DNA of 64,000 nucleotides from Elusimicrobiota bacterium. GTDB taxonomy: Bacteria > Elusimicrobiota > Elusimicrobia > Elusimicrobiales > UBA9959. The stretch covers positions 1 to 64,000 of the forward strand of contig WOVA01000009.1 in the NCBI GenBank assembly GCA_009773155.1, given 5' to 3'. A model generated the notes under the pieces. The model worked only from the letters and a program-made list of their open reading frames with translations, had not been told where the DNA came from and did no database searches. A program made the translations under genes and the position numbers. This document shows positions 1-64,000 of this stretch, piece after piece. Each line of letters begins with the position of its first letter. Within the stretch, counting starts at the first letter, position 1.

Positions 1-30
1 GGGCCCAGCGCTATGCGCGCCCGGCCCGAC

Positions 31-112
31 GAGGTGTATACCTCCCGAAGGGCGCCCGCTATGCGGGCGGAAAGTTGCAACTGCAACTTTCAGGTTAAGT
101 TGTCCGGGACAA
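31..112. repeat. Cluster of four short perfect or near-perfect palindromes
   Basis: The gene-free first 193 bases contain several hairpin-forming palindromes in a row: GAGGT-GTAT-ACCTC, CGCCCGC-TAT-GCGGGCG at 53-69, GAAAGTTGCA-AC-TGCAACTTTC at 70-91 and TTGTCC-G-GGACAA at 100-112. A weaker GCGC-TAT-GCGC lies at 8-18. No T-run follows, so a plain intrinsic terminator is not obvious, although the cluster lies just beyond the 3' end of a nine-gene minus-strand run. It could be a structured 3' end, a REP-like cluster or an unrecognised RNA. I see no coding signal in 1-193. Confidence 0.5.
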
Positions 113-193
113 GGACGCGCGGGACGCAGCCGAAAATAGCGGAGGGCCCGTACGTGTGAGGCGATCCAGTCCGAAAAACGCAGAGGACGGGTA

Positions 194-1114
194 TTACCTG
201 GGGAAGTGGGAGTAGCGGAACTGGAACATGCCGAGCAGGTCCCAGCCGCCGTCGAACATCAGGTAGGAGAGCTGGAAGTTGAGCTTAAGCATGGTGCCGA
301 GCTGCAGATTGATCAGCTTGGGGCTCATCGGGGCGCCCTGCGGTATTATTATTTCGGCCGCTATGGGGTTGTTGGGCCTGGGCAGCCAGATGAAGCCGGC
401 GAACATCGCTCCCGTAGGCACCTCGCGCCCCGTGTAGCCGTTGAGCGACAGCGCCCGCTCCGACAGGAACTCGGAAAGCATATAGATGCTCTTGGAGAGG
501 TCGCCGTCGGCGTAGCCCGCGTTGACCATGAACTTCGGGTGCAGGTGCTTGGTCAGGGCCAGGTAGGCCGTCGCGTAGGTGTTGGTGTTCTTGTCGTCGA
601 CGGAGATAGTGGGAACGCTGGCGTTGAGAGGGTTCTGTCTGGAGTCGCGGAAAGCGAAAGTGCCCTGCGCGCCGGCGGCCATCGCCGGCCTCCAGGCGCC
701 CTCGGTCTGTATCAGCATCTTGCCGTCGGCGCTTATGAACCAGACGCCGAGCCGGTCGATGTAGCTCTTCTTCTCCAGCGTCCAGTCGAAAGAATTCTTG
801 CCGTAGAGCCGGCCGATATAATAGGCGGCGTTGAAGTCCAGGCCGAGGCCTATTTCGTTCCTGCCCCGTCCGCGGTAGGCGGTGGGCGTCAGGACGATTC
901 CGCTGATCGGCACGGCGGCCGGCGGGTAGACGCCCGGTGTACGCTTGGACTTCGAGGGAGCCATGCCCGGAAGGCCGGCCGAATCCGTTGAGACTGCGAC
1001 CTCTCCCGCCGCGGGCGCAGACGGCACTGGGACACCAAGCGGCATGGTGTCCCCCGCTGATGCGGCCGCGGTGGCGCAGAGGGCGAAAAGAAAGGCTATT
1101 ATCCCGGTATTCAT
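194..1114 (-). CDS. Exported outer-membrane beta-barrel-like protein, last gene of the rpsO-ftsK-pgpA run
   Basis: I do not recognise the family. The 306-residue product starts with a signal peptide (MNTGIIAFLFALCATAAASA). A low-complexity linker follows, then a C-terminal region of alternating hydrophobic and polar segments rich in Tyr, Phe and Gly, ending FRYSHFPR with aromatic residues near the terminus as in many outer membrane barrels. The start was chosen because its ATG overlaps the pgpA stop in an ATGA junction and it yields a clean signal peptide. The longer in-frame extension only shadows pgpA. A palindromic element is read in frame right after the signal peptide as GDTMPLGVP. The function is unknown; sharing a run with pgsA, pgpA and lolA suggests an envelope role, which is inference. 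Confidence 0.75.
   Translation of the reverse strand: MNTGIIAFLFALCATAAASAGDTMPLGVPVPSAPAAGEVAVSTDSAGLPGMAPSKSKRTPGVYPPAAVPISGIVLTPTAYRGRGRNEIGLGLDFNAAYYIGRLYGKNSFDWTLEKKSYIDRLGVWFISADGKMLIQTEGAWRPAMAAGAQGTFAFRDSRQNPLNASVPTISVDDKNTNTYATAYLALTKHLHPKFMVNAGYADGDLSKSIYMLSEFLSERALSLNGYTGREVPTGAMFAGFIWLPRPNNPIAAEIIIPQGAPMSPKLINLQLGTMLKLNFQLSYLMFDGGWDLLGMFQFRYSHFPR
1029..1053 (-). repeat. Protein-coding palindromic element, copy 1 (in the barrel protein gene)
   Basis: The 25-bp palindrome has arms GGGACACCAAGC and GCATGGTGTCCC around one central G, with one mismatch. On the coding strand it is preceded by GCATCAGCG and read in frame as GDTMPLGVP, between the signal peptide and the mature domain. 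The ATCAGCG-type flank recurs at the 1602 and 4657 copies, so the repeated unit is nearer 40 bp than 25. Confidence 0.85.
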
Positions 1115-1653
1115 AATACGAAGACGGTCACGAATCGCGCTATGACATTGGCGGCGATCCCGGCCATGAAGTCGTCCATAATTATACCAAAACCGCCCTG
1201 GAGGTTCTTTTCCGCGAAGCTGATGGGCCAGGGCTTGACCGTGTCGAGGAAGCGGAAGGCGACGAAGGCGGTTATGATCGGCACCGGTTCCAGCGGCAGG
1301 AAGGCCGCGGCGGTCCAGAAGCCCAGTATCTCGTCTATGACGATGCGCGGGTCGTCGTGACCTCCGTAGGCCGCGGAGGCCCGGCCGGCTATCCAGGCCG
1401 AGAAAGGGAAGAAGGCGGCCAGCAGCGCGGCGTAGGCCCACCCCGTCGGCAGCAGCGGCAGCGCGAGCAGGGCGAGAAGCGAGCCGAGCATGCCGGCCCC
1501 GGTGCATTTTTTGAAAGGGGTCAGTGTCTGGGGGAGCAGGCCGACGAAGCAGCCGGTGGCCAGGAATTCCGTCGCCTTCCTGGCGAGAGGAGAGCGGGAC
1601 TGGGACACCATGAGGCATGGTGTCCCCCGCTGATATCCGCGCGGTTCAGCCAT
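1111..1653 (-). CDS. pgpA: Phosphatidylglycerophosphatase A
   Basis: PgpA removes the phosphate from phosphatidylglycerophosphate in the inner membrane, the step after PgsA. The family signature is plain: DDPRIVIDEILGFWTA, then RFLDTVKPWPI, then GGFGIIMDDFMAGI, with several hydrophobic segments, over 180 residues. The ATG overlaps the pgsA stop by 8 bases and the gene overlaps the next by 4, so translation is probably coupled. The first ~18 residues are unlike usual PgpA N termini because a palindromic element is read there as GTPCLMVSQ. An internal ATG inside that element (MVSQSR) is a possible alternative start and would give a more ordinary length. Confidence 0.93.
   Translation of the reverse strand: MAEPRGYQRGTPCLMVSQSRSPLARKATEFLATGCFVGLLPQTLTPFKKCTGAGMLGSLLALLALPLLPTGWAYAALLAAFFPFSAWIAGRASAAYGGHDDPRIVIDEILGFWTAAAFLPLEPVPIITAFVAFRFLDTVKPWPISFAEKNLQGGFGIIMDDFMAGIAANVIARFVTVFVL
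1602..1626 (-). repeat. Protein-coding palindromic element, copy 2 (N terminus of pgpA)
   Basis: The arms GGGACACCATGA and GCATGGTGTCCC flank a central G, with one mismatch. On the coding strand it follows ATATCAGCG and is read as GTPCLMVSQ, a different frame from copies 1 and 4. It supplies an internal ATG that might act as the real pgpA start. Confidence 0.87.
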
Positions 1654-2260
1654 TCTTCTTTTCGCTCCACGACTTGCGGAGCAGTTCCCTGTGGTTGGCC
1701 AGGTAGATGACCCCGCTGATGAGCGTTACCACGGAGGCGATCACGGTCAGCCACCAGGAGGCGGGTGAGGCCCAGACGTCTACGGCGAGGAAAAATTTGT
1801 GGGTGCCGGGATGGTCTATCACCCAGACCCTGTTGAGCAGCAGGGCCATTATGGTGAAGCCGGCGATGAGCTGTATCGTGGTCTTGAACTTGCCGGAGGC
1901 CTCGGCCTTCATGACCGAGCCATGCAGCGCCGCGAGGACCCGCAGCGTGGAGATGGTGAGCTCGCGCAGCAGTATCAGGAAGATCGCCCAGAGCGGGACG
2001 TCGAGCAGCTTGACCGAGGCGAAGGCGATGAAGGCCGACATGACCAGGATCTTGTCGGCGAAGGGGTCCGCGATGGCGCCGAAAGAGGTGGTGGTCTGGG
2101 TGCGCCTGGCGATCATGCCGTCTATAGCGTCGGAAACGCTGGCGATTATCATGACGATCAGACCTATCAGTACGGTCACGAAGGTCTTCTGTATCACCAG
2201 GAAGAAGACGGCCAGGCTCAGGACCAGCCTCGTTAAGGTTATACGGTTTGCGAGGGTCAT
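1646..2260 (-). CDS. pgsA: CDP-diacylglycerol-glycerol-3-phosphate 3-phosphatidyltransferase
   Basis: PgsA makes phosphatidylglycerophosphate from CDP-diacylglycerol and glycerol-3-phosphate, the committed step to phosphatidylglycerol and cardiolipin. The CDP-alcohol phosphatidyltransferase signature is complete at about residues 43-70: SDAIDGMIARR, then GAIADPFADK, which matches D-x2-DG-x2-AR-x8-G-x3-D-x3-D. The 204-residue length and the multiple membrane segments fit the family. It overlaps lolA by 4 bases upstream and pgpA by 8 bases downstream, so consecutive steps of one pathway are encoded together. Confidence 0.95.
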   Translation of the reverse strand: MTLANRITLTRLVLSLAVFFLVIQKTFVTVLIGLIVMIIASVSDAIDGMIARRTQTTTSFGAIADPFADKILVMSAFIAFASVKLLDVPLWAIFLILLRELTISTLRVLAALHGSVMKAEASGKFKTTIQLIAGFTIMALLLNRVWVIDHPGTHKFFLAVDVWASPASWWLTVIASVVTLISGVIYLANHRELLRKSWSEKKNG

Positions 2261-3024
2261 TTCTTGAAGTTTATTATCTCCGTGCCTTTGGGCGGCGTGA
2301 AGTCGAAAAGTTTCTCGTCCAGGCCGGCGTTGCGCTCGGTCTCGTCAAGGACGGTGCTGATCTTGGCGGATTCCACCACCAGGTCCGCCCTGGCCGGGAA
2401 ATAATCCGTCGCGGAGAGCATCAGCGTAAGCGTGTAGAGTCCGCTGCGGTCTACGGGGGTGAGTATCAGTTTGACCATCCCCCCGGGGCCCGCCGGCGGC
2501 ACGGCCGTCACCTTGTTGCGCGAGGCCAGCTCGGCATAGTTGCCGAAATCCATTATGCCGGAGAATCCGGAATTCTGCAGGTTCTTCCAGTCCTCCCAGC
2601 GCGTTTTCACGGCCTGGGAGTCGGCCGGCTTGTAGATCCAGATATCCTTTTTGTCCGTCACTATGATCTGGTGCGTCGGGGTCCGGTGCTCTATGCGCAG
2701 CCTGTCGGGCTTGAGATAGGAGAGAGTTCCTTCCACCTTCTGCTCCAGGCCCGCCTCCGAGAACAGTACGGTCTGTGTGAACCCGGCCTTCAGCGAGGTC
2801 AGGGCCGAGTCCCACTCCATCAGTTTCGCCAGGACCTGATCGGTGTAAGAAGGCGTCGCGGTAGACTTCTCCACTTCGGCCTTGACGGCCGGCCGCAGAG
2901 CTTCCGGCACCGACTGCGGCGAAAGCCGCCCTGATCCGGCCGGGGCCGCTTTTTTAACCGCCGCCTCCAGCGCCGACGGACAGGACAGGCAGGCCGCTAT
3001 CGCCGCTATTAAAAATGCTCTCAT
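2257..3024 (-). CDS. lolA: Outer-membrane lipoprotein carrier LolA
   Basis: LolA is the periplasmic chaperone that ferries lipoproteins from LolCDE to the outer membrane. The 255-residue product has a signal peptide (MRAFLIAAIAACLSC...), a charged linker, then the LolA fold from about residue 58: LKAGFTQTVLF, GTLSYLKPDRLRIEH, TDKKDIWIYKP and a C-terminal FDFTPPKGTEIINF. That last motif is typical of the family. It overlaps ftsK by 4 bases. The N-terminal extension before the LolA domain is longer than in E. coli. It indicates a diderm envelope. Confidence 0.88.
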   Translation of the reverse strand: MRAFLIAAIAACLSCPSALEAAVKKAAPAGSGRLSPQSVPEALRPAVKAEVEKSTATPSYTDQVLAKLMEWDSALTSLKAGFTQTVLFSEAGLEQKVEGTLSYLKPDRLRIEHRTPTHQIIVTDKKDIWIYKPADSQAVKTRWEDWKNLQNSGFSGIMDFGNYAELASRNKVTAVPPAGPGGMVKLILTPVDRSGLYTLTLMLSATDYFPARADLVVESAKISTVLDETERNAGLDEKLFDFTPPKGTEIINFKK

Positions 3025-5318
3025 TTTATCCCCTCCTGATCGGGGACACCATGCCGCATAGTGTCCCCATCCGGCTGCGCCGGGTCTGGCTGGTGATCTG
3101 CCAGGTGGCTCTCTATCTTGTCGAAGAAGATCTCCCAGCGGTTGGAGCCTTCCGGCTTGTGGATGAATTTGTTGACTTCCAGGATGCTGAGGATGTTGGT
3201 CGCGCGGGACGACGAGCCGAAATGGGCCTTGAGCAGGTCCTGCGAGACGCGGCGCCTCTCGTTTATGAGTTTCAGCGCGGCGACGAGTTCCTCGGAGGAA
3301 CTGCCCTTGCCGCCGCCGGCGGTCTCGTCCTCCTCTACGAACATCGGGTAGTCCGGGCGGCCCTGCGTCTTGAGATAGTCCACCACGCGGTTGATCTCGG
3401 CCTCGCCGACGAAGGCGCCCTGTATGCGCAGCGGCTTGGGCGAGTCCTTGGTGAGATAGAGCAGGTCTCCTTTGCCTATCAGCGCCTCGGCGCCGGAGGT
3501 GTCGAGTATGACGCGGGAATTGACCTTGGAGGTGACCTGCAGCGCTATGCGCGACGGCAGGTTGGCCTTGATGACGCCGGTGATGACGTCCACCGACGGC
3601 TGCTGGGTGGCCAGCACCAGATGTATCCCGACGGCGCGGGCCATCTGGGCCAGGCGCTGTGTGTTCTCCTCCACCACGTTCTTGGCCTGCACCATCAGGT
3701 CGGCCAGTTCGTCGATGACTACGACGATGTAGTATTCGGGCTGCTCGTTGTTGGCCGCCGCCCAGCGGTTGTAGCCGGCTATGTTCTTGACGCGCGCTTT
3801 CTCGAACTTCTTGTAGCGCTGCATCATGACCTTGGTGAGGCAGATCAGGGTCTTGGCCGCGTCCTTGGCGTCGGTTATGACGGAGACGGAGTCCGGGAGT
3901 ACCTTAGGGTCGTAGAGATAGGGTACGTCCTGGTAGAAGGAGAGCTCTAGCCGCTTGGGGTCTATCATCACGAACTTCACTTCGTCGGGCGTGTTGCGGA
4001 ACATCAGGGAGAGTATCAGCGACTGCAGGAAGACGCTCTTGCCGGAGCCGGTGGAGCCCGCGATCAGCAGGTGAGGCATGTCCTCGAGGTTGGCCAGCGC
4101 GATGGAGCCTTCGGCGTGCCGGCCTATGCCGAAAGCCAGCGGTTCCTTGCGCTCGTTGAAAGCGGGGCTTTCCAGCACCTCGCGCAGGCCGACCTTGGCC
4201 CGCTTCTGGTTGGGTATCTCGAAGCCGATGGCCGACTTGCCCGGGATAGGGGCGATCACGCGTATGCCGGCGGCCTTCATCGCCAGGGCCACGTCGTTGG
4301 CCAGCGAAACGATAGAGCTGATCTTGACGCCGGGCGCCGGGGTCACCTCGTAACGGGTGATGACGGGCCCCGGGAAGATGTCGGCTACGTGCACGATTAT
4401 ATCGAAACTCCTGAAAGTTTCCTCGAGCTTGGTGCGGGCGGCCTCCATCTCGTCCCTCGACGGGCCGATGACGGTCTCCCGGGCCGGCGGGTCCAGCAGG
4501 TCGGCCGCGGGCAGCTTGAAATCCTTGAAGTGGGCCGTGTAGGTCTTGGGCTTCTTGTGGGACTTTACCTTTATGGCGGGGTTCTCCCGTTCTCTTTCCT
4601 TGACCGGCAGCGGGGGCGGGGCCTTCGGCTTCTCGTCCCCGGCCGGATGCGGAGCTGGGACACCATGCGGCATGGTGTCCCCCGCCGATGCCTCGGGTAT
4701 CGGTTTGGCCTCGTATTTGGGTTCCGGGCCGTCCCTCTCCGATATCAGATTGAGCCTGGACCTGAGGTCGCGGCGGGCCTGGGACCAGCTGCGGTAGTCG
4801 TCGGCGATGGCGGACCAGGAGAATCTGAGCGCCTTGCCCCAGGAGATCTTGAACAGGAGCTGTGCGCCGACCAGGAAGAGGGCGAAGGAGAATACTCCCG
4901 CGCCGGCGGCGCCGAACATCTTCTCCAGGACGTGCTCCATGTAATAACCGATATGCCCGCCGTCGAAGCCGGCGGCGGGAAAAGCTATTTCCATCAACTG
5001 CAGGCCGGAGGAGAGTGCCCCGAGCATAAGGAGTATCCCGCCGGTCAGGGTCAGCAGGCCCTTATGCGGCTTGCCGAGCTTGAGCAGTATGGCCGCCAGG
5101 CCATAGAGGAATATAAAAGGAAAAAGGTAAGCCGACTGTCCGAGGAGCCCGTGCAGCGCGCCGGAGACGGACTCCCCCACCATTCCCTTGGAGCTGCTGC
5201 TGAAAGTCAGCCAGATCAGCCACAGGGCGAAGGCGAAGGAGAGTATCCAGTAAAGCGCCCCTATAAAGGGGGACGGGGCCCCCTTCTTGCCGGGCGCGGC
5301 GAAACTGCGTTTGAGCAT
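3021..5318 (-). CDS. ftsK: DNA translocase FtsK
   Basis: FtsK is the septal DNA pump that clears chromosome termini before division. The 765-residue protein has four N-terminal membrane helices (residues ~20-160), a variable linker, and a RecA-type motor with Walker A GSTGSGKS near residue 420 and Walker B VVVIDELADLM near 533. The C-terminal gamma winged helix (~690-745) would read KOPS-like sites. Two palindromic elements are translated within it: GDTMPHGVP at ~213-221 in the linker and GDTMRHGVP at ~751-759, after the gamma domain. Neither touches a catalytic part. The gene overlaps lolA by 4 bases. Confidence 0.97.
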   Translation of the reverse strand: MLKRSFAAPGKKGAPSPFIGALYWILSFAFALWLIWLTFSSSSKGMVGESVSGALHGLLGQSAYLFPFIFLYGLAAILLKLGKPHKGLLTLTGGILLMLGALSSGLQLMEIAFPAAGFDGGHIGYYMEHVLEKMFGAAGAGVFSFALFLVGAQLLFKISWGKALRFSWSAIADDYRSWSQARRDLRSRLNLISERDGPEPKYEAKPIPEASAGDTMPHGVPAPHPAGDEKPKAPPPLPVKERERENPAIKVKSHKKPKTYTAHFKDFKLPAADLLDPPARETVIGPSRDEMEAARTKLEETFRSFDIIVHVADIFPGPVITRYEVTPAPGVKISSIVSLANDVALAMKAAGIRVIAPIPGKSAIGFEIPNQKRAKVGLREVLESPAFNERKEPLAFGIGRHAEGSIALANLEDMPHLLIAGSTGSGKSVFLQSLILSLMFRNTPDEVKFVMIDPKRLELSFYQDVPYLYDPKVLPDSVSVITDAKDAAKTLICLTKVMMQRYKKFEKARVKNIAGYNRWAAANNEQPEYYIVVVIDELADLMVQAKNVVEENTQRLAQMARAVGIHLVLATQQPSVDVITGVIKANLPSRIALQVTSKVNSRVILDTSGAEALIGKGDLLYLTKDSPKPLRIQGAFVGEAEINRVVDYLKTQGRPDYPMFVEEDETAGGGKGSSSEELVAALKLINERRRVSQDLLKAHFGSSSRATNILSILEVNKFIHKPEGSNRWEIFFDKIESHLADHQPDPAQPDGDTMRHGVPDQEGIK
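3042..3068 (-). repeat. Protein-coding palindromic element, copy 3 (3' end of ftsK)
   Basis: The 27-bp palindrome GGGGACACCATGC-C-GCATAGTGTCCCC has one mismatch between arms. It is read as GDTMRHGVP seven codons from the ftsK stop, in the same frame as the copies at 1029 and 4657. Its outer flanks differ from theirs, so it may be older or a separate subtype. Confidence 0.85.
4657..4681 (-). repeat. Protein-coding palindromic element, copy 4 (linker of ftsK)
   Basis: This is a perfect 25-bp palindrome, GGGACACCATGC-G-GCATGGTGTCCC. On the coding strand it is preceded by GCATCGGCGG and followed by AGCTCCG, matching the flanks of the 1029 and 1602 copies. It is read as GDTMPHGVP inside the disordered linker between the membrane and motor domains of FtsK. 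Confidence 0.9.
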
Positions 5319-5331
5319 CTTTTTTACCGCC

Positions 5332-5559
5332 TTACTGCTGGCCGGCGGCGGGGCGTATGGTGTAGTTGAGGTCCTTGGGGTAGAGCTGTATCCTGCCCTG
5401 CGACATGAGCCAGCCCAGGGCGAGGTACAGGGAGGAACTGGAAAGGTGCAGCTTGAGCTTTATGTCCCATGAGGTAGTCTCGCCGGAGGCCGTGATCACG
5501 TCCATGACCTGCTCCGCCGTGCCTTTTATGCCGTCGGTGAACTTGTTGTTGTCGCTCAT
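5332..5559 (-). CDS. Small winged-helix domain protein (DUF2582-like)
   Basis: The 75-residue cytoplasmic protein resembles the stand-alone winged helix family DUF2582. The pattern GETTSWDIKLKLHLSSSSLYLALGWLM followed in sequence by SQGRIQLYPKD (written here as two parts of one domain) gives helix-turn-helix then wing, so weak DNA or protein binding is plausible. It lies 2 bases after accB and 13 bases before ftsK, in the same run. No effector domain is present. The role is unknown; the family assignment is from memory of its pattern. Confidence 0.7.
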   Translation of the reverse strand: MSDNNKFTDGIKGTAEQVMDVITASGETTSWDIKLKLHLSSSSLYLALGWLMSQGRIQLYPKDLNYTIRPAAGQQ

Positions 5560-5561
5560 TT

Positions 5562-6065
5562 TTATTTCTTCTTAATAAGGAAGAGGTCCTGGTTGGGCTC
5601 CACGGGCTTGCCGTTCTCCGTGAAGACCTTCAGAATGACGCAGTCCTCTTCGGCCTTGATCTCGTTGAAGACCTTCATGGCCTCGATGACGCAGATGACC
5701 TGGCCGTCCTTGACCGAGTCTCCTTCCCTGGCGTAGGGCGGGCTGGACGGGCTGGGGGAGCGGTAGAAGATGCCGGACATCGGCGCCTTTATCGTCTCTC
5801 CCTCGACCGCCGCGGGCCCGGCCGCGGGTCCGGCCGCTGGCTTCCCCTTGGAAGCCAGCGGCGCGGACTGCTGGGCCGCTCCGGGGGCGAAGACCGGTAT
5901 GGGATGGAAGGTCTGCGAGTGCTTGCGGACGAGCTTAATGTAAGTCTCGTCCTTGGCGAACTCTATGACCTCGAGCTTATTGGCGCTCATGAACTGGTAG
6001 AACTTCTGTACCTGCTCGAATGCGCCGCCTGAAGCCATGTTTCCCGCTGGTTTCTTCTTGTTCAT
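5562..6065 (-). CDS. accB: Biotin carboxyl carrier protein of acetyl-CoA carboxylase
   Basis: AccB carries the biotin that shuttles CO2 between biotin carboxylase and carboxyltransferase in the first step of fatty-acid synthesis. The 167-residue product has an N-terminal region, a Pro/Ala-rich hinge near residues 75-100 and a C-terminal biotinyl domain with the lysine motif EAMKVFNEI. The start MNKKKPAGN was chosen because a GGAGA-type ribosome site precedes it and the longer in-frame extension only shadows the Gly/Arg-rich end of pnp. It is unusual to find accB without accC beside it; here it is embedded in the rpsO-ftsK run. Confidence 0.93.
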   Translation of the reverse strand: MNKKKPAGNMASGGAFEQVQKFYQFMSANKLEVIEFAKDETYIKLVRKHSQTFHPIPVFAPGAAQQSAPLASKGKPAAGPAAGPAAVEGETIKAPMSGIFYRSPSPSSPPYAREGDSVKDGQVICVIEAMKVFNEIKAEEDCVILKVFTENGKPVEPNQDLFLIKKK

Positions 6066-6093
6066 ACCTTGGTCTCCGTTCTCCTGTTGCCTT

Positions 6094-8295
6094 TTATCTG
6101 CGTCCGCGTCCGCCGCCGCCACCGCCGCCGCGGGGACCGCCGCGTCCGCCGCCGCGCGGGGCGCTGTAGTCGCGTCCGGTGTCGCCGCCGGGCAGGAGCA
6201 CCCGCCTGGAGAGGCGGATCTTGCCGACATTGTCCACGTCGACCACCTTGACCTCGACTTCGTCTCCCATGTTCAGCACGTCTTCGACGCGCTCGACGCG
6301 GTTGATGTCTATCTCGGAGATGTGCAGCAGGCCTTCCTTGCCGGGCAGTATCTCCAGGAAGGCGCCGAAGTCGACTATGGAGACGACCCGGCCCTTGTAG
6401 GTCTTGCCTACCTCGGCTTCCATGGTGAAGTACTCCACCATCTGGCGGGCGGCGTCGAGGCACTTGCGGTCGACGCTGGAGATGAAGATATTCCCGTCGT
6501 CGTCCACCTCGATGTCGGCGCCGGTCTTCTCGATGATGCCGCGGATGTTCTTGCCGCCGGGGCCTATGAACTGGCCGATCTTTTCCCTGGGGATGCTCAG
6601 CCTGGCCATGCCGGGCGCGTACTGCGAGACTTCGGCGCGCGGTTTGGGCAGGTGAGTCTCCATCAGGTCCAGGATGTGGTTGCGGCCCTTGGTGGCCTGC
6701 TCTATCGCTTCCTTAAGGATATTGAGCGGGATGCCGGAGGCCAGCTTGACGTCCATCTGGAAGGCCGTGATGCCCTTGCGGGTGCCGGCCAGCTTGAAGT
6801 CCATGTCGCCGTAATGGTCCTCGAGGCCCGCGATGTCGGAGAGCACCGCGGACCTGGAGCCGTCGGTGACCAGGCCCATCGCTATGCCCGCGCAGGCGGC
6901 CTTGAGCGGCACGCCGGCGTCGTACATGGCGAGTGACCCGCCGCAGACGGTCGCCATGGAAGACGAGCCGTTCGATTCCAGGATATCGGAAACTATCCGG
7001 ATCGTGTACGGGAACTGTTCCTCGGAAGGCAGCAGCGGCAGCAATGCGCGCTTGGCCAGGGTGCCGTGGCCTATGTCGCGGCGGCTGGGGCCCCTGTCTA
7101 TCCTCACTTCGCCTACGGAGAAGCTCGGGAAGTTGTAATGCAGCATGAACCTGTCGAAGGTCTTGCCTTCCAGGTCGTCGAGCATCTGCTTGTCGTCGGG
7201 CGTGCCCAGCGTGGCGACCGCCATGGCCTGCGTCTGTCCGCGCGTGAACAGCGCGGAGCCGTGCGTGCGGGCCAGGTAGCCGGCCTGCATGGTTATCTGG
7301 CGTATCTCGTCGGTCTTGCGGCCGTCGGCGCGCAGGCGCTTCTCCAGCAGTATCGAGCGGGAGACCTCGTGGACGATCTCCTCCATCAGCGTCTTGACCT
7401 GGTAGCTGGCGGTCTTTTCTGCCGGGAACCGCTCGGCGACCTCCTTGAGCAGGCCGTCCTTGATGGCGGAGATGGTGGACTCTATCACTTCTTTGGTCGG
7501 GAAGGAGTTGAGCAGTTTCGCCACCTCGGGCTTGGCCTTTTCTTCCACGATTTTCCTGATATCGGGGTTGAAGGCGGGCGCCTCTACCTTGGTCTTCTCT
7601 TTGCCGCAGAGCTCGCGCATCTCCAGCTGCATGTCGCAGAGCCTGTCGAGCTCGGGGCGCGCGGCCTCGAGAGCCGAGACCAGTTCAGTGTTCGGGATCT
7701 CTTTGCCGCCGCCTTCGACCATCAGTATGCCTTCGCGGGTGCCGGAGATCACCAGCTCCATTTCGGACGCCTCGCGCTGCTCGTTGGTCGGGTTGACCAC
7801 GAACTGGCCGTCCAGCTTGCCCAGCCGTACGGCGGCCACGGGCCCGTTGAACGGGATGTCGGAGATCATCAGCGCCGCGCTGGCGGCGTTGATGGCGACG
7901 ATATCGGCGGGGTTCTGGCTGTCGCTCGACATCACCATCGCCACGACCTGGGTTTCGGTATTGAAGTACTCGGGGAACAGGGGGCGCAGGGAACGGTCCA
8001 CCAGGCGGGAGGTGAGTACCTCGCGCTCGCGGGCCTTGCCCTCGCGCTTGAAGAATCCGCCCGGGATCTTGCCTGCGGCGTAGGTGCGCTCCTTGTAGTC
8101 GACGCTGAGCGGCACGAACTCCGGCGGGTTCTCGCGGGGCTTCCTGGCCTGGACGGCGGCGGCGAGCACCTGCGTGTCGCCGATGCGGCCGAGGACGGAG
8201 CCGCCTGCCTGCCTGGCCAGGAGCCCGGTCTCGAAGGACATCATGGTATTGCCCACCTTGACTTCAAGGCGGGTGGGTTTAATGTTATTGGTCAT
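6094..8295 (-). CDS. pnp: Polyribonucleotide nucleotidyltransferase (PNPase)
   Basis: PNPase is the phosphorolytic 3'-5' exoribonuclease of the RNA degradosome. The 733-residue product has two RNase PH domains separated by the helical domain, a KH domain near 575-600 (IGPGGKNIRGIIEKTGA) and an S1 domain near 640-705 (GKTYKGRVVSIVDFGAF). The tail is an Arg/Gly stretch (GGGRGGPRGGGG...) resembling an RNA-binding RGG tail and absent from E. coli PNPase. It starts 3 bases after rpsO, the classical rpsO-pnp arrangement, where expression is usually controlled at the intergenic RNA; no such hairpin fits in so short a gap. Confidence 0.98.
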   Translation of the reverse strand: MTNNIKPTRLEVKVGNTMMSFETGLLARQAGGSVLGRIGDTQVLAAAVQARKPRENPPEFVPLSVDYKERTYAAGKIPGGFFKREGKAREREVLTSRLVDRSLRPLFPEYFNTETQVVAMVMSSDSQNPADIVAINAASAALMISDIPFNGPVAAVRLGKLDGQFVVNPTNEQREASEMELVISGTREGILMVEGGGKEIPNTELVSALEAARPELDRLCDMQLEMRELCGKEKTKVEAPAFNPDIRKIVEEKAKPEVAKLLNSFPTKEVIESTISAIKDGLLKEVAERFPAEKTASYQVKTLMEEIVHEVSRSILLEKRLRADGRKTDEIRQITMQAGYLARTHGSALFTRGQTQAMAVATLGTPDDKQMLDDLEGKTFDRFMLHYNFPSFSVGEVRIDRGPSRRDIGHGTLAKRALLPLLPSEEQFPYTIRIVSDILESNGSSSMATVCGGSLAMYDAGVPLKAACAGIAMGLVTDGSRSAVLSDIAGLEDHYGDMDFKLAGTRKGITAFQMDVKLASGIPLNILKEAIEQATKGRNHILDLMETHLPKPRAEVSQYAPGMARLSIPREKIGQFIGPGGKNIRGIIEKTGADIEVDDDGNIFISSVDRKCLDAARQMVEYFTMEAEVGKTYKGRVVSIVDFGAFLEILPGKEGLLHISEIDINRVERVEDVLNMGDEVEVKVVDVDNVGKIRLSRRVLLPGGDTGRDYSAPRGGGRGGPRGGGGGGGRGRR

Positions 8296-8298
8296 CGG

Positions 8299-8568
8299 TT
8301 ATTTCCTCAGCCCAAGAGCTTTGATCACTTTCTTGTACTCTTCCTTGTTATGCTTCTCTATGTAGGCGAGGAAGCGTTTGCGCTTGGCGACCAGTATGGA
8401 CAGTCCGCGCTTGGTGGAATGGTCCTTCTTGGCGACGGCCTGGTGTTTGGAAAGGTACAGTATTCTTTCGGTGAGGAGAGCCACCTGTACGGAGGAAGAG
8501 CCCGTGTCCGTTGGTTTGGAGGCGAATTTCTCCACTATTTCTTTGGTTTTCGCTTTGGTCATTGCCAT
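8299..8568 (-). CDS. rpsO: Small ribosomal subunit protein S15
   Basis: S15 binds the central domain of 16S rRNA early in 30S assembly. The 89-residue length and the motifs TGSSSVQVALLTERI, KDHSTKRGLSILVAKRK and FLAYIEKHNKEEYKKVI are those of the family. It is the first gene of a nine-gene minus-strand run extending to the barrel protein at 194, and a consensus-like promoter lies upstream. Confidence 0.98.
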   Translation of the reverse strand: MAMTKAKTKEIVEKFASKPTDTGSSSVQVALLTERILYLSKHQAVAKKDHSTKRGLSILVAKRKRFLAYIEKHNKEEYKKVIKALGLRK

Positions 8569-8613
8569 TTTCGTGTGTCACACTCTCTTTTTTTAGTTTC
8601 TTATCGTTCCCTT

Positions 8614-8643
8614 ATTATATTATTTGCCCGCTCTCCCGGTCAA
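8614..8643 (-). promoter_or_regulatory. Sigma-70-type promoter for the rpsO run
   Basis: On the minus strand a TTGACC -35 (8638-8643) and a perfect TATAAT -10 (8614-8619) are separated by 18 bases, in an AT-rich island of otherwise GC-rich DNA. The -10 lies about 45 bases before the rpsO start. A small hairpin CCCGG-TCAA-CCGGG overlaps the -35 region. Confidence 0.75.
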
Positions 8644-8762
8644 CCGGGCAGCCGCCTCCGCGCGCCCCGGCCGCGCGTCACCGTCCGCGATGCGGACTGG
8701 AACGGTATTTTACCCCCGCCGAAAAGTTTGTAATATTAGTGCCGCATATAAGGAGAATAAAA

Positions 8763-10259
8763 ATGGCCCCCGCACAGAAAATATATTCCAGCAGGATAGC
8801 CGCTTTCCTCAACAAGGAGCCGAGGGATTTCACCAGGAGGGACATCGTCCGCTACGTGAAAGCCAACGGGGTGAAACTGGTCAATTTCCGTTACGTCGCC
8901 GGCGACGGCCGGCTCAAGACGCTCAACTTCATGATCAGCGACGAGGCCTACCTCGACCGCATACTTTCGGCGGGCGAGCGGGTGGACGGCTCCAGCCTTT
9001 TCAAGGGGATGATAGACGCGGGCTCCAGCGATCTCTACGTGGTGCCGCGCTACCGCACCGCCTTCGTCAACCCTTTTTCCGCCATCCCTGCCGTGGACAT
9101 CATGTGCTCCTTCTATACCGGCGACGGCAGCCCTTTCGCCGGCTCTCCCGGCGAGATACTGCGCAGGGCCGAGACGGAATTCACCAGGGTCACAGGCTGC
9201 GGGTTCCACGCGCTGGGCGAGCTCGAATACTACGTCATAGCGCCCAAGGATATACTCTACCCCGCAGCCGCCCAGCGCGGCTATCACGAGGCCCATCCCT
9301 TCGCCAAGTGGGAGGGACTGCGGACCGAGGCCATGGCGGCCATAGCCGAGGCGGGCGGGCGTATAAAGTACGGCCATTCCGAAGTGGGGCTGATACGCGG
9401 CGCCGACTCGGAGATGGCCCAGCAGGAGATAGAGTTCCTGCCGGTCCCGGCCTCCGAAGCCGCTGATCAGCTCGCCATGGCCAAGTGGATGCTTTCCGCC
9501 ATCGGCCACAAGTACGGCGTCACGGTCTCCTTCGCTCCCAAGATCTCCATCGGCCACGCCGGTTCGGGCATGCATGTGCACACCTGCCTCATGAAGAACG
9601 GCAGGAACATAATGCAGGATAAGGGAGCGCTCTCCGTTCCGGCCCGCAAGCTCATCGCCGGCTTCATGGAGCTGGCCGCGCCCATGACCGCTTTCGGCAA
9701 CACAGTGCCCACTTCCTACCTGCGGCTGGTGCCGCACCAGGAGGCGCCCACCACCGTCTGCTGGGCTTACCGCAACCGCTCGGCCCTGGTCCGCATCCCG
9801 CTGGGCTGGACGGACGCGGCCGGGATGATCAGGGACGCCAATCCGGGCTGCGAGGCCCCGAAGCTGGAGCCCGCGCAGACCGTGGAATTCCGCTCCGCCG
9901 ACGGTTCCGCCAGCCTGCACTTCCTCATGGCCGGGCTCTGCGTCGCCGCCCGCCGCGGCTTCGAGCGGAAAGACGCTCTTGAATACGCCGACAAATTCTT
10001 CGTGGATAAGAATATCCACGACAGGGCTCATTCCGCGCTTATGGACAAGCTCCCCAAACTGCCCGCTTCCTGCGGCGAGTCTGCCGAGTGCCTGGAGAAG
10101 TCGCGCTCGGCTTTCGAGGAGCGCGGGGTCTTTACCCCGCAGGCCATAGACGGAATAGCCGCCCGCCTCAGGGCCTTCGATGACCGCAATCTCAGCGAGC
10201 GGCTGTTCGGCAAGGAAGAGGAGATAAGGAAACTCGTGGAAGAGTATCTCTACTGCTGA
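8763..10259 (+). CDS. Glutamine synthetase family protein
   Basis: The product is an ATP-dependent glutamate-ammonia ligase or a close relative. Over 498 residues it shows the beta-grasp N domain, LGELEYYVI (metal-binding Glu), a segment with two Glu residues in YGHSEVGL and QQEIEF, the glutamate-binding HAGSGMHVH, and the NRSALVRIP arginine loop. The tyrosine adenylylation motif of GlnA type I-beta is not visible, so control by GlnE-type adenylylation is unlikely. AAGGAG precedes the ATG. The stop overlaps the next gene start. Substrates other than ammonia (as in gamma-glutamyl-amine ligases) cannot be excluded from sequence alone. Confidence 0.85.
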   Translation: MAPAQKIYSSRIAAFLNKEPRDFTRRDIVRYVKANGVKLVNFRYVAGDGRLKTLNFMISDEAYLDRILSAGERVDGSSLFKGMIDAGSSDLYVVPRYRTAFVNPFSAIPAVDIMCSFYTGDGSPFAGSPGEILRRAETEFTRVTGCGFHALGELEYYVIAPKDILYPAAAQRGYHEAHPFAKWEGLRTEAMAAIAEAGGRIKYGHSEVGLIRGADSEMAQQEIEFLPVPASEAADQLAMAKWMLSAIGHKYGVTVSFAPKISIGHAGSGMHVHTCLMKNGRNIMQDKGALSVPARKLIAGFMELAAPMTAFGNTVPTSYLRLVPHQEAPTTVCWAYRNRSALVRIPLGWTDAAGMIRDANPGCEAPKLEPAQTVEFRSADGSASLHFLMAGLCVAARRGFERKDALEYADKFFVDKNIHDRAHSALMDKLPKLPASCGESAECLEKSRSAFEERGVFTPQAIDGIAARLRAFDDRNLSERLFGKEEEIRKLVEEYLYC

Positions 10260-11464
10260 TGAAGGGACTTGGAAGACGCGTGCGGCAGCTCGCCGCGAGG
10301 GTCGCGTACAGGGAGAGGGCCATAGCCGCTTTCGCTATCGCCGCGGCCGCCATGATCACGGCCGGGCTGTTCCTAGCCGGCAGGGGCTCGATCTTTCTCC
10401 CTTCCCCCCCGGTGTTCATCATTTCCAGCGGCCCCATAACGGGCATGCTCTCCTCCCACCTCTCGGCGGCCGGCCTCCCGGCGGCCGAGACCGCGGGCAT
10501 ATCCGCCGCGCTGCGGAAAAAGCTGAACCTGCGCAGGCTTTCCCCTTCCGACGAGTACGGGGTGGTCCTTTCCACCTCGGGAGTTCTGGTCAACGCCTAT
10601 GTCCTCAAGGGTATATCCCGCTACCTGGTCCGCCCGGCCGACGGCGGCTACTCCCTTGAGGTATCCTCCCTCGCGGTGACGGAGGAGACCCTGCGCGTCA
10701 AAGGCGCGATAGCCTCCTCGCTCTGGGAGTCGATGAGCGCCTCGGGCGTGCCGGCCGCGACCATACTGGATTTCGCCGACATTTTCTCCTGGTCGATAGA
10801 CTTCCTGACCGAAGTGCGCGAGGGAGATTCCTATGAGGTGGTCTACGAGCAGCGCACGGCGGAGAACGGCCGCAGCGCCGGCAGGCGGATACTGGCGGGG
10901 GTGTATGACGGAAAAGGGACGGGCCGTAAGCGCGCCTTCCGCCACGGCGCCGGCTATTACGACGAGAAGGGCGAGTCGCTGCGCAGCCTGTTCCTCCGCG
11001 CGCCGCTGCAGTACAGGCGCATCTCCTCCTATTTCACCCACGCGCGCCGCCACCCGATACTCAAGATAGTGCGTCCCCATCTCGGCATCGATTACGCCGC
11101 CCCGACGGGCACCCCGGTCTCTTCCGTCGCCGACGGCGTCGTTACCTTCGTCGGCTGGAAAGGCGGCTTCGGCCGCTATGTGGAAGTAAAACACGCGCTG
11201 GGTTATGTGACGATCTACGGTCATCTCCACCGCTACGCCGCCGGGCTGAAGCGGGGCAGGAGGGTAAAGCAGGGCGACGTGATAGCCTATGTCGGCTCCA
11301 CCGGCCTCTCGACGGGACCCCATCTCGATTTCAGGATAAAGGCCAATGGCCGCTACGTCAATTTCCTCACGATGAAACACCGCTCTTCGGGCGGGCTTCC
11401 GGTAAAGGACAAGACGGCCTTCCTGGCCGAAGCCAGGCGCCTGCTGCCCTCCGAATTCGATTGA
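10259..11464 (+). CDS. M23 (LytM/NlpD-type) peptidoglycan endopeptidase, membrane-anchored
   Basis: The 401-residue protein has an N-terminal membrane anchor (residues ~20-42), a long middle region that may include an opacity-associated-protein-like domain, and a C-terminal peptidase M23 domain from about 260. The zinc ligands are present: HLGIDYAAPTGTPV (H-x3-D) near 274, YGHLHRY, and HLDFRIK near 354. Such enzymes cut cell-wall cross-bridges at division or act as amidase activators. It overlaps the glutamine synthetase gene in an ATGA junction. Confidence 0.9.
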   Translation: MKGLGRRVRQLAARVAYRERAIAAFAIAAAAMITAGLFLAGRGSIFLPSPPVFIISSGPITGMLSSHLSAAGLPAAETAGISAALRKKLNLRRLSPSDEYGVVLSTSGVLVNAYVLKGISRYLVRPADGGYSLEVSSLAVTEETLRVKGAIASSLWESMSASGVPAATILDFADIFSWSIDFLTEVREGDSYEVVYEQRTAENGRSAGRRILAGVYDGKGTGRKRAFRHGAGYYDEKGESLRSLFLRAPLQYRRISSYFTHARRHPILKIVRPHLGIDYAAPTGTPVSSVADGVVTFVGWKGGFGRYVEVKHALGYVTIYGHLHRYAAGLKRGRRVKQGDVIAYVGSTGLSTGPHLDFRIKANGRYVNFLTMKHRSSGGLPVKDKTAFLAEARRLLPSEFD

Positions 11465-11476
11465 TCCGCTGCCGCC

Positions 11477-12040
11477 TCAGCTTTTTTTGAGGATTTCCTC
11501 TATGGAGGCCCGGATCTCCTTCTCGAAGGAGGGGTCGTAGCCGGCCCAGAGATCGTGGACCTTGTGGTTCCTGTCGAGCAGGAAGAGGTAGGGCACGCCG
11601 CGTGTCTGGTAGGCGCGCGCCGTTGCGGCCGCGTCGTAGGCGACGGGGAAAGTTATGGCGAAATCCTTCACGAAGCGCGCGGCCGGGGCCGCTTCGCGCT
11701 CGTGCGCGGCCGCCACGACGGCGAGGCCCCGTCCGCCGTACTCGGCGTGTATGGACTGCACGAAGGGCGCGGCCTTGCGGCAGTAGGGGCAGGTCTCCGT
11801 GAAGAACTTTATCATAACGGGCTTGCCGGCGTAGGCCGCCAGGTCCAGCCTGCCGCCCTTGTGATCGGGCAGGTTGAACCAGGTGGGGCCTTTGACATAG
11901 CCCGGCGTCGCGGCCGATGGAGTCGCTTCAACGGCGGCTTCGGCGGCCTTCTGCATGGCGGCGCCCGGCTCCTGGCATTTGCCGCAGCCGGCGGCCAGCA
12001 GCGCGGCGGGAAGTATTATGGCGGCGAGCAGAAATCTCAT
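11477..12040 (-). CDS. Thioredoxin-like (TlpA/ResA family) lipoprotein
   Basis: The start was placed at MRFLLAAIILPAALLAAGC because this gives a proper lipoprotein signal with lipobox LAAGC and an AGGAGA upstream. The mature part, ~165 residues, is a thioredoxin fold of the AhpC/TlpA kind: WFNLPDHKGGRLDLAAYAGKPVMIKFF, here cited only up to its beta strand, then active site CPYCRKA and cis-Pro GVPYLFLLD. It should reduce disulfides or act in cytochrome maturation at the periplasmic face. Extra cysteines right after the lipobox (CGKCQE) are unusual. It is convergent with the M23 gene. Confidence 0.85.
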   Translation of the reverse strand: MRFLLAAIILPAALLAAGCGKCQEPGAAMQKAAEAAVEATPSAATPGYVKGPTWFNLPDHKGGRLDLAAYAGKPVMIKFFTETCPYCRKAAPFVQSIHAEYGGRGLAVVAAAHEREAAPAARFVKDFAITFPVAYDAAATARAYQTRGVPYLFLLDRNHKVHDLWAGYDPSFEKEIRASIEEILKKS

Positions 12041-12084
12041 TTGATTCCGATTCTCCTTAGAACGCGTCTTTGGCGGCACCGCGT

Positions 12085-13320
12085 CTATTCTATTATTTTT
12101 CCGAGCAGGTCAAACAGCCGGTTGGCGGAAGAGAGGCGTATGTGATCGCGCGTGCCTCTGAAGAAAGCCTTATGCGTGCCGACGCCCCGGGGCCCGCATA
12201 TCCCGAAGAACACCGTGCCGACGGGCTTCTCCGGAGTTCCCCCTCCCGGGCCGGCGACGCCGGTGACCGAGCCCGCGTAATCGGAGCCGAAGGCGCGCCG
12301 TGCGCCCCTGGCCATCGCGGCGGCGCACCCGGCGGAGACCGCCCCGTGGCGTTCGAGGAGCGCCTGCGGGACCCCGAGCAGCCGGGTCTTGGAGGCGTTG
12401 GAATAAGCGACCGTTCCGCCCAGGAAGAGATCCGAACTGCCGGCCTCGTCGGTCATCAGCTTCGAGGCCAGGCCCCCCGTGCAGGACTCGGCCAGCGCCA
12501 GAGTCTTTCCCCCGGCCCTCAGAAGGCGCCCCAGCGCCTGATGCCGGCCTTCGCCCGTTTCCGAATAGACGGCCGCTCCCAGCGTCCGGCGCGCGGCTTT
12601 TTTCACTGCGGCCAGCTTCCTTATTGCCAGCGCGGGCGTGCGGCCGGAGACCGTGAAACCGAACTCGATCTCGTCGGCGCCGGCCAGTATGGTGAAATCG
12701 GCTCCCGGGAAGGCGCGCAGTACCGGGCGCAGCAGGCGCTCCGCCTGCACCTCCTTCAGCCCGGCGGCCTTCAGCCTTGCGGATAAAACGGTCCCGGGCT
12801 TGAGTCCGAAGAACGAGACTATCTCCTCCGCGAGTCCGTCGCCGAACATCGGTTCCCATTCGCGCAGCGGCCCGGGCAGCAGCGCCAGCATCCGGCGGCC
12901 GCGCCTGACCACCTGGCCGAAGGCCGTGCCGTTGCGGTTGCTTATGGCGCGGGCCCCCTCCAGGATGACCGCCTGGTCCGCCATGTTGGGCGGCAGCTTA
13001 TCCAGCGCGTAGCGGCGGCGCAGTTCGGCGGCGCATTCGGGCGACGACCTTAGCCGGAGCCCTAGGGCCCGCGCCGCGGCCCGTCTCGTGAGGTCGTCGA
13101 AAGTGGGGCCCAGCCCGCCGCAGGTTATGACCAGCGGGCAGGATGCCATGGCTTCCCGGATGGAGCGTGTTATAAGAGGGAGGTCGTCGCGTAGCGACCT
13201 TTCGCCGCGCAGCGCGACGCCGAGTTCCCGGAGCCTGGCCGCGAACAGCGGCGAGTAAAGGTTGACCTTGGACGAGACCAGTTCGGATCCGGTGCAGAGA
13301 AGTTCGGCTTCGGCCCTCAT
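12085..13320 (-). CDS. cinA: CinA: competence/damage-inducible protein with nicotinamide-nucleotide amidase domain
   Basis: The 411-residue protein joins an N-terminal MoCF-type domain (TGSELVSSKVNLYSP, ITCGGLGPTFDD; ADP-ribose pyrophosphatase in characterised CinA) to a C-terminal deamidase domain from ~250 (LAESCTGGLASKLMTDEAGS, GVAGPGGGTPEKPVGTVFFG). The second half converts nicotinamide mononucleotide to nicotinic acid mononucleotide in NAD salvage. Length and order match the family. It begins 4 bases after the decayed trehalose gene on the same strand. Confidence 0.95.
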   Translation of the reverse strand: MRAEAELLCTGSELVSSKVNLYSPLFAARLRELGVALRGERSLRDDLPLITRSIREAMASCPLVITCGGLGPTFDDLTRRAAARALGLRLRSSPECAAELRRRYALDKLPPNMADQAVILEGARAISNRNGTAFGQVVRRGRRMLALLPGPLREWEPMFGDGLAEEIVSFFGLKPGTVLSARLKAAGLKEVQAERLLRPVLRAFPGADFTILAGADEIEFGFTVSGRTPALAIRKLAAVKKAARRTLGAAVYSETGEGRHQALGRLLRAGGKTLALAESCTGGLASKLMTDEAGSSDLFLGGTVAYSNASKTRLLGVPQALLERHGAVSAGCAAAMARGARRAFGSDYAGSVTGVAGPGGGTPEKPVGTVFFGICGPRGVGTHKAFFRGTRDHIRLSSANRLFDLLGKIIE

Positions 13321-13324
13321 GTTA

Positions 13325-14143
13325 TCAACTCCCGCCCCGGCGGGGCGTTCCCGCGCGCTCCGGCCGGCCGGTCTCCCTTGCGCGCGAGAGTATTTTTCCC
13401 AGAAGCGCCGCCGCGGCCTCCGGACAGGGGACCCGGTGCGAAGCGGCTGTCTTCTTTCCGGCCGGTCCGACGAAGACCGTGACCGCCCTGCCGCGCAGCG
13501 CCCTGAAGGCGTCCTCGTCGGTCACGTCGTCGCCCATGTAGAAACCCGCCCCGCCGTTCCGGGCCAGTATCAGCCTGCAGGCCGCGCCTTTGTGAAAATC
13601 CGCTTTCGCCCTGAGTTCCAGGACTTTCTTGCCCGCTCCGGTCCTGACGCCCGGCAGCCGCGAGAGACGCTCGAGGGCGCGCTTTGCCGGCGGGTAGAAG
13701 CGGGCTTTCTCCGGCATCGCCAGGGCCCTGTGCAGCGCTTCGGCGCACTGCTCGCGGTCGTACGGGTTCACGACCAGCGCGTCGGTGAGCTCGCGGGCCG
13801 CGCCCGTGAAGTCGCTCAGCATGAGGACGCCGGTGCCGTCGATCTTGGAAGAGACGAATTCCTTGGCCACGAGGTTCATGCCGTCGTGCAGAGAGGTCAC
13901 CATACAGACGGAGGAAAGACGGTAGAGCGCGATTATCTCTTCGTAGGAGACATGGCGCCGGGTCAGCACCACGGGCGTCCAGTTCTCGGTGGAATGCTTC
14001 CAGTTGATGCGCTCCACGATAGCGTTTATTTCGTCGTTTACGTCCTTGTACTTCTGCACGTGGATGCGGCTGATCTCGCCTATCTGAAGGTAGTTGCCGA
14101 GCTTTTCCCGGACGAGGTTCTCGAGGTCGGCGGAAGTCCACAT
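13325..14143 (-). pseudogene. Decayed fusion of trehalose-6-phosphate synthase and phosphatase (OtsA/OtsB remnant)
   Basis: The 272-residue frame starts in the middle of a GT20 glycosyltransferase: VERINWKHSTENWTPV, EEIIALYRLSSVCMVTSLHDG and NLVAKEF are its C-terminal half. The N-terminal ~200 residues with the UDP-glucose loop are gone. It then passes abruptly near residue 165 into the last part of a HAD trehalose-phosphatase (VLELRAKADFHKGAA, FYMGDDVTDEDAFRAL), lacking the catalytic DxDGTL segment. A full fusion would be ~720 residues. Both a 5' truncation and an in-frame internal deletion are therefore needed, and neither enzyme can be active as usual. It may still be transcribed. Confidence 0.8.
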
Positions 14144-14231
14144 ATCGTCCTCCAGGCGTTCCCGCGGAATCGCGCATCCGGTAAATTATAAATACTTAGC
14201 CGGGGCGGCGCAAGGAAAAGACCAATACTTG

Positions 14232-14237
14232 TATAAT
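14232..14237 (+). promoter_or_regulatory. Putative -10 element before the oligopeptidase B gene
   Basis: A perfect TATAAT in an AT-rich patch lies 71 bases before the ptrB ATG. The expected -35 position has no good match (GCAAGG), so strength is uncertain and an activator may be needed. Confidence 0.45.
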
Positions 14238-14261
14238 AATATCGGACTACAGGGGACGCCC

Positions 14262-14312
14262 ATGTCGGCGCAGGCCAGGCTCAAAAGGATAATATCGGGG
14301 GACTTCCAATGA
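14262..14312 (+). CDS. Possible 16-codon leader peptide before ptrB
   Basis: A short frame MSAQARLKRIISGDFQ starts six bases after an AGGGGA and ends in a TGA that overlaps the ptrB ATG (ATGA). It is positioned right after the putative -10 and would couple translation to ptrB. It carries no run of one amino acid, so classical attenuation is not suggested. It may be chance. Confidence 0.3.
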   Translation: MSAQARLKRIISGDFQ

Positions 14313-16423
14313 ACAATCTTGACTGGCTGCTGGTTTTAACGGGCGTGTTCGCGGCGGGCGCGGCCTACGCCGGCGGGACGCGCCCGGCGCCGCCGAAGGC
14401 CGACAGGATCCCCCACCGCCTGGAGAAGCACGGCCATGTCCGGACGGACGATTATTTCTGGCTGCGCGACAGGGAGAACCCCGGGGTCCTGAAATACCTC
14501 AAAGCCGAGAACGCTTACGCGGACGCCGCCCTCGCCCACGTGAAGAAGCCCGCCGCTTCCCTGTTCAGGGAGATGAAATCCAGGATAAAGAAGGACGACT
14601 CGACCCCCCCGTTCAAGGACGGCCCGTACTATTACTATACCCGTTATAAAAAAGGCGCCGAATACCCGCTGTACTGCCGCCGCGCGGTATCGCCGCCGGG
14701 CAAAGAGGAGGTCCTTCTCGACGTGAACAAGGAAGCCGAAGGCCACGCCTTCTTCGACGCCCGGTTCCCGGTGATGAGCCCGGACCACAATATAATGGCC
14801 TGGGCCGCCGATACAAAAGGCCGCCGCTTTTACGATGTTCGTTTTAAGGACCTGCGCACCGGGAAGATCCTGCCCGACCGGCTGGAGAGCGTGACTCCCA
14901 ACCTCGCCTGGGCGGAGGACGGCCGGACGCTCTTCTACGCGAAGCAGCACCCGGAGACCCTGCGCTGGGAAAGGGTATTCAGGCATGAGCTCGGTTCCTC
15001 CGCAGATGCCGAGGTCTATTACGAGCCCGACGAGACTTTCACCGCCTTCGTCGCCAGGTCGCGCAGCCGGAAATACCTTTTCATAGGTTCTCAGGCCACG
15101 CTTACCACCGAGTACAGGTATCTCGACGCCTCCTCGCCGGCAGGCGAATGGAAGCTGTTCCTGCCGCGCGAGCGGGGCCTGGAATACGCGCCGGAGCACG
15201 CCGGCGACAGGTTCTATGTCCTGCATAACCGGAACGCCAGGAATTTCATGCTCTCCGAAGCCGCCGACCTGCCGGCCGGCCCCGGGCCGTGGCGGGACTT
15301 CCTTCCCCACCGCGAGGACACTCTCATAGAGGACGTGAACGCCTTCAGGGACTGGCTGGTCGTGTCCGAAAGGCGCGGCGGCCTGCCGTGGATCCGGATA
15401 ATGAGCCGTTCGGGCGCGGGGGAGCATTACCTGGAATTCGACGATCCCGCCTACCTCGCCTCCTTCGGGGTCAACGCGGAATACGGTTCGGGACTGCTGC
15501 GCTTCGATTACGAGTCGCTGACTACGCCGGACTCCGTCTACGACTACGATATGGCTTCGCGCGGGCGGAAGCTCCTCAAGCGGCAGGAAGTCCTGGGCGG
15601 GTTCAGGCCGGAGGATTATGTCTCGGAGCGCGTCTGGGCGCCGGCCAGGGACGGGGCGAAGATCCCGGTCTCGCTGGTCTACCGGAAGGATCTCCGTAGA
15701 GAGGCCGGTACGCCGATGCATATCTATTCCTACGGCTCATACGGCTCCAATTCAGACCCCTATTTCAGCTCGGTCAGGCTCTCGCTGCTCGACCGGGGTT
15801 TCGTCTGCGCCATACCGCATGTCCGCGGCGGTTCCGAGCTGGGACGCGGCTGGTACGAGGACGGCCGCCAGCGGAAGAAGATGAATACTTTCAACGACTT
15901 CATCGACGCCACGGAGTACCTGGTGAAGGCGGGCTACGCCTCCCGCGGCCGCGTGCACGCGGAGGGAGGCTCCGCCGGCGGACTGCTGGTCGGGGCGGTC
16001 CTTAACATGGCCCCGGAAGGGCTCTATAAGTCGGCGATAGCCGAAGTCCCGTTCGTAGATATTGTCACGACCATGAGCGACGACAGCATCCCGCTTACCG
16101 CCGGGGAATACGACGAATGGGGCGATCCCGGCGTCAAAGAGGATTACGAGTATATGCTCTCCTACTCCCCTTACGACAATGTCCGCGCCCGCGCCTACCC
16201 GAACATTTTTATCACCGCCGGCCTGCACGATTCCCAGGTGCAGTACTGGGAGCCGGCCAAGTGGGCGGCCAGTCTGCGAGCAATGAAGACCGACGACAAC
16301 CTCCTGGTCCTCAAGACCGACATGGAGGTCGGCCACGGCGGCAAGTCCGGCCGGTTCGAGGTCCTTAAACTGGTCGCGCTGCAGTACGCCTTCATGCTGG
16401 ACCTGGAGGGCATAAGGAAGTGA
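14309..16423 (+). CDS. ptrB: Oligopeptidase B (S9A serine peptidase), exported
   Basis: PtrB cleaves short peptides after Arg or Lys. The 704-residue protein has a beta-propeller domain and a C-terminal alpha/beta hydrolase. The triad is visible: Ser in EGGSAGGLLVG near residue 554, Asp in HDSQVQYWEPAKW near 640, and His in VGHGGKSGRF near 675. The last two motifs are nearly those of E. coli PtrB. Unlike the E. coli enzyme it carries a signal peptide (MNNLDWLLVLTGVFAAGAAYA), so it should act in the periplasm or outside. The kinase gene follows one base after its stop. Confidence 0.93.
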   Translation: MNNLDWLLVLTGVFAAGAAYAGGTRPAPPKADRIPHRLEKHGHVRTDDYFWLRDRENPGVLKYLKAENAYADAALAHVKKPAASLFREMKSRIKKDDSTPPFKDGPYYYYTRYKKGAEYPLYCRRAVSPPGKEEVLLDVNKEAEGHAFFDARFPVMSPDHNIMAWAADTKGRRFYDVRFKDLRTGKILPDRLESVTPNLAWAEDGRTLFYAKQHPETLRWERVFRHELGSSADAEVYYEPDETFTAFVARSRSRKYLFIGSQATLTTEYRYLDASSPAGEWKLFLPRERGLEYAPEHAGDRFYVLHNRNARNFMLSEAADLPAGPGPWRDFLPHREDTLIEDVNAFRDWLVVSERRGGLPWIRIMSRSGAGEHYLEFDDPAYLASFGVNAEYGSGLLRFDYESLTTPDSVYDYDMASRGRKLLKRQEVLGGFRPEDYVSERVWAPARDGAKIPVSLVYRKDLRREAGTPMHIYSYGSYGSNSDPYFSSVRLSLLDRGFVCAIPHVRGGSELGRGWYEDGRQRKKMNTFNDFIDATEYLVKAGYASRGRVHAEGGSAGGLLVGAVLNMAPEGLYKSAIAEVPFVDIVTTMSDDSIPLTAGEYDEWGDPGVKEDYEYMLSYSPYDNVRARAYPNIFITAGLHDSQVQYWEPAKWAASLRAMKTDDNLLVLKTDMEVGHGGKSGRFEVLKLVALQYAFMLDLEGIRK

Positions 16424-16424
16424 A

Positions 16425-17981
16425 ATGGTAAGTTATAAAGCGAAGATCCTGGCCGTAGACGACGACCCGACGATGGTGGAACTCATCGCCTCGGGGCTCT
16501 CAAGGCACGGCTACCTTATAGTCCGGGCCCATTCGGGCGAGGAGGCCGCGGAGAAGGCCTCCGCCGAGCGGTTCGATATAGCCGTCCTGGACATCATGAT
16601 GCCGGGCTGGGACGGCATCAGGACGCTGGGCGAGCTCAAGAAGATCGACCCCGAGATAGAGGTCATCATGGCCACCGGCCACGGGTCCGTCGGCACCGCG
16701 GTGCAGAGCCTGCGCAAGGGAGCCTTCGACTATATAAGCAAGCCTTTCCTCCTCAAGGAGCTCGAGGCCGTAGTTGAAAAGGCCCTGGAGAAGCGCAAGT
16801 TCTCGGAGCTGGCCCGCGCGATCTTCTCCACGCTGGACCCCGACGAGCTGCTGCGCATCGTCCTGGATTCGGCCGCCCGCATCCTCAAGGCCGACGACTC
16901 CGCCCTGGCCCTGACCGGTCCCGGCGGGGAGATAAAGCTTTCCGCGGTCGACGGCCTGGAGGACGAGGGCCGCAGGGCCTGCAGGCTGGAACTGTGCGCC
17001 CGCGCCCTCTCGAGCCTGCGCGGCGAGGGCGCCTGGCGCCTTGTAGTGGTAGAGTCGCCCGCGTCCGACCGCCGCTTCGCCGGGGTGGCCCGCGCGGAAG
17101 AAATTAAGCACTCAATGTTCATGCCGCTGACCTCGGGCGACAGGCCGGCGGGGCTCATAAACCTAAATCGCACCGCTTTCGACGAGCCTTTTTCGGAGAA
17201 CGACATGCAGCGGGCCCGCATCTTCGGCTCGCTGGTGAGCCTGTCGCTCAAGAACGCCGACCTCTACGGCCGACTGAAGGAGACGCAGTCCAAACTGGTC
17301 CAGGCCGAGAAGATGTCGGCGCTGGGCCAGCTGGCCGGCGGCATCGCCCACGAGATAAACAACCCGCTCTCCGGCATCCTGGGCCTCGCCCAGCTTGTCC
17401 TGGAAAAGACGGAGCCCGGCAGCCAGAGCGAGCGGGACCTTAAGGAGATAGAGAAAGAGGTTTTCCGCTGCAAGAAGATAATAACTTCGCTCCTTTCTTT
17501 CGCCCGTCAGCGCCCTTCGGTTCTTGAGCCGACGGACCTTAACGCCGCCGTTGAGGAGACGCTGGTCCTCTGCGCGCGCCAGCTGGAGCTCAGGAATATT
17601 GCGGTGGAGAAATCCCTGTCCGCCGGGATCCCCCCGGTAAAGGCCGATTTTCAGCAGCTGATGCAGGTGTTCCTCAATCTCTTCAATAACGCCATGGACG
17701 CGATGCCCGACGGCGGAAAGCTCAGGGTCGTCACGCGTCCCGGCTTTTCCCCTTCGGGCCGCCCGTCCGTGCTGGCGCAGGTGGAGGACAGCGGCCCCGG
17801 GATACCGTCCGACACGCTGGGCAAGGTCTTCGATCCTTTCTTCACCACCAAGCCCGTCGGCAAGGGGACGGGGCTCGGTCTTTCGGTCTGTCACGGGATA
17901 GTAGAAAGGCATGACGGCGTCATAGAGGCCGAGTCGCTGCCGGCCGGCGGCACCGTCTTCACCGTCTATCTCCCGGTCTGA
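16425..17981 (+). CDS. Soluble hybrid sensor: REC-GAF-histidine kinase
   Basis: The 518-residue protein begins with a receiver domain (VDDDP; phospho-acceptor Asp in [11 protein letters not shown] near residue 54; Lys in YISKPF). A GAF-like sensor (~130-285) follows, then a HisKA domain with His in [16 protein letters not shown] near 308, and a HATPase with N, G1 (DSGPGIP) and G2 ([10 protein letters not shown]) boxes. There is no membrane segment. A receiver at the N terminus of a kinase suggests it is controlled by another kinase and passes phosphate on. The kinase core resembles the NtrB/ZraS-like class. It lies one base behind ptrB; no cognate output regulator adjoins it. Confidence 0.93.
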
Positions 17982-17995
17982 CCTCCGGGTTTTTT
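17972..17995 (+). terminator. Intrinsic terminator overlapping the kinase stop codon
   Basis: A 5-bp GC stem CCCGG/CCGGG with an 8-base loop is followed at once by TTTTTT. The stem includes the last codons and stop of the kinase gene. It separates two convergent genes. Confidence 0.5.
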
Positions 17996-18001
17996 ACCAC
18001 C

Positions 18002-18901
18002 TCACCTGAGCCCGCATTCGTCGGCCGCCCGCCGCTCGTCTTCGGCCAGCTCCGCGAGCCTTCCCTTCTCCCCGTCCGTAAGCGGCGCCGCGGTCCCGGA
18101 GCGGTAGTACGACTTCAGGGTCCCGTAGAAAGCTTTCCTGAGCTCCGGGTCCGGGATCTCGGCCCCCGGATTCCGGGTGAGCCTGACCCTGGCGAACCCG
18201 GGCTCGCGCATCTTCAGCGCCCAGAAACGGGCTTTCTGGTGCAGAAGGGCCGTCTGCCTGGCGATCAGCCGCCCGTACAAGCCTTCGCAACGGTCCGCGG
18301 AGTCGGGGCCGGGGGCGTCCCTGAAAGTGCCGGGGTAGACGGCGATATCCTTGAAATCCAGATCGAGACGCTCTATGTCAGGCAGCGGCACCAGGAACTG
18401 CATGACCTCCGGCAGCAGGTCCCAGTGCCTGTCCGTCTCCCCCTCGAGCGCGTGCAGGATCTCGCCGCTGCGGGGGTTGACCAGGCGGGCCGTTATCCTG
18501 AGCTTCTCTCCCGTCCCGAAGATCGTGCCGGTTATGACGGCTTCCACTGCCGCCAGTCCGCCGGGCTTCCCGTTCTCTTCTGCGGCGCCGGAATGACCGA
18601 GGCGCTGTTCGCGCAGCAGGGACTCCAGGCGGCTGCGCTCGAAGACGCTGGCCTTGCCCGCGCGCGAGAGATGCTCGGTCAGTTTCTCGGCGGCGTATTC
18701 GCTCTCCTCTTCGGTGGCGCGCGCGCGCCGGCTGAAGCCGGCCATGGCCACCGTCTTTATCTTTTTAGCCGTCATGGACGAGGAGAACTCGGCCGCCATC
18801 CTGCGGTATACCTCGTCGGGGGCCGGGGCCGCGGAGAGGGGCCGGGAGTGGAGGAGGAGGAGCGCGGTCAATAAGGCCGAAAGATAAATGCCCATTTTCA
18901 T
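18002..18901 (-). CDS. Exported FlgO/CsgG-like protein
   Basis: The 299-residue product has a signal peptide, then a fold like the FlgO or CsgG family: VAMAGFSRRA..., AEKLTEHLSRAGKASVFERSR, VEAVITGTIF, LRITARLVNPRSGEIL. These proteins are periplasmic or outer-membrane assembly factors (flagellar FlgO, curli CsgG) or 'penicillin-binding activator' types. The C-terminal ~110 residues match nothing I know. A strong AAGGAGG precedes the start. It lies downstream of the response regulator on the same strand. No flagellar or curli genes are in the window, so the partner is unknown. Confidence 0.65.
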   Translation of the reverse strand: MKMGIYLSALLTALLLLHSRPLSAAPAPDEVYRRMAAEFSSSMTAKKIKTVAMAGFSRRARATEEESEYAAEKLTEHLSRAGKASVFERSRLESLLREQRLGHSGAAEENGKPGGLAAVEAVITGTIFGTGEKLRITARLVNPRSGEILHALEGETDRHWDLLPEVMQFLVPLPDIERLDLDFKDIAVYPGTFRDAPGPDSADRCEGLYGRLIARQTALLHQKARFWALKMREPGFARVRLTRNPGAEIPDPELRKAFYGTLKSYYRSGTAAPLTDGEKGRLAELAEDERRAADECGLR

Positions 18902-18967
18902 ACCCCCTCCTTTGTGGGGATATTATACGGGGAGGATGTAAGGGAATTTCCCGGAAAACGTCAAATC

Positions 18968-19657
18968 TTATTCAAATTTGTAGCCGTGACCGGTGACGCT
19001 GGTTATGCGCGCGCCGGCTTCCGCCCCCAGCTTCTTGCGAAGGGAGGAGACGTGCACCCCGACGGTGTGAGGGTCATTGTAGGAGGCCGGGTCGTAGCCC
19101 CAGACCGTCTCGAGGAGGTAGGGGACGGCGAGTATTCTCCCGGCCTCTCCCACCAGCAGCGCGAGCAGGTCGAACTCCTTGCGCGTCAGCCTGACCGGGC
19201 CGCCGCCGACGGAGACCGTCCTGGCGGAGGGGTCTATCGATATGTTCCCGTTCTCCAGTTTGCCGCCCCTGCCGCGGGCCGCGGCGTAGCGCTTGAGCAC
19301 GGCTTTTATCTTGGCCAGCAGTACCGGCAGCGAGACCGGCTTGAGGACATAGTCGTCGGCGCCGCGCTCGTACCCCTCTACGATGTCCTCGTCCTGCACC
19401 TTGCGCCCGGAGATTATTATGACCGGGGTCGAGGCGAGTTCGGGCGTCTCTTTTATTATCCGGCACAGGGCGAAGCCGTCGAGACCGGCCATCTCCGCGT
19501 CGGTCACCACCAGGTCGGGGCGGGACTCCCTGGCCATGATGACGGCCTCGGAGCCGTTGTCCGTGAAGATCACCTGGTAACCTTTGCCCTCGAGGTAGCG
19601 CCTCGCGGAATCGATTATCACCTTTTCGTCGTCCACCAGCAGTATTTTCTCGGACAT
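18968..19657 (-). CDS. OmpR/PhoB-family response regulator
   Basis: The 229-residue protein has a receiver domain (LLVDDEKVI, phospho-acceptor in LVVTDAEMAG, Thr/Ser in VIIISGRK, Lys in YVLKPVSLPV) and a C-terminal winged helix (LTRKEFDLLALLVGEAGRI, VGVHVSSLRKKLG, ITSVTGHGYKFE). It should be a phosphorylation-controlled transcription factor. No kinase gene adjoins it; the kinase at 16425 is on the other strand and is a candidate partner by proximity only. Its spacing to the FlgO-like gene (66 bases) leaves room for a promoter. Confidence 0.95.
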   Translation of the reverse strand: MSEKILLVDDEKVIIDSARRYLEGKGYQVIFTDNGSEAVIMARESRPDLVVTDAEMAGLDGFALCRIIKETPELASTPVIIISGRKVQDEDIVEGYERGADDYVLKPVSLPVLLAKIKAVLKRYAAARGRGGKLENGNISIDPSARTVSVGGGPVRLTRKEFDLLALLVGEAGRILAVPYLLETVWGYDPASYNDPHTVGVHVSSLRKKLGAEAGARITSVTGHGYKFE

Positions 19658-19669
19658 GGGTAAATGAGA

Positions 19670-20383
19670 TTACAATTTTGACGCGCGCCGGGCAAGCAGG
19701 CGCATCAGTCCCAGCGCCTGTTTCAGCCCGGCTATGTCCTGGACGGCGCGCCTGACCTGGGCCGGAGACTTGCCGCCGCCGGTGCGCTCGAGGAAGGCCG
19801 CTATCTCTTCGGCCGCGGCCTCGAGTTCACGCGGGGACGCCTCCGGCTTCTCCCGCCCGGCGGCCCCGCGCGTCGCGCCCGCGTCCCTCCCCGCCAGCTC
19901 ATAGCAGACCACGGCCACGGCGTGCCCCAGGTTCATCGAGGGCTGCGCGTCATCGGTAGGGACCGCTATGATGGCCCGGCAATGCGAGAGGTCAGCTTCC
20001 GTCAGGCCGTGTTTCTCCGGCCCGAATACTAGCGCGGTCCGCCCGCCGCCAGAGTTCTTCCTTATATATCGCGCGGCCAGCGGCAGCGGTATGACTTCCC
20101 TGTCCGGGCTGCGCCTGTTGAGCGCGGAAGTCCCCAGCACCAGCGAACAGCCATCCGCCGCGGAAGGGATGGACCCGGATACAGCCGCCCGCTCCAGTAG
20201 ATGTCCGGCCCCGACCGCCGCCCGGTTCTCAGTCAGCGCCTCTTTCCAGACCGGCGGGTGGGGCGCGGCCACTGCCAGGTCCGACAGGCCGAAGTTAGCC
20301 ATGGCCCTGGCCACGGCCCCGATATTTATAGGGTTCCGCGGGCGGGCCAGTATTATCCTTAGAGGGATCGCTTTTGGGGTCAC
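19670..20383 (-). CDS. SpoU/TrmJ-type RNA 2'-O-methyltransferase
   Basis: This SPOUT-fold enzyme methylates ribose in tRNA or rRNA with S-adenosylmethionine. Motifs are clear: ARPRNPINIGAVARAMANFG, LVFGPEKHGLTEADL, and IIAVPTDDAQPSMNLGHAVA with the Asn-Leu that forms the knot. Proposed start is the GTG giving MTPKAIPLRIILA; it leaves a normal length of 237 residues. A longer in-frame reading passes through the repeat block upstream and looks non-coding. TrmJ (tRNA position 32) is the closest subfamily by motif 2, but LasT/TrmL cannot be excluded. Confidence 0.87.
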   Translation of the reverse strand: MTPKAIPLRIILARPRNPINIGAVARAMANFGLSDLAVAAPHPPVWKEALTENRAAVGAGHLLERAAVSGSIPSAADGCSLVLGTSALNRRSPDREVIPLPLAARYIRKNSGGGRTALVFGPEKHGLTEADLSHCRAIIAVPTDDAQPSMNLGHAVAVVCYELAGRDAGATRGAAGREKPEASPRELEAAAEEIAAFLERTGGGKSPAQVRRAVQDIAGLKQALGLMRLLARRASKL

Positions 20384-20423
20384 GTTATATTCTACCAAAC
20401 GAGCCGGCACAGGTGGGGTCAAA

Positions 20424-20480
20424 GGGCCTATGGACGCATAGGACCTTTGGTCCTTGCGAAATAGGGCTTTTGTCCATAAG
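20424..20480. repeat. Three tandem units of a short imperfect palindrome (GGGCYTWWGGACSCAT type)
   Basis: Units GGGCCTATGGACGCATA (20424), GGACCTTTGGTCCTT (20441) and GGGCTTTTGTCCATAAG (20464) follow each other at 17- and 23-base spacing. Each is itself an imperfect inverted repeat around a T/A-rich centre. Two very similar units occur at 39650-39690. The block is between the divergent methyltransferase and metallo-beta-lactamase genes, so a repeated regulator-binding site or a small repeat family is possible. Confidence 0.55.
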
Positions 20481-20500
20481 GTATATCTGCCGTGTGTAAT

Positions 20501-20602
20501 CCCCGGGATAGGCCGGGGAGTATCCACCTCCGGACCTTAATCCGGATTCACCACTCGGCGCGGAATACCAGGCGTTGTAAGTCTTGCTGAGGTGGATATA
20601 TG
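20501..20602 (+). promoter_or_regulatory. Structured 5' leader that could mask the ribosome site of the downstream gene
   Basis: A hairpin CCCCGG-GATAGG-CCGGGG (20501-20518) is followed by TATCCACCTC (20521-20530). That segment is exactly complementary to GAGGTGGATA (20589-20598), which contains the Shine-Dalgarno of the gene starting at 20600. A small CCGG/CCGG hairpin sits between. Pairing would hide the ribosome site. No known riboswitch consensus is recognised. Confidence 0.45.
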
Positions 20603-21592
20603 GCCCGTTCAGCGTCGAATCGTGTCGCGGCAGTCCTGAAGTCCGTTATCGCATCGTTCCTCCTTTCCGTGTTCCTTTATGCCCCGGCGCGTGCCGGCGA
20701 AGCTTTCGATTCGCTGGTTGCCCTGACCGCGGCGTCCGAAGCCTCCGCTTTCCTTTCACCCCTGCCGGAGACGGAACTTCCCGAAGCCACGCTGCTCCGC
20801 CTTGCCCCGGGCCTCAGCGTCTATTTCGTGAGCGTCGGCCAGGGCGACGCCATATACATGGAGTTCCCCGACGGGAAGAACGCCCTGATAGACGGCGGCC
20901 CCGCTTCTTCTTCCTCCGGTCCGCTGGCGCTCTTCCTTAAAGAGCGCGGCGTGTCTTCCATAGACCACGTCGTACTGACCCACCCGCACGCCGATCACTA
21001 CAAGGGGCTGCAGCACGTCTTCTCCAACTATACCGTGGGAGCCTTCTACGACACCCGCGTCGACAATTCCGGCGCTACCGGCGACGACACTCTCAGGTCG
21101 GCGGTGGCGGCGCTGGGAGTCACGACCTACCACCCCGCGCCGGGCGACACCCTCGACTGGTCCGCGGGCGCGGAGATCGAAGTGCTCAACTCCTGCCACG
21201 AGCCTTTCTCCAGCAAGAACAGCGAGACGCTCAATGACTGCTCTATTGTGCTGCGCCTGGCCTACGGCGAGGCCTCCCTCCTCTTCACCGGCGACGCCGG
21301 GGAGAAGGTGGAGGAGCGGCTGGTGGAGGAGTACGGCGACGCTCTCCGCTCCAGGGTGCTTAAAGTCGGCCATCACGGCAGCAGGTATTCGTCCACCTCC
21401 GCTTTCCTCGCGGCCGTGCGGCCGGAGCTGGCCTATATCAGTGTCGGCAAGAATAACTACGACCATCCCCATGCCGATGCCCGCTCCCGCCTGCTGGAGG
21501 CCGGCGCCGAGATCTTCCGCACCGACCTCTCCGGGACGCAGGAGTTCCTGGCTCCCCTTCCTCTTCTTTGCATGGCCGAAGCCGCCGAATAG
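20600..21592 (+). CDS. Secreted ComEC/Rec2-like metallo-beta-lactamase fold hydrolase
   Basis: The 330-residue product has a signal peptide ending near APARA and one metallo-beta-lactamase domain similar to the C-terminal domain of ComEC: SVGQGDAIYMEFPDGKNALID, cited here as the family's first strand region, then VVLTHPHADHYKG with the HxHxDH zinc motif, LLFTGDAGEKVEE and KVGHHGSRYS. There is no ComEC channel region, so it is a stand-alone exported hydrolase, perhaps a nuclease or phosphodiesterase. The ribosome site GAGGTGG may be masked by upstream RNA. It converges with the next gene. Confidence 0.88.
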   Translation: MARSASNRVAAVLKSVIASFLLSVFLYAPARAGEAFDSLVALTAASEASAFLSPLPETELPEATLLRLAPGLSVYFVSVGQGDAIYMEFPDGKNALIDGGPASSSSGPLALFLKERGVSSIDHVVLTHPHADHYKGLQHVFSNYTVGAFYDTRVDNSGATGDDTLRSAVAALGVTTYHPAPGDTLDWSAGAEIEVLNSCHEPFSSKNSETLNDCSIVLRLAYGEASLLFTGDAGEKVEERLVEEYGDALRSRVLKVGHHGSRYSSTSAFLAAVRPELAYISVGKNNYDHPHADARSRLLEAGAEIFRTDLSGTQEFLAPLPLLCMAEAAE

Positions 21593-21616
21593 CGCGGTCA
21601 TATATAAAGTGTAGAC

Positions 21617-21648
21617 GGGGGGCGCGACAACGTAGTGTCGCACCCCCC
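21617..21648. terminator. Strong hairpin between convergent genes
   Basis: A long GC stem (GCGACA/TGTCGC extended outward by GGGGGG/CCCCCC with a small bulge) lies in the 86-base gap between two convergent genes. The following CCCTTATTTCCCC is only moderately T-rich. It probably ends transcription from both sides. Confidence 0.5.
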
Positions 21649-21678
21649 GCCCTTATTTCCCCTTCTTTAAAAGCGATT

Positions 21679-22431
21679 TTAAAGCGTTTCTATGGTTTCC
21701 GCTTCGGCGTAGAAGGCCGCGTGGTCCGAAAGGTTGCGCCAGGCGCCGGCGTGCAGGGCGCTCGCTTCCAGCACCCGCAGCCCCCGCAGGTATATCCTGT
21801 CCAGGGGGAAGCAGGGGAAGGCGCAGGGGAAGGTGCGCAGCTTGGCCCCGTGCAGTTCATATCCGGCGTCGCTCATCCCCAGCCTGGTCTCCAGTTCGTC
21901 GCGCTTCTTCTTGCGCCATTCGTTGAAGTCGCCCGCCACCACCAGCGGCTCGCCCGGGGGCACGTGCTTCTCCAGGTAGCCGGCTATCAGCGAGAGCTGC
22001 TTGACCCGCGAGACGCGCAGCAGCCCCAGGTGCACGCAGAGCGTGTGCAGCGTCCGGCCGCCGGGCAGCTCCAGCGCCGCGTAGAGCGAGCCGCGCTTCT
22101 CCAGCCGGTTGGTGGAGATGTCGGTCCGTTCGGTGAGCAGTATCGGGAACCTTGAAACGATCGCGTTGCCGTGATGGCCCGCGGCGTAGACCGCGTTGCG
22201 GCCGTAGACATGGTCGAAGCCGGCGGCCCCGGCCAGGTACTCGTGCTGGGGCCGGGAGGGCCAATGGGCGTATTTCGCCGCCTTGCGCACGTTCTCCCCC
22301 ACCGCCTCCTGCAGGAAGATCACGTCCGCCCCGGTGGCGTGGATGCATTTTTCCAGCGCCGGCAGCGAAAAACGGCGGTTGAGCGGCGAGAAGCCCTTGT
22401 GCAGGTTTATAGTCAGGAATTTCAGTCGCAT
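21679..22431 (-). CDS. Endonuclease/exonuclease/phosphatase (EEP) family protein
   Basis: The 250-residue protein has the DNase I-like metal-dependent phosphoesterase motifs in order: LTINLHKGFS (Asn), IFLQEAVGE (catalytic Glu), LHTLCVHLGL, VVAGDFNEW (Asp, Asn) and LSDHAAFYAE (Asp, His). No signal peptide is seen, so it should be cytoplasmic. The substrate cannot be told: this superfamily includes nucleases, sphingomyelinases and inositol phosphatases. Confidence 0.88.
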   Translation of the reverse strand: MRLKFLTINLHKGFSPLNRRFSLPALEKCIHATGADVIFLQEAVGENVRKAAKYAHWPSRPQHEYLAGAAGFDHVYGRNAVYAAGHHGNAIVSRFPILLTERTDISTNRLEKRGSLYAALELPGGRTLHTLCVHLGLLRVSRVKQLSLIAGYLEKHVPPGEPLVVAGDFNEWRKKKRDELETRLGMSDAGYELHGAKLRTFPCAFPCFPLDRIYLRGLRVLEASALHAGAWRNLSDHAAFYAEAETIETL

Positions 22432-22473
22432 TTTCCTCTCCCCATCCCCAGATTATACCCCCCAAGGCCGTGA

Positions 22474-22544
22474 TTGTCCACCGGTATAAGGATTTAGTAT
22501 CATATAAGCAAGGTCCCCCAAGGACCGGGCCGGCCAAACCGGCC
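22474..22544 (+). promoter_or_regulatory. Putative promoter and structured leader of ppdK
   Basis: TTGTCC (22474-22479) and TATCAT (22498-22503) are spaced by 18 bases in an AT-rich patch. Two hairpins follow in the leader: GGTCC-N5-GGACC (22512-22526) and GGCCGG-N5-CCGGCC (22528-22544). The hairpins lack T-runs, so stability or translational control is more likely than termination. Confidence 0.45.
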
Positions 22545-22573
22545 AATCCAGAGTATCCAGGAGCACACCGAAC

Positions 22574-25366
22574 ATGCCCAAAACGGCCGTTATGAAAAAA
22601 CCAGCGCAGAAAGTCAGCAAGTCTTCTCTTTCCAAGAAACTCGTGTACTTTTTCGGCGGCGGCAAAGCCGACGGCAAAGAGTCCATGAAGAACCTGCTCG
22701 GCGGCAAGGGCGCCAACCTCGCCGAGATGGCCGGCCACCCGGCCCTTAAGCTCCCCGTTCCCCCGGGCTTCACCATCACCACCGAGCTCTGCGCCTACTA
22801 CTGGGCCAACAAGCGCGCCTACCCCAGGCAGCTCAAGGCCGAGGTCGAGAAGAACCTGCGCCGCATCGAGGAACTGACCGGCAAGAAGTTCGGCGACCCC
22901 AAAAACCCGCTGCTCGTCTCCGTGCGCTCCGGCGCCCGAAAGTCGATGCCGGGCATGATGGAGACCATACTCAACTGCGGTCTCACCGAAGCGACGATCC
23001 CCGGCCTCATAGAGCTCACCAAGAACCCCCGCTTCGTCTACGATTCCTACCGCCGCCTGATCATGATGTACTCCGACGTCGTCATGGAGAAGGGCGCGGG
23101 CATCGAGGCCGAGGATAATAACGGCATCCGCAAGCAGCTCGAGCGCGTCATGGACGCCATGAAGCAGAAGCGCGGCGCCAAGTCCGACACCGACCTCAAG
23201 GCCGGGGACCTCAAGGAGCTCACCGTCCTCTTCAAGGCGAAGATCAAGGAAGTTCTGGGCAAGGAATTCCCGGACGACCACATGGCCCAGCTCTGGGGCT
23301 CGATCGGCGCCGTGTTCGCCTCCTGGATGGGCAACAAGGCCGTGCAGTACCGCAAGATCGAGAAGATCCCCGCCGAGTGGGGCACCGCCGTCAACGTGCA
23401 GTCGATGGTGTTCGGCAACATGGGCGACACCTCCGCCACCGGCGTGGCCTTCACCCGCGACCCCGGCACCGGCGAGAACTACTTCTACGGCGAGTTCCTG
23501 GAGAACGCGCAGGGCGAGGACGTCGTGGCCGGCATCCGCACCCCGCACCCGGTCAACAGCCAGAGCCGCAACGAGAAGTCCAGGCATCTCAAGACCATGG
23601 AAGAGATGATGCCCGCCTGCTACAGGGAGCTGGCCGCCATCCGCGCCAAGCTCGAGAAGCATTACCGGGACATGCTCGACGTCGAATTCACCGTCGAGAA
23701 CGGCCGCCTCTGGATGCTGCAGTGCCGCGTGGGCAAGCGCAACGGCCCGGCCGCCGTACGCATGGCGCTCGACATGTACAGGGAGAAGCTGGCCACCCGC
23801 GACGAGGTGTTGCACCGCGTCACCGGCGACCAGCTCAACGAGCTCCTGCTCCCCATCATAGACCCCAAGGCCGAGGCGACCACCCGGCCGCTGGGCAAGG
23901 GCCTCCCGGCCGGCCCCGGCGGAGCCGTGGGTATGGTGGTCTTCAACGCCGCCGACGCCGTGAAGTGGAATAAAGAAGGCAAGAAGGTCATCCTCGTCCG
24001 CGAGGAGACCAACCCCGAGGACGTCGAGGGCATGAGGGCCGCCGAGGCCATACTGACCGCCCGCGGCGGCATGACCAGCCACGCGGCGCTCGTAGCCCGC
24101 GGCTGGGGCAAGTGCTGCGTGGTAGGCTGCGACGCCATCGAGCTAGAACACGGCACCAAGGCCTTCAAGATCGGCTCCGAGACCGTGAAAGAGGGCGACT
24201 GGGTCTCGCTCAACGGTTCCAAGGGCACCATCTACAAGGGCAAGATGCCGCTGGTCGAGCCCGGCGCCGAGACCAAGAAGACCCTGGGCGAATTCCTGAA
24301 GCTCTGCAACCAGGTGCGCGCGCTGAAAGTCTGGACCAACGCGGACACCCCCGCGGATTCCGCGCAGGCCCGCGAGTACGGCGCCGAGGGCATCGGCCTG
24401 TTCCGCATAGAGCACATGTTCTACGGCAAGGGCTCCGACGCGGCGCTGTTCCAGCTGCGCAAGATGATCATGTCGAAGACTCTCGAGGAGCGCAAGGCCG
24501 CCCTCAACGACCTCTTCCCGTACATGAAGAACGACCTCAAGGCTACCTTCAAGGTGATGGAAGGCATGCACGTGACGGTCCGCCTGATGGACCCGCCGCT
24601 GCATGAGTTCGTCCCCCACCAGAAGGAGAAGCTGCAGGAGCTGGGCCAGGCGCTGGGCATCTCCTACGAGGAGCTCGAGACGCGCGCCACCGCGCTGCGC
24701 GAGTCCAACCCGATGATGGGCCACCGCGGCGTGCGCCTGGGCGTCACCTATCCCGAGATCACCGAGATGCAGACCCGCGCCATACTGGAAGCGGCCGCCG
24801 AGCTGATCAAGGAAGGCGTCAAGGTGTACCCGGATATCATGATCCCGGTCGTCTCCCTCGAGAACGAGGTGACGGACCAGACCGCGATCATCCACCGCAC
24901 CTACGCCGAGGTCTACAAGAAGCACGGCGTGAAGGTGAACTACATGGTCGGCACGATGATAGAGATCCCGCGCGCCTGCCTGCTGGCCGGCCGCCTGGCC
25001 GAGACCATGGAGTTCTTCTCCTTCGGCACCAACGACCTCACGCAGATGACGTTCGGTTATTCCCGCGACGACTCGGGGTACTTCCTTAAGGAGTACATCG
25101 ACAAGAAGATCATCCCGGTCGATCCGTTCCAGACGATAGACCAGGACGGCGTGGGCGAGCTGATCAAGATCACGGTCGAGCGCGGCCGCAAGACCCGCAA
25201 GGACCTCAAGATCGGCATCTGCGGCGAGCAGGGCGGCGAGCCGGTTTCCGTGGAGTTCTGCCACAAGGCCGGGCTCAACTACGTGAGCTGCTCCCCGTTC
25301 CGCGTTCCGATAGCCATACTGTCGGCCGCGCAGGCGCAGTTGAGGTTCCCCCGGAAGAACAAGTAG
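22574..25366 (+). CDS. ppdK: Pyruvate, phosphate dikinase
   Basis: PPDK interconverts pyruvate + ATP + Pi and phosphoenolpyruvate + AMP + PPi, and often works glycolytically in anaerobes. All parts are present in 930 residues: the ATP-grasp domain (LLGGKGANLAEMA; SVRSGARKSMPGMMETILN, trimmed), the swivelling phosphohistidine domain (GGMTSHAALVARG, His near 503) and the PEP-binding barrel with GICGEQGGEP (Cys near 881). A ~30-residue Lys-rich N-terminal extension precedes the usual start. It is monocistronic: its own promoter lies upstream and a hairpin downstream. Confidence 0.97.
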   Translation: MPKTAVMKKPAQKVSKSSLSKKLVYFFGGGKADGKESMKNLLGGKGANLAEMAGHPALKLPVPPGFTITTELCAYYWANKRAYPRQLKAEVEKNLRRIEELTGKKFGDPKNPLLVSVRSGARKSMPGMMETILNCGLTEATIPGLIELTKNPRFVYDSYRRLIMMYSDVVMEKGAGIEAEDNNGIRKQLERVMDAMKQKRGAKSDTDLKAGDLKELTVLFKAKIKEVLGKEFPDDHMAQLWGSIGAVFASWMGNKAVQYRKIEKIPAEWGTAVNVQSMVFGNMGDTSATGVAFTRDPGTGENYFYGEFLENAQGEDVVAGIRTPHPVNSQSRNEKSRHLKTMEEMMPACYRELAAIRAKLEKHYRDMLDVEFTVENGRLWMLQCRVGKRNGPAAVRMALDMYREKLATRDEVLHRVTGDQLNELLLPIIDPKAEATTRPLGKGLPAGPGGAVGMVVFNAADAVKWNKEGKKVILVREETNPEDVEGMRAAEAILTARGGMTSHAALVARGWGKCCVVGCDAIELEHGTKAFKIGSETVKEGDWVSLNGSKGTIYKGKMPLVEPGAETKKTLGEFLKLCNQVRALKVWTNADTPADSAQAREYGAEGIGLFRIEHMFYGKGSDAALFQLRKMIMSKTLEERKAALNDLFPYMKNDLKATFKVMEGMHVTVRLMDPPLHEFVPHQKEKLQELGQALGISYEELETRATALRESNPMMGHRGVRLGVTYPEITEMQTRAILEAAAELIKEGVKVYPDIMIPVVSLENEVTDQTAIIHRTYAEVYKKHGVKVNYMVGTMIEIPRACLLAGRLAETMEFFSFGTNDLTQMTFGYSRDDSGYFLKEYIDKKIIPVDPFQTIDQDGVGELIKITVERGRKTRKDLKIGICGEQGGEPVSVEFCHKAGLNYVSCSPFRVPIAILSAAQAQLRFPRKNK

Positions 25367-25385
25367 TCTTCGCGGGTCAGCAGCA

Positions 25386-25418
25386 GGGGCCGGCCGGCCC
25401 TGTCGGGCGGCCGGCCCC
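25386..25418 (+). terminator. Large GC hairpin after ppdK
   Basis: An 11-bp perfect stem GGGGCCGGCCG/CGGCCGGCCCC lies 20 bases after the ppdK stop. The following CTCGATTTTG is weakly T-rich. It may end ppdK transcription or attenuate read-through into gmk, which begins 19 bases later. Confidence 0.5.
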
Positions 25419-25436
25419 CTCGATTTTGAAGGGACA

Positions 25437-26087
25437 GTGAAGAAGAACGGACAGAAATATTTCCCCCTCGTGGTCTCCGCCCCTTCCGGCGGCGGCAAGT
25501 CCACGGTCAGGACGGAACTGCTCAAGCGCGATCCCCGCTTCGGCTTCAGCATCACCTGCACCACCCGCGCCCCCCGGCCGGGAGAGAAGGACGGGCGGGA
25601 CTATTATTTCGTGAGCGCGCGAGAGTTCGACAACCTGAGGAAGGACGGCAAGCTGCTGGAGTGGGCCAATGTGCACGGCAATCTTTACGGCACGCCGGTC
25701 AAGTCGGTGCGCGACGTGCTGGCCGGCGGCCGCATCCCGGTCATGACCATAGACGTGAAGGGCGCGCGCTCGGTGCGCCGCCTCTTCCCCGAGGCCGTGA
25801 CGGTCTTCCTGCTGCCGCCCTCCCTGGATACGCTGCGCCGCCGGCTGGCCGGGCGCGGCGAGGCGCCGGAGAGCATCAGCGTGCGCATGCGCACGGCCGC
25901 GGCCGAGCTGAGCGAGGCGCGTAGCTTCGGCTACATCGTCTACAACGACACGCTGGAGAAGGCCGTCGAGGACGTGATAGGCATCGCCGACGCGGAGTGC
26001 CGCCGGGCCCGCCTCAACATGGACGCCGTTAAAAGATTCGAAACAGACCTGAAGAAACTTAATTCCCCGCGACGGAGGAAAAAATGA
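25437..26087 (+). CDS. gmk: Guanylate kinase
   Basis: Gmk phosphorylates GMP to GDP. The 216-residue product has the P-loop APSGGGKST, GMP-binding CTTRAPRPGEKDGRDYYF, and NVHGNLYGTPV. The start is a GTG preceded by AAGGGA; no ATG fits the family N terminus. It overlaps rpoZ by 4 bases, the usual gmk-rpoZ pairing that ties nucleotide supply to transcription. The C terminus is a Lys/Arg-rich extension. Confidence 0.95.
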   Translation: MKKNGQKYFPLVVSAPSGGGKSTVRTELLKRDPRFGFSITCTTRAPRPGEKDGRDYYFVSAREFDNLRKDGKLLEWANVHGNLYGTPVKSVRDVLAGGRIPVMTIDVKGARSVRRLFPEAVTVFLLPPSLDTLRRRLAGRGEAPESISVRMRTAAAELSEARSFGYIVYNDTLEKAVEDVIGIADAECRRARLNMDAVKRFETDLKKLNSPRRRKK

Positions 26088-26377
26088 CCATTGAAAAGAT
26101 CAGCGATACCGAGCTCCTCGAGAAGAAGATCTGCGACTACGGGACCTCGAAGTACAAGGACCTGGTGGTGGCGATGACATGGGCGCGCGTCATAAAGCGC
26201 CAGGAGGAGAACCGGACCCTTCCGATGGCGCAGCTCATAGAAAAAGCGCTGCTGGATATAGTCGACAATCGCATTACCCCCGAGCATGTGGAAGAAGCCA
26301 CGGTCAAGCAGGCCGCCGACGCCGCCGCGCGCGACTCCGCCCCCCGGCGCCGCGAGCCCCGCATCTCCGTCGATTGA
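26084..26377 (+). CDS. rpoZ: RNA polymerase omega subunit
   Basis: Omega helps fold and assemble the beta' subunit. The 97-residue product has the conserved early helices (KYKDLVVAMTWARVIKR) and a central MAQLIEKALLDIVDNRI. The usual ppGpp-related N-terminal MAR motif is diverged. The gene order gmk-rpoZ strongly supports the call. The C terminus is short and charged. Confidence 0.85.
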   Translation: MTIEKISDTELLEKKICDYGTSKYKDLVVAMTWARVIKRQEENRTLPMAQLIEKALLDIVDNRITPEHVEEATVKQAADAAARDSAPRRREPRISVD

Positions 26378-26386
26378 GGCCGCGCG

Positions 26387-27196
26387 ATGAAGAAAGCGCT
26401 GGCCCGCGACCTCGCCGCCCATATCAGGCGCATCGACGAGGAACTGCATCTCTCACCGCATGAGCTGCCCGGCGGGGCCGCCGCCCGGCCCCTCAAGAAA
26501 CCCGCCGCCCGTCGGCCCGCCGCCGCGGCGTCCGCGCCGGCCTCCGCGCCGGTCCCGGCCTCCTCTTTCGGCGAGCTGGAGAAGGAAGTGAAGTCCTGCC
26601 GCCGCTGCGCGCTGGGCAGCCACCGTCTCAACGCCGTGTTCGGCGTGGGCTCGCCTAAGGCGAGGGTGATGTTCGTCGGCGAGGGCCCCGGCTTCCAGGA
26701 AGACCACCAGGGCGAGCCTTTCGTGGGCCGCTCCGGCCAGCTGCTCGACAAGATACTCGATACCGTCCTGGGCCTGAAGCGTTCCGAAGTCTACATCGCC
26801 AATATAGTCAAGTGCCACCCGATGGTCAACCCGGACAACCCGGAGAGCCACGGCAACGACCGCCCCCCGTCGCCCGAGGAGATAGCGGTATGCCGTCCCT
26901 ACCTGGAGCGTCAGATCGCGCTGATCAAGCCGGGCTGCATAGTGACGCTCGGCTCGGTGGCGACCAAGGTCCTGCTGGGCGTGGAGGAAGGTATCTCCAA
27001 GATCCGGGGCAAGTGGTACGTCTATCCCCGGAACCTGTTCGGCGGCGACGCCGATATAAAGCTTCTGCCTACCTATCATCCCGCCGCGCTACTGCGCAAT
27101 CCCAAACTTAAGCTGGATACCTGGGAGGACATGAAAATGCTCAAGTCTTTCCTGGAGTCCGAAGCCGGCGGAGGCGCCGGCCCCATGGCCGGCTGA
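26387..27196 (+). CDS. Family 4 uracil-DNA glycosylase (4Fe-4S type)
   Basis: This enzyme removes uracil from DNA. The 269-residue protein has a Pro/Ala-rich N-terminal linker, then the family 4 core: four iron-sulfur cysteines (CRRC near residues 66-69, NIVKCHP, AVCRPYL), GEGPGFQEDHQGEPFVG with the motif A Glu/Asp region, and YHPAALLRNP near the C terminus. It lies between rpoZ and priA in a plus-strand run, joining repair with replication restart genes. Confidence 0.92.
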   Translation: MKKALARDLAAHIRRIDEELHLSPHELPGGAAARPLKKPAARRPAAAASAPASAPVPASSFGELEKEVKSCRRCALGSHRLNAVFGVGSPKARVMFVGEGPGFQEDHQGEPFVGRSGQLLDKILDTVLGLKRSEVYIANIVKCHPMVNPDNPESHGNDRPPSPEEIAVCRPYLERQIALIKPGCIVTLGSVATKVLLGVEEGISKIRGKWYVYPRNLFGGDADIKLLPTYHPAALLRNPKLKLDTWEDMKMLKSFLESEAGGGAGPMAG

Positions 27197-27228
27197 CCCG
27201 CCGGTTTCTTCCGCAGTCCTCCGGAGCG

Positions 27229-29220
27229 ATGCCCATGATACTCGACGTAGCTTTCCCGGTGCCGCTCAGGAGGACTTTCTATTACTCCGAGCCGCCCGGC
27301 GCCGCGATACAGCCCGGCACCCGCGTGCTGGCCCCTTTCGGCGCCAGCCGCCGCGTGGGCGTTGTCGTCGGACGCCTTGAGGAAAAGGACGCCGACCTCA
27401 CGGGCTTCGCCACGCTCAAGACCGTCGAGGCCGCGCTGGACCCCTTCCCGCTGCTGGGTCCTGAAACGATGGCTTTCTGCCGCTGGATGGCCGCCCGCTG
27501 GGACGCCCCGCTGGGCTCCGCCATCGGCTTGTTCACCGTGCCCGGCAAGGATTTTCCCCTGCCCCCGCCGGAGGACGGCGGCGCGGGGATACTTCCGCCT
27601 CCCCCTCCCGAAGGACTGGACGCCCTGGCCGATTCACTGCTGGACCCGGCCGCGCCGCCCGGGCCCGCTCTGATAGCGGGGCTGCATTCCAGGGAGCGCG
27701 ACGCTTTCTACGCCCATGTCCTCGCCCGGGCCTCGGCCGGCGGACAGGCGCTTCTGCTGCTGCCGGACCTGGCCCTGGCGGCCTCTCTCATCGGCCGCCT
27801 GCGCGGGCTGCTCCCCGAAGGCGCGATAACCCTCTGGCACAGCCGCCTCACTCCCAAGCAGCGCCGCGAGGCCTGGACCGGCGCCTGGTCGGGCCGGGCC
27901 CGCATCGTGGCCGGCACACGCTCCGCCCTTTTTCTCCCTTTCAGGAATCTTTCCTTCGCGCTTATGGATTCCGAGGAAGACGACCTGTACAAGCAGGAGG
28001 AGCAGGAGCCGCGCTTCCATACCCGCGACGCGCTGCTCAAGCTGGTGGAACTGCGCGGCGCGCGCGCCGCGCTGGCCGGACTGATGCCCGCAGTCGAGAG
28101 CCGCATCAAGGGGGGACACCATGCGGCATGGCGTCCCGGTACGCTACGCCTGCTGGAGCGGCCGGCGCTTCTCTCCGACCCGCCGCCCCCGCGCGTGGAA
28201 CTTGTGAACCTAAACGCCACGCCCGGCGTCATCTCCGAGCCGATGCTGGCCGGCCTGCGTGAAGCGGTCGCGGCCGGCGGCAAGGCCCTGCTGGTGGTAA
28301 ACCGCAGGGGCGTTTCTCTGCGCGAGATCTGCGCTAAATGCGGCTGGACCAAGCGCTGCCGGCGCTGCGAGATACCGATGGCCACCGTGCCCGGACCGGG
28401 CGGCGATGGCCTGCAGTTCCTCTGCAAAGGCTGCGGGATAAAGGACCCTTTCAACGGCGTCTGTCCCGCCTGCGGCGGCCGCCTGTTCCGCGACAAAGGC
28501 GTCGGTACGCAGAAGCTGGCCGGCGCCGCCCGCCGCGAGCTGCCGTCGGTGCCGGTGCATGTTTTCGACGGGGACCTGGTGCGCGCCTCCCTGAACAGGA
28601 CCATGGACGCGCTGGAGGAGTTCGCCCGGCCCGGCCCCGCGATACTGGTCAGCACCCGGCTGGCCCTGCGCGGCCACGATTTCCCCGCGCTGGCGCTGGC
28701 GGGCTTTGCCGACGCCGATTACGACCTCTCGCCCGAGGATTTCCGCTCGTCGGAAGAGGTGTTCCGCATGTTCGTAGCCGCGGCCGACTGCCTGGACCCG
28801 GCGGGACCGCGCAGGCTGATCATACAGACCCGCCAGCCCGGCCATCACGCCTTCGAGCGCGCGCGCCAGTGGGACCCGGCGGCCTTCGCCGCCGACGAGG
28901 AGGTCTCGCGCCGCACTTTCGCCTACCCCCCCTTCGTCTATCTCCTGCGCATCAACTTCTCCTCGTTCGACCGCCGCGCGCTGGACGAGGCCCTGCGCGA
29001 CATGGACGCCAGGCTGGAGGAGGCCTGCGGGCCGGGCTCGCAGGCCCTCGGTCCCGTCGAGCGCCCGCCGGCCGCCGGCCGTAAGAGGCTTTCCGCCTAT
29101 TTTATAGTGAAAATGCCGCCGGACAGTCTAGCCGGCCCGGCCGGCGACAAGGTGCGCGCCATGCGCCTGCCGGCGGGAGTGGAGCTGGGGCTGGAGGCGG
29201 ACCCCTATACTTTCCGCTGA
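27229..29220 (+). CDS. priA: PriA-like primosomal protein with degenerate helicase motifs
   Basis: PriA reloads the replisome at stalled forks. The 663-residue protein keeps the 3' DNA-binding domain (FPVPLRRTFYY), the eight-cysteine zinc region (CAKC, CRRC, CKGC, CPAC; residues ~368-415) and the C-terminal domain (RRTFAYPPFVYLL). Helicase motifs are lost. Motif I, normally GVTGSGKT, reads GLHSRERD near 147; motif II, DEEH, reads DSEE near 246; motif VI, VAGRAGR, reads VAAADCL. ATP hydrolysis is therefore unlikely. Deinococcus PriA is a precedent for helicase-motif loss. A palindromic element is translated near residues 295-304. Confidence 0.88.
   Translation: MPMILDVAFPVPLRRTFYYSEPPGAAIQPGTRVLAPFGASRRVGVVVGRLEEKDADLTGFATLKTVEAALDPFPLLGPETMAFCRWMAARWDAPLGSAIGLFTVPGKDFPLPPPEDGGAGILPPPPPEGLDALADSLLDPAAPPGPALIAGLHSRERDAFYAHVLARASAGGQALLLLPDLALAASLIGRLRGLLPEGAITLWHSRLTPKQRREAWTGAWSGRARIVAGTRSALFLPFRNLSFALMDSEEDDLYKQEEQEPRFHTRDALLKLVELRGARAALAGLMPAVESRIKGGHHAAWRPGTLRLLERPALLSDPPPPRVELVNLNATPGVISEPMLAGLREAVAAGGKALLVVNRRGVSLREICAKCGWTKRCRRCEIPMATVPGPGGDGLQFLCKGCGIKDPFNGVCPACGGRLFRDKGVGTQKLAGAARRELPSVPVHVFDGDLVRASLNRTMDALEEFARPGPAILVSTRLALRGHDFPALALAGFADADYDLSPEDFRSSEEVFRMFVAAADCLDPAGPRRLIIQTRQPGHHAFERARQWDPAAFAADEEVSRRTFAYPPFVYLLRINFSSFDRRALDEALRDMDARLEEACGPGSQALGPVERPPAAGRKRLSAYFIVKMPPDSLAGPAGDKVRAMRLPAGVELGLEADPYTFR
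28113..28137 (+). repeat. Protein-coding palindromic element, copy 5 (inside priA)
   Basis: The arms GGGACACCATGC and GCATGGCGTCCC surround one G, with one mismatch. The coding-strand flank CATCAAGG resembles the ATCAGCG flank of the ftsK and pgpA copies. It is read as GGHHAAWRP, the third possible frame. In PriA alignments recalled from E. coli it falls at the variable stretch between ATPALES-like and KYRLLRL-like segments. Confidence 0.85.
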
Positions 29221-29237
29221 CTGCCGGCCTTTTTCCT

Positions 29238-29265
29238 TTAACAGGACGGCCAAAAATAATAAAAT
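29238..29265 (+). promoter_or_regulatory. Putative tyrS promoter
   Basis: TTAACA (29238-29243) and TAAAAT (29260-29265) are 16 bases apart in an AT-rich gap between priA and tyrS. The start site would be only ~15 bases before the tyrS ATG, which has no clear Shine-Dalgarno. Confidence 0.4.
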
Positions 29266-29286
29266 TATGCTATCGCAGATTTATAT

Positions 29287-30459
29287 ATGAATACCAATAC
29301 CATAATGCAGACCCTCAAGCGCGGCATAGTCGATCTTGTCAGCGACGAGGAGCTTCTCAAAAAAATATCCTCCGGAAAAAAACTCAGGATAAAACTGGGC
29401 GTCGATCCCACCAGCCGCGACCTGCACCTGGGCCACAGCGTGGTGCTCGGCCTCCTGCGCCGTTTCCAGGACCTGGGCCATACGGCCGTCCTGATCATAG
29501 GCGATTTCACCGCCCAGGTGGGCGATCCCTCCGGCCGCGACTCCACCCGCCCCGTCATCGACCATGACACGGTGAAGAAGAACGCCGAGACCTATACGAC
29601 GCAGGCCTTCAAGGTGCTCGACAGGGCCAGGACCGAGGTCCGGTTCAACAGCGAATGGCTCAAGCCTTTCACCGCCGCCCCGGCGGACGGGGTCGCCGAG
29701 CTCATCACCACGGCCAAGAGCGTGACCGTCTCGCGGCTGCTGGAGCGCGAGGACTTCAAGTCCCGCATGAAGGCCGGCAGCCCGGTAAGCCTGCTGGAGC
29801 TGCTCTACCCGGTATTCCAGGGCTACGACTCCGTCGCCGTAAAGGCGGATATCGAGATAGGCGGCCAGGACCAGATCTTCAACCTGCTGATGGGCCGCGA
29901 CCTGCAGAAGAACTACGGGCAGGTGCCGCAGGTGGTCATGACCGTGCCGCTGCTGGTCGGGACCGACGGCGAGAAGAAGATGGGCAAGTCCTACAACAAC
30001 TACGTGGCTTTCAACGACCATCCCAACGACATGTTCGGCAAGATGATGTCGGTGCCGGACGAGCTGATGTACGCCTATTACGGCCTTCTTACCGAAGAGA
30101 ACGTGGACGAAGTGCGCGGTCAGCACCCCATGGAGGCCAAGAAGCGGCTGGCCGGGCTCATAGTGGCCAAGTACCACAGCGACGACGAGGCCAGCCTGGC
30201 GCGGCAGCATTTCGAGACCGTCTTCTCCAAAAAGGAGATGCCCTCCGAGATGGAGACCCATCGCGTGGAGAAGGCGGGCCGCCTCTCCTACCTGCTGGTG
30301 ACTTCAGGTCTCTGCAAGGGCACCAACGAGGCCCGCCGTATGCTGGCCCAGGGCGCCGTGCGCCTGGACGGAGAGACCGTCAAGGACGATATAGTGTTCG
30401 AGCCCAAGGAATGCGTGCTGCAGGTGGGCAGGCGCCAGTTCCGCAAACTGCTGGTTTAG
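29287..30459 (+). CDS. tyrS: Tyrosyl-tRNA synthetase
   Basis: TyrS charges tRNA-Tyr. The 390-residue class I enzyme has the HIGH-type motif HLGHSVVLG, GGQDQIFNLLMGRD in the tyrosine pocket, KMGKSYNN in place of KMSKS (a normal variant), and a C-terminal S4 RNA-binding domain (ARRMLAQGAVRLDGETV). Length fits the shorter TyrZ-like subgroup. No clear ribosome site precedes the ATG. It heads a plus-strand run with the FecR-domain gene, thpR, mltG and tRNA-Ala. Confidence 0.96.
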   Translation: MNTNTIMQTLKRGIVDLVSDEELLKKISSGKKLRIKLGVDPTSRDLHLGHSVVLGLLRRFQDLGHTAVLIIGDFTAQVGDPSGRDSTRPVIDHDTVKKNAETYTTQAFKVLDRARTEVRFNSEWLKPFTAAPADGVAELITTAKSVTVSRLLEREDFKSRMKAGSPVSLLELLYPVFQGYDSVAVKADIEIGGQDQIFNLLMGRDLQKNYGQVPQVVMTVPLLVGTDGEKKMGKSYNNYVAFNDHPNDMFGKMMSVPDELMYAYYGLLTEENVDEVRGQHPMEAKKRLAGLIVAKYHSDDEASLARQHFETVFSKKEMPSEMETHRVEKAGRLSYLLVTSGLCKGTNEARRMLAQGAVRLDGETVKDDIVFEPKECVLQVGRRQFRKLLV

Positions 30460-30468
30460 GGGGTTCCG

Positions 30469-31341
30469 ATGTTCCCTGCAAAGCTGGTTTTTCTGCCGAT
30501 ACTCGCCTTTTTCGCCGCAGTTCCCTGCTCGGCGCAGAGCCCGGACGAGTACCGGAAGATGCTGGACGACGCCATGAAATCGGGCGGCCCCTCGGGCGGC
30601 CAGTCGGTGCAGTGGGACGCGCGGCTTAAGAAGATATCCGGAGAGGTCCTGCTCAAATCTTCGGAGGCCGCCGAGTGGGTTGCCATCGACGCGGCCGAGG
30701 TCCCCCTGGACCCGGACGACCTGGTAAAGACCGGCGCGTCGGGCGCCGCCGAAATATATATCGAGAACCAGGGCGTGATAGCGCTTGGCCGCAACACCGA
30801 GCTCGAGATCAGGAACATGGAGAAAGAGGATTCCGAGCTTAAGCTGCTGCTGGGCAGCATCGTCGCCAAGATAGAGAAATTCGCGATGAATAAGCGGAAG
30901 CTGTCGGTGCGCACTCCGTCGGCGGTCTGCGCCGTGAGAGGCACCGAGTTCGCGGTGGAGCATTCCCGTTTCAACAACGAGACCGCCGCGGCCGTTTTCG
31001 AAGAGGGCAGCGTCTCCTTCATGCCGCTGGACAAGGACGGGAAGGAACTGGGCGAATATGTGCTGGAGCCCAACACCGAGATCTTCGCCTCGGCGCAGAT
31101 AAAGCGCCACAAGGCTGTGCGGCTCTCCCGCATGATGAAGCACCGCGGGCAGATCGCCAGGAACAGGGAGCGCGTGCGCGCCCTGCGCAAGAACTGGAAG
31201 CCGCTTTCGATGGAAAGGCGCGACGCCGTCAGGAGAGCCGCGCTGCGCAAGAATATCATGCGTCCCGAGCTGGATGGTCCGGTGAAGAAAAAGGTTCGCC
31301 CTGCCCGGGCGAAAACGAAGCCCGCGCGGACGGGCCGCTGA
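30469..31341 (+). CDS. Exported FecR-domain protein with basic C-terminal tail
   Basis: The 290-residue product has a signal peptide (ending PCSAQ) and one FecR domain at about 45-190: VKTGASGAAEIYIENQGVIAL (trimmed core GASGAAEIYIENQG), LSVRTPSAVCAVRGTEFAV and VFEEGSVSF. Here FecR is not attached to an anti-sigma region, so it is probably an envelope structural or binding domain, as in many FecR/LysM proteins. The last ~90 residues are very rich in Arg and Lys, suggesting contact with peptidoglycan-bound or anionic polymers. No sigma factor is adjacent. Confidence 0.82.
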   Translation: MFPAKLVFLPILAFFAAVPCSAQSPDEYRKMLDDAMKSGGPSGGQSVQWDARLKKISGEVLLKSSEAAEWVAIDAAEVPLDPDDLVKTGASGAAEIYIENQGVIALGRNTELEIRNMEKEDSELKLLLGSIVAKIEKFAMNKRKLSVRTPSAVCAVRGTEFAVEHSRFNNETAAAVFEEGSVSFMPLDKDGKELGEYVLEPNTEIFASAQIKRHKAVRLSRMMKHRGQIARNRERVRALRKNWKPLSMERRDAVRRAALRKNIMRPELDGPVKKKVRPARAKTKPARTGR

Positions 31342-31345
31342 GGCT

Positions 31346-31900
31346 ATGCGCGTCTTCGCGGCCGCGGCCATGGAGCTGCCCCGCGGCCTGCCGGAAGATC
31401 TCGCCCGGACGGTGCGCGCGGAGCTGGGGCCGGCGGCCCGTCCCGTCGGACCGGGCGCGATGCATCTTACTCTGGCTTTCCTCGGGGAGATCCCCGCGGA
31501 GCGGGTGGAGGCCGCCGGCGGGTGCCTGGAAGCGCTTTCGGGCTTCGGGTCTTTCACGGCCGTTCCGGACGAGGCGGGGTTCTTTCCCTCCCCGGACAAG
31601 CCGGGGGTTTTCTGGCTGGGTTTCGGCGCCGGCGGCGCCCGCCTCTCGGAGGCGGCGGCCAAACTTTCAGCGGCGCTGCGTGCCGGGGGCTTCGTTCTGG
31701 AGGAGCGGTCTTTCATCCCGCACCTTACCCTGGCCCGGCTGAAGGGAAGTGTTCCCCCCGCCGCCGCCGGAAGGGCCGCGGCGGCCGCGCGGGACCTGTG
31801 CCGCGGGAGGAGTTTTCCCGTTACCGGCGCCGTTCTTTTTTCGAGCGAGCTGTCGCCCGGCGGGCCCAGATACTCGGAGTTGAAGAAAATAGATTTCTGA
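31346..31900 (+). CDS. thpR: RNA 2',3'-cyclic phosphodiesterase (LigT/ThpR)
   Basis: This 2H phosphoesterase opens 2',3'-cyclic phosphates at RNA ends. Both HxT-type motifs are visible: MHLTLAFLGE near residue 35 and FIPHLTLARLK near 127, as expected for the 184-residue family. It lies 4 bases behind the FecR-domain gene and 9 bases before mltG. Confidence 0.9.
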   Translation: MRVFAAAAMELPRGLPEDLARTVRAELGPAARPVGPGAMHLTLAFLGEIPAERVEAAGGCLEALSGFGSFTAVPDEAGFFPSPDKPGVFWLGFGAGGARLSEAAAKLSAALRAGGFVLEERSFIPHLTLARLKGSVPPAAAGRAAAAARDLCRGRSFPVTGAVLFSSELSPGGPRYSELKKIDF

Positions 31901-31909
31901 AGGTCTGAT

Positions 31910-32860
31910 ATGGCAAAAAAAATATTACTCATCGTGGCCGCGCCCCTGCTGCTCCTGTCGCTCTATTTTTTCTGGCCCGGCGACCAGGTCGGCGTTGTCA
32001 TAAAGGAAGGCTCCGGCGCCTCGCAGGTCGCGGAACAGTTGAAGTCGTCCGGGGCCATACGCAGCGCCACCTGGTTCAAGGTGCTGGTGCGCCTTACCGG
32101 CACCGACAAGCGCATAATGCCGGGAGAATACTCTTTCCGCCGCGGCTCTTCGTCGGAGGAGGTCCTTTGGCGGCTGGTCACCACGACTTATATAGCGGAC
32201 ATAAGGGTCGTCATCCCGGAAGGCTGGAGGCTGGAGCAGACCGCCGAGCGCCTGGAGGCCAGCGGCATCACCTCGAAGGACGAGTTCATACGGCTCGCCC
32301 GTGAGCAGGAGCTGGAGGGCTATCTGTTTCCCTCGACCTATCATTTCAAGAAGGACCGCCCTGCTCAGGAAGTTATTAATTTGCTAAAATCTGAGTTCGA
32401 CAGGCAGATGAGGCCTTTGTTCTCTGAAGGGTTTCCGCCTGGTCTGGACGAAAAGAAAGTCCTGATCATCGCCTCCATCGTGGAGCGCGAGGCGGTAGTG
32501 ACCAGCGAGCGCCCCCTGATAGCCGCGGTGTACCTGAACCGCATAAAGAAGAGGATGCCGCTGGAAGCCGACCCGACCACGCAGTACGCGCTGGGCTACT
32601 GGAAGAAGAGAATTACCTACAAAGACCTCCGGACCCCGTCGCCGTACAACACGTATTACGCCAAGGGCCTGCCGCCTGGACCGATATGCAGCCCCGGCAA
32701 AGCCTCGGTGGAGGCGGTGCTGAAACCGGCCAATATAGACGCCCTCTATTTCGTGGCCGACAGGATGGGCAAGCACGTGTTCAACGTGAGCTTCCAGGAG
32801 CACCTGAAGGCCAAGAAGCGCGTGGAAGCAGCGGCCAAAGAGGCCGGCATAGACTGGTAG
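31910..32860 (+). CDS. mltG: Endolytic murein transglycosylase MltG (YceG)
   Basis: MltG cuts nascent glycan strands and sets their length. The 316-residue protein has one N-terminal membrane helix (LLIVAAPLLLLSLYFFW), a LysM-like region and the YceG catalytic domain with IASIVEREA (catalytic Glu), DPTTQYALGYWK and SPYNTYYAKGLPPGPICSPG, a string trimmed in its middle in most homologues but complete here. tRNA-Ala begins 11 bases after its stop, so the two are probably co-transcribed. Confidence 0.95.
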   Translation: MAKKILLIVAAPLLLLSLYFFWPGDQVGVVIKEGSGASQVAEQLKSSGAIRSATWFKVLVRLTGTDKRIMPGEYSFRRGSSSEEVLWRLVTTTYIADIRVVIPEGWRLEQTAERLEASGITSKDEFIRLAREQELEGYLFPSTYHFKKDRPAQEVINLLKSEFDRQMRPLFSEGFPPGLDEKKVLIIASIVEREAVVTSERPLIAAVYLNRIKKRMPLEADPTTQYALGYWKKRITYKDLRTPSPYNTYYAKGLPPGPICSPGKASVEAVLKPANIDALYFVADRMGKHVFNVSFQEHLKAKKRVEAAAKEAGIDW

Positions 32861-32871
32861 TCGCCTATTTC

Positions 32872-32944
32872 GGGCGTGTAGCTCAGTTGGGAGAGCGCCT
32901 CGTTCGCAACGAGGAGGTCGCAGGTTCGATCCCTGTCACGTCCA
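32872..32944 (+). tRNA. tRNA-Ala, anticodon CGC
   Basis: The 73-base cloverleaf folds fully: acceptor GGGCGTG/CACGTCC with one G-U, D arm GCTC/GAGC, anticodon stem CCTCG/CGAGG around loop TTCGCAA (anticodon CGC, reading GCG), and T arm GCAGG/CCTGT around TTCGATC. The discriminator is A. CCA is not encoded and must be added. Its 3' end is copied in inverted form just downstream. Confidence 0.96.
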
Positions 32945-32951
32945 AAAAATT

Positions 32952-32977
32952 TAGCCCCGCAAGGGGCTATTTTTTTT
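32952..32977 (+). terminator. Intrinsic terminator after tRNA-Ala
   Basis: A 7-bp stem TAGCCCC/GGGGCTA with a GCAA tetraloop is followed by eight T. It lies 7 bases beyond the tRNA and ends the tyrS-mltG-tRNA run. The preceding A-run makes it look bidirectional. Confidence 0.9.
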
Positions 32978-33020
32978 GGACGTGAAGCGAGCCATGGTAT
33001 GGCTCGCTTCAGGGATCGAA
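32972..33020. repeat. Inverted copy of the tRNA-Ala 3' end, split by a 24-bp palindrome
   Basis: TTTTTTGGACGTGA (32972-32985) plus CAGGGATCGAA (33010-33020) together equal 25 bases of the reverse complement of the tRNA T-arm/acceptor end and its A-run. Between them lies a 24-bp segment with arms AGCGAGCCAT and ATGGCTCGCT around GGT. The perfect palindrome spans 32983-33011. The terminator hairpin sits at the centre of the larger inverted repeat. Confidence 0.85.
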
Positions 33021-33051
33021 AGCCGGAGCCGCGAGCCGGCAGGCGGCAGCG

Positions 33052-33072
33052 GCGGGCCATGGTATGGCCCGC
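33052..33072. repeat. Second palindrome with CCATGGTATGG core
   Basis: The perfect arms GCGGGCCAT and ATGGCCCGC around GGT share the 11-base core CCATGGTATGG with the palindrome at 32983-33011, while the outer stem bases differ but remain complementary. Nothing else is seen in 33073-33167 apart from an AT-rich stretch that may hold the promoter of the next gene. Confidence 0.75.
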
Positions 33073-33167
33073 GTAGGGGCGGTACGTAACTTTGTTATTT
33101 CGGTGCTTTAACCCGCGATAATTTGTAAAATTATACCCGGATAAAAAAGCCGCGCACAGGAGAATCT

Positions 33168-33695
33168 ATGGCCGATTATTTCCCTTTAAAAGAGAACGTC
33201 CGCTACGAGTACCGCTACAAGAGCACCGAGTTCGAAGGCGCGGCGAAAGTTTTCATAGACATACTCAAAGTGGCGAAGAAGCCCGGCAAGACCGTAGCCC
33301 AGGCCCGCATGACCTTCGAACTGCGGGACACCCACGTCACCGAGTACGCTATCACCCGCGACGCCAAGTGGATGACCACGGCCGACGGCGTCATCATCGG
33401 CGGCCGCCGCGAGTTTCCCCTCCCGCCCAAAGAAGGCGCCAAATGGAACGAGCACCCGGACGCCAACGAGATAGTCTCGCTCTCCGACAAGGTCTCCATA
33501 AAGGCCGGAAAATTCGAGAAGTGCATGAAGGTGGTCTCCCAGCTCTCGGGCGGAGACTCCGGCAAAGCCGTCCGCTATTACGCCCCCGGCACGGGTTATA
33601 TCCTTGAGGAGTACTCCGCCGAGGACAAGACCTGCGAACTGGAGCTGGTCTCCGTCGGCAAGGTCCCGCCGCCCCCGGTAAAGAAGAAGAAGTAA
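33168..33695 (+). CDS. Conserved-looking hypothetical protein, cytoplasmic
   Basis: I do not recognise this 175-residue protein. It has no signal peptide despite a beta-rich pattern (YFPLKENVRYEYRYKSTEF, VSIKAGKFEKCMKVVSQ, VRYYAPGTGYILEEYS). That pattern is seen in small beta-barrel proteins of lipoprotein or DUF3108-like kind. It ends in a Pro/Lys tail. An AGGAGA ribosome site and an AT-rich promoter-like region precede it. asnS follows after two bases, so they are co-transcribed. Confidence 0.8.
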   Translation: MADYFPLKENVRYEYRYKSTEFEGAAKVFIDILKVAKKPGKTVAQARMTFELRDTHVTEYAITRDAKWMTTADGVIIGGRREFPLPPKEGAKWNEHPDANEIVSLSDKVSIKAGKFEKCMKVVSQLSGGDSGKAVRYYAPGTGYILEEYSAEDKTCELELVSVGKVPPPPVKKKK

Positions 33696-33697
33696 GG

Positions 33698-35098
33698 ATG
33701 AGGACCCCCACCGTAAAGCAGCTCCTGTCCTCCGATTCCCCCCGCCCGGGCGCGGCCGCCCAGGGCTGGATAAAGACCCGCAGAGATTCCAAGGCCCTCT
33801 CTTTCGCCGAACTCAACGACGGCTCCTGCCGCGCCAGCCTGCAGCTGCTCATCGAGCCGTCTGTGCCGGGCCTGGCCGAGCTGCTGCCCCGCCTGACAGT
33901 GGGCGCCGCCGTGCGCGCCGAGGGCGACCTGGTCGCCTCGCCGGGCGCCGGCCAGCAGTACGAGCTCAAGGTCTCGAAGCTGGAGATCTACGGCGACTGC
34001 GACGCCGATAAGTATCCCATACAGAAGAAAAAGACCTCCGACGAGTTCCTGCGCACCGTCGCGCACCTGCGCCCGCGCACCAACAAGTACGCCGCCATGC
34101 TGCGCGTCCGCTCGGAACTCTCTTTCGCCATACATAACTATTTCCGCGACAACGGCTTCTTCTACGTCCATACGCCCATCATTACCTCTTCCGACGGCGA
34201 AGGCGCCGGGGCCATGTTCAACGTGACCAGCATGGACCTGTCCGATCCGGCCGCGCTGCCGCGTACCGAGGCTGGCAAGACCGATTTTTCGAAGGAGCTT
34301 TTCGGCCGGCGGACCTACCTGACGGTGACCGGCCAGCTCGAAGGAGAGACTCTGGCGATGGGCCTGGGAAAGATCTACACCTTCGGCCCCACCTTCCGCG
34401 CCGAGAACTCCAACACTTACCGCCACGCCTCCGAGTTCTGGATGGTCGAGCCCGAGATGGCCTTCTACGACCTCTACGACGATATGGAGCTGGGCGAGGA
34501 TTTCCTTAAGTCCATCACCAGGGACGTCATGGCCAAATGCGCCTCCGACCTGGAGCTTTTCGGCAAGTTCGTCGAGCCCGCGCTGATGGACAACCTGAAG
34601 AACATCACCGAGAACAAGTTCGAGCGCCTGCCCTACACCGACGCCGTGAGGATACTCGAGCCCGAGAACGCCCGTTTCGAGACGAAGGTCTCCTGGGGCG
34701 TGGACCTGGCCTCCGAGCACGAGCGCTTCCTGGTCGAACAGTATTTCAAGAAGCCGGTCATCCTCTACAACAAGCCCAAGGGCGTGGCTGCCTTCTACAT
34801 GAAGCTCAACGACGACGACAGGACGGTGCGCGGCATGGACGTGCTGGTGCCCAGGATAGGCGAGGTCATCGGCGGCAGCGAGCGCGAGAACCGGCTGGAC
34901 GTACTTGAGAGGAAGCTGGCCGAGGCCGGCATAGACCCCGCGCCCTACTGGTGGTACCTGGACCTGCGCCGCTTCGGCAGTGTGCCGCACGCCGGCTTCG
35001 GCATGGGCTTCGAGCGGATGATGATGCTGATCACCGGCATAGCCAATATCCGCGATGTGACCGCCTACCCGCGCGTTCCCGGCTACGCCGATTTCTGA
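33698..35098 (+). CDS. asnS: Asparaginyl-tRNA synthetase
   Basis: AsnS charges tRNA-Asn. The 466-residue class IIb enzyme has the N-terminal OB-fold anticodon domain (QGWIKTRRDSKALSFAELND), motif 2 (FGPTFRAENSNTYRHASEFWM, whose core is FRAENSNTYRHASEF) and motif 3 (GMGFERMMMLITGIANIRDV). The TPII region ITSSDGEGAGAMF matches AsnS rather than AspS. Presence of both asnS and aspS suggests direct Asn-tRNA charging; gatCAB is not in the window. Confidence 0.96.
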   Translation: MRTPTVKQLLSSDSPRPGAAAQGWIKTRRDSKALSFAELNDGSCRASLQLLIEPSVPGLAELLPRLTVGAAVRAEGDLVASPGAGQQYELKVSKLEIYGDCDADKYPIQKKKTSDEFLRTVAHLRPRTNKYAAMLRVRSELSFAIHNYFRDNGFFYVHTPIITSSDGEGAGAMFNVTSMDLSDPAALPRTEAGKTDFSKELFGRRTYLTVTGQLEGETLAMGLGKIYTFGPTFRAENSNTYRHASEFWMVEPEMAFYDLYDDMELGEDFLKSITRDVMAKCASDLELFGKFVEPALMDNLKNITENKFERLPYTDAVRILEPENARFETKVSWGVDLASEHERFLVEQYFKKPVILYNKPKGVAAFYMKLNDDDRTVRGMDVLVPRIGEVIGGSERENRLDVLERKLAEAGIDPAPYWWYLDLRRFGSVPHAGFGMGFERMMMLITGIANIRDVTAYPRVPGYADF

Positions 35099-35110
35099 AT
35101 AAAATACCCG

Positions 35111-35653
35111 TCAGACCGACCCTGAAAGTCCCCGCTCTATCTTATGGGCGAGGGCCAGGGTCGCGCCGTTGTCTATCAGCGCGAACCCCACTACCGGCTT
35201 GACCAGCAGGCTCGCCTCGGTCCGTCCGCCGTCGTCGCGGATATCCATCTTCACCGTGATGCCGAAGGTGTGCAGCGACATCGGCGCCCTGGCTATTATC
35301 AGGCCTTTCTCCCTGTCGTTGAACTCCAGGACCAGTCCGGCCTGCTCGGTAAGGAAACGCAGTGCCAGGTCGTGGGCCTGCCCCGCCGGCAAGTTCATCC
35401 CGAACGCGCGCTCCCGCCGCAGCGAGGCGAAGTCCTCGTCGCGCCAGCCCGGCACGCTCTTGACCGCCAGCGACTGCATTTTTCCCCCCGCCAGCGATAC
35501 CAGCGCTCCGAAAAAGAGCGCGTAGAAGGCCGAGCCCCCCGCCGCCTCCCAAAAGTCGCGCGAATACGCCCAGGTCAGCGCGAACCCGGCCGTAAAGACG
35601 GCCGTGAACATGTAAAGGAACAATCTGACGTAAAATTTTCTTTCCATATTCAC
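35111..35653 (-). CDS. Membrane-anchored hypothetical protein
   Basis: I do not recognise the family. The 180-residue product has two N-terminal membrane helices (residues ~8-28 and ~38-58) and a soluble domain (LPAGQAHDLALRFLTE, KGLIIARAPMSLHTFG, ITVKMDIRDDGG). The start is a GTG with GGAG six bases upstream; an ATG two codons later is an alternative. It converges with asnS, and the MFS gene upstream is on the same strand 23 bases away. Confidence 0.7.
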   Translation of the reverse strand: MNMERKFYVRLFLYMFTAVFTAGFALTWAYSRDFWEAAGGSAFYALFFGALVSLAGGKMQSLAVKSVPGWRDEDFASLRRERAFGMNLPAGQAHDLALRFLTEQAGLVLEFNDREKGLIIARAPMSLHTFGITVKMDIRDDGGRTEASLLVKPVVGFALIDNGATLALAHKIERGLSGSV

Positions 35654-35676
35654 CCCCTGCTCCTATTTAAACAATA

Positions 35677-36492
35677 TCAGGCCGTCTTTTCAATAGAGGC
35701 CGCTGCAGAGTCCGCTGTCATCCTTCGGCGGCGGAGCGAGGTGAAGACGCCCGCGCCGGCCATGACGGCGAAGAGCACCACGGCCAGGCGCATGGACGTC
35801 AGCAGGCCCTCGGCGTCGCCGGGGCCCAGGCGCGTCTTGCCCAGTACTATCGAGAAGATGAGCAGCACCACCGCCATGCTGAACATCTGGCCGGTCAGGC
35901 GCATGGTGGACAGGGCGGCGTAGGCGACCGAGTAACAGCGGGGCTCCACTGCGCTCATGGCGGCGTTGGTATTGGGCGAGGAGAAAAGAGCCAGTCCGAA
36001 GCCCAGCACTGCCAGCGCCAGCGCCAGGTAGGGCACCGGCGTGGACGGGCCGGCTACGATGAACATGAGTATTCCGGCGGCGGTGACGCCCATGCCGGCC
36101 GAGGCTATTCCCCCGGCGTCGCGGCGGTCGGAGAGCCGCCCGGCCAGCGGCGAGAAGACGGCCATGAACACCGGCTGCACGGCCAGCAGCAGCGGCCCGG
36201 TGGCCGAGAGGGCGCAGAGTATGGAGGCGAGGGTAAAAACATAATAGCCGATGATGAAGACGCGGCGGCGTCCGTAGATATCGGCGGCGCGGCCCGCCGG
36301 GATCAGGAGGGCGCAGGCGGCCAGCAGGAAGGACAGCGACACCCAGCCCATCTGTGCCGCGCTAAGACCCAGGTCCAGCGCCATGGCGGGAAGGGCGATA
36401 TTGATGGCCCCCAGCGTGAAAGGAGTGGCGAACGCGGCGATCATCGTCATGAAGAGCACGTCGCGGCGCGCGTCGGGGCTGTGACCGGTCAT
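35677..36492 (-). CDS. MFS transporter with an internal deletion
   Basis: The 271-residue frame begins like a DHA2-type drug/H+ antiporter: TM1 with GAINIALPAM, QMGWVSLSFLLA and the loop motif GRAADIYGRRRVF. After TM3 it jumps to PVFMAVFSPLAGRLSDRRD, the loop normally following TM7-8, then continues to the C terminus. About eight membrane segments remain instead of 12 or 14. The reading frame is intact, so the missing ~150-200 residues were lost in frame. Transport is doubtful. It is divergent from the HD gene (42-base gap). Confidence 0.75.
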   Translation of the reverse strand: MTGHSPDARRDVLFMTMIAAFATPFTLGAINIALPAMALDLGLSAAQMGWVSLSFLLAACALLIPAGRAADIYGRRRVFIIGYYVFTLASILCALSATGPLLLAVQPVFMAVFSPLAGRLSDRRDAGGIASAGMGVTAAGILMFIVAGPSTPVPYLALALAVLGFGLALFSSPNTNAAMSAVEPRCYSVAYAALSTMRLTGQMFSMAVVLLIFSIVLGKTRLGPGDAEGLLTSMRLAVVLFAVMAGAGVFTSLRRRRMTADSAAASIEKTA

Positions 36493-36534
36493 GGCATATA
36501 TTTTATAATTTATCGTCGGTATTAAGGAGAGACC

Positions 36535-37092
36535 ATGAACAGGGAAGAAGCTTTGACGCTCCTGCGTGAGCACGTTAAGAACGAGAACATGATAAAGCAT
36601 TGCCTGGCTTCCGAAGCCGTGCTGCGCGCGCTGGCCGCGCGCCTGGGCCAGGACCCGGAGAAATGGGCGCTGGCGGGCCTGCTGCACGACATAGACGTGG
36701 AACTGACCGGCGGCGATATGCTGCGCCACACGCACGAGGCCGCGCGCCTGCTCAAAGAACAGGGCCTCCCCGACGACCTGGTGGAGGCCGTGCTGCTGCA
36801 CAACGAGACCGCCCATCCCGGCAGGTCCCGCACCGACGCTTTCCATACCGCGCTGGCCGCCGGCGAGACTATAACCGGCCTGATAATGGCCACCGCCATG
36901 GTCTATCCCGACAAGAAGGTCGCCTCGGTGAAGCCGTCCTCTATCGTAAAGAGGATGAAGGACAAGCGCTTCGCCGCCTCCGTCAACCGCGACACCATCC
37001 GCGAGTGCGAGAAACTGGGGCTCACCCTGGAGCAGTTCGTGGAACTCTCGCTCGACGCGATGAAGGGCGTCTCGGCCGAACTGGGGCTCTGA
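36535..37092 (+). CDS. HD-domain hydrolase
   Basis: The 185-residue protein has the HD phosphohydrolase metal residues: His in MIKHCLASE, HD in AGLLHDIDVE, further His in HTHEAARLL and LLHNE. Family members hydrolyse nucleotides or cyclic dinucleotides; the substrate cannot be told. AAGGAGA precedes the ATG. The 5'-nucleotidase gene follows after 7 bases, so a shared nucleotide-related role is possible. Confidence 0.88.
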   Translation: MNREEALTLLREHVKNENMIKHCLASEAVLRALAARLGQDPEKWALAGLLHDIDVELTGGDMLRHTHEAARLLKEQGLPDDLVEAVLLHNETAHPGRSRTDAFHTALAAGETITGLIMATAMVYPDKKVASVKPSSIVKRMKDKRFAASVNRDTIRECEKLGLTLEQFVELSLDAMKGVSAELGL

Positions 37093-37099
37093 GCGCCGC

Positions 37100-38653
37100 A
37101 TGAAAGGCCCGCGCCGCCTCCTGCCGGTACTCTTCCTGCTGCTGCCCGCCGCGGCGGCCGCGGATAAAGTCGTCGTCTACCATACCAGCGACGTTCACGG
37201 CTGGTATTCCGCCCGTCCCGCCGAGTGGGACAACGACAACCCGTCCCGCCTCATCGGCGGTTTCGCCGCGCTGTCGGCGCGCGTGAAAAAAGAGAAGCGC
37301 CCCGTCCTGCTGCTGGATTCCGGCGACATGTTCCAGGGCACGCCCGAGGGCATACTCACGCGCGGCCTGGCCAGCGTGGAGCTGATGAACGCGCTGGGCT
37401 ACGCGGCGACGGTGCCGGGCAACCACGAGTACGATTACGGCGAGGGGCAGTTGAAGGTCCTGGCCTCCAGCGCGTCCTTTCCCGTGCTGGGCGCTAACAT
37501 CTATCTGAAAGAGACGGGCGCGGTGCCCGCTCACCTGAAGCCCTATACGATAGTGGAGCGAGGAGGCAAAAAGATCGCCGTGCTCGGCCTGGCCGGCCGG
37601 CATACGGCCACTTCTACGCTGCCGCAAAACGTCGCTCACCTGGATTTCCGCGACGAGGCCGCCGAGGCGGCCCGCTGGCTTACCGAGATACGCCGGAGCA
37701 GCCCGGCCGCCGTGGTGCTGCTGATACACCTGGGCCTGGACGAGCGGCTCAGTCTCCGGCGGGTGGATATCTCCACCTGGACCTTCGCCGCGGCACCTCC
37801 AGGCACGCTCCGCGTGGCGCGGTCGGCGCCGGGCTTCGACCTGGTGCTGGGCGGGCATAACCATACCGCGCTGCTGAATGGATACCGTGACCCGGTCACG
37901 GGTACGGTGTTCGGCGAGAGCGGCTACGGCCTTTCCTATACCACCCGGGCCGAGCTGGACTTCGACGACACCACCGGCGAATTGAAGAGCGTAGAGGCGG
38001 CGCTGGTGCCGCTCTGGACGGACGAGACCGGCGAGGACGCCGCCGTGCTGGAGATGATAGCCGGCTTCAGGGCGGACGTGGAGCGCGAGATGGGCCGCGT
38101 TCTGGGCCGGGCGGCCGATGACCTGCCGCAGGATCCCGGCTGGCTGGATTCGCCCGTCGGCAATCTCCTCTGCGACCTGACGCGCGCCGCCGCGGGCGCG
38201 GACATCGCCCTGCATAATACCAAGGCGATACGGGCGCCCATACGCAAAGGCGAAGTGCGCCTGCGCGACCTGCAGCAGTCGCTGCCGTTCGAGAATACGA
38301 TAGTGACGATGAGGCTTTACGGGTCGGACCTCAAGCGCATCATGGCCGACAATATCAGACACGGCCGCAGTTTCATGCAGGTCTCGGGCCTCGAAGTCGA
38401 GTTCCGCTCCGGCGAAGGTCCCCGCCCGGCGGTGATGCGCCTGCTGAGCGGCGGCCGCGAGATAAAGGACGGCGACGACTTCCTGGTGGCCACCAACAGT
38501 TACCTCTCCGGCGGCGGCGACCACGCGGCCGGTTTCGCGGCGGGCAGGGAAGTCGCGGATACGATGAAGCCGGTCCGGGGCGTTATCGAGGACGCCCTGG
38601 CCAGGGGGCCGCTTAAGGCTCCGGCCGGAGGCAGGATCAGGCGCCTGAAATAA
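37100..38653 (+). CDS. Exported 5'-nucleotidase/2',3'-cyclic phosphodiesterase (UshA-like)
   Basis: The 517-residue product has a signal peptide (MKGPRRLLPVLFLLLPAAAAA) and the calcineurin-like metallophosphatase motifs TSDVHG, DSGDMFQG, PGNHEYDYG and LGGHNH. The C-terminal 5'-nucleotidase substrate domain follows from ~345, with NTKAIRAPIRKG, LPFENTIV and TNSYLSGGGD. It should scavenge nucleotides in the periplasm. A bidirectional terminator follows. Confidence 0.92.
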   Translation: MKGPRRLLPVLFLLLPAAAAADKVVVYHTSDVHGWYSARPAEWDNDNPSRLIGGFAALSARVKKEKRPVLLLDSGDMFQGTPEGILTRGLASVELMNALGYAATVPGNHEYDYGEGQLKVLASSASFPVLGANIYLKETGAVPAHLKPYTIVERGGKKIAVLGLAGRHTATSTLPQNVAHLDFRDEAAEAARWLTEIRRSSPAAVVLLIHLGLDERLSLRRVDISTWTFAAAPPGTLRVARSAPGFDLVLGGHNHTALLNGYRDPVTGTVFGESGYGLSYTTRAELDFDDTTGELKSVEAALVPLWTDETGEDAAVLEMIAGFRADVEREMGRVLGRAADDLPQDPGWLDSPVGNLLCDLTRAAAGADIALHNTKAIRAPIRKGEVRLRDLQQSLPFENTIVTMRLYGSDLKRIMADNIRHGRSFMQVSGLEVEFRSGEGPRPAVMRLLSGGREIKDGDDFLVATNSYLSGGGDHAAGFAAGREVADTMKPVRGVIEDALARGPLKAPAGGRIRRLK

Positions 38654-38680
38654 CGCCTGCCGCGCGCCGCCGCAAATAAA

Positions 38681-38712
38681 AAGGCCCGCCGGTCGCCCGG
38701 CGGGCCTTTTCA
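38681..38712. terminator. Bidirectional intrinsic terminator
   Basis: A perfect 12-bp stem AAGGCCCGCCGG/CCGGCGGGCCTT with a TCGC loop is flanked by an A-run on the left and a T-run on the right. It can therefore stop transcription from both convergent genes. Confidence 0.92.
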
Positions 38713-38730
38713 TTTGGGCTGTCGCCCGTC

Positions 38731-39588
38731 TTACTGGTAGAAGTACATGTTGAGGAGGTAGTTGTAGGTCGTCTCCCCGACGGTGAAGGGCTCGGTCAGC
38801 TTGTGGGTCCTGGAGCCGAGGAACTCTTTGTCGTTCTCTACGAGGAACTTCCTGTATTCCTCCAGCTTCTGCGCGGCGGCGGCCTCGTCGGTCGCGACCT
38901 TGGACTTGAAGCCCAGCTCCTTGCCGATGTAGAGCATGGTGAAGGAGTTGTCCCTGCGGATTATGTTGACGCCGGCGGTCTCGAGCAGGTCGTAGTCGAT
39001 ATCCTCGCCCTTCTTGAGTATGCGCATCTGCTTCTCATGGTCGTCGTTCTCGTCGCCCCTGGTTACGTAGTAGAGCACGAAGGTCGGGCGCAGCGCGTCG
39101 GACTTGACGTAGAAGGACGCTTTCACGGGGAGGCCGTTCTTTTCAAGGGCGGCTTCCATCGACGTCTTCAGGTTGTGCATCTCGGTAGGGTTGAGCGCGT
39201 CGTAGTTGAGTTTGTCGGCTATGAGGCGGCGCAGTACCAGGCCTTTGGGCGAGGTGTAATTGACTATGCCCATCTGTATGTCGGCCTTGTAGGTGACCTC
39301 GCCGACGACCATGCCCGCGGCCTGCAGTATCGGGTTCCACATCGCGGTGAATTCGGCGAACTCGGCCTCGGTCTTCGCGTAGGAGATCAGGCGGCTCTTG
39401 AGCGCCTGGGGCATGAGGTGAAGGCTGGTGAGGACGCCGGACTTGTCCAGCGCGGTCTCCGGCTCCTGCGCCTCGGGCAACGCGAACTCGGCGGCGGTCA
39501 CGTCTTTGACGGTGACGGCGTCGAGCTGAAAGCTGGCGGCCTGAAGCGGCGCGGAAAACAGTACTAGGGCGGCTGCTATTTTGAACAT
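38731..39588 (-). CDS. Exported hypothetical protein
   Basis: I do not recognise this 285-residue protein. A signal peptide (MFKIAAALVLFSAPLQA) is followed by a soluble, charged domain with no cysteine. Segments such as LVLRRLIADKLNYDALNPTE and LRPTFVLYYVTRGDEND suggest an alpha/beta periplasmic domain. It stands alone, with a bidirectional terminator behind it and a pair of GGGCTTTAGGACCCAT-type repeats about 60-100 bases before its start, which could regulate it. Confidence 0.75.
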   Translation of the reverse strand: MFKIAAALVLFSAPLQAASFQLDAVTVKDVTAAEFALPEAQEPETALDKSGVLTSLHLMPQALKSRLISYAKTEAEFAEFTAMWNPILQAAGMVVGEVTYKADIQMGIVNYTSPKGLVLRRLIADKLNYDALNPTEMHNLKTSMEAALEKNGLPVKASFYVKSDALRPTFVLYYVTRGDENDDHEKQMRILKKGEDIDYDLLETAGVNIIRRDNSFTMLYIGKELGFKSKVATDEAAAAQKLEEYRKFLVENDKEFLGSRTHKLTEPFTVGETTYNYLLNMYFYQ

Positions 39589-39649
39589 TTATTCCCCTCC
39601 GTAACTTGGCTTACCTGTATATTTTACATTAAAGGCCCCGGCGGTTTAA

Positions 39650-39690
39650 GGGCTTTAGGACCCATGCTCCGGCCGGGACTAAAGACCCAT
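39650..39690. repeat. Two units of the GGGCYTWWGGACSCAT-type imperfect palindrome
   Basis: GGGCTTTAGGACCCAT (39650-39665) and GGGACTAAAGACCCAT (39675-39690) lie 25 bases apart, like the three units at 20424-20480. Both blocks are intergenic and upstream of exported-protein genes. The second unit is close to the reverse complement of the first in its core. Confidence 0.5.
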
Positions 39691-39698
39691 AAGGGCAG

Positions 39699-40904
39699 TC
39701 AGGTTCTTGCGGCCCGCTCCTGGTTTTCCCAGGGGCCGAAGGCCCGGCCGGTGGACGAGAGCGAGCCGATGAACTTCCGGGTCCGCGGCGTGATCGGCGG
39801 CGGCTCGCTGGCGGCCAGCGGCGTGCCGGGCAGCGGCATGAAGGAATGAGCGTGGATCTTTGCCCCCAGCGGCAGCAGCGCTTCTATGAGGGATATGGTC
39901 GCTTTTTCGTCCGCCGGGGTTTCATCGGGCAGGCCGAAGATGAAGTCCACCACCGGCTTTATGCCGCTCGCGGCGCAGAGGCGGGCGGCCCGCAGCACGG
40001 CGCCCGCGTCATGGCCGCGGCCCAGCTTCTCCAGCAGCCGGTCGCTGCCCGTCTGCGCGCCTATCACCAGCGCCCGGTTGTCGGCGTAGGCCTTGAGCAG
40101 CATGAGGGTCTCGGGCGTGACATGGTCGGGCCTCACCTCGGACGGAAAAGAGCCGAAGAAAATACGCCCGCCGGGACCGGCCGCCTCGCGCGCGGACCTG
40201 AGGAGGTTCTCCAGCGCCGTCAGGTTCAGCCTCTTCCCGTCGGGAGAACCGTAGGAGAAAGCGTCGGGGCTGATGAAGCGGTGGTCGCGCATCTCGAGGG
40301 CGCTCATCGCCTCCAGCCAGCTCCGTATCTTGCCGACCGAGCGGTGGCGTTGCCCGGCGCCGAACAGGAAGGAGGTCTGGCAGTAGGCGCAGGCGTAGGG
40401 ACAGCCGCGGGTTATCTCCACCGGCGAGAACCGGCCCCAGCGCAGAGAGCCCGGCGGGAAGGAGTCCAGGTCCGCCGGAGAGGAGGCCGTTATCACCCGG
40501 CCGTCGGGGATATCCCCCCGGGCCAGCGAGCGGACGAAGGCCGGCAGCGTAGCCTCGGCCTCTCCGCGGAAAACGAAGTCGAAGCCGGCCTCCAGCGTGC
40601 CGCCCGGGTCCCCGGACGGATGCGGCCCGCCGGCGATAAGGACGACCTTTTTCCCGAAGGTTTCGTCCAGCGCCGCGGCCGCGGAGGCGGCGGCCGGCGC
40701 GGACAGCGTGGAGAAGGAAAGGGCGGCGACCGCGGTCTCGCCGGCGGCCAGCGCAGCGGCGGTCTCGAAGAGCAGCGAGGGGACGTCTTGGGCGAAGCGG
40801 ACGCTGAATCCTTCGGCTGGCAGCGATTCCAGCGCGCCGGAGAGTGCCGCCAGGCTGTATATGTTCTCCCTGGCCGAGAGGAAGACGAGCGTGACCGGCT
40901 TCAT
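39699..40904 (-). CDS. B12-binding-domain radical SAM protein
   Basis: The 401-residue protein has an N-terminal Rossmann-like cobalamin-binding domain without the DxHxxG motif, then a radical SAM core with CPYACAYCQTSF (CxxxCxxC) near residue 170, and VDFIFGLPDETPADE with GTPL near the end. It resembles the TIGR04013-type 'B12-binding domain/radical SAM' family of unknown substrate. The start overlaps the stop of the membrane-protein gene upstream (ATGA). Confidence 0.85.
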   Translation of the reverse strand: MKPVTLVFLSARENIYSLAALSGALESLPAEGFSVRFAQDVPSLLFETAAALAAGETAVAALSFSTLSAPAAASAAAALDETFGKKVVLIAGGPHPSGDPGGTLEAGFDFVFRGEAEATLPAFVRSLARGDIPDGRVITASSPADLDSFPPGSLRWGRFSPVEITRGCPYACAYCQTSFLFGAGQRHRSVGKIRSWLEAMSALEMRDHRFISPDAFSYGSPDGKRLNLTALENLLRSAREAAGPGGRIFFGSFPSEVRPDHVTPETLMLLKAYADNRALVIGAQTGSDRLLEKLGRGHDAGAVLRAARLCAASGIKPVVDFIFGLPDETPADEKATISLIEALLPLGAKIHAHSFMPLPGTPLAASEPPPITPRTRKFIGSLSSTGRAFGPWENQERAART

Positions 40905-41668
40905 TCTTCCGCCGGCGGTTCCTGGTCTTCCGCCTCTTCCCCGGCGTCGTCCGCCGCCGTCAGGCGGGGCCGGTCGGCCCGGTCCTTGAGTCTGCAATAG
41001 GCGATGGCCGCGGCGCAGTTGAGCCAGGGGATGAAGACGAAATTCTTGAGCGCGTGGCCGGCCACGTCCCAGAAGCCGGTCTTGAACGTCACCGACGGGG
41101 CCTTGACGGAGCCTAGGTCTATCATAGACGGGGCGAAGACCTCTATGAGCACCATCAGCCCGAGCACCGGCAGCAGGTCCGTCCGGTGCCCCTGCGTTAT
41201 CGCGGCGCTGCGCAGGAAACATTCCCTGACCGGCAGGTTTTCGTCCACCAGCGCGTACTCGCCGAAGGAGTAGGCCAGCATGATGAGTATGCCGGGCACT
41301 ATCAGCAGCATGAACCCGCCCAGCAGCATCATCGAGAATATGAGGGTGAAGGCCAGGGCCCTAAAATATATCGAGAAGCCGTAGAATATGTCGCGCAGCG
41401 ATTCCCGGCCCCTGGCGGCCTTTATGTAGAAAAGGGCCACGCCCGCTTCGATGGGTATTATGACCGCCGTCATCCACGCGTAGGCGGGCCAGACGCTGCC
41501 GAACCTGTCGGCGAGGAAATAGACCGGCACGGAGAGCAGCGGCACGGCCAGTATGGCCGGGACCAGCCGGGGCAGCATCCCCGCATAGAAATCCCAGCCG
41601 TCCGCCAGCCAGGCCAGGCCGCTGTTGCCGCGGCCCCGCCCCGCCGGGACATTTTCAGGAGTTTCCAT
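40901..41668 (-). CDS. Multi-pass membrane protein (DUF975/YciC-like)
   Basis: The 255-residue protein has about six membrane helices (for example LVPAILAVPLLSVPVYFLA and LIFSMMLLGGFMLLIVPGIL). The central motif PGILIMLAYSFGEYALVDE followed by RECFLRSAAITQGHR resembles families such as DUF975 and YciC, where 'PG...' and 'S..L..G' recur. The C terminus is acidic. Function unknown. It is co-translated with the radical SAM gene. Confidence 0.75.
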   Translation of the reverse strand: METPENVPAGRGRGNSGLAWLADGWDFYAGMLPRLVPAILAVPLLSVPVYFLADRFGSVWPAYAWMTAVIIPIEAGVALFYIKAARGRESLRDIFYGFSIYFRALAFTLIFSMMLLGGFMLLIVPGILIMLAYSFGEYALVDENLPVRECFLRSAAITQGHRTDLLPVLGLMVLIEVFAPSMIDLGSVKAPSVTFKTGFWDVAGHALKNFVFIPWLNCAAAIAYCRLKDRADRPRLTAADDAGEEAEDQEPPAEE

Positions 41669-41735
41669 TGCGGAGTAATTCTAATAAATACGGAACGCCC
41701 GTGACAGAGGCCCCAGGAATAAATAAAATGGGGAT

Positions 41736-42476
41736 ATGAATACCATCGCAACGATAGTCGCCTGCTCTCTTTTCCTGATCTCCTCTCTGCCAGCCTCCGC
41801 GGAGATCACTTCCGGAAGGGTGAAACTCCTCGATAAACCCGGAGGCAAGGTCATCGTTAAGCTCAGGAAGAATACCTTTGTTGAATGCGCCCCGGTTTCG
41901 GGCGGCTGGCAGCTGACCGGGCTGGTCTCGCTGATAGACAAGGGCGACTATAACCCTTTCACCGGCCTGATACGAGCGAAGAGCCCCCTCTATAACGAGG
42001 AGAGCGCGAAGATAGGCGAGGTCCTGACCGATGTGCGCGCCTGGCTGATAGAGGAGAAGAGCGGCCGCGCTATGCTGAGCTTCACGGGCTTCCTGAAGGA
42101 GGGCGAAATACGCCGGGATTCCCGGGTCGAGTACGCCCTGTCGAAGCTGGCGGAGGGCGCGCGGCGCGGGCTCACCCAGGAGGATTTCCGGGGGCACTTC
42201 GAGGATTTTTCTTACGAGGCCTGGGCGGGCCGGGGCTCGCTGCGCAGCTGGATGCTGAAGGACCACTGGATGGGCAGGGCGGCGCCCGGGCCGCGCATGA
42301 TACTGATCTTCGACGGCGAGCGGCTGAGCGCCGCCATACATTCCCGCCCGCTGGACACCAGGAAGTTCAGGCCCGGCGAGGGTCCGCGCGGCTATCACAT
42401 GACCTGGTTCGAGGGCATGCCCGAGACCGCCAAGGCCCGCATCCGCGACTTCTACTACCCCCTCGCCGAGAAATAA
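41736..42476 (+). CDS. Exported hypothetical protein with SH3-like start
   Basis: The 246-residue product has a signal peptide ending LPASA, then two SH3b-like segments (GRVKLLDKPGGKVIVKLRKN, LIRAKSPLYNEESAKIGEV) and a C-terminal part (MILIFDGERLSAAIHSRPL) that I do not recognise. SH3b domains often bind cell wall. Its last 22 bases overlap the 3' end of lipA on the other strand. Confidence 0.75.
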   Translation: MNTIATIVACSLFLISSLPASAEITSGRVKLLDKPGGKVIVKLRKNTFVECAPVSGGWQLTGLVSLIDKGDYNPFTGLIRAKSPLYNEESAKIGEVLTDVRAWLIEEKSGRAMLSFTGFLKEGEIRRDSRVEYALSKLAEGARRGLTQEDFRGHFEDFSYEAWAGRGSLRSWMLKDHWMGRAAPGPRMILIFDGERLSAAIHSRPLDTRKFRPGEGPRGYHMTWFEGMPETAKARIRDFYYPLAEK

Positions 42477-43345
42477 GGAACAGCCTGGGAGTAGAGCCGG
42501 CCGGCGCGGTAGGAGCTGCGCACGAGCGGGCCGGCCAGGGCGGCCCTGAAGCCGAGCTCGACGGCCCGGCGCTGCCAGGCCTCGAACTCCATGGGTGTGT
42601 AATACCGTTTTACTTCGAAGTGTCCCTTTGACGGCGCCAGGTACTGCCCCAGCGTCACCAGGTCGCAGCCGGCGGAGACCGCGTCCCTTAGCGCCGCCTC
42701 CAGTTCCGCGTCCGTCTCGCCTAATCCCAGCATGAAGCCGGTCTTGACCAGCGAGGCCGGCCTGTACTTTTTCGCGTCCGAGAGGAACTCCAGCGAGCGG
42801 CGGTAATCGGCGCCCTTGCGCACGGCGTAGAGCGACGGCACGGTCTCCAGGTTGTGTCCCAGCACGTCGGGGCCGGCGTCCAGCACCGTCCTGAGCGCGA
42901 CGCCGTCGCCGCCGAAGTCGGGTATCAGCGGCTCGGTCTTAACGCCCGGCGCGGACTTTTTAAGCGCCGCCAGCGTCGCCGCGAAATGGGACGCGCCGCC
43001 GTCGGGCAGGTCGTCGCGGGTGGGAGAGGTGAAGACGACATAGTTGAGCGCCCAGCGCCGCGCCAGTTCCCCCACCCGCGCAGGCTCGCCCGGGTCCGGC
43101 GCCAGCGGCTTCTTCTTGGACACAGCGCAGAAAGCGCAGGCGCGTGTGCAGATATCTCCGAGTAAGAGGAAAGTGGCTTCGCCCTCGGCGAAACATTTTC
43201 CCTTGTTGGGGCAGAGCGCCGAATCGCAGACGGTGTGCAGCCGCGCGCCGGCCAGGTCGCCGGCGGTGTCGCGGGCCGGCGCGCCGCGGAGCCCGGATTT
43301 GCTCTTCCGGACTTCCGCGACGATCCAGTCGGGGTAGACTCCCAT
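42455..43345 (-). CDS. lipA: Lipoyl synthase
   Basis: LipA inserts two sulfurs into octanoyl-protein to form lipoyl groups. The 296-residue radical SAM enzyme has both clusters: CDSALCPNKGKC for the auxiliary 4Fe-4S and CTRACAFC for the SAM cluster, and ends near the essential Ser in VRSSYRAG. lipB is not in the window. It begins 1 base after the aspS stop on the same strand. Confidence 0.95.
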   Translation of the reverse strand: MGVYPDWIVAEVRKSKSGLRGAPARDTAGDLAGARLHTVCDSALCPNKGKCFAEGEATFLLLGDICTRACAFCAVSKKKPLAPDPGEPARVGELARRWALNYVVFTSPTRDDLPDGGASHFAATLAALKKSAPGVKTEPLIPDFGGDGVALRTVLDAGPDVLGHNLETVPSLYAVRKGADYRRSLEFLSDAKKYRPASLVKTGFMLGLGETDAELEAALRDAVSAGCDLVTLGQYLAPSKGHFEVKRYYTPMEFEAWQRRAVELGFRAALAGPLVRSSYRAGRLYSQAVPYFSARG

Positions 43346-43346
43346 C

Positions 43347-45128
43347 TTATTGCGTTATCTTGAGGTGAAGCTCTTTGAGCTGACGCTCGTCTATCGCGGA
43401 GGGCGCGTCGCTCATCAGGCAGGAGCCGCTGGCCGTCTTGGGGAAGGCTATGACGTCGCGTATCGAGTCGGTGCCGCAGAGTATGCCGATGAGCCGGTCG
43501 AAGCCGATGCCTATCCCGCCGTGCGGCGGCGCGCCGAAGTCCAGCGCGTTCACTATCATGCCGAAGCGGCGCTGTACCTCTTCTTTCGAATAGCCCATCA
43601 GGCCGAAGATCTTTTCCTGCACGGCCCGGCTGTGGTTGCGCACGGAGCCGGAGCCTAGCTCTACGCCGTTGAGGACCAGGTCGTACTGGCAGGAGCGCAT
43701 GCCGCCGGGGTCGGTGTCGAGCATCGGCAGTTCCTCGGTCAGCGGCGCGGTGAACGGGTTGTGCGTGAAAGTCCAATGACCGCTCTCGGCGTCCTTTTCG
43801 AGCAGCGGGAAGTGGCGCACCCACAGGAAGGCCCATTTGCGGGCCTGGGCGGGCTTGAGTTTCTTTATCAGTTCATTGCGCACCAGCCCGAGCTGCGGCG
43901 CGGCCTGGGCCGCGGGGCCGGTCACCATGAAGACGATGTCCCCCTCCTTCATATCGAAGAAGTCCTTCACGGACGAGGTCTCGGCCTCGGAGAGGAATTT
44001 AAGCGCCGGGGATTCGAGCTTTCCGTCCTTGAGCCTGAACCAGAGCAGGCCCTTCGCCCCGGCCTTCTTGACGGTCTCGGTGAGCTTGTCTGTCTCGCCT
44101 CGAGAATAGACGGCCGCGCCGCCTTCGCCTTTGACGCCGCGCACCACGCCGCCCGCGGCCAGCGCCTCGGCGAATACCTTGAAGCCGGAAGCCTTGAAGA
44201 GCTGCGAACAATCCTGTATCTCCAGCTCGTAACGCAGGTCGGGCTTGTCCGAGCCGTAGCGCAGCATGGCGTCGGCGAACTCCATCTCCGGGAAAGGCGT
44301 CTCTATGTTTTCGCCCAGTCCGGAGAAGACGGCGCCGAGCATGTCCTCCACTACTGCGGCTACGTCCCGCTCGGTCACGAAGGACATCTCCACGTCTATC
44401 TGAGTGTGCTCGGGCTGGCGGTCGGCGCGCAGGTCCTCGTCTCGCAGCGCGCGGGCCAGCTGGAAGTAGCGGTCCATGCCGGCCACCATCAGCAGCTGCT
44501 TGAACACCTGCGGGGACTGGGGCAGGGCGTAGAAATGGCCCGGGTTCATGCGCGACGGCACGACATAGTCGCGCGCGCCCTCCGGCGTGGACCTGGTCAG
44601 CATAGGGGTCTCTATCTCGTTGAAGCCTTTGGCGAGCAGGTTGGAGCGGACCAGGCCGGCCACCTTGCTGCGCAGGACGAGGTTGCGGGCGACCTTGCCG
44701 CGGCGCAGGTCCAGGTAGCGGTACTTGAGGCGCGTGTCCTCCAGGACGCCGGCGTGCTCGCCGAGGTCGAAAGGCAGCGGCTGCGAAATATTGAGCGTCT
44801 CTATCTTTTCGGCGACCAGCTCTATCCCGCCGGTGGGCATCTTCGGGTTGACCATACCCTGCGGCCGCGGCGTCACTTTGCCGGTCACGCGCAGAACATA
44901 TTCCGCCTTGGACTCCTCGGCCGCCTGGAAGGCCGCCGTGCCGGGGTTGGCCACGACCTGGGTGACGCCGTAGAGGTCGCGCAGGCTGATGAACAGCACT
45001 CCGCCGTGATTGCGCTTGGAGTCCATCCAGCCGCAGAGGGTCGCCGTCTTTCCGGCGTCGGCGTCACGCAGGGCGCCGCAGTCATGGGTGCGCAGATTCG
45101 TCTTGTTATGGTCGGGTCCGGTGGTCAT
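43347..45128 (-). CDS. aspS: Aspartyl-tRNA synthetase
   Basis: The 593-residue class IIb enzyme has an OB-fold anticodon domain (LCGWMDSKRNHGGVLFISLRD, trimmed to GWMDSKRNHGGVLFISL), motif 2 (RALRDEDLRADRQPEHTQID), the bacterial GAD insertion and motif 3 (GIGIGFDRLIGILCGTDSIRD). Length is typical for bacterial AspRS. It lies 30 bases downstream of hisS, the common hisS-aspS order, and leads into lipA. Confidence 0.97.
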   Translation of the reverse strand: MTTGPDHNKTNLRTHDCGALRDADAGKTATLCGWMDSKRNHGGVLFISLRDLYGVTQVVANPGTAAFQAAEESKAEYVLRVTGKVTPRPQGMVNPKMPTGGIELVAEKIETLNISQPLPFDLGEHAGVLEDTRLKYRYLDLRRGKVARNLVLRSKVAGLVRSNLLAKGFNEIETPMLTRSTPEGARDYVVPSRMNPGHFYALPQSPQVFKQLLMVAGMDRYFQLARALRDEDLRADRQPEHTQIDVEMSFVTERDVAAVVEDMLGAVFSGLGENIETPFPEMEFADAMLRYGSDKPDLRYELEIQDCSQLFKASGFKVFAEALAAGGVVRGVKGEGGAAVYSRGETDKLTETVKKAGAKGLLWFRLKDGKLESPALKFLSEAETSSVKDFFDMKEGDIVFMVTGPAAQAAPQLGLVRNELIKKLKPAQARKWAFLWVRHFPLLEKDAESGHWTFTHNPFTAPLTEELPMLDTDPGGMRSCQYDLVLNGVELGSGSVRNHSRAVQEKIFGLMGYSKEEVQRRFGMIVNALDFGAPPHGGIGIGFDRLIGILCGTDSIRDVIAFPKTASGSCLMSDAPSAIDERQLKELHLKITQ

Positions 45129-45158
45129 AGCTCTCCTGGGACGGCTGCTTCGCCGTTT

Positions 45159-46409
45159 TCAGACGGGTTTGGCGGTCAGCCTGGAGGCGAGGCCCGCGAA
45201 AGGAACGCTCTCCTGTCCGGCCTGTCCTTTGAGGGGTTTGAGCGAACAGGCGCCGGCCTTCAGTTCGTCCTCGCCGATGATGACGGCGAAGTCGGCCCCG
45301 CTCCTGTCGGCGGAGCGCATCTGGGATTTAAGGCTGAGGTCGAAATTGGAATAATCGGCGGCGATGCCGACCGCGCGCAGGTCCGACATCAGCCGGAAGG
45401 CCTCGAGGCCGGCCTCTTTGCCGGAGGCGACGAAGAAGGCCGCGGGACCGTTCTCCTCGGGCGCGGCTCCGGCCGACCTGATGACCAGCGCGGCGCGGTC
45501 CAGGCCCATGGCCCAGCCCACCGACGGGGCGGCGGGGCCGCCCATGGATTTTATCAGGTCGTCGTAGCGGCCGCCGCCGGCCACCGCGTCCTGGGCGCCC
45601 AGCGCGCCGGCCTTAACCTCGAAGACCGTGCGGGTGTAATAGTCCAGCCCGCGCACCATCGTACGGTTGACCTTGTAGTCCACCCCGGCGGCTTTGAGCA
45701 GCGCCTGGGTGCGGTCGAAATGCTCCACGCAGCCGGGACAGAGATCCATGCGCGGCGCCTTGTCGGCCAGCCAGGGACCGTCCACCTTGCAGTCCAGCGC
45801 GCGCATCGGGTTGCGGTCCACGCGGCGCTTGCACGCCTCGCATAGGGCCTCCGTGTTGAGCTTGAGATAGCCCAGCAGCGTCTCGCGGTAGGCCCGGCGG
45901 CATTCAGAGCAGCCCAGGGTGTTGAGCTCCACCGTGCAGCCCGGCGCGCCGGCTTTTTCGAGGACCTTTACCAACAGGGCGATGGATTCCGCGTCGGCCG
46001 AAGGCGAAGCGTTGCCGATGCACTCCACTCCTATCTGGGTGAACTCGCGGTAGCGCCCGGCCTGGGGCCGCTCGGCGCGGAACATCGGGCCGATATAAAA
46101 AAGCTTGGCGTTGCGCCCGCCCTGCGACAGGTTCTGCTCTATGTAGGCGCGGGCAACGCCGGGGGTGCCCTCGGGCCGCATCGCCACTTCGCGCCCGCCG
46201 CCGTCGGTGAAGGCGTACATTTCCTTCTCGACTATGTCGGTGGTATCGCCGGTGGATTTTACGAAGAGCTCTTTTGTTTCCAGCGTGGGGATGCGTATCT
46301 CCCGGTAGCCGTGCAGGCGGAAGACCTCCCGCGCCGCCGCCTCGATGGCGGAGAAAAGCTCGGAGTCGGGCGGCAGTATGTCCCGGAAGCCGCGCAGCGT
46401 ACGGCTCAT
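45159..46409 (-). CDS. hisS: Histidyl-tRNA synthetase
   Basis: The 416-residue class IIa enzyme has motif 1 (RGFRDILPPDSELF), motif 2 (MFRAERPQAGRYREFTQIGVE, core FRAERPQAGRYREF), the histidine A motif GLDYYTRTVFE and a C-terminal anticodon domain. Its start overlaps the stop of a Crp/Fnr gene (ATGA), so its expression is tied to that regulator and the Cys-rich gene before it. Confidence 0.97.
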   Translation of the reverse strand: MSRTLRGFRDILPPDSELFSAIEAAAREVFRLHGYREIRIPTLETKELFVKSTGDTTDIVEKEMYAFTDGGGREVAMRPEGTPGVARAYIEQNLSQGGRNAKLFYIGPMFRAERPQAGRYREFTQIGVECIGNASPSADAESIALLVKVLEKAGAPGCTVELNTLGCSECRRAYRETLLGYLKLNTEALCEACKRRVDRNPMRALDCKVDGPWLADKAPRMDLCPGCVEHFDRTQALLKAAGVDYKVNRTMVRGLDYYTRTVFEVKAGALGAQDAVAGGGRYDDLIKSMGGPAAPSVGWAMGLDRAALVIRSAGAAPEENGPAAFFVASGKEAGLEAFRLMSDLRAVGIAADYSNFDLSLKSQMRSADRSGADFAVIIGEDELKAGACSLKPLKGQAGQESVPFAGLASRLTAKPV

Positions 46410-47083
46410 CCGCGCGCCATGGCGGCCATGGACTGCAGCCTGGCCTTGCTCTTTACAAGGATGCGTCCGCGCTGGTAGTCTATGATCCCGCTGCGCTTGA
46501 GCGAGTTGACGGCCCGGCAGACCGGCACGCGGGTGGTGCCCAGGTATTCGGCCAGTTCGCCCTGGCCGATGGCCACGGTCAGCGGGCCCGCCTTGGACTT
46601 GGCTTCGAGCTCGAGTATCGCCGAGGCCAGCCGTCCCAGGATATTGTGGAACAGCATGGACTCCACTTCTTTATTGGCCTTGTCAAGGCGCTCTACCAGG
46701 GTGCGGATGATCTTCATGCTGAAGTCGGCGTGGCGCATGACAAGTTTTCCGAAGTTCTGCTTGGAGATTACCAGCAGTTCCGTGTCCTCGACGGCCTGGG
46801 CCGAGGCGGAACGGATCTTGCCGCCCAGCAGCGACATCTCGCCGAAGAAATCCCCTTTGCCCAGGAAGGCGAACGTCTTTTTCTTGCCCCCGCCGAGCGA
46901 GGTGAAGATCTTTATCTTTCCGGCGTTGAGGATGAAGAAGTTCTTCCCCACCTCTTCCTTGTTGAAGACCATGTCCCCGGCCTTGTAGCGCCGCACGGTG
47001 GCTATCTTTACGATGTGGTTAAGGTCGGGCCTGCCGAGCCCCTTGAGGAAGGTTACTCTCTCGAGCGCCTTGTGCAGTGTCAT
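46406..47083 (-). CDS. Crp/Fnr-family transcription regulator
   Basis: The 225-residue protein has an N-terminal cyclic-nucleotide-binding jelly roll (VFNKEEVGKNFFILNAGKI, FLGKGDFFGEMSLLGG) and a C-terminal helix-turn-helix (LAEYLGTTRVPVCRAVNSLK). The phosphate-cassette FGEMSLL is close to cAMP-binding members, but Fnr-type N-terminal cysteines are absent. The start giving MTLHKALERV was chosen because it overlaps the previous stop. Sandwiched by 4-base overlaps between a Cys-rich exported protein and hisS, an unusual neighbourhood. Confidence 0.92.
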   Translation of the reverse strand: MTLHKALERVTFLKGLGRPDLNHIVKIATVRRYKAGDMVFNKEEVGKNFFILNAGKIKIFTSLGGGKKKTFAFLGKGDFFGEMSLLGGKIRSASAQAVEDTELLVISKQNFGKLVMRHADFSMKIIRTLVERLDKANKEVESMLFHNILGRLASAILELEAKSKAGPLTVAIGQGELAEYLGTTRVPVCRAVNSLKRSGIIDYQRGRILVKSKARLQSMAAMARG

Positions 47084-47760
47084 TTCTTTTCCTTCATCTC
47101 CATACCGCACTTGGGGCATTTACCGGGCTTGTCCGACTCGGCGCAATTCATGGGGCAGGCGTACTTTGCGGCGGCTTTCTCGCCAGATTTCGCCGGCTTT
47201 TCCTTGGCGTGGTCTCCGGCGCACTTGTGGCCTCCGGCCGCGTACTTCACCTGCATCGCCTTTACGGTCTCCGGCTTCTTGGACGCGAGGACGATCTTCA
47301 CGCCCGCGGGGGTGTTAGCGAATTTGGCCGTGGCGTCCTTGGGCAGGCAGGAGCAGTTGCCGCCGGCGTAGTGCACCGCGGTCAGTTCCTGCAGCCTGGC
47401 TATCGCTTCCTTGCCCTTGGCGGCCAGCGTCAGTTCAACGCCGTCTTTCGTGTTCTTCACGGTCTTCGCGACGCCTTCCATCTGCTTGGGGCAGGCGGCC
47501 TTGGACTCCTTGCCCTTGCCGCAGTCGTGGCCCTTTTCGTCTTTCATCCCGGGGCAATCGTGCTTCTTCCCGGCTTCGGCCTTTGCGCCGGGACAGTCGT
47601 GCTTGGCTCCCTCGGCGGCCTGCTTGGCCATGGGGCATTCGACTTTGGCGGCGGCTTTGGTTTCTCCGGCCTTCTTGTCCCCCGGGCATTTGCCGCAATG
47701 GGCGTAGGCGGTCATCGCGACCGCGAAAAATATAATACCCGCAAGTAAGTCTTTCTTCAT
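47080..47760 (-). CDS. Exported Cys-rich heavy-metal-binding protein
   Basis: The 226-residue product has a signal peptide (MKKDLLAGIIFFAVAMTAYA), then repeated short metal-binding motifs (HCGKCPGD, ECPMAKQ, HDCPGAK, HDCPGMK, HDCGKG, ACPKQ). Two similar ~35-residue segments follow (DGVELTLAAKGKEAIARLQE...YAGG and AGVKIVLASKKPETVKAMQV...YAAGG). The end is one heavy-metal-binding domain, CPMNCAESDKPGKCPKCGM. It probably binds Cu, Zn or Cd in the periplasm. It is translationally coupled to the Crp/Fnr gene. Confidence 0.82.
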   Translation of the reverse strand: MKKDLLAGIIFFAVAMTAYAHCGKCPGDKKAGETKAAAKVECPMAKQAAEGAKHDCPGAKAEAGKKHDCPGMKDEKGHDCGKGKESKAACPKQMEGVAKTVKNTKDGVELTLAAKGKEAIARLQELTAVHYAGGNCSCLPKDATAKFANTPAGVKIVLASKKPETVKAMQVKYAAGGHKCAGDHAKEKPAKSGEKAAAKYACPMNCAESDKPGKCPKCGMEMKEKK

Positions 47761-47885
47761 GGTAAGCTCCCTGTTCTTCGTTAGTCGTTTCAATGGCGGC
47801 AATGGCCGCGCGATAATTATATAAATTTAATAAGGTGTGTGGTTTGAAAAAGGCCGGGACCGGCGCGGCGGGGTGCCGCCCGGGG

Positions 47886-47928
47886 TTGACAAATATGCGG
47901 CGTATGTAAGATAATGATAACCGTTATC
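47886..47928 (+). promoter_or_regulatory. fur promoter with overlapping Fur box
   Basis: TTGACA (47886-47891) and GATAAT (47910-47915) are 18 bases apart. The 19-bp sequence GATAATGATAACCGTTATC (47910-47928) is close to the classical Fur box and covers the -10 and start site. Predicted transcripts begin only about ten bases before the ATG, with no Shine-Dalgarno. This shows autorepression by sequence pattern. Confidence 0.82.
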
Positions 47929-47930
47929 AT

Positions 47931-48362
47931 ATGGCGAGAAAGAAACCCGAAGTCAATTCATGCGACTGCCAGGGCGCCCGCAAAAGCCGGCGCCGCGACG
48001 CGGTGCTGGACGCCGTAGCGTCCAGCGACGGCCATCTCAGCGCCGAGGAAGTCCACCGCGAGGCTAAAAAGCGGCTTCCCGGCATCGGGATAGCCACGGT
48101 GTACCGCTCGCTCAAATGCCTGTGCGGCTGCGGCAAGGTCTCCGAGTTCATCCCCCCGGACGGCGTGGCCCGCTACGAAGCTGCCGGCTCCAGGGGCCAT
48201 CACGACCACCTGGTCTGCACGGCCTGCGGCTGTTTCGTGGAGGCGGTGGACCCGGAAATAGAGCGGCTTCAGGAGCGCCTGGCCGCCAGGCACGGCTTCC
48301 GCCTGGAAGGTCACCGGCTGGAGATATACGGCCTCTGCGCCTGCTGCGCGCGAAAGAAGTAG
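47931..48362 (+). CDS. Fur-family metal-responsive repressor
   Basis: The 143-residue protein has a winged helix (SAEEVHREAKKRLPGIGIAT, VYRSLKCL) and the metal/dimer domain with HHDHLVCTACG and a C-terminal CACC. It is richer in cysteine than E. coli Fur (CDCQG at the N terminus, CLCGCGK after the recognition helix). Fur, Zur and PerR cannot be separated by eye, but the Fur box in its own promoter favours Fur. Translation probably starts from a near-leaderless mRNA. Confidence 0.9.
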   Translation: MARKKPEVNSCDCQGARKSRRRDAVLDAVASSDGHLSAEEVHREAKKRLPGIGIATVYRSLKCLCGCGKVSEFIPPDGVARYEAAGSRGHHDHLVCTACGCFVEAVDPEIERLQERLAARHGFRLEGHRLEIYGLCACCARKK

Positions 48363-48386
48363 GTATATATTTTTTAGTTTCAATAT

Positions 48387-48405
48387 GATAATGATTCTCA
48401 TAATC
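48387..48405 (+). promoter_or_regulatory. Second Fur-box-like operator
   Basis: GATAATGATTCTCATAATC, 19 bp, fits the Fur-box pattern and extends into a longer imperfect palindrome ATGATAATGA-TTC-TCATAATCAT. It lies 37 bases before the MKKNTQ start codon of the barrel gene and is embedded in AT-rich, promoter-like DNA. Confidence 0.78.
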
Positions 48406-48441
48406 ATATGATAAGAAAGCGAAAAGGAGACGAAAGACGAC

Positions 48442-49182
48442 ATGAAAAAGAACACGCAGTGAGCTGTAATAGCGGCCATGCTGGCCGCCCTGATGACGAC
48501 GGCGGCGGCGGGGCCGGCTAAGGCCGACCCGCGCACCTTCGTCTGGACCTACGAGTACATGACGATGCACGCGGGAAAGGCGGAGCTGGGGTACTACGCG
48601 ACCGCCGAAGTGGCGGACACCTCCGTCCCCGAGAACTCCACCTGGAAGCACAGGGTGGAGCTGGAATACGGCCTGACCGACAGGACAGACCTGTCGCTCT
48701 ACCAGATGTTCAGCCAGGCCAGCACGGCGACTACAAATACGTTCCGCTACGACGGGATGAAGCTGCGCGCGCGCCATCGCCTGGCCGAGAAGGGCGAGCT
48801 GCCCCTGGACACGCTGCTCTACGCCGAGTACAAGCGCGGCACCGACCTCTCGGCCCAGGGCTCCCTGGAAGCCAAGCTGATACTCGCAAAGGACCTGGGC
48901 AGGCTGAGGCTGGCCTATAACCAGGTGGCGGAGTTCCCCCTCGAGCGGCCTTCGGACGCGGAACACCGCTTCTCGGCCGGAGCCGGATGGAAATTCACGG
49001 ACACCGTCAGGGCCGGCCTGGAGGCGACCGGCGTCTACGGGGCGGATAAGTACAATCTGGGCCCTACCGTCAACTTCAGGGCTCCCGACATGAAGGGCTG
49101 GGTCAGCCTGGGCCAGCTCTACGGTCTGAACCCGGGCAGCAAGGACTCGCAGACGCGGCTGCTGCTGGGCGTGCCGTTCTGA
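48442..49182 (+). CDS. Fur-box-preceded outer-membrane barrel protein with a TGA codon in its signal peptide
   Basis: From the ATG at 48442, which has AAGGAGA eleven bases upstream, the frame reads MKKNTQ, TGA, then AVIAAMLAALMTTAAAGPAKA, together a typical signal peptide broken at codon 7. An internal ATG at 48478 restarts the frame for 234 residues but without the basic N terminus. The mature part (VELEYGLTDRTDLSLYQM, LLYAEYKRGTDLSA, LGVPF end) looks like a beta-barrel. Other genes here stop normally at TGA, so the code is not changed. A nonsense mutation, reinitiation or a sequencing error is possible. Function unknown, perhaps iron-related given the Fur box. Confidence 0.72.
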
Positions 49183-49189
49183 TATACAG

Positions 49190-49221
49190 CCCGGCAGGGC
49201 CCCGTCCGGGACCCTGCCGGG
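49190..49221 (+). terminator. GC-rich hairpin after the barrel gene
   Basis: A 10-bp stem CCCGGCAGGG/CCCTGCCGGG starts 7 bases after the stop. There is no T-run, so it is an mRNA-stabilising or weakly terminating structure rather than a textbook terminator. Confidence 0.45.
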
Positions 49222-49234
49222 CATACCGACGGAT

Positions 49235-49573
49235 ATGAAATATCTCCTGGACCTTTACGTTTTCGAAATTCTCGGCGTCCTCGCGGTCCTGTCGCTGGCG
49301 TCGGAGGCCGCCGGGAGAAGAGGCGCCGGCTCCGCCCGGATAAAGCTCGCCTGGAACTGGTTCCTTCTGATATCCTTCGCCGCCTGCGTACTGACGGGAT
49401 TCGGACTTTTTATCCCGATGGCGAAAGAGACCTCCAGGCTGGTTTTCAAGTTCCATCTCTGGACCGGCGCGGCCTGCGCCTGGGCCGGGCTTTATCACAC
49501 GGCCCTGCGCACGAAGGGGATGCTCCCCTCCCCGGCCGCCGGTCGCGGACTGGCGAGAACCGCGAAGAAGTAA
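49235..49573 (+). CDS. Small membrane protein, DUF4405/cytochrome b-like
   Basis: The 112-residue protein has about three membrane helices (LYVFEILGVLAVLSLA, WFLLISFAACVLTGFGLFIP, FHLWTGAACAWAGLYHTAL). Histidines in FKFHLWTG and GLYHTALR are spaced like haem ligands of small cytochrome b-type or DUF4405 domains. This is tentative. It follows the barrel gene on the same strand behind a hairpin. Confidence 0.6.
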   Translation: MKYLLDLYVFEILGVLAVLSLASEAAGRRGAGSARIKLAWNWFLLISFAACVLTGFGLFIPMAKETSRLVFKFHLWTGAACAWAGLYHTALRTKGMLPSPAAGRGLARTAKK

Positions 49574-49609
49574 GGCGTGCAGTGCCAGTTGCGGATGGAA
49601 TATTCCGCG

Positions 49610-50170
49610 TTATTTCTTCTCCTTCATGTCCATGCCGCACTTGGGGCAGCGGCCGGGCTTTTCGGACTGCACGCAGCCCATAGGGCAGGAGTATTTTTTC
49701 GCGGCAGGCTGTTCCTTCTTCTTCTCCACCAGGTCCATGCCGCACTTGGGGCAGCGGCCGGGCTTATCGGATTCCGCGCAGCCCATGGGGCAGACATACT
49801 TCTTCTTGACGGCCTTTTCCTTTACCGCGTATTTTTCCGGTTCCGCGGCGAAGGATCCGTCGCAGCCGGGGCAGCAGAAATAATAGACCCTGTCCTTGTA
49901 TGACATGGAGATAGTGTCTTTGTCCACCTTGACCTTCTCCCCCGTTACCGGGCAGACGGCGCTTTTGCCTATCTCCGCCCTGGTCACCTTCCTGTAGGCG
50001 GCCTCCGCTTTTTTGGCGGCGGCGGCCGCTTTCCCGGCCTTGGCCGGCGCCTCTTTTTTGACGGCCTGGTGCTTGTGGCCCTCATGACCGCTATGGTCGT
50101 GCTGGGCGTAGGCCGCCCCCGCCAGCAGCAGCGGCGTCAGCAGCGCTGTTATCATCATGTTCCGTTTCAT
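49610..50170 (-). CDS. Exported YHS/TRASH plus double heavy-metal-binding-domain protein
   Basis: The 186-residue product has a signal peptide, a His-rich stretch (HDHSGHEGHKH), a YHS/TRASH-like module (CPVTGEKVKVDKD, YYFCCPGCDGSFAAEPEKY) and two copies of a heavy-metal-binding domain (CPMGCAESDKPGRCPKCGM and CPMGCVQSEKPGRCPKCGM). The two copies are 105 bases apart at DNA level. It should bind soft metals, probably copper, in the periplasm. It is the last gene of the 12-gene metal/sulfur run and overlaps the previous gene by 4 bases. Confidence 0.85.
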   Translation of the reverse strand: MKRNMMITALLTPLLLAGAAYAQHDHSGHEGHKHQAVKKEAPAKAGKAAAAAKKAEAAYRKVTRAEIGKSAVCPVTGEKVKVDKDTISMSYKDRVYYFCCPGCDGSFAAEPEKYAVKEKAVKKKYVCPMGCAESDKPGRCPKCGMDLVEKKKEQPAAKKYSCPMGCVQSEKPGRCPKCGMDMKEKK

Positions 50171-50382
50171 GCTTCCTCCTTATCCCGATCCCGGCAGCAG
50201 CCGCCTTCGGCGGCCTGTTCCTGCCCGTAAAGCTCTTCGGCCCGGCAGCAGATGCGCTCTTTGTCGGCCGCCACCCTGCCGCAGCCGGGACAGATATACC
50301 TGGCGTTCCTGGCCGCTTCTTTCAATTCCCCGAACAGTTCTTTCTTGTCCGCCATCTCGCATAGATGCGCTTTCTTTTCCAT
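50167..50382 (-). CDS. Small Cys-rich zinc-ribbon-like protein
   Basis: The 71-residue cytoplasmic protein has YICPGCGRVAADKERICC and a C-terminal GGCCRD, giving two CxxC/CC pairs that could form one metal site. Its N-terminal segment (MEKKAHLCEMADKKEL) has another Cys. AGGAGG lies eight bases before the ATG. It sits between the ThiF-rhodanese gene and the exported metal-binding protein. A role as a thiol-rich metal buffer is inference. Confidence 0.72.
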   Translation of the reverse strand: MEKKAHLCEMADKKELFGELKEAARNARYICPGCGRVAADKERICCRAEELYGQEQAAEGGCCRDRDKEEA

Positions 50383-50395
50383 ACTCGCCCTCCTC

Positions 50396-51493
50396 CTAAT
50401 ACCGCGTCAGCGTTCTGTCTATCCTCCCGGACCAGGCGTCCAGGCCGCCTTCCAGCACGGAAACGTCCGTAAAGCCCCCGGCCTTAAGGGCGCGCCAGGC
50501 CGCGACGGCCTTGCTCCGGCCCTTGCAGTAGAGGACTATCTCCTCCTGTTGTCCTAAGCCGGCTCCGGTCCTAAGCAGTTCTTCGTGGTCCACCCACTCG
50601 TCGCCGGCGATATGGACCAGGTCGTGCTCCCATTCATAGCGCAGGTCCAGCAGGCGGGGCGGGCGCGGGCCGGACAGTTTGTCCCTGAGCGCTTCGGGCG
50701 TGATATAGTCCGGTTCGACGGACTTCAGGAACGCGCGATCGGCGGAAGCTCTGGCGCCGCAGACCGGGCAATCCTCCCTGCGCTTCAGTTCGGCGACGGT
50801 GAAGCCGCCGAGGCGGAAGTCCAGCATGACGAACCTGTCCCTGAGCGTCTCGAAGCCGAGTATCAGTTTCAGCACTTCCAGCGCCTGCATGGAGGCTACG
50901 GCGCCCGCCGCCGGCCCCATCACGCCCGCTTCCGCGCAGACCTGGGCCTCGGCGTCCTCCGTCCGGGGGCATAGGCAGGCCAGGCAGGCCCCGCGGCCCG
51001 GTGAGAAGACGGTCAACTGCCCTTCGAACTGGTAGACGGCCGCGTGCACATAGGTCTTCCCGAGCTCCAGGCAGGCCCGGTTTATGGCCGCGCGCGCCGT
51101 GAAATTGTCGGTGCAGTCGGCGATGTAATCATAGCCGGCCAGCGCGCCGCTCATGTTCCCGGATGTCAGCAGGCCCTCCCGGGTGTTGACCCTGATCCCC
51201 GGGTTTATTTCCGCCAGTTTCCGCGCGGCCAGCCCGGTCTTGAGCTTTCCCACGTCGTCCGTGCCGTAAACGAACTGGCGGTGCAGGTTGGACAGTTCGA
51301 CGGGGCCGAAGTCGAAGACGCCTATCTCCCCCACGCCCGCGCCGGCCAGGTATGCCATGACTATATTCCCCAGGCCGCCGGCGCCGACCACGGCCACCCT
51401 GGCGGCTTTGAGCCTTTCCTGCCCCTCCGGCCCCACGCCCGGTATCACCAGCTGGCGGGAATAGCGTATGAGTTCTTCCTTCGACAGGGTCAT
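50396..51493 (-). CDS. ThiF/MoeB-type adenylyltransferase with C-terminal rhodanese (MoeZ-like)
   Basis: The 365-residue protein has an E1-like domain with GAGGLGNIVMAYLAGAGVG, DNFTARAAIN and two CxxC zinc pairs (CLACLCP, CPVCGA), then a rhodanese domain (~265-365) with catalytic Cys in VLYCKGRSKA. MoeZ-type enzymes adenylate the C terminus of a ThiS/MoaD-like carrier and load sulfur on it. No carrier gene is visible nearby. Neighbouring PLP enzymes recall the mycobacterial MoeZ-CysO-CysM cysteine route, but the homology here is to cystathionine enzymes. It starts one base after the gamma-lyase stop. Confidence 0.9.
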   Translation of the reverse strand: MTLSKEELIRYSRQLVIPGVGPEGQERLKAARVAVVGAGGLGNIVMAYLAGAGVGEIGVFDFGPVELSNLHRQFVYGTDDVGKLKTGLAARKLAEINPGIRVNTREGLLTSGNMSGALAGYDYIADCTDNFTARAAINRACLELGKTYVHAAVYQFEGQLTVFSPGRGACLACLCPRTEDAEAQVCAEAGVMGPAAGAVASMQALEVLKLILGFETLRDRFVMLDFRLGGFTVAELKRREDCPVCGARASADRAFLKSVEPDYITPEALRDKLSGPRPPRLLDLRYEWEHDLVHIAGDEWVDHEELLRTGAGLGQQEEIVLYCKGRSKAVAAWRALKAGGFTDVSVLEGGLDAWSGRIDRTLTRY

Positions 51494-51494
51494 A

Positions 51495-52634
51495 TCATTT
51501 CAAGGCCCGCGCCAGGTCCTCCAGCAGGTCGTCGGAATTCTCGATGCCCGCGGAGAGGCGGACCAGGCCCGCGGTTATCCCGCGCTTGAGGCGGTCGCGC
51601 TCCGGTATCGCGGCGTGCGTCATCGCCGCCGGGTAGCAGGCGAGCGACTCCACGCCGCCGAGACTCTCGGCCAGCGAGAAGATCTTCAACCGCCTGAAGA
51701 AGCTCTCCGCCGCCGGCCGTCCCCCTTTGAGTTCGAAGCCGACCATGCCGCCGCAGCCGTCCATCTGGCGGCCGGCCAGCTCATGCCCCGGGTGGCTTTC
51801 CAGGCCGGGATAATAGACCTTCGACACCGCGGGATGGCGCGAGAGCGCCGCCGCGATCGCGAAGGCGTTGGCTTCGTGCGCCTTCATGCGCACGGACAAA
51901 GTCTTGATGCCGCGCAGCGTCAGCCAGGCGTCCCACGGCCCGGGTACCGCGCCGGCGGCGTTCTGGTAGAACTTCACCGCCTCGAAAACGCACTTGTCTT
52001 TGATCGCCAGCAGGCCGCCTATCACGTCGCTGTGGCCGCCGAGGTACTTGGTGGAACTGTGCACCACTATGTCGGCGCCCAGTTCCGCGGGCCGCTGGAA
52101 ATACGGGGTGGCGAAGGTATTGTCCACGGCGAGCAGCGCTTTTCCTTTGCGGGCCGTCTCCGCTACGGCCGCTATGTCGGTGATATTGAGCAGCGGGTTG
52201 GTGGGTGTTTCCACCCAGACCAGGCGCGTACTGCGGCGCATGGCCCTTTTGAACGAGGCGGGGTCTTTGGAGTCGGCGTAGGATATCTCCAGCCCCCAGT
52301 GCCGGAAGACCTTCTCAAAGAGCCGGTATGTCCCGCCGTAGAGGTCGTCGCCGGCCACAACATGGTCGCCCTTCTTCAGCAGGCCGCCCAGCACGGCCGT
52401 TTCGGCCGCCAGGCCCGAAGCGAAAGCCAGGCCGTATTTAACCCCTTCCAGCGCCGCTATGCAGTCCTCCAGCGCCTTCCTCGTCGGGTTGCCGGTGCGG
52501 GAGTATTCCCAGCCCCGGTCGCGCCCGATGCCGTCCTGCTTATAAGTGGAGGTCTGGTATACCGGCACGCTGACCGAACCGGTCTGCCTGTCGGCCGCCT
52601 GGCCCGCGTGTATCAGCGCCGTCTCGAAGTTCAT
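51495..52634 (-). CDS. Cystathionine gamma-synthase/gamma-lyase family PLP enzyme
   Basis: The 379-residue enzyme has EYSRTGNPTRKALE, the Tyr in GDDLYGGTYRL, ETPTNPLLNITDI, the PLP lysine in SSTKYLGGHSDVIGG and a C-terminal AGIENSDDLLEDL. Members make or split cystathionine; next to a cystathionine beta-synthase-like gene, lyase activity giving cysteine is more likely. The start giving MNFETALIHAG overlaps the beta-synthase stop (ATGA). It belongs to the 12-gene metal/sulfur run. Confidence 0.92.
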   Translation of the reverse strand: MNFETALIHAGQAADRQTGSVSVPVYQTSTYKQDGIGRDRGWEYSRTGNPTRKALEDCIAALEGVKYGLAFASGLAAETAVLGGLLKKGDHVVAGDDLYGGTYRLFEKVFRHWGLEISYADSKDPASFKRAMRRSTRLVWVETPTNPLLNITDIAAVAETARKGKALLAVDNTFATPYFQRPAELGADIVVHSSTKYLGGHSDVIGGLLAIKDKCVFEAVKFYQNAAGAVPGPWDAWLTLRGIKTLSVRMKAHEANAFAIAAALSRHPAVSKVYYPGLESHPGHELAGRQMDGCGGMVGFELKGGRPAAESFFRRLKIFSLAESLGGVESLACYPAAMTHAAIPERDRLKRGITAGLVRLSAGIENSDDLLEDLARALK

Positions 52635-53623
52635 ATAACGGTCTCCCTGGGCAGGCCGCGGCCGGCCAGCCAATCGTCGTCGTACATTTTTGAAAGATAC
52701 TTGTTGCCGGTGTCGCAGACGAATGTGACTACGCGTTTGGGCGTTTTACTCTCCCGGCAGTAACGCAGGGCCGCCGCCAGCAGCGTTCCCGAAGAGGAGC
52801 CGGCCAGCACGCCCTCGGCGCGCAGCAGTTCCCGCGCGGCGGCGAAACTCTCGGCATCGGTCACCGTATAGGCCCCGGCCACGCGCGACAGGTCGGCTAT
52901 CGGAGGAATGAAGTCCTCGCCTATGCCTTCCACCAGCCAGGAGCCGGCCTTTCCCGTCGTTCCGTCCCTGACGTAGCCGGCCAGCACCGAGCCCGCCGGG
53001 TCGGCCAGGACGAATTCGGCGGCGGGCGATACGCGCGAGAAATAGCGGGAGAGGCCGGTCATGGTGCCGCCGGAACCTACTCCGCATACGATGGCGTCGA
53101 CCTTATGGTCCATCTGTTCCCATATCTCCGGGCCCGTAGTCTTTTCGTGCGCGTCCGGGTTGGCGGGATTGGCGAACTGGTTGATGTAGAAGCTGTCCGG
53201 AGTTTCCCCGGCTATGCGCTCCGCCATTTCCTGGTAGTACTCGGGGTGGCCCTTCTCCACGTCGGAGCGGGTAACCACTATCCGGGCGCCGAGCGCGCGC
53301 AGGTGGGAGATCTTCTCCCGGCTCATCTTGTCGGGGATCACGAGGGTAAGGTTGTAGCCCTTCTGCGCGGCCACCAGCGCCAGGCCCAGGCCCGTGTTGC
53401 CCGCGGTGGCCTCCACCAGCGTGGAGCCGGGGCGCAGTTTCCCTTCCTTCTCGGCGGCGGTGATCATGGAGAGCGCTATCCGGTCCTTAATGGAGCCGCC
53501 GGGGTTCTGGCACTCCAGTTTCAGGAAAAGTTCGCACCTGCCCGCGTCCAGCTTCCGCGCCTTCAGCAGCGGCGTATTCCCTATCAGGTCGAGCACGGTG
53601 CCGGTATTTCTGGTTTCTTCCAT
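52631..53623 (-). CDS. Cystathionine beta-synthase-like/cysteine synthase family PLP enzyme
   Basis: The 330-residue fold-type II PLP enzyme has the lysine in GGSIKDRIA, the substrate loop EATAGNTGLGLAL, and GVGSGGTMTGLSRYF for the phosphate. The end VTFVCDTGNKYLSKMYDDDWL (trim: CDTGNKYLSKMYDDDW) is typical of cystathionine beta-synthase rather than CysK. No CBS regulatory domains follow. With the gamma-lyase it would form a reverse transsulfuration pair turning homocysteine and serine into cysteine. It starts 15 bases after copA. Confidence 0.9.
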   Translation of the reverse strand: MEETRNTGTVLDLIGNTPLLKARKLDAGRCELFLKLECQNPGGSIKDRIALSMITAAEKEGKLRPGSTLVEATAGNTGLGLALVAAQKGYNLTLVIPDKMSREKISHLRALGARIVVTRSDVEKGHPEYYQEMAERIAGETPDSFYINQFANPANPDAHEKTTGPEIWEQMDHKVDAIVCGVGSGGTMTGLSRYFSRVSPAAEFVLADPAGSVLAGYVRDGTTGKAGSWLVEGIGEDFIPPIADLSRVAGAYTVTDAESFAAARELLRAEGVLAGSSSGTLLAAALRYCRESKTPKRVVTFVCDTGNKYLSKMYDDDWLAGRGLPRETVI

Positions 53624-53638
53624 GACGGTTCTCCCGTA

Positions 53639-55843
53639 CTACAACTTCAGCTTTCTGAGGCGCAGGGAGTTGACGACAACGGAAACGGAACTCATCGCCA
53701 TGGCTCCCCCCGCGAAGTAAGGCGGTATCAACAGCCCCCAGACGGGATACAGGACGCCGGCGGCCAGGGGCACGAGCGCCGCGTTATAGGCGAAGGCCCA
53801 GACGAGGTTCTGCGTTATATTGCGCCTGATCGCTTTTGCGAGTTTTAAAGCCTGCGCCACGCCCGCTATGCCGTTGTGCATGAGGGTGATGTCGCTGGCC
53901 TTGACGGCTATGTCCGCGCCTGACCTGAGGGCTATTCCTATGTCCGCTTCCGAAAGGGCGGCGGCATCGTTGAAACCGTCCCCCACAAACGCCACCTTCG
54001 CGCCCAGGGCTTTGTGGCGCATGATTATGCCGCTCTTCTCTTCCGGGAAGATCTCGGCGTAAAATTCTTCGATCCCCAGGGTCCCGGCCAGGGCCTCCAC
54101 GGCGGCCCGCCTGTCGCCGGAAGCTATTACCGGCTTTATGCCCATAGCGGTCAGTCCGGCCACCAGCCCGGCGGCTTCCGGCCTGAGCGTGTCGGAAAGT
54201 TCGGCGTAGCCCCTGAAGATCCCGTTCTCCGCGAGCAGCAGCAGAGAGCCGGCGGAAGCCTTTATCTCCGCCGCCGCCTCGTCCGGCACCGGCACGCCAA
54301 GTTCGGCGAACCACTTGGCGCTGCCGGCCATGATCTCGCCGCCGCCAGCCTTCACTTTAATTCCCTTGCCCGGCACCGCTTCAACGGAGTCCGGTTTCCG
54401 ATGGACAATATGGCGTTCCCGGGCGTATAGCCGCACCGCCTCGGCGAAGGGATGTTCGGAGCTCTCTTCCGCGCTCAGCAGGAGCGACAGGAACTGCGGC
54501 TCGCTTATCGCCCGCGGGCGCACGGCGGAGACTTTCATGCGCCCTTCCGTAAGCGTTCCGGTCTTGTCGAAGATGATAACGTCTATTTTCGGAATGCGTT
54601 CAAGCGCTTCCGCGTTATTGATCAGCATCCCGAGTTCCGCCGCCCGGCCGAAGCCCACGGACACCGCCATCGGCACCGCCAGGCCCATGGCGCAGGGGCA
54701 GGCCACGGCCAGTACCGCCGCGAAAACGCCGACGGCGCGCGGGAGGTCGGCGTAATGAAGCCACACTCCGCCCGCGCCAAGGGCCAGCAGGATAACGGCC
54801 GGCACGAAATACGACGAGATGCGGTCCACCAGCCGCTGCACGGAGTTCTTGCCCGCCTGGCTTTCTTCCACGGCCTTGATGATCTTCATCAGCGCCATGT
54901 CCTCTCCCACGCCGGTGGCGGTGAACTCCAGCGCGCCGGTCTTGTTTATGGTCCCGGCGTAGAGCTTCGCCCCCGGCGCCTTGTCCTGCGGCACCGGCTC
55001 GCCGGTCAGCAGAGCCTCGTCCACGCTGGAGAAACCGCCGAGGACGGCGCCGTCCACCGGCACCTGCTCGCCGGGGCGCAGGCGTATGACGTCCCCGGGC
55101 AGAATGCTTTCCGCCGGCACCACTTCCTCGGCGCCGTCCTTAAGGCGCCTGGCGGTTTTCGGCGCTAATTTAAAAAGCCCGGACACGGCCTCCGCGGCTT
55201 TGCTTTTGGAGCGCGCCTCCAGCCAGCGTCCGAGGTTTATAAAAGTTATCAGCATGGCCACTTCATGCCATTGGGCGTGCTGGTGCGCGCCGGCGAGGCG
55301 CGGGAAGAAGGTTATGGCCAGACCGTAGAAAAATATGACGCTGGTGCTCAGGGAAACCAGCGTGTTCATGTCGGCGGTGCGGGCTTTAAGCGCCCGCAGC
55401 AGGCCTGCGTGGAAATGGGAGCCGCACCAGCCCCAGGCCAGGGCCGCCGCCGCCATGACCGTATACGGCGGCAGGTCCGCGGCGAGTTCCAGCAGTGTGT
55501 AGCCGGTCAGGGCCAGCGCGGCCAGGAATTTTACCCGGAACAGGCGTTTCTCCTCTTCCAGGCCGGCCGTGGCGATATTCTCCGCCTTGGCCGGCGACTC
55601 CAGGACGCCCAGGGCTTTATAGCCCAGTTCGGCTATCCGGTCCGCGAGCTGCGCCGGTCCGACCCCGGCGGGGTCGTATAGAATAAAGGCGGTTCTGGAG
55701 GGCAGGTTTACGGATACCCGTTTCATGCCCGGAACTTTTTCCAGGCCTGTTTCGATGCGGCTTACGCAGCTGGCGCAATGTACGCCTTCGAGCGGGATCA
55801 CCGCTTTTTTCAGGTTTTCTTCCGGGCTGACGAGGCGCTTCAT
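53639..55843 (-). CDS. copA: Copper-type P1B ATPase
   Basis: The 734-residue pump exports soft metal ions, most likely Cu(I). It has one N-terminal HMA domain with GVHCASC (Cys at 23 and 26), eight expected membrane helices, the CPC motif in AVACPCAMGLAVP near 384, the phosphorylation site DKTGTLTEG near 425, the HP locus SSEHPFAEAV and GDGFNDAAALSEADIGIA. The start MKRLVSPEEN was chosen since upstream codons run into the cusA 3' end. It lies 25 bases after cusA, so cytoplasmic and periplasmic efflux share one transcript. Confidence 0.95.
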   Translation of the reverse strand: MKRLVSPEENLKKAVIPLEGVHCASCVSRIETGLEKVPGMKRVSVNLPSRTAFILYDPAGVGPAQLADRIAELGYKALGVLESPAKAENIATAGLEEEKRLFRVKFLAALALTGYTLLELAADLPPYTVMAAAALAWGWCGSHFHAGLLRALKARTADMNTLVSLSTSVIFFYGLAITFFPRLAGAHQHAQWHEVAMLITFINLGRWLEARSKSKAAEAVSGLFKLAPKTARRLKDGAEEVVPAESILPGDVIRLRPGEQVPVDGAVLGGFSSVDEALLTGEPVPQDKAPGAKLYAGTINKTGALEFTATGVGEDMALMKIIKAVEESQAGKNSVQRLVDRISSYFVPAVILLALGAGGVWLHYADLPRAVGVFAAVLAVACPCAMGLAVPMAVSVGFGRAAELGMLINNAEALERIPKIDVIIFDKTGTLTEGRMKVSAVRPRAISEPQFLSLLLSAEESSEHPFAEAVRLYARERHIVHRKPDSVEAVPGKGIKVKAGGGEIMAGSAKWFAELGVPVPDEAAAEIKASAGSLLLLAENGIFRGYAELSDTLRPEAAGLVAGLTAMGIKPVIASGDRRAAVEALAGTLGIEEFYAEIFPEEKSGIIMRHKALGAKVAFVGDGFNDAAALSEADIGIALRSGADIAVKASDITLMHNGIAGVAQALKLAKAIRRNITQNLVWAFAYNAALVPLAAGVLYPVWGLLIPPYFAGGAMAMSSVSVVVNSLRLRKLKL

Positions 55844-55868
55844 AAATTGATTCCCGCTCCCTCTCTGG

Positions 55869-58800
55869 TCAAGTATACTGCCGCATCTCGTCGGACGCCC
55901 CTGTTTCGCGCTTCTTCCACAGGTAGAACACCACCGGGTAGACCAGCAGTTCAAGCGCGAAGCTGGTGAACAGGCCGCCTATCATCGGCGCGGCTATGCG
56001 CTTCATCACGTCGGCCCCCGTGCCCAGCGACCACATTATGGGGATAAGTCCCATGAAGGCGGTCATCACGGTCATCATCTTGGGCCGCACGCGCTTGACC
56101 GCGCCGTGCACGACGGCTTCCTGGAGGTTTTTCAGCGTGAACGGGCGCCCGCTCTTGCGGAGTTCCTCGTAAGCGAGGTCCAGGTAGAGCAGCATGAACA
56201 TGCCGGTCTCGGCGTCTAGGCCCATCAGGGCGATCATGCCCACCCAGACCGCTATCGACATGTTATAGTCGAGCAGCCAGACGAACCACACGGCCCCGAT
56301 GAGCGAGAACGGCACGGCCAGCAGGACGATGCCGGTCTTGACCGCCGACTTCGTGTTCATGTAGATCAGCAGGCAGATAAGGAAGAGAGTGAGCGGCAGC
56401 ACGAACGTCAGGCGCTCGCGCACGCGGAGCATGTTCTCGTACTGCCCGCTCCATTGCAGCGAATATCCCGGCGGCAGCTTCACGTGGCCGGCCACCATGC
56501 GCTTGGCGTTCTTCACGTAGGTCCCCACGTCCACGCCCGCGATGTCCACGTAGACGTAGCCGGAGAGCAGGCCGTTCTCGTTGCGTATCATCGCGGGGCC
56601 CGAGCGGAAGACGATGTCGGCCAGCTGGCCCAGCGGCACGTTCACCCCGTTCTCCGCCGTAACCAGCACGCGCCTGAGCTTGTCGACGTCGTCGCGGAAA
56701 TCCCGGGCGTAGCGCACGTTGACGGAGTAGCGCTCCCGGCCCTCCACCGTGGTGGTCAGGTTCTGGCCGCCGATGGCGGTCATCAGCGCCATCTGCGCCT
56801 CTTTCACGGTAAGGCCGTAGCGGGCGAGCTGGTCGCGCCGCAGCTCGAAGTCGAGGAAGTAGCCGCCGGCGGTGCGCTCGGCGTAGACGCTGCGGGTGCC
56901 CTTGACCTGGCGCACGATCCGCTCCACCTCCAGGCCGGTCTCCTCTATGGTCTTGAGGTCCGAGCCGAAGATCTTGATGCCCACGGGGGTGCGCACGCCG
57001 GTGCTGAGCATGTCGATGCGGGCTTTTATCGGCATGGTCCAGGCGTTGGATACCCCGGGGAACCGCATTTTCGAATCTATTTCGTCTATCAGTTCGTCCC
57101 AGGTCATCCTGTCGTACCAGACCCGGCGCAGCGCCGCTTTAAGGAACTCCGGCGCCCAGGACGAGTACCAGCGGTCCTTGCCGCGCCACTGGTCCATCGG
57201 CTTGAGCACCGCGACCGTCTCCATCATCGAGAACGGCGCGGGGTCGGTGGAGGTGTCCGCGCGGCCCGCCTTGCCGTGGACGCGCTCCACTTCCGGGATG
57301 GATTTGAGTATCCTGTCCTGCGCCTGCATAAGCCGCTGCGCCTCGGTGATCGAGATGCCGGGCAGGGTGGTCGGCATATAGAGGATAGTGCCTTCGTTGA
57401 GCGGGGGCATGAACTCGGAGCCGATCTTAAGATAGACGGGTATAGTGGTGAGCACCAGGACCAGCGCTCCCGCCAGCACCTTTCGCGGGTGTTCCAGCGT
57501 CCAGCGGCAGACGGGCTCGTAGACCCTGAAGAGCCGCCGCGAGACCGGGTGCTTTTCCTCGGGATAATATTTCCCTACGGTGACGGCGTTGACCAGGCCG
57601 GAGAGCCAGGCCGGACGGAAATGGACATAGTCCATGCGGGTGAACATCATGCGCAGCGCCGGGTCCAGCGTTATGGCCAGTATGGCGGCGACGAACATCG
57701 TCAGGTTCTTGGTGTAGGCCAGCGGCTTGAAGAGGCGGCCTTCCTGGTCCACAAGGGTGAAGATCGGCAGGAAAGCCACGGCTATCACCAGCAGGGCGTA
57801 GAAGACCGACGGGCCCACCTCCTGCAGCGCCTCCAGGCGCACGGCGTGGAAGTCGCCTTTGCGCCCCCCGGCCTCCCAGTGTTCCAGTTTCTTGTAGGCG
57901 TTCTCCACCTCGACTATGGCGCCGTCCACCAGCACGCCTATGGAGATGGCTATGCCGGCCAGCGACATGATGTTGGAACTGATGCCGGCCAGGTACATCG
58001 GGATGAAGGCCAGCAGGACCGCCACCGGGATGGTCACGATGGGTATTATCGCCGAGGGGATGTGCCAGAGGAAGAAAAGTATGACAAGGCTGACTATTAT
58101 CATCTCCACCGTGAGCTGGCTTTTGAGCGTGGCGATGGCGCGCTTGATGAGGTCGGAGCGGTCGTACGTGGTCAGTATCTCCATCCCTTCCGGCAGCGAG
58201 GTCTTTATTTCCTCCAGGCGTTCCTTGACGCGCTCTATCACGGTGAGCGCGTTCTCGCCGTGGCGCATGACCACTATGCCGCCCACGGCGTCCCCCTCGC
58301 CGTCGAGGTCCCCGAGGCCGCGGCGCATTTCCGGCGCGGCCGTCACCTTCGCCACGCTTTTGACCAGGACGGGGGTGCCGCCGGGGCCGCGGGCGGCCAC
58401 CACTATCTCCTCTATGTCCCTTATGGATTTGGCGTAGCCCCTGCCGCGGATCATGTACTCGGCGCCGGCGTACTCTATCAGGCGGGCGCCGGTCTCCTCG
58501 TTCCCCTCCTGTACGGCCTTCATGACCGCGCCGATCGAAATTCCGTGGGCGGCCAGCGCGTCCGGATCGAGGTTGACCTGGTACTGCTTCTGGAAGCCGC
58601 CGAAAGCCGCCACCTCGGCCACGCCCGGCACCGACTGCAGCTGGTAGCGCAGGTTCCAGTCCTGGAAGGAACGCAGTTCGGCCAGGTCGTGGCGGCCGGT
58701 CCTGTCCACGAGGGCGTACTGGTAGATCCAGCCCACGCCGGTGGCGTCGGGGCCCAGCTCGGTCCTGACGCCGTCGGGCAGCTGCGGCAGGATCTTGCTG

Positions 58801-59138
58801 AGGTATTCCAGCACGCGCGAGCGCGCCCAGTAGATGTCGGTGCCGTCCTCGAAGATGACGTAGACGTAGGAGAAGCCGAAATCGGAGAAGCCGCGGATGG
58901 TCTTCACGCCGGGCAGGCCGAGCAGGGAGGCAATGACCGGGTAGGTGACCTGGTCCTCGATGACGTCCGGCGAGCGGTCCCACCGGGAGTAGACGATGAC
59001 CTGCGTGTCGGAGAGGTCCGGTATGGCGTCGAGACTGATGTTCTTTACGGAGTAGACGCCCGCCGCGACCGCGGCCAGCGCTATTATCAGCACCAGTACC
59101 CGGTTATTGGCGGAGAAAGATATGATGTTCCGTATCAT
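55869..59138 (-). CDS. cusA: Heavy-metal efflux RND pump, inner-membrane subunit (CusA/CzcA family)
   Basis: CusA is the proton-driven trimeric pump that moves metal ions from the periplasm out through CusBC. The 1089-residue product shows the family plan: N-terminal helix, IPDLSDTQVIVYSRWDRSP (trimmed), GAIVEVENAYKKLEHWE with TM4 acidic residues, GSEFMPPLNEGTILYMP and GMIALMGLDAETGMFMLLYL. Methionines FMPPLNEG and pore residues fit Cu/Ag members. It ends with a short charged tail. It starts 7 bases after cusB. Confidence 0.96.
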   Translation of the reverse strand: MIRNIISFSANNRVLVLIIALAAVAAGVYSVKNISLDAIPDLSDTQVIVYSRWDRSPDVIEDQVTYPVIASLLGLPGVKTIRGFSDFGFSYVYVIFEDGTDIYWARSRVLEYLSKILPQLPDGVRTELGPDATGVGWIYQYALVDRTGRHDLAELRSFQDWNLRYQLQSVPGVAEVAAFGGFQKQYQVNLDPDALAAHGISIGAVMKAVQEGNEETGARLIEYAGAEYMIRGRGYAKSIRDIEEIVVAARGPGGTPVLVKSVAKVTAAPEMRRGLGDLDGEGDAVGGIVVMRHGENALTVIERVKERLEEIKTSLPEGMEILTTYDRSDLIKRAIATLKSQLTVEMIIVSLVILFFLWHIPSAIIPIVTIPVAVLLAFIPMYLAGISSNIMSLAGIAISIGVLVDGAIVEVENAYKKLEHWEAGGRKGDFHAVRLEALQEVGPSVFYALLVIAVAFLPIFTLVDQEGRLFKPLAYTKNLTMFVAAILAITLDPALRMMFTRMDYVHFRPAWLSGLVNAVTVGKYYPEEKHPVSRRLFRVYEPVCRWTLEHPRKVLAGALVLVLTTIPVYLKIGSEFMPPLNEGTILYMPTTLPGISITEAQRLMQAQDRILKSIPEVERVHGKAGRADTSTDPAPFSMMETVAVLKPMDQWRGKDRWYSSWAPEFLKAALRRVWYDRMTWDELIDEIDSKMRFPGVSNAWTMPIKARIDMLSTGVRTPVGIKIFGSDLKTIEETGLEVERIVRQVKGTRSVYAERTAGGYFLDFELRRDQLARYGLTVKEAQMALMTAIGGQNLTTTVEGRERYSVNVRYARDFRDDVDKLRRVLVTAENGVNVPLGQLADIVFRSGPAMIRNENGLLSGYVYVDIAGVDVGTYVKNAKRMVAGHVKLPPGYSLQWSGQYENMLRVRERLTFVLPLTLFLICLLIYMNTKSAVKTGIVLLAVPFSLIGAVWFVWLLDYNMSIAVWVGMIALMGLDAETGMFMLLYLDLAYEELRKSGRPFTLKNLQEAVVHGAVKRVRPKMMTVMTAFMGLIPIMWSLGTGADVMKRIAAPMIGGLFTSFALELLVYPVVFYLWKKRETGASDEMRQYT

Positions 59139-59145
59139 AAGCCTG

Positions 59146-60291
59146 TCAGTCCCCCAGGGCCGCCCGCATCCTGGACTCCGAGTCTATCAGGAAGTTGGCC
59201 GAGGTCACTACCTTCTCTCCGGCGGAGACGCCCGAGCGCACCTCCACGTAGTCCCCGCCCCGCCTGCCGGTGCGGACCTCGCGCGGCTCGAAGACGCCGC
59301 CGTCCTTCATAACGAAGACCAGCTCCTTCTCGCCCGTGTCGAGCACGGCGCCGGCGGGCACCGTCAGCGCCGTGCCGAGGCCGGCCTCTATGCGGACCTC
59401 CACGTACATCTCCGGGCGCAGTTCCAGGGCCGGGTTCTCCGTTTCTATCCTGGCGCGCAGGGTGCGCGTCTCCCCGGAAAGTACCGGGTCCAGCGAGCGC
59501 ACGACGCCGTAAAAATCCCTGCCCGGCCAGGCGCGGGACCGTATGGCGGCCTTCTGGCCCGGCTTCACGGCCGCGGAGTCGTATTCGTAGACCTGCGCGT
59601 AAACCCAGGCCCGCTCGCGCGGCAGCAGCAGGTTCTCGAAACTCGCGGAGTCCCCTTCGGCCTCCGCCAGCTGGCCTTCGTCGAGGCCGAGCTGCAGCAG
59701 CCGCAGCCTGGCGGCGTCAGCCAGCGCGGCCGCCCGTTCCCTGGCGTCCGGCCAGCCGCTCCGCTTCATGCGGTCGCGCGCGGCCGCGGCCTCGCGGTAT
59801 TCGGTCACGGCGCTGTAGAGAGCGGGATCGTACGCGACCTTTCCGGTGGCGCTGATCGTCCTGGCCAGGCCGCGCCAGGCGGCGACGCCGGTCTTGAGGC
59901 CTATCAGCTGCTGTTTTTCCGGCGTGAGCGTGACCATGCCGTGCCCCGGAACCTGCGACTTGCGCTCCCCGCCGGCCGCGGCTTCCTTTTTGACGAGGTG
60001 CATGTTGCAGATCGGGCAGTCGCCCGGCCTGTCCGAGGTAACGTCCGGGTGCATCGGGCAGTAGTACAGATCCGCCGGCGGCGCGGGAGCCTCTTTCTTT
60101 ACCAGATGCATATTGCAGATCGGGCAGTCTCCCGGACTGTCGGAGGTGACGTCCGGGTGCATCGGGCAGTAGTACAGTTCGGCCTGCGTGTGAGCGCGGC
60201 CGCCGTCGTAGTGCTTCCAGGCGGCGTAGCCGCCTCCGAGCAGCAGCGCCGCTCCCAGCGCGGCGGCGGCGAGTCTTGACCTGGAAATCAT
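59146..60291 (-). CDS. cusB: Efflux periplasmic adaptor CusB with two N-terminal heavy-metal-binding domains
   Basis: The adaptor links CusA to CusC and hands over metal. The 381-residue protein has a membrane anchor (LAAAALGAALLLGGGYAAW), two heavy-metal-binding domains at 38-66 and 74-102 (each YYCPMHPDVTSD...GDCPICNMHLVKKE), then the membrane-fusion beta-barrel and hairpin domains (VSAGEKVVTSANFLID at the end). Duplication of the metal domain is uncommon. The start MISRSRLAAA was chosen since it overlaps the cusC stop in ATGA. Confidence 0.94.
   Translation of the reverse strand: MISRSRLAAAALGAALLLGGGYAAWKHYDGGRAHTQAELYYCPMHPDVTSDSPGDCPICNMHLVKKEAPAPPADLYYCPMHPDVTSDRPGDCPICNMHLVKKEAAAGGERKSQVPGHGMVTLTPEKQQLIGLKTGVAAWRGLARTISATGKVAYDPALYSAVTEYREAAAARDRMKRSGWPDARERAAALADAARLRLLQLGLDEGQLAEAEGDSASFENLLLPRERAWVYAQVYEYDSAAVKPGQKAAIRSRAWPGRDFYGVVRSLDPVLSGETRTLRARIETENPALELRPEMYVEVRIEAGLGTALTVPAGAVLDTGEKELVFVMKDGGVFEPREVRTGRRGGDYVEVRSGVSAGEKVVTSANFLIDSESRMRAALGD
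60001..60177 (-). repeat. Tandem 108-bp duplication encoding the CusB metal-binding domains
   Basis: The segments 60001-60069 and 60109-60177 are near-identical over 69 bases with a 108-base period (36 codons). Several substitutions separate them, so the duplication is not an assembly artefact. It doubles the CPMHPDVTSD domain. Confidence 0.9.
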
Positions 60292-61511
60292 AAGCCTTCT
60301 CCTGTTATGGACATTTTGCGGGCCCGCCAATAGGCGTACTCGGCCCGGGACCGGTAAGATTCGCGTTGTACTTCCAGCAGCGCGCGGCCGGCCTCGATGA
60401 GTTCGAGGAAAGATGTCTGCCCGGCCTCGTAAGAAGTCCGGGATGCCTTGAGCGCCTGTTCGGCCTGCAGGACGGCGGAGTCATAGATATGGATGAGGTT
60501 GGCGCAGCAGTCCAGCTCCAGCACCGCGGACTTGAGCTCCAGCAGCAGCGCGTTGCGGGCGGCGTTGTATTCCGCCTCGGCCATGGCCCGCTCCGCCTTG
60601 GCCTCCCGCAGTTCCGCCTTGTTGCGGCCGAACCATAAGGGCAAGGTCAACCCCAGCGACATGTCGTAAGTGCCGTCCATCGCGGCGCTGTCGGCGGAGC
60701 GGCGCCGCAGCCCCACCATGAAGTCCGGCGCGTAGCCGGCCTTGGCCCGCGTCACTTTGCTGTCGTAAGCCCCGACCCTGGCCCTGAGCGCCTTGAGCAG
60801 GGGATTGTCGGCCAGCGCCGCCGCTTCCAGGGCGGCGTAATCGGCGGGTTCCGGCGAGAAATCCTCCTCCTCCGGAGCGCCGACGGCGGCGGCCGGCGGG
60901 CGGTTGCGCAGCGCGTTGAGCCGCGCCGCCGCGATTCCCTTTTTCTGTGTCGCTTCCAGCAGCAGTCCCTGCGCCTTTGAAAGCTCGACCTGCGCTTTCA
61001 GCGCGTCGGCCTGGGAGCCCCGCCCGGCCGCGTAGCGGCTTTCGGCGGCCCGCGCGAAGCCGCGCAGGAGCTCCAGGTTCTCCGTGTAAAGGCGCTCTGT
61101 GCGGGTCGACAGCAGGTAGTTGTGAAAGGCTTCCACCGCCTCCGCCAGCACCTTGTTGGCGCGTTCCCCGGAGAGCCCCTTGTAATATGAGCTTTCGCCC
61201 AGCGCGGCGTTCCTCGCCAGCCGGGACTTGTAGGGATTCCTGAATTCCTGCCGCACGGCGATCGTCCGCTCCGCGGCGCCGGCCCCCAGCGGGCCGTCGG
61301 CGTACATGCGCTCGAATTCAAGGACAGGGTCCATCGGCAGCCAGGACTGGCGTACCCGGGCGGCGGCGGCTTTTGAGAGGCCGGCCGCGGCGGCTATCTC
61401 CGGGTTGGCGGCCCTGACCTCCTCCAGGAACGACTGGAGGGCAAGGCGCGGCCCCTCCCCAGCGCAGAGTGTTGGCGTTAAAAATAAAAAAAACGCGACG
61501 ATCGGTTTCAT
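60288..61511 (-). CDS. cusC: TolC-family outer-membrane factor (CusC/CzcC-like)
   Basis: The 407-residue protein has a signal peptide (MKPIVAFFLFLTPTLCAG) and the two alpha-helical/beta repeats of outer membrane factors: LEEVRAANPEIAAAAGLS, FLELIEAGRALLEVQRE and SYEAGQ. It forms the outer-membrane channel for the CusA-CusB pump. It starts 7 bases after the small membrane protein gene and overlaps cusB by 4 bases. Confidence 0.92.
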   Translation of the reverse strand: MKPIVAFFLFLTPTLCAGEGPRLALQSFLEEVRAANPEIAAAAGLSKAAAARVRQSWLPMDPVLEFERMYADGPLGAGAAERTIAVRQEFRNPYKSRLARNAALGESSYYKGLSGERANKVLAEAVEAFHNYLLSTRTERLYTENLELLRGFARAAESRYAAGRGSQADALKAQVELSKAQGLLLEATQKKGIAAARLNALRNRPPAAAVGAPEEEDFSPEPADYAALEAAALADNPLLKALRARVGAYDSKVTRAKAGYAPDFMVGLRRRSADSAAMDGTYDMSLGLTLPLWFGRNKAELREAKAERAMAEAEYNAARNALLLELKSAVLELDCCANLIHIYDSAVLQAEQALKASRTSYEAGQTSFLELIEAGRALLEVQRESYRSRAEYAYWRARKMSITGEGL

Positions 61512-61518
61512 AACTCCC

Positions 61519-61770
61519 TCATCTCAGCCTGGCCGCCAGGGCGTTGAGCCCGGGCAGATGGTAAAGCACGACTCCGGCCAGCACCAGCAGGTAGGCGAGA
61601 CCGGTCAGGACAGCGGCCTTCGCGAGCTTCCGTCCCCGGTCCGTGATGGACGGGTCTTTAAGCGCCAGCACGCCGAAGGCCACTGCCATAGCGGCTTTCT
61701 CCACCCCGAAAAAATGAATAAAAGAGAATACCCCCATTGTAAGGGCGGCCAGGGCCAGTTTAGTGGACAT
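61519..61770 (-). CDS. Small membrane protein (DUF4190-like)
   Basis: The 83-residue protein has two membrane helices (KLALAALTMGVFSFIHFFG... and AAVLTGLAYLLVLAGVVLYHL) with a short loop DPSITDRGRKLA, a layout like DUF4190 domains. It overlaps the anti-sigma gene by 11 bases and cusC follows after 7. A role in the metal system is suggested only by position. Confidence 0.65.
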   Translation of the reverse strand: MSTKLALAALTMGVFSFIHFFGVEKAAMAVAFGVLALKDPSITDRGRKLAKAAVLTGLAYLLVLAGVVLYHLPGLNALAARLR

Positions 61771-62302
61771 AAGTTTTCTCCATAGCGCAGGACTTGCACG
61801 GGCAAAGATGGCCCTTCCCGGCTTCGCGCATGCAGCCGCACAGATAGGCGGAGCATTCGTTGCAGAGCCTGGCCACCGCCACGGGGTTGATGATGCTGGA
61901 GGGCCGGAGCATCTGCGCCACGGTCTTTTTCGCCAGTTCCCCGCGCTGAACGCTTTCAAGGGCGCCGGCGTTGAGCGCGAAAGTAAGGGCGTTGAGCAGT
62001 ATGAACGCCGAGAGCGCGACGGCGGCGGGGGCCGGCAGCCGCAGGAAGCGCAGCAGGGAGGACCGTTCCCGCTCCAGCGCCGCGGCGGCCGCGGCTACTC
62101 GCGCGGCGAAGAAAGGAGGCGGCTCCGCGGCCGGCAGGGCCCGCAGGCCGCTTTCGGCCGTCCGCATCCGGTCAAGGGCGGCGGCGCAGGAGGGGCAGCC
62201 TTTGAGATGTTCTTCCAGCCGGCCCGCTCCGGCCGGTGTAAGCTCGCCGTCCATATAGGCCGACAGGTTCCGCAGGTGTCCGCAGTTTTTCTGGTCGGGC
62301 AT
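61760..62302 (-). CDS. Zinc-finger anti-sigma factor with Cys-rich periplasmic tail
   Basis: The 180-residue protein has an N-terminal zf-HC2 anti-sigma domain (Cys7, then HLKGCPSC at ~30-37), one membrane helix (AVALSAFILLNALTFALN, ~98-118) and a tail with seven cysteines at about 147, 150, 155, 157, 167, 169 and 172 (CNEC, CGC, CPCKSC). The tail should lie in the periplasm, where Cu could bind. I infer that metal binding releases the sigma factor. The ATG start has GAGGAC upstream; a TTG eight codons earlier is less likely. Confidence 0.85.
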   Translation of the reverse strand: MPDQKNCGHLRNLSAYMDGELTPAGAGRLEEHLKGCPSCAAALDRMRTAESGLRALPAAEPPPFFAARVAAAAAALERERSSLLRFLRLPAPAAVALSAFILLNALTFALNAGALESVQRGELAKKTVAQMLRPSSIINPVAVARLCNECSAYLCGCMREAGKGHLCPCKSCAMEKTYVH

Positions 62303-62352
62303 AGATTTGTCCTCTACGCCTTTCAACGCAGGAACGGCCGGAAACTTGCGGC

Positions 62353-62931
62353 CTATCTTTTGAGTTTTTTCGCCAGGGTCTGCCTGGCGCGGAAAAGAAG
62401 CGATTCTACCGAAGGAACTGTTAGGTTCATTATCTCGGCTATCTCCGCGTAGGAGCGGTCCTCGTAGACCCGCAGAAGAATGGCGGTGCGCTGCGAATCC
62501 GGCAGGGCGCCCAGCGCCGCGGCCGCCGCCTCTTCGCCCTGGGCCTTCTCCATAAGCTGTTCGGGCGAAGCGTCGCCCGCGGGGTCAAGGCCGCGCTCCG
62601 ACGCGGCGTCCAGGCTGGAGACGGGAGCGCGGGCGTACCGGGAGGCGGCGCGCCTGCCGCTGTCGACGGCCAGGTTGTAGGCGAAGCGGAAGATAATGGT
62701 GGAGAGGGCGGCCCTGGGTTCCAGGGCGGGCGAAGCCCGGTAAAGGCGGAGGAAGGTTTCCTGCGCCAGGTCCTCGGCCGTCCCGCGGTCGCGTGTGTAG
62801 CGGTAGAGGAAATTTATCAGCCTGCCGGCATACTTCTCCACGATGCGCGCGAAGGCGGACTCGTCGCCTCCGTTGAAGGCGGCGATCAGGTCGAAATCCT
62901 CCGGCAGGTCCGGCTTCCGCTCTTCGCTCAT
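62353..62931 (-). CDS. ECF-type sigma factor
   Basis: The 192-residue protein has sigma region 2 (YAGRLINFLYRYTRDRGTAEDLAQETFLRLY; core DLAQETFLRLYRA) and region 4 (YEDRSYAEIAEIMNLTVPSVESLLFRARQTL; core YAEIAEIMNLTVPSVES). It is directly followed by its presumed anti-sigma gene and the efflux operon. Adjacent to an exported metal-efflux set, it probably drives that operon and itself. Confidence 0.93.
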   Translation of the reverse strand: MSEERKPDLPEDFDLIAAFNGGDESAFARIVEKYAGRLINFLYRYTRDRGTAEDLAQETFLRLYRASPALEPRAALSTIIFRFAYNLAVDSGRRAASRYARAPVSSLDAASERGLDPAGDASPEQLMEKAQGEEAAAAALGALPDSQRTAILLRVYEDRSYAEIAEIMNLTVPSVESLLFRARQTLAKKLKR

Positions 62932-62982
62932 TAGACTATTCTACTTTATCGGGCCGCCGACCGAGGCCGTTGGTTCGGCCGC

Positions 62983-64000
62983 TTACTTCACGCCCCTCCT
63001 GAAATTGAACGCGCACGAATTACCGAAGTTCCTGCCGTTCTCGCAGGCGGCCAGCAGTTCCGCCAGGAACCTCCCGTCGGGCTTTATGCGGCTGAGGTCC
63101 ACGCAGAATTCGTTCACCCCGGCGCTTTTGAGTCTTTCCTTCGCGTCGAAAAGCATTACGGGGATTTTGCCGACCAGCACGCTCAGTTCCCCCTCCATGC
63201 TCTGGTCCAGTTCCACCCCGGTCTCTTCGGAGCGGACCGTGCCGTAATCGTGCTCTCTGGTCAGCATCCGTGACCGGGCTATCACGGGCCTGCCGAACAG
63301 CGTGACGATCAGCGGGAATTTCAGCCGCTGGATATTCGAGGAGTCGTCTTCCCATGAGGCGAAGAATTTTTCCACCCCCAGGTCCTTGAGCGCCCTGGCC
63401 GCGTACGCGTTCCAGGCGTAGAGGAACGGCCCGGCGATCTTTGCGGCGCTCGCGGGGACTATGCCGAAGTGGGAGATATTGTTGAGGACATATCCGTCCG
63501 CGCGTATCCGCCTGTAGTCGCCGAGTTCCCTTTCGGCGATGAAAGGAGGCAGTTCTACCGTGGCGGCCGCGGGGAGATGCCGCAGGTTCGTCTGATCGAC
63601 CGCGAAGATGAGGTTTTCGGGCGGCAGCAGTTCAAGCCATGCCGGATCTTTTATCCTGAACCACAGCCTTTCTTTTTGCGGCGCGGGTTTGGGCCAGACC
63701 CTGGCGACCAGGCTGGTGTACTGGTTCGCCGGTATTCCCGCGGGACTTGCCTTGCTCCGGTAGGCGGCGTAGATGGCGTCCAGTTCTTTGGCCAGCGAAT
63801 CGCCTTCGAAATCCCTGGACCCCGAAAGATAGACGGGATCTCCTTTTTTGAAGCCGGTGAGGTCCGGTTTTTCCACCCCGTACTTGAAGACGCAGCTGCG
63901 GTCGGTTTTCGGGTCCACCACGCGCACCCGGTCCCCCGCCCTGGCTTTGAAGTGCGGGAACTCCCCGATCTTCACGCCGAGGCACTGTTCTTTTTCGGGT
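62983..64000 (-). CDS. Peptidase U32 family protein (3' part, continues beyond the window)
   Basis: The frame stays open to the window edge (upstream residues PEKEQCLG), so only the last ~339 residues are seen. Segments NNISHFGIVPASAA, FLYAWNAYAARALKDLGVEKF and RSRMLTREHDYG resemble U32 proteins such as RlhA/TrhP, which help hydroxylate rRNA or tRNA. The C-terminal NSCAFNFRRGVK carries one cysteine. A beta-barrel region precedes it (GDRVRVVDPKTDRSC, GDPVYLSGSRDF). It lies 51 bases before the sigma gene on the same strand and may share no promoter with it. Confidence 0.75.
   Translation of the reverse strand, partial: PEKEQCLGVKIGEFPHFKARAGDRVRVVDPKTDRSCVFKYGVEKPDLTGFKKGDPVYLSGSRDFEGDSLAKELDAIYAAYRSKASPAGIPANQYTSLVARVWPKPAPQKERLWFRIKDPAWLELLPPENLIFAVDQTNLRHLPAAATVELPPFIAERELGDYRRIRADGYVLNNISHFGIVPASAAKIAGPFLYAWNAYAARALKDLGVEKFFASWEDDSSNIQRLKFPLIVTLFGRPVIARSRMLTREHDYGTVRSEETGVELDQSMEGELSVLVGKIPVMLFDAKERLKSAGVNEFCVDLSRIKPDGRFLAELLAACENGRNFGNSCAFNFRRGVK

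Follow-up and report, generated by a model that had tools for sequence, protein, structure and literature searches.

Spread of a mobile palindrome through protein genes of an Elusimicrobiota genome, and its likeness to the Rickettsia palindromic elements and to REPs

Most known cases of mobile palindromes that code for parts of proteins come from Rickettsia and Wolbachia, other bacteria having only scattered intragenic REPs, and the Rickettsia palindromic elements (RPEs) RPE-1, RPE-4 and RPE-6 were reportedly described by Ogata et al. in 2000 and 2002. A palindromic unit of ~42 bp, which we analysed in a 64,000-nucleotide stretch of DNA (the window) on contig C16 of the 93-contig assembly of an Elusimicrobiota bacterium, works like the RPEs and the intragenic REPs, and departs from REPs in their GTAG/CGTC tag, their extragenic location and their association with a transposase gene that has copies of the repeat on its flanks. 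Like the RPEs and the Wolbachia palindromic repeats, as covered in PMC2229807 and in the relevant portions of PMC3733652, it is short, lies in frame within unrelated proteins, is apparently translated and tolerated, and also occurs between genes; judged by sequence comparison, its insertions lie in frame in unrelated conserved proteins whose orthologues are often empty. The RPEs are 105-146 bp long (PMC2229807) and are set apart from the present unit by description, not by sequence; further, its host is a 2.8-Mb Elusimicrobiota genome and not a reduced-genome obligate intracellular bacterium. The intragenic GTAG/CGTC REPs of Di Nocera et al. 2013 (PMC3733652), for example that in uvrA of Opitutus terrae, are likewise palindromes of 20-40 bp, and the sections of that paper dealing with them indicate further common traits: four conserved unpaired bases flank the palindrome on one side, copies form dimers and clusters, and some lie in modular proteins, UvrA and PolA among them. 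Tolerance of intragenic REPs in linkers was already proposed there. The tag of the present unit is GTAC-N instead of GTAG or CGTC, and the majority of its copies is intragenic (83/118), whereas REPs, in the same sections, are mostly extragenic; this majority and a measured frame bias also distinguish it from the RPEs. The inverted repeats beside TIRYT transposases, whose motif is given as GGGGWSAS in the part of PMC3733652 devoted to them, provide a third point of comparison. These transposases correspond mainly to TnpA-Y1 subclass 2.1, according to the pertinent part of PMC6006769, and, as far as the two accounts extend, their terminal inverted repeats (TIRs) share with the unit a GGGGWSAS end, self-complementarity and dispersed solitary copies. 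TIRYT repeats border a Y1 gene, a position taken here by the related GGGGACACAATACC and GGGGACAGGCTACTTTT repeats alone, and the portions of both papers on TIRs do not describe them as gene-inserted translated elements, in contrast to the intragenic unit. Our literature search found no account of such elements in Elusimicrobiota among the papers listed, which is not proof of their absence.

Scanning the whole 2.76-Mb genome (93 contigs) with up to two mismatches, we recovered 130 copies of the palindrome GGGACACCATGC-N-GCATGGTGTCCC, as against 0 for a reversed-pattern control; 68 copies have exact arms. This search, which the sequence-only reading had proposed, thus places the palindrome far above chance. 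The five palindromes that it had reported in the window were confirmed at their positions, with their peptides (Table 1), and the arm GGGGACACCATG has 16 matches with up to two mismatches in the window compared with 5.1 +/- 2.3 in 100 dinucleotide shuffles, all of which stayed below 16. As a 20-40 bp dispersed high-copy palindrome (130 copies, with a ~42-bp unit), the element has the general form of a REP. Three congeners carry 9-13 copies each, compared with 130 here, and among 341 Elusimicrobiota genomes it was absent from 334, the carriers being this genus and three other genomes with 1-3 copies each. Hence, the family is patchy and has expanded in this genome. No match was found in the plasmids and viral contigs searched.

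The alignment of 118 copies defines an oriented unit of ~42 bp, (G/T)GTAC-N-GGGACACCATGC[G/C]GCATGGTGTCCC-CCGC(T/C)GATGCGG, or in simplified form GTAC-N-palindrome-CCGCTGATGCGG, in which a tetranucleotide beside the hairpin (G.70, T.53, A.64, C.78) is followed by one base, while the flanks outside the unit hold little information. As the conserved unit is asymmetric, an orientation can be assigned to each copy. The alignment thereby bears out the flanked unit of ~40 bp suggested earlier from the window, except that the copy at 3042-3068 is the palindrome without the longer flanks, as are some copies elsewhere. The earlier statement that the element is open in all six frames applies to the palindrome core, which lacks stops throughout, but not to the extended unit, which is open in five, the closed one being a forward frame with TGA (CGC TGA TGC). 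In RNA form the unit has a predicted hairpin of -21.1 kcal/mol (z -3.1). The arm end, GGGGACAC, agrees with the GGGGWSAS motif that PMC3733652 gives for the TIRs of TIRYT genes. Tandem doublets, spaced at 30 bp and with one junction in common (GTGT-ATCAGCGG), are present at several loci, and one congener carries a local array of the palindrome.

Table 1. Palindromic units in the window, their host genes and a second translated repeat
Feature	Position	Strand	Palindrome core	Predicted reading	Remarks
Copy 1	1024-1065	+	1029-1053	ASA-GDTMPLGVP-VPS	GCAC-T-GGGACACCAAGCGGCATGGTGTCCC-CCGCTGATGCGG; antisense to barrel gene
Copy 2	1597-1638	+	1602-1626	QRGTPCLMVSQ	pgpA N-terminus
Copy 3	3042-3068		3042-3068	GDTMRHGVP	Palindrome without extended flanks; ftsK C-terminus
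Copy 4	4652-4693	+	4657-4681	ASA-GDTMPHGVP	ftsK linker
Copy 5	28101-28142	-	28113-28137	GGHHAAWRP	Within priA
Host gene 1	194-1114	-			Outer-membrane-barrel-like protein, signal-peptide-like start (MNTGIIAFLFALCATAAASA)
Host gene 2	1111-1653	-			pgpA; Pfam PgpA at residues 31-175, element outside domain
Host gene 3	3021-5318	-			ftsK; copies at residues ~212 and ~750, neither within a Pfam domain
Host gene 4	27229-29220	+			priA; element at residues ~294-303
Second translated repeat family	2886-2943				Unrelated to palindrome; within lolA-like gene (2257-3024, minus strand)

In the barrel protein the element would be read directly after the signal-peptide-like start; an alternative barrel ORF extending to 1618 was rejected as spurious, its start lying within copy 2. 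In ftsK, copy 4 falls between a 4TM region and the FtsK alpha domain. The sequence-only reading had placed all copies in linkers or termini and none in catalytic parts, and this stands for the barrel, PgpA and FtsK copies, but not for the PriA copy, which aligns within lobe 1 of the helicase domain, right after a SAT-like motif, in a PriA that appears to be devoid of the Walker A (GSGKT) motif. The second repeat family of Table 1 has many copies in this genome and its congeners, seems to be translated in several other proteins, and has no counterpart at that place in the three congeners.

Comparison with syntenic DNA of the three congeners (84-86% DNA identity) revealed no element at the site of copy 1 in any of them (27 bp net), and copy 2 is a 36-bp insertion missing from all three. 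Copy 3 has a diverged counterpart in congener G003, with G001 and G002 empty, and copy 4 a decayed one in G003 and none in the other two. At 14 further sites, in two stretches of 19-20 kb, about half of the elements occur in this genome alone and the others have a counterpart in one congener, with no site of the 14 common to all three. Net length differences at coding sites are mostly multiples of three (24, 27, 33, 36 and 84 bp). Since syntenic congener genes are often empty at element sites, the element moves. The alignment of hosts with orthologues, suggested earlier, thus yielded the empty sites but rarely exact junctions: host linkers evolve fast, so that most empty sites lack base-exact boundaries, and no target-site motif or duplication could be established at them. 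The 130 copies, the empty congener sites and the avoidance of domains lend good support to the original proposal of a mobile translated palindrome that recalls the elements of Rickettsia and the REPs, with the exception of its RAYT part.

The location of copies was counted for 118 of them, in genome stretches around the copies, with our codon-usage gene caller in place of a published annotation (coding fraction 0.94 in these stretches). Of these, 83 (~70%) lie wholly within genes and 8 extend over a gene edge, which leaves 27 intergenic copies; the 1029 copy was scored among these 27 through a start-site error, though it is within the barrel gene. The in-gene copies including edges (91/118) fall below the prediction from the coding fraction (P=6e-9), a deficit that is expected if some gene insertions are lost. 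Their hosts include DnaX, UvrA, PolA, MetH, FtsK, PgpA, PriA, TsaD, rRNA adenine dimethylase and ScpB, as well as Omp85/BamA-like, FliG-domain and MotB-like proteins, a Ser/Thr kinase, polyketide/fatty-acid synthases (PKS), radical SAM proteins and others. All three reading frames occur, as had been noted from the window, but very unevenly: 66 of the 83 intragenic copies are in the frame predicted to give GDTM[R/P]HGVP or near variants, usually within ASA-...-VP, and a manual count in Pfam-validated hosts gave 42/54 for this GDTM frame (P=3e-11). Antisense full-length units are distributed 37:2:3 over their three open frames (P=3e-13), and full units within genes are oriented 42:7, compared with 6:4 for ten intergenic copies (P=0.08). 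Reading frames of congener copies were left out, as longest-open-frame calls are unreliable in GC-rich DNA. Among the 53 insertions whose host proteins carry Pfam domains, 7 fall inside a domain as against 28.6 expected, and 0 of 200,000 simulations were as low; the domain list holds the best stretch per family, so some domain copies are missed in both the observed and the expected count. Insertions between two domains are seen in UvrA, PolA, MetH, FtsK, a flavoprotein subunit and a HemN-like protein. The intragenic copies are thus apparently read through as a short, harmless peptide, mostly between domains.

None of the three Y1 transposase genes of this genome is the expected RAYT gene with this palindrome on its flanks. 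One of them (C45), like its orthologues in two congeners, lies between palindromic GGGGACACAATACCTATTTC repeats; the palindromes beside it share only the GGGGACAC end with the 130-copy palindrome; the GGGGACACAATACC palindromic repeats of this Y1 gene type also occur solitary. The second gene (C2:47190) is flanked by GGGGACAGGCTACTTTT repeats and the third has no recognisable flanking repeat. The ends of the GGGGACACAATACC and GGGGACAGGCTACTTTT repeats both fit GGGGWSAS, as does that of the palindrome. The REPtron arrangement of a Y1 gene bordered by the same repeat was found in none of the Y1 genes examined, namely the three own, four from congeners and five from Poribacteria and Acidobacteriota metagenome-assembled genomes (MAGs). 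Hence, a TIRYT-type enzyme acting in trans is only our inference as the mobiliser. An identical core, GGGGACACCATGC-N-GCATGGTGTCCCC, of 25-27 bp is present in a Poribacteria MAG (JACRIR) in 100 distinct copies with up to five mismatches among the loci examined, and in a single copy in an Acidobacteriota MAG. The Poribacteria copies are flanked by TTATTCG/CGAATAA, which contains stops, and 91 of the 100 are intergenic with 3 in genes, compared with 83/118 in genes here (P=1e-27); the Y1 genes of that MAG are 55% identical to the C45 type and are flanked by GGGGACATAATACC. We tentatively suggest, at about one chance in three, that a selfish palindrome of the GGGGWSAS type has evolved a coding-compatible form here, with stop-free flanks (in five frames) and a soluble peptide in the favoured frame making genes rather than intergenic gaps its main niche; the stop-flanked core of Poribacteria is found between genes.

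We consider it probable, at about three chances in four, that the element is a non-autonomous, translation-tolerant mobile palindrome of REP/TIR type mobilised by a Y1 transposase, the enzyme and the single-strand mechanism being the conjectural part. The ~42-bp unit, GTAC-N-[GGGACACCATGC-N-GCATGGTGTCCC]-CCGCTGATGCGG, could fold as a single strand into a hairpin, and a TIRYT-type Y1 (HUH) transposase would probably transfer this hairpin DNA in trans by acting on the GGGGACAC end; the copies have multiplied about tenfold relative to the congeners. As the examined stretches are ~94% coding, most insertions land in genes, where they would survive if the added length is divisible by three, translation can continue across the unit, and the site is a linker, a terminus or the segment after a signal peptide. 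With five of its six frames open and a favoured frame that gives a soluble Gly/Pro/Thr/Ser-rich peptide, ASA-GDTM[R/P]HGVP-VP, the unit would be tolerated as neutral baggage.

The lack of a palindrome-flanked transposase, the 30-bp-spaced doublets and the congener array, which suggest slippage or local duplication, and the CGTC REPs, known without a dedicated transposase according to the part of PMC3733652 on that class, would also agree with spread by another transposase, gene conversion or hairpin slippage. However, some 130 unlinked sites, an asymmetric unit and intact ends are hard to obtain by slippage alone, and spread without a Y1 enzyme appears possible but doubtful. It is unlikely that the hairpin is kept for a DNA or RNA function of its own, as a terminator, attenuator, mRNA stabiliser or protein-binding site, with its presence in genes incidental. 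The strong predicted fold, the intergenic share (27/118 vs ~6% non-coding in the examined DNA), with many such copies ~10-70 bp from a gene end, and the 91% intergenic location of the same core in Poribacteria speak for such a role, but most copies sit mid-ORF in unrelated genes, sites differ between congeners, and loss of harmful gene insertions explains the intergenic excess. A test of hairpin selection by arm compensation gave no signal.

The strong preference for one frame and the placement between domains and after signal peptides might instead indicate that the peptide has been domesticated as a linker or tag under selection and spreads through a benefit to its host proteins. We regard this as highly improbable, since the synonymous fraction among 66 GDTM-frame copies is at the neutral expectation (10/50 substitutions vs 0.22 by chance, P=0.86), divergence of copies is alike within and between genes, and other-frame and intergenic copies exist. 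With no detectable selection in its substitutions, the peptide looks like a tolerated passenger, and under this neutral pattern the frame bias is best read as a filter at insertion and not as maintenance of a peptide with a use; a preference for codon-phased targets might also produce the bias, but the flanks outside the unit hold little information. An origin of the palindromes by chance, or descent of the peptide from an ancestor with retention in orthologues, found no support, and both were rejected as having practically no likelihood in view of the control scan, the empty orthologous sites and the absence of the palindrome from most of the phylum.

The mobile palindrome described here thus adds a lineage from another phylum, in which about a hundred insertions lie in proteins of essential or modular kind and both the frame bias and the avoidance of domains have been measured. 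Its pairs of insertion-bearing and empty orthologues offer a direct test of how mobile DNA adds segments to proteins.

Doublets of the window's palindrome, the ~42-bp mobile repeat, recur at several loci with a spacing of exactly 30 bp, and their truncated junction, GTGT-ATCAGCGG, is identical or similar between loci. Five copies of the element lie within a single 782-aa protein that returned no Pfam hits. A second repeat of ~57 bp, unrelated to the window's palindrome, is likewise translated within proteins, in at least two frames, giving the peptides GSGRxSPQSVPGALRP and RPVAELPAPTAGNAAL; DnaX hosts both families, near each other.

Coordinates of repeats and host genes (G000, own genome; C, contigs; L, DNA stretches examined)
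Feature	Location	Further copies
30-bp doublets of window's palindrome	G000 C18:18060/18090; C34:36842/36872; C55:33629/33659	G000 C29, C73, C15
Five-copy protein	L106 2112-4460	
~57-bp repeat	window 2886-2943 (lolA-like gene); L077 6767-6823; L066 9264-9318; L056 1238-1294	L111, L057, L107
GGGGACACAATACCTATTTC palindromes	L263 (G000 C45)	C28, C48, C68
~98-bp repeat	window 1-98	ends of C60, C9, C49, C73, C39 and others
~95-bp self-inverse repeat	L072 1355-1450; L066 2116-2208	
PriA-like gene	window 27229-29220	

The GGGGACACAATACCTATTTC palindromes, of the type flanking the Y1 transposase gene on C45, are concentrated on few contigs (C45, C28 and C48), and on three of the contigs concerned no window palindrome appears among the matches listed. 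Another self-inverse repeat, with arms of ~27 bp, recurs in the own genome and its congeners. The ~98-bp repeat at the contig start is identical to terminal stretches of several other contigs and is probably an assembly-breaking repeat.

The PriA-like protein, whose gene hosts one copy of the window's palindrome, lacks the Walker A motif, with IAGLHSRERDAF at the place expected for GSGKT, and carries DSEED instead of DEEHD; together these replacements suggest that it may be an ATPase-dead PriA.

Follow-up and report, generated by a model that had tools for sequence, protein, structure and literature searches.

A minus-strand gene at 61760–62302 of the window, a 64,000-nucleotide stretch of contig WOVA01000009.1 from an Elusimicrobiota bacterium, encodes an anti-sigma factor with a zf-HC2 domain, a single membrane helix and a seven-cysteine tail, and this one chain probably serves as a metal-responsive control of Cu(I)/Ag(I) export. 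The module to which it belongs very probably has a Cu-regulatory role, and the tail is likely to be its metal sensor. That the anti-sigma factor is itself a one-component Cu(I) sensor, its helix signalling directly to the zinc domain with no partner sensor, is a somewhat less than even prospect; it would put the protein where the CusRS two-component system stands in Escherichia coli. The features of the module are listed below.

62938–62943, minus: TAGAAT, a housekeeping-like -10 box immediately upstream of the sigma start codon
62353–62931, minus: ECF sigma factor, 192 aa
62322–62349, minus: candidate ECF promoter GCAAGTTT-N13-CGTTGAA, one mismatch to the shared pattern
61760–62302, minus: zf-HC2 anti-sigma factor, 180 aa, one membrane helix and a cysteine tail
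62183–62272, minus: zf-HC2 zinc-binding anti-sigma domain core, residues 11–40 (Pfam)
61964–62032, minus: predicted single membrane helix, residues 91–113 (AlphaFold2 and hydrophobicity)
61787–61864, minus: seven-cysteine cluster CNEC..CGC..CPCKSC, residues 147–172
61519–61770, minus: small membrane protein, 83 aa, DUF4190-like (below the Pfam cut-off)
60288–61511, minus: TolC/CusC-type outer-membrane efflux protein
59146–60291, minus: CusB-type adaptor with two HMBD metal-binding repeats
55869–59138, minus: CusA-type RND pump with E. coli CusA M573/M623/M672 conserved
53639–55843, minus: CopA-type Cu(I) P-type ATPase with an HMA domain

Domains and orientation of the anti-sigma factor

The gene coordinates given in the initial annotation hold, with the ATG at 62302 and the stop codon at 61760–61762 on the minus strand, and the zf-HC2 domain, single membrane helix and seven-cysteine tail (CNEC, CGC, CPCKSC) that it described are confirmed by Pfam, hydrophobicity and the sequence itself. 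Residues 11–40 match Pfam zf-HC2 at 42.1 bits (cut-off 22.2), and the Hx3Cx2C zinc signature (H32, C36 and C39) is present in 19 of 19 orthologues. According to one survey, this signature identifies zinc-binding class I anti-sigma factors, in which fused domains are conserved within groups (PMC7406223). A sequence search with the protein matched RsiW (E 3e-7), and Foldseek gave a weak match to RsiW (5wuq, E 0.03) for the anti-sigma domain only. The AlphaFold2 model behind the latter search, built from 19 sequences, has a mean pLDDT of 74.3 and a pTM of 0.35; its anti-sigma domain is confident and its tail weak (tail block pLDDT 46–72). The best reading is a class I zinc-type anti-sigma factor, which we propose holds back the adjacent ECF sigma factor. 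RsiW and RslA, its best solved-structure matches, have the same zinc-type domain; to our knowledge, both are without a cysteine-rich tail and respond to other signals.

A single hydrophobic stretch (KD 1.97 from residue 92) is found in the protein, and likewise one in each of the 19 orthologues; for the window protein, AlphaFold2 places a helix there at residues 91–113. Because there is one membrane helix and the sigma-binding domain has to be cytoplasmic, N-in/C-out is the likeliest orientation, and the tail would lie on the periplasmic side as first suggested. By charge bias, 13 of the 19 orthologues favour N-in, 3 are tied and 3 point the other way.

Composition and distribution of the cysteine tail

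Exactly seven cysteines (C147, C150, C155, C157, C167, C169 and C172) fall within the last 34 residues. At an assumed cysteine frequency of 1.3%, the binomial probability of at least seven in 34 residues is 2.5e-7, and conservation among orthologues is the stronger test. All seven cysteine columns are retained in 16/19 orthologues, six in the tails of G029 and G147, which are otherwise rearranged, and four in that of G007. The rest of the tail is well conserved too (its non-cysteine columns average 0.73, those of the anti-sigma domain 0.62), so conservation does not single out the cysteines. Eighteen other zf-HC2 proteins from related genomes have at most three cysteines per 34-residue stretch after the zinc finger.

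A tail profile searched against 340 Elusimicrobiota genomes gave 19 strong matches (E 4.8e-22 or better, own genome included), all within the window’s family of 59 genomes; since the tail recurs in this one family, mostly with its full set of cysteines, it is, on the sequences compared, not a chance feature. A full-length search of 61 genomes returned 11 further full-length orthologues of the anti-sigma factor. Two narrow patterns scanned against the GTDB collection, and thus little informative on distant phyla, yielded 16 confirmed tail loci among 106 candidates; 12 of these records bear the name Elusimicrobiota or that of one of its groups, and the other 4 are labelled simply ‘bacterium’, and the genomes named are all metagenome assemblies. 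A plasmid search for relatives outside the phylum gave only four weak partial matches (best E 0.6). Weak matches outside the family in G073 (E = 1.7e-4) and G253 (E = 0.0076) lie in frames of 56 and 46 aa, respectively, and were discarded as chance; operon homologues were absent from the stretch around the former (L087).

No convincing match to any Pfam metal-binding family, HMBD included, was found for 12 tails. A diverged HMBD was considered for its CPxCxM look, strongest in G029 and G147, and was rejected on the lack of a PF19335 match at E ≤ 10 in the 12 tails, a test in which HMMER filters may discard weak matches. The tail may be a metal-binding module that has no name in Pfam and is so far confined to one Elusimicrobiota family. 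The conserved C-terminal ‘VH’ was rejected as a metal ligand because these two codons, read in a different frame, form the start of the following gene (ATGTCCACT); the 11-nt overlap at 61760–61770 thus forces the shared Val-His.

Conserved gene neighbourhood

At 19 of 19 loci the anti-sigma gene is followed by a DUF4190-like membrane protein of 83–85 aa and then by a heavy-metal RND efflux set, in line with the expectation that the cysteines would be conserved in orthologues beside efflux genes. The HMBD adaptor is in the same stretch at 18/19 loci, and the contig of the 19th ends before it. The sigma gene accompanies the anti-sigma gene in 16/19 stretches; in the other three genomes, all examined, the sigma orthologue lies elsewhere, further off. 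At an E-value of 1e-25 or better, a sigma orthologue was found in 0 of 7 tail-less genomes examined. Loss of the cysteines in relatives with the same operon was not seen: eight tail-less Cus operons in relatives (L088–L095) exist without this regulator, and homologues of the sigma factor, anti-sigma factor and small protein are absent from the 8.7–13 kb examined at each, so these do not represent a cysteine loss.

The sole constant neighbour between the anti-sigma and efflux genes is the small membrane protein. The tail could be a metal buffer or structural site while this protein or the efflux adaptor is the real sensor, acting on the anti-sigma factor as CnrX does on CnrY. Its presence at every locus, a start overlapping the anti-sigma gene in 16/19 (by 11 nt in the window) and a conserved SFVHLFGVEKA segment favour such a role, but it is cysteine-free in all 19 aligned rows and has little sequence besides two hydrophobic stretches, and we regard this arrangement as rather improbable. 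At the G033 and G016 loci, the RND pump downstream of the anti-sigma gene is not the usual one, and the anti-sigma/small-protein pair therefore looks portable between metal pumps.

Transporter evidence for the metal

Tail binding of Cu(I) or Zn(II) had been suggested; the neighbouring genes point to Cu(I)/Ag(I), and Zn(II) is the less favoured of the two. The window pump is identical to E. coli CusA at 490 of 1038 aligned residues and keeps M573, M623, M672, D405, E939 and K984, of which we take the first three to be the CusA methionine triad and the others likewise to be positions known from the literature. The triad is present in 15/15 module pumps long enough to test, that of G033 included; this count excludes L036, L039 and L085, where contigs end, and L037, whose partial and doubtful alignment gives R, A and a gap. 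It also occurs in all eight Cus pumps without the module and thus marks the pump, not the module. The P-type ATPase after cusA is of the Cu type (513.6 bits, cut-off 397) and has an HMA domain.

Zn, Cd and Hg are bound well by sites made up of cysteine alone. This general property and the different pump in G033 and G016 would suit a system that answers one or more of these other soft metals, with the copper genes in the regulon for other reasons; however, every testable module pump has the triad, and at the loci examined the three contrast HME-RND pumps that lack it (L096–L098) occur without this module in front, which makes such a system very improbable.

Promoters and the sigma factor

An ECF-type promoter pattern, GCAAGTTT-N13-CGTTAAA, is conserved upstream of the anti-sigma genes and is inferred to be read by the sigma factor. 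The window copy lies in the gap that separates the sigma gene from the anti-sigma gene, 19 nt upstream of the ATG of the latter. With zero to three mismatches the pattern occurs within 200 nt of 18/19 anti-sigma genes (exact at 11 loci, one mismatch at 4 including the window, two at 2 and three at 1), and at L037 an exact site lies further upstream, before a longer frame; the best match in 950 simple shuffles had four mismatches (12 times). Across the 59 family genomes there are 15 exact sites, all within 13 of the 19 module genomes. With up to one mismatch allowed, sites are found in 17/19 module genomes versus 4/40 other family genomes, and a backwards control pattern matched 10/59 family genomes. 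Exact or one-mismatch copies also stand before copA in G149 and between the sigma gene and copA in G034, and both copA products exceed the Cu-ATPase cut-off. Further sites precede a second RND set in G016 and genes between the sigma and anti-sigma genes in G146 and G151; in G149, one exact site precedes a secreted-protein gene and a one-mismatch site follows the sigma gene. A terminator hairpin was rejected as an explanation of the motif because CCGCAA/TTGCGG pairing, seen by eye in some copies, is lost in others that still have the two boxes and the 13-base gap between them.

Upstream of the sigma gene itself, TARAAT occurs within 55 nt in 14/16 loci (1.9% of shuffles), and the ECF pattern was found at fewer than four mismatches in 0/16; the sigma start is uncertain in two of these 16 loci (L033 and L035). 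This combination suggests that the sigma gene is not self-regulated.

TARAAT stands 5–9 nt before start codons at 62938–62943 and at five other places in the window. All six cases precede frames of at least 90 aa, which suggests leaderless transcripts in this genome.

Proposed mechanism

From the observed gene order, conservation, promoter-like motif and Cu-type transporters, we infer the following course of events. At rest, the cytoplasmic zf-HC2 domain would keep the adjacent ECF sigma factor tethered to the membrane. A rise in periplasmic Cu(I), or Ag(I), would be met by binding to the CxxC, CxC and CPCxxC motifs of the tail, and the signal would cross through the single membrane helix, or the protein would be exposed to proteolysis, freeing the sigma factor. 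An RseP homologue is encoded in this genome, which proves nothing for this anti-sigma factor. The freed sigma factor would read its motif before the genes for the anti-sigma factor, the small membrane protein and cusCBA, and copA would be driven too, by readthrough in the window and from its own site in some relatives. With the sigma factor made from a housekeeping-type promoter, induction would raise the inhibitor and not the sigma factor, amounting to a built-in negative feedback.

The same cysteines could instead form a periplasmic thiol redox sensor, in which copper-driven or oxidative stress makes or breaks disulfides, with no binding of metal as such, in the manner of RsrA-like chemistry moved outside. 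The tail has several CxxC/CxC pairs, and the periplasm tends to oxidise cysteines; this would fit, as would DsbA-like CxxC proteins in the G016 and G149 copper clusters (likeness by eye) and the cysteines of Caulobacter NrsF, which function without a demonstrated metal site in the available text of that study (PMC3511200). The promoter sites, however, lead mostly to copper exporters and to no recognised thiol-repair gene, and seven cysteines with surrounding Met and His suit soft-metal binding better than a single disulfide switch; redox sensing is accordingly judged unlikely, and metal sensing by the tail is the reading we prefer.

Relation to known systems

The earlier generalisation, that in characterised metal-sensing systems of this kind the sensor is a protein apart from the anti-sigma factor, proved too broad. 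In Caulobacter, NrsF restrains sigma F as a single chain and needs two periplasmic cysteines to do so; C131/C181 substitution increases sigma F output and sets sigma F free, and dichromate does likewise (PMC3511200). Combining periplasmic cysteines that matter for sigma release with anti-sigma activity in one chain is thus already known from NrsF. A Caulobacter sigF mutant is copper-sensitive (PMC8224329), and sigma F is not strongly self-regulated under metal stress (PMC3511200, PMC8224329), as is suggested for the window sigma factor. NrsF, however, is predicted to span the membrane with six helices and conserves two cysteines, in contrast to the one helix, zf-HC2 domain and seven clustered cysteines here, and the regulon described for it differs.

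The separate sensor is a feature of CnrYXH of Cupriavidus metallidurans (PMC4803752), in which, as proposed here, an ECF sigma factor and a membrane anti-sigma factor control an adjacent heavy-metal RND operon; that system has a separate CnrX, the class II anti-sigma factor CnrY and a response to Ni/Co (PMC4803752, PMC7406223), whereas the present one has a class I zinc-type anti-sigma factor, a Cu-type pump and apparently no CnrX-like gene. CorE of Myxococcus, with CorE2, likewise joins a cysteine-rich domain to ECF control of metal genes, copper in the case of CorE, but there the domain is on the sigma factor and cytoplasmic, with no linked anti-sigma factor (PMC3107203, PMC8999054); CorE-type systems are named as copper- or metal-responsive ECFs in two further papers (PMC10141476, PMC8103513). 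The window sigma factor has zero cysteines in 192 aa and therefore no such domain, the cysteines being on the anti-sigma factor. A non-exhaustive search of the open-licence literature found no description of a cus operon whose zf-HC2 anti-sigma factor carries a cysteine-rich tail.

The protein is a good candidate for a one-piece copper sensor. If it is one, metal sensing outside and transcription inside would be connected by a very simple layout of one chain and one helix. For a phylum in which little genetics has been done, the module offers a concrete copper regulon, predicted promoter included. It also suggests an additional route to the control of Cu(I) export besides CusRS and CorE.

Additional genes near copA

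Three further groups of minus-strand genes were observed after copA. At 50396–53623 are genes for a PALP/CysK-like enzyme, a Cys/Met-metabolism PLP enzyme and a ThiF-rhodanese protein; similar genes follow the RND genes in L033, L034, L035 and L040 (by eye). The copper response may include the supply of sulfur. A 186-aa protein with a His-rich N-terminus and YHS and HMBD domains, likely a secreted metal-binding protein, is encoded at 49610–50170. The gene at 50167–50382 encodes a 71-aa cysteine-rich protein with no Pfam match, and a similar cysteine-rich protein of 62 aa is found in the copper cluster of G032 (L036, 5551–5739).
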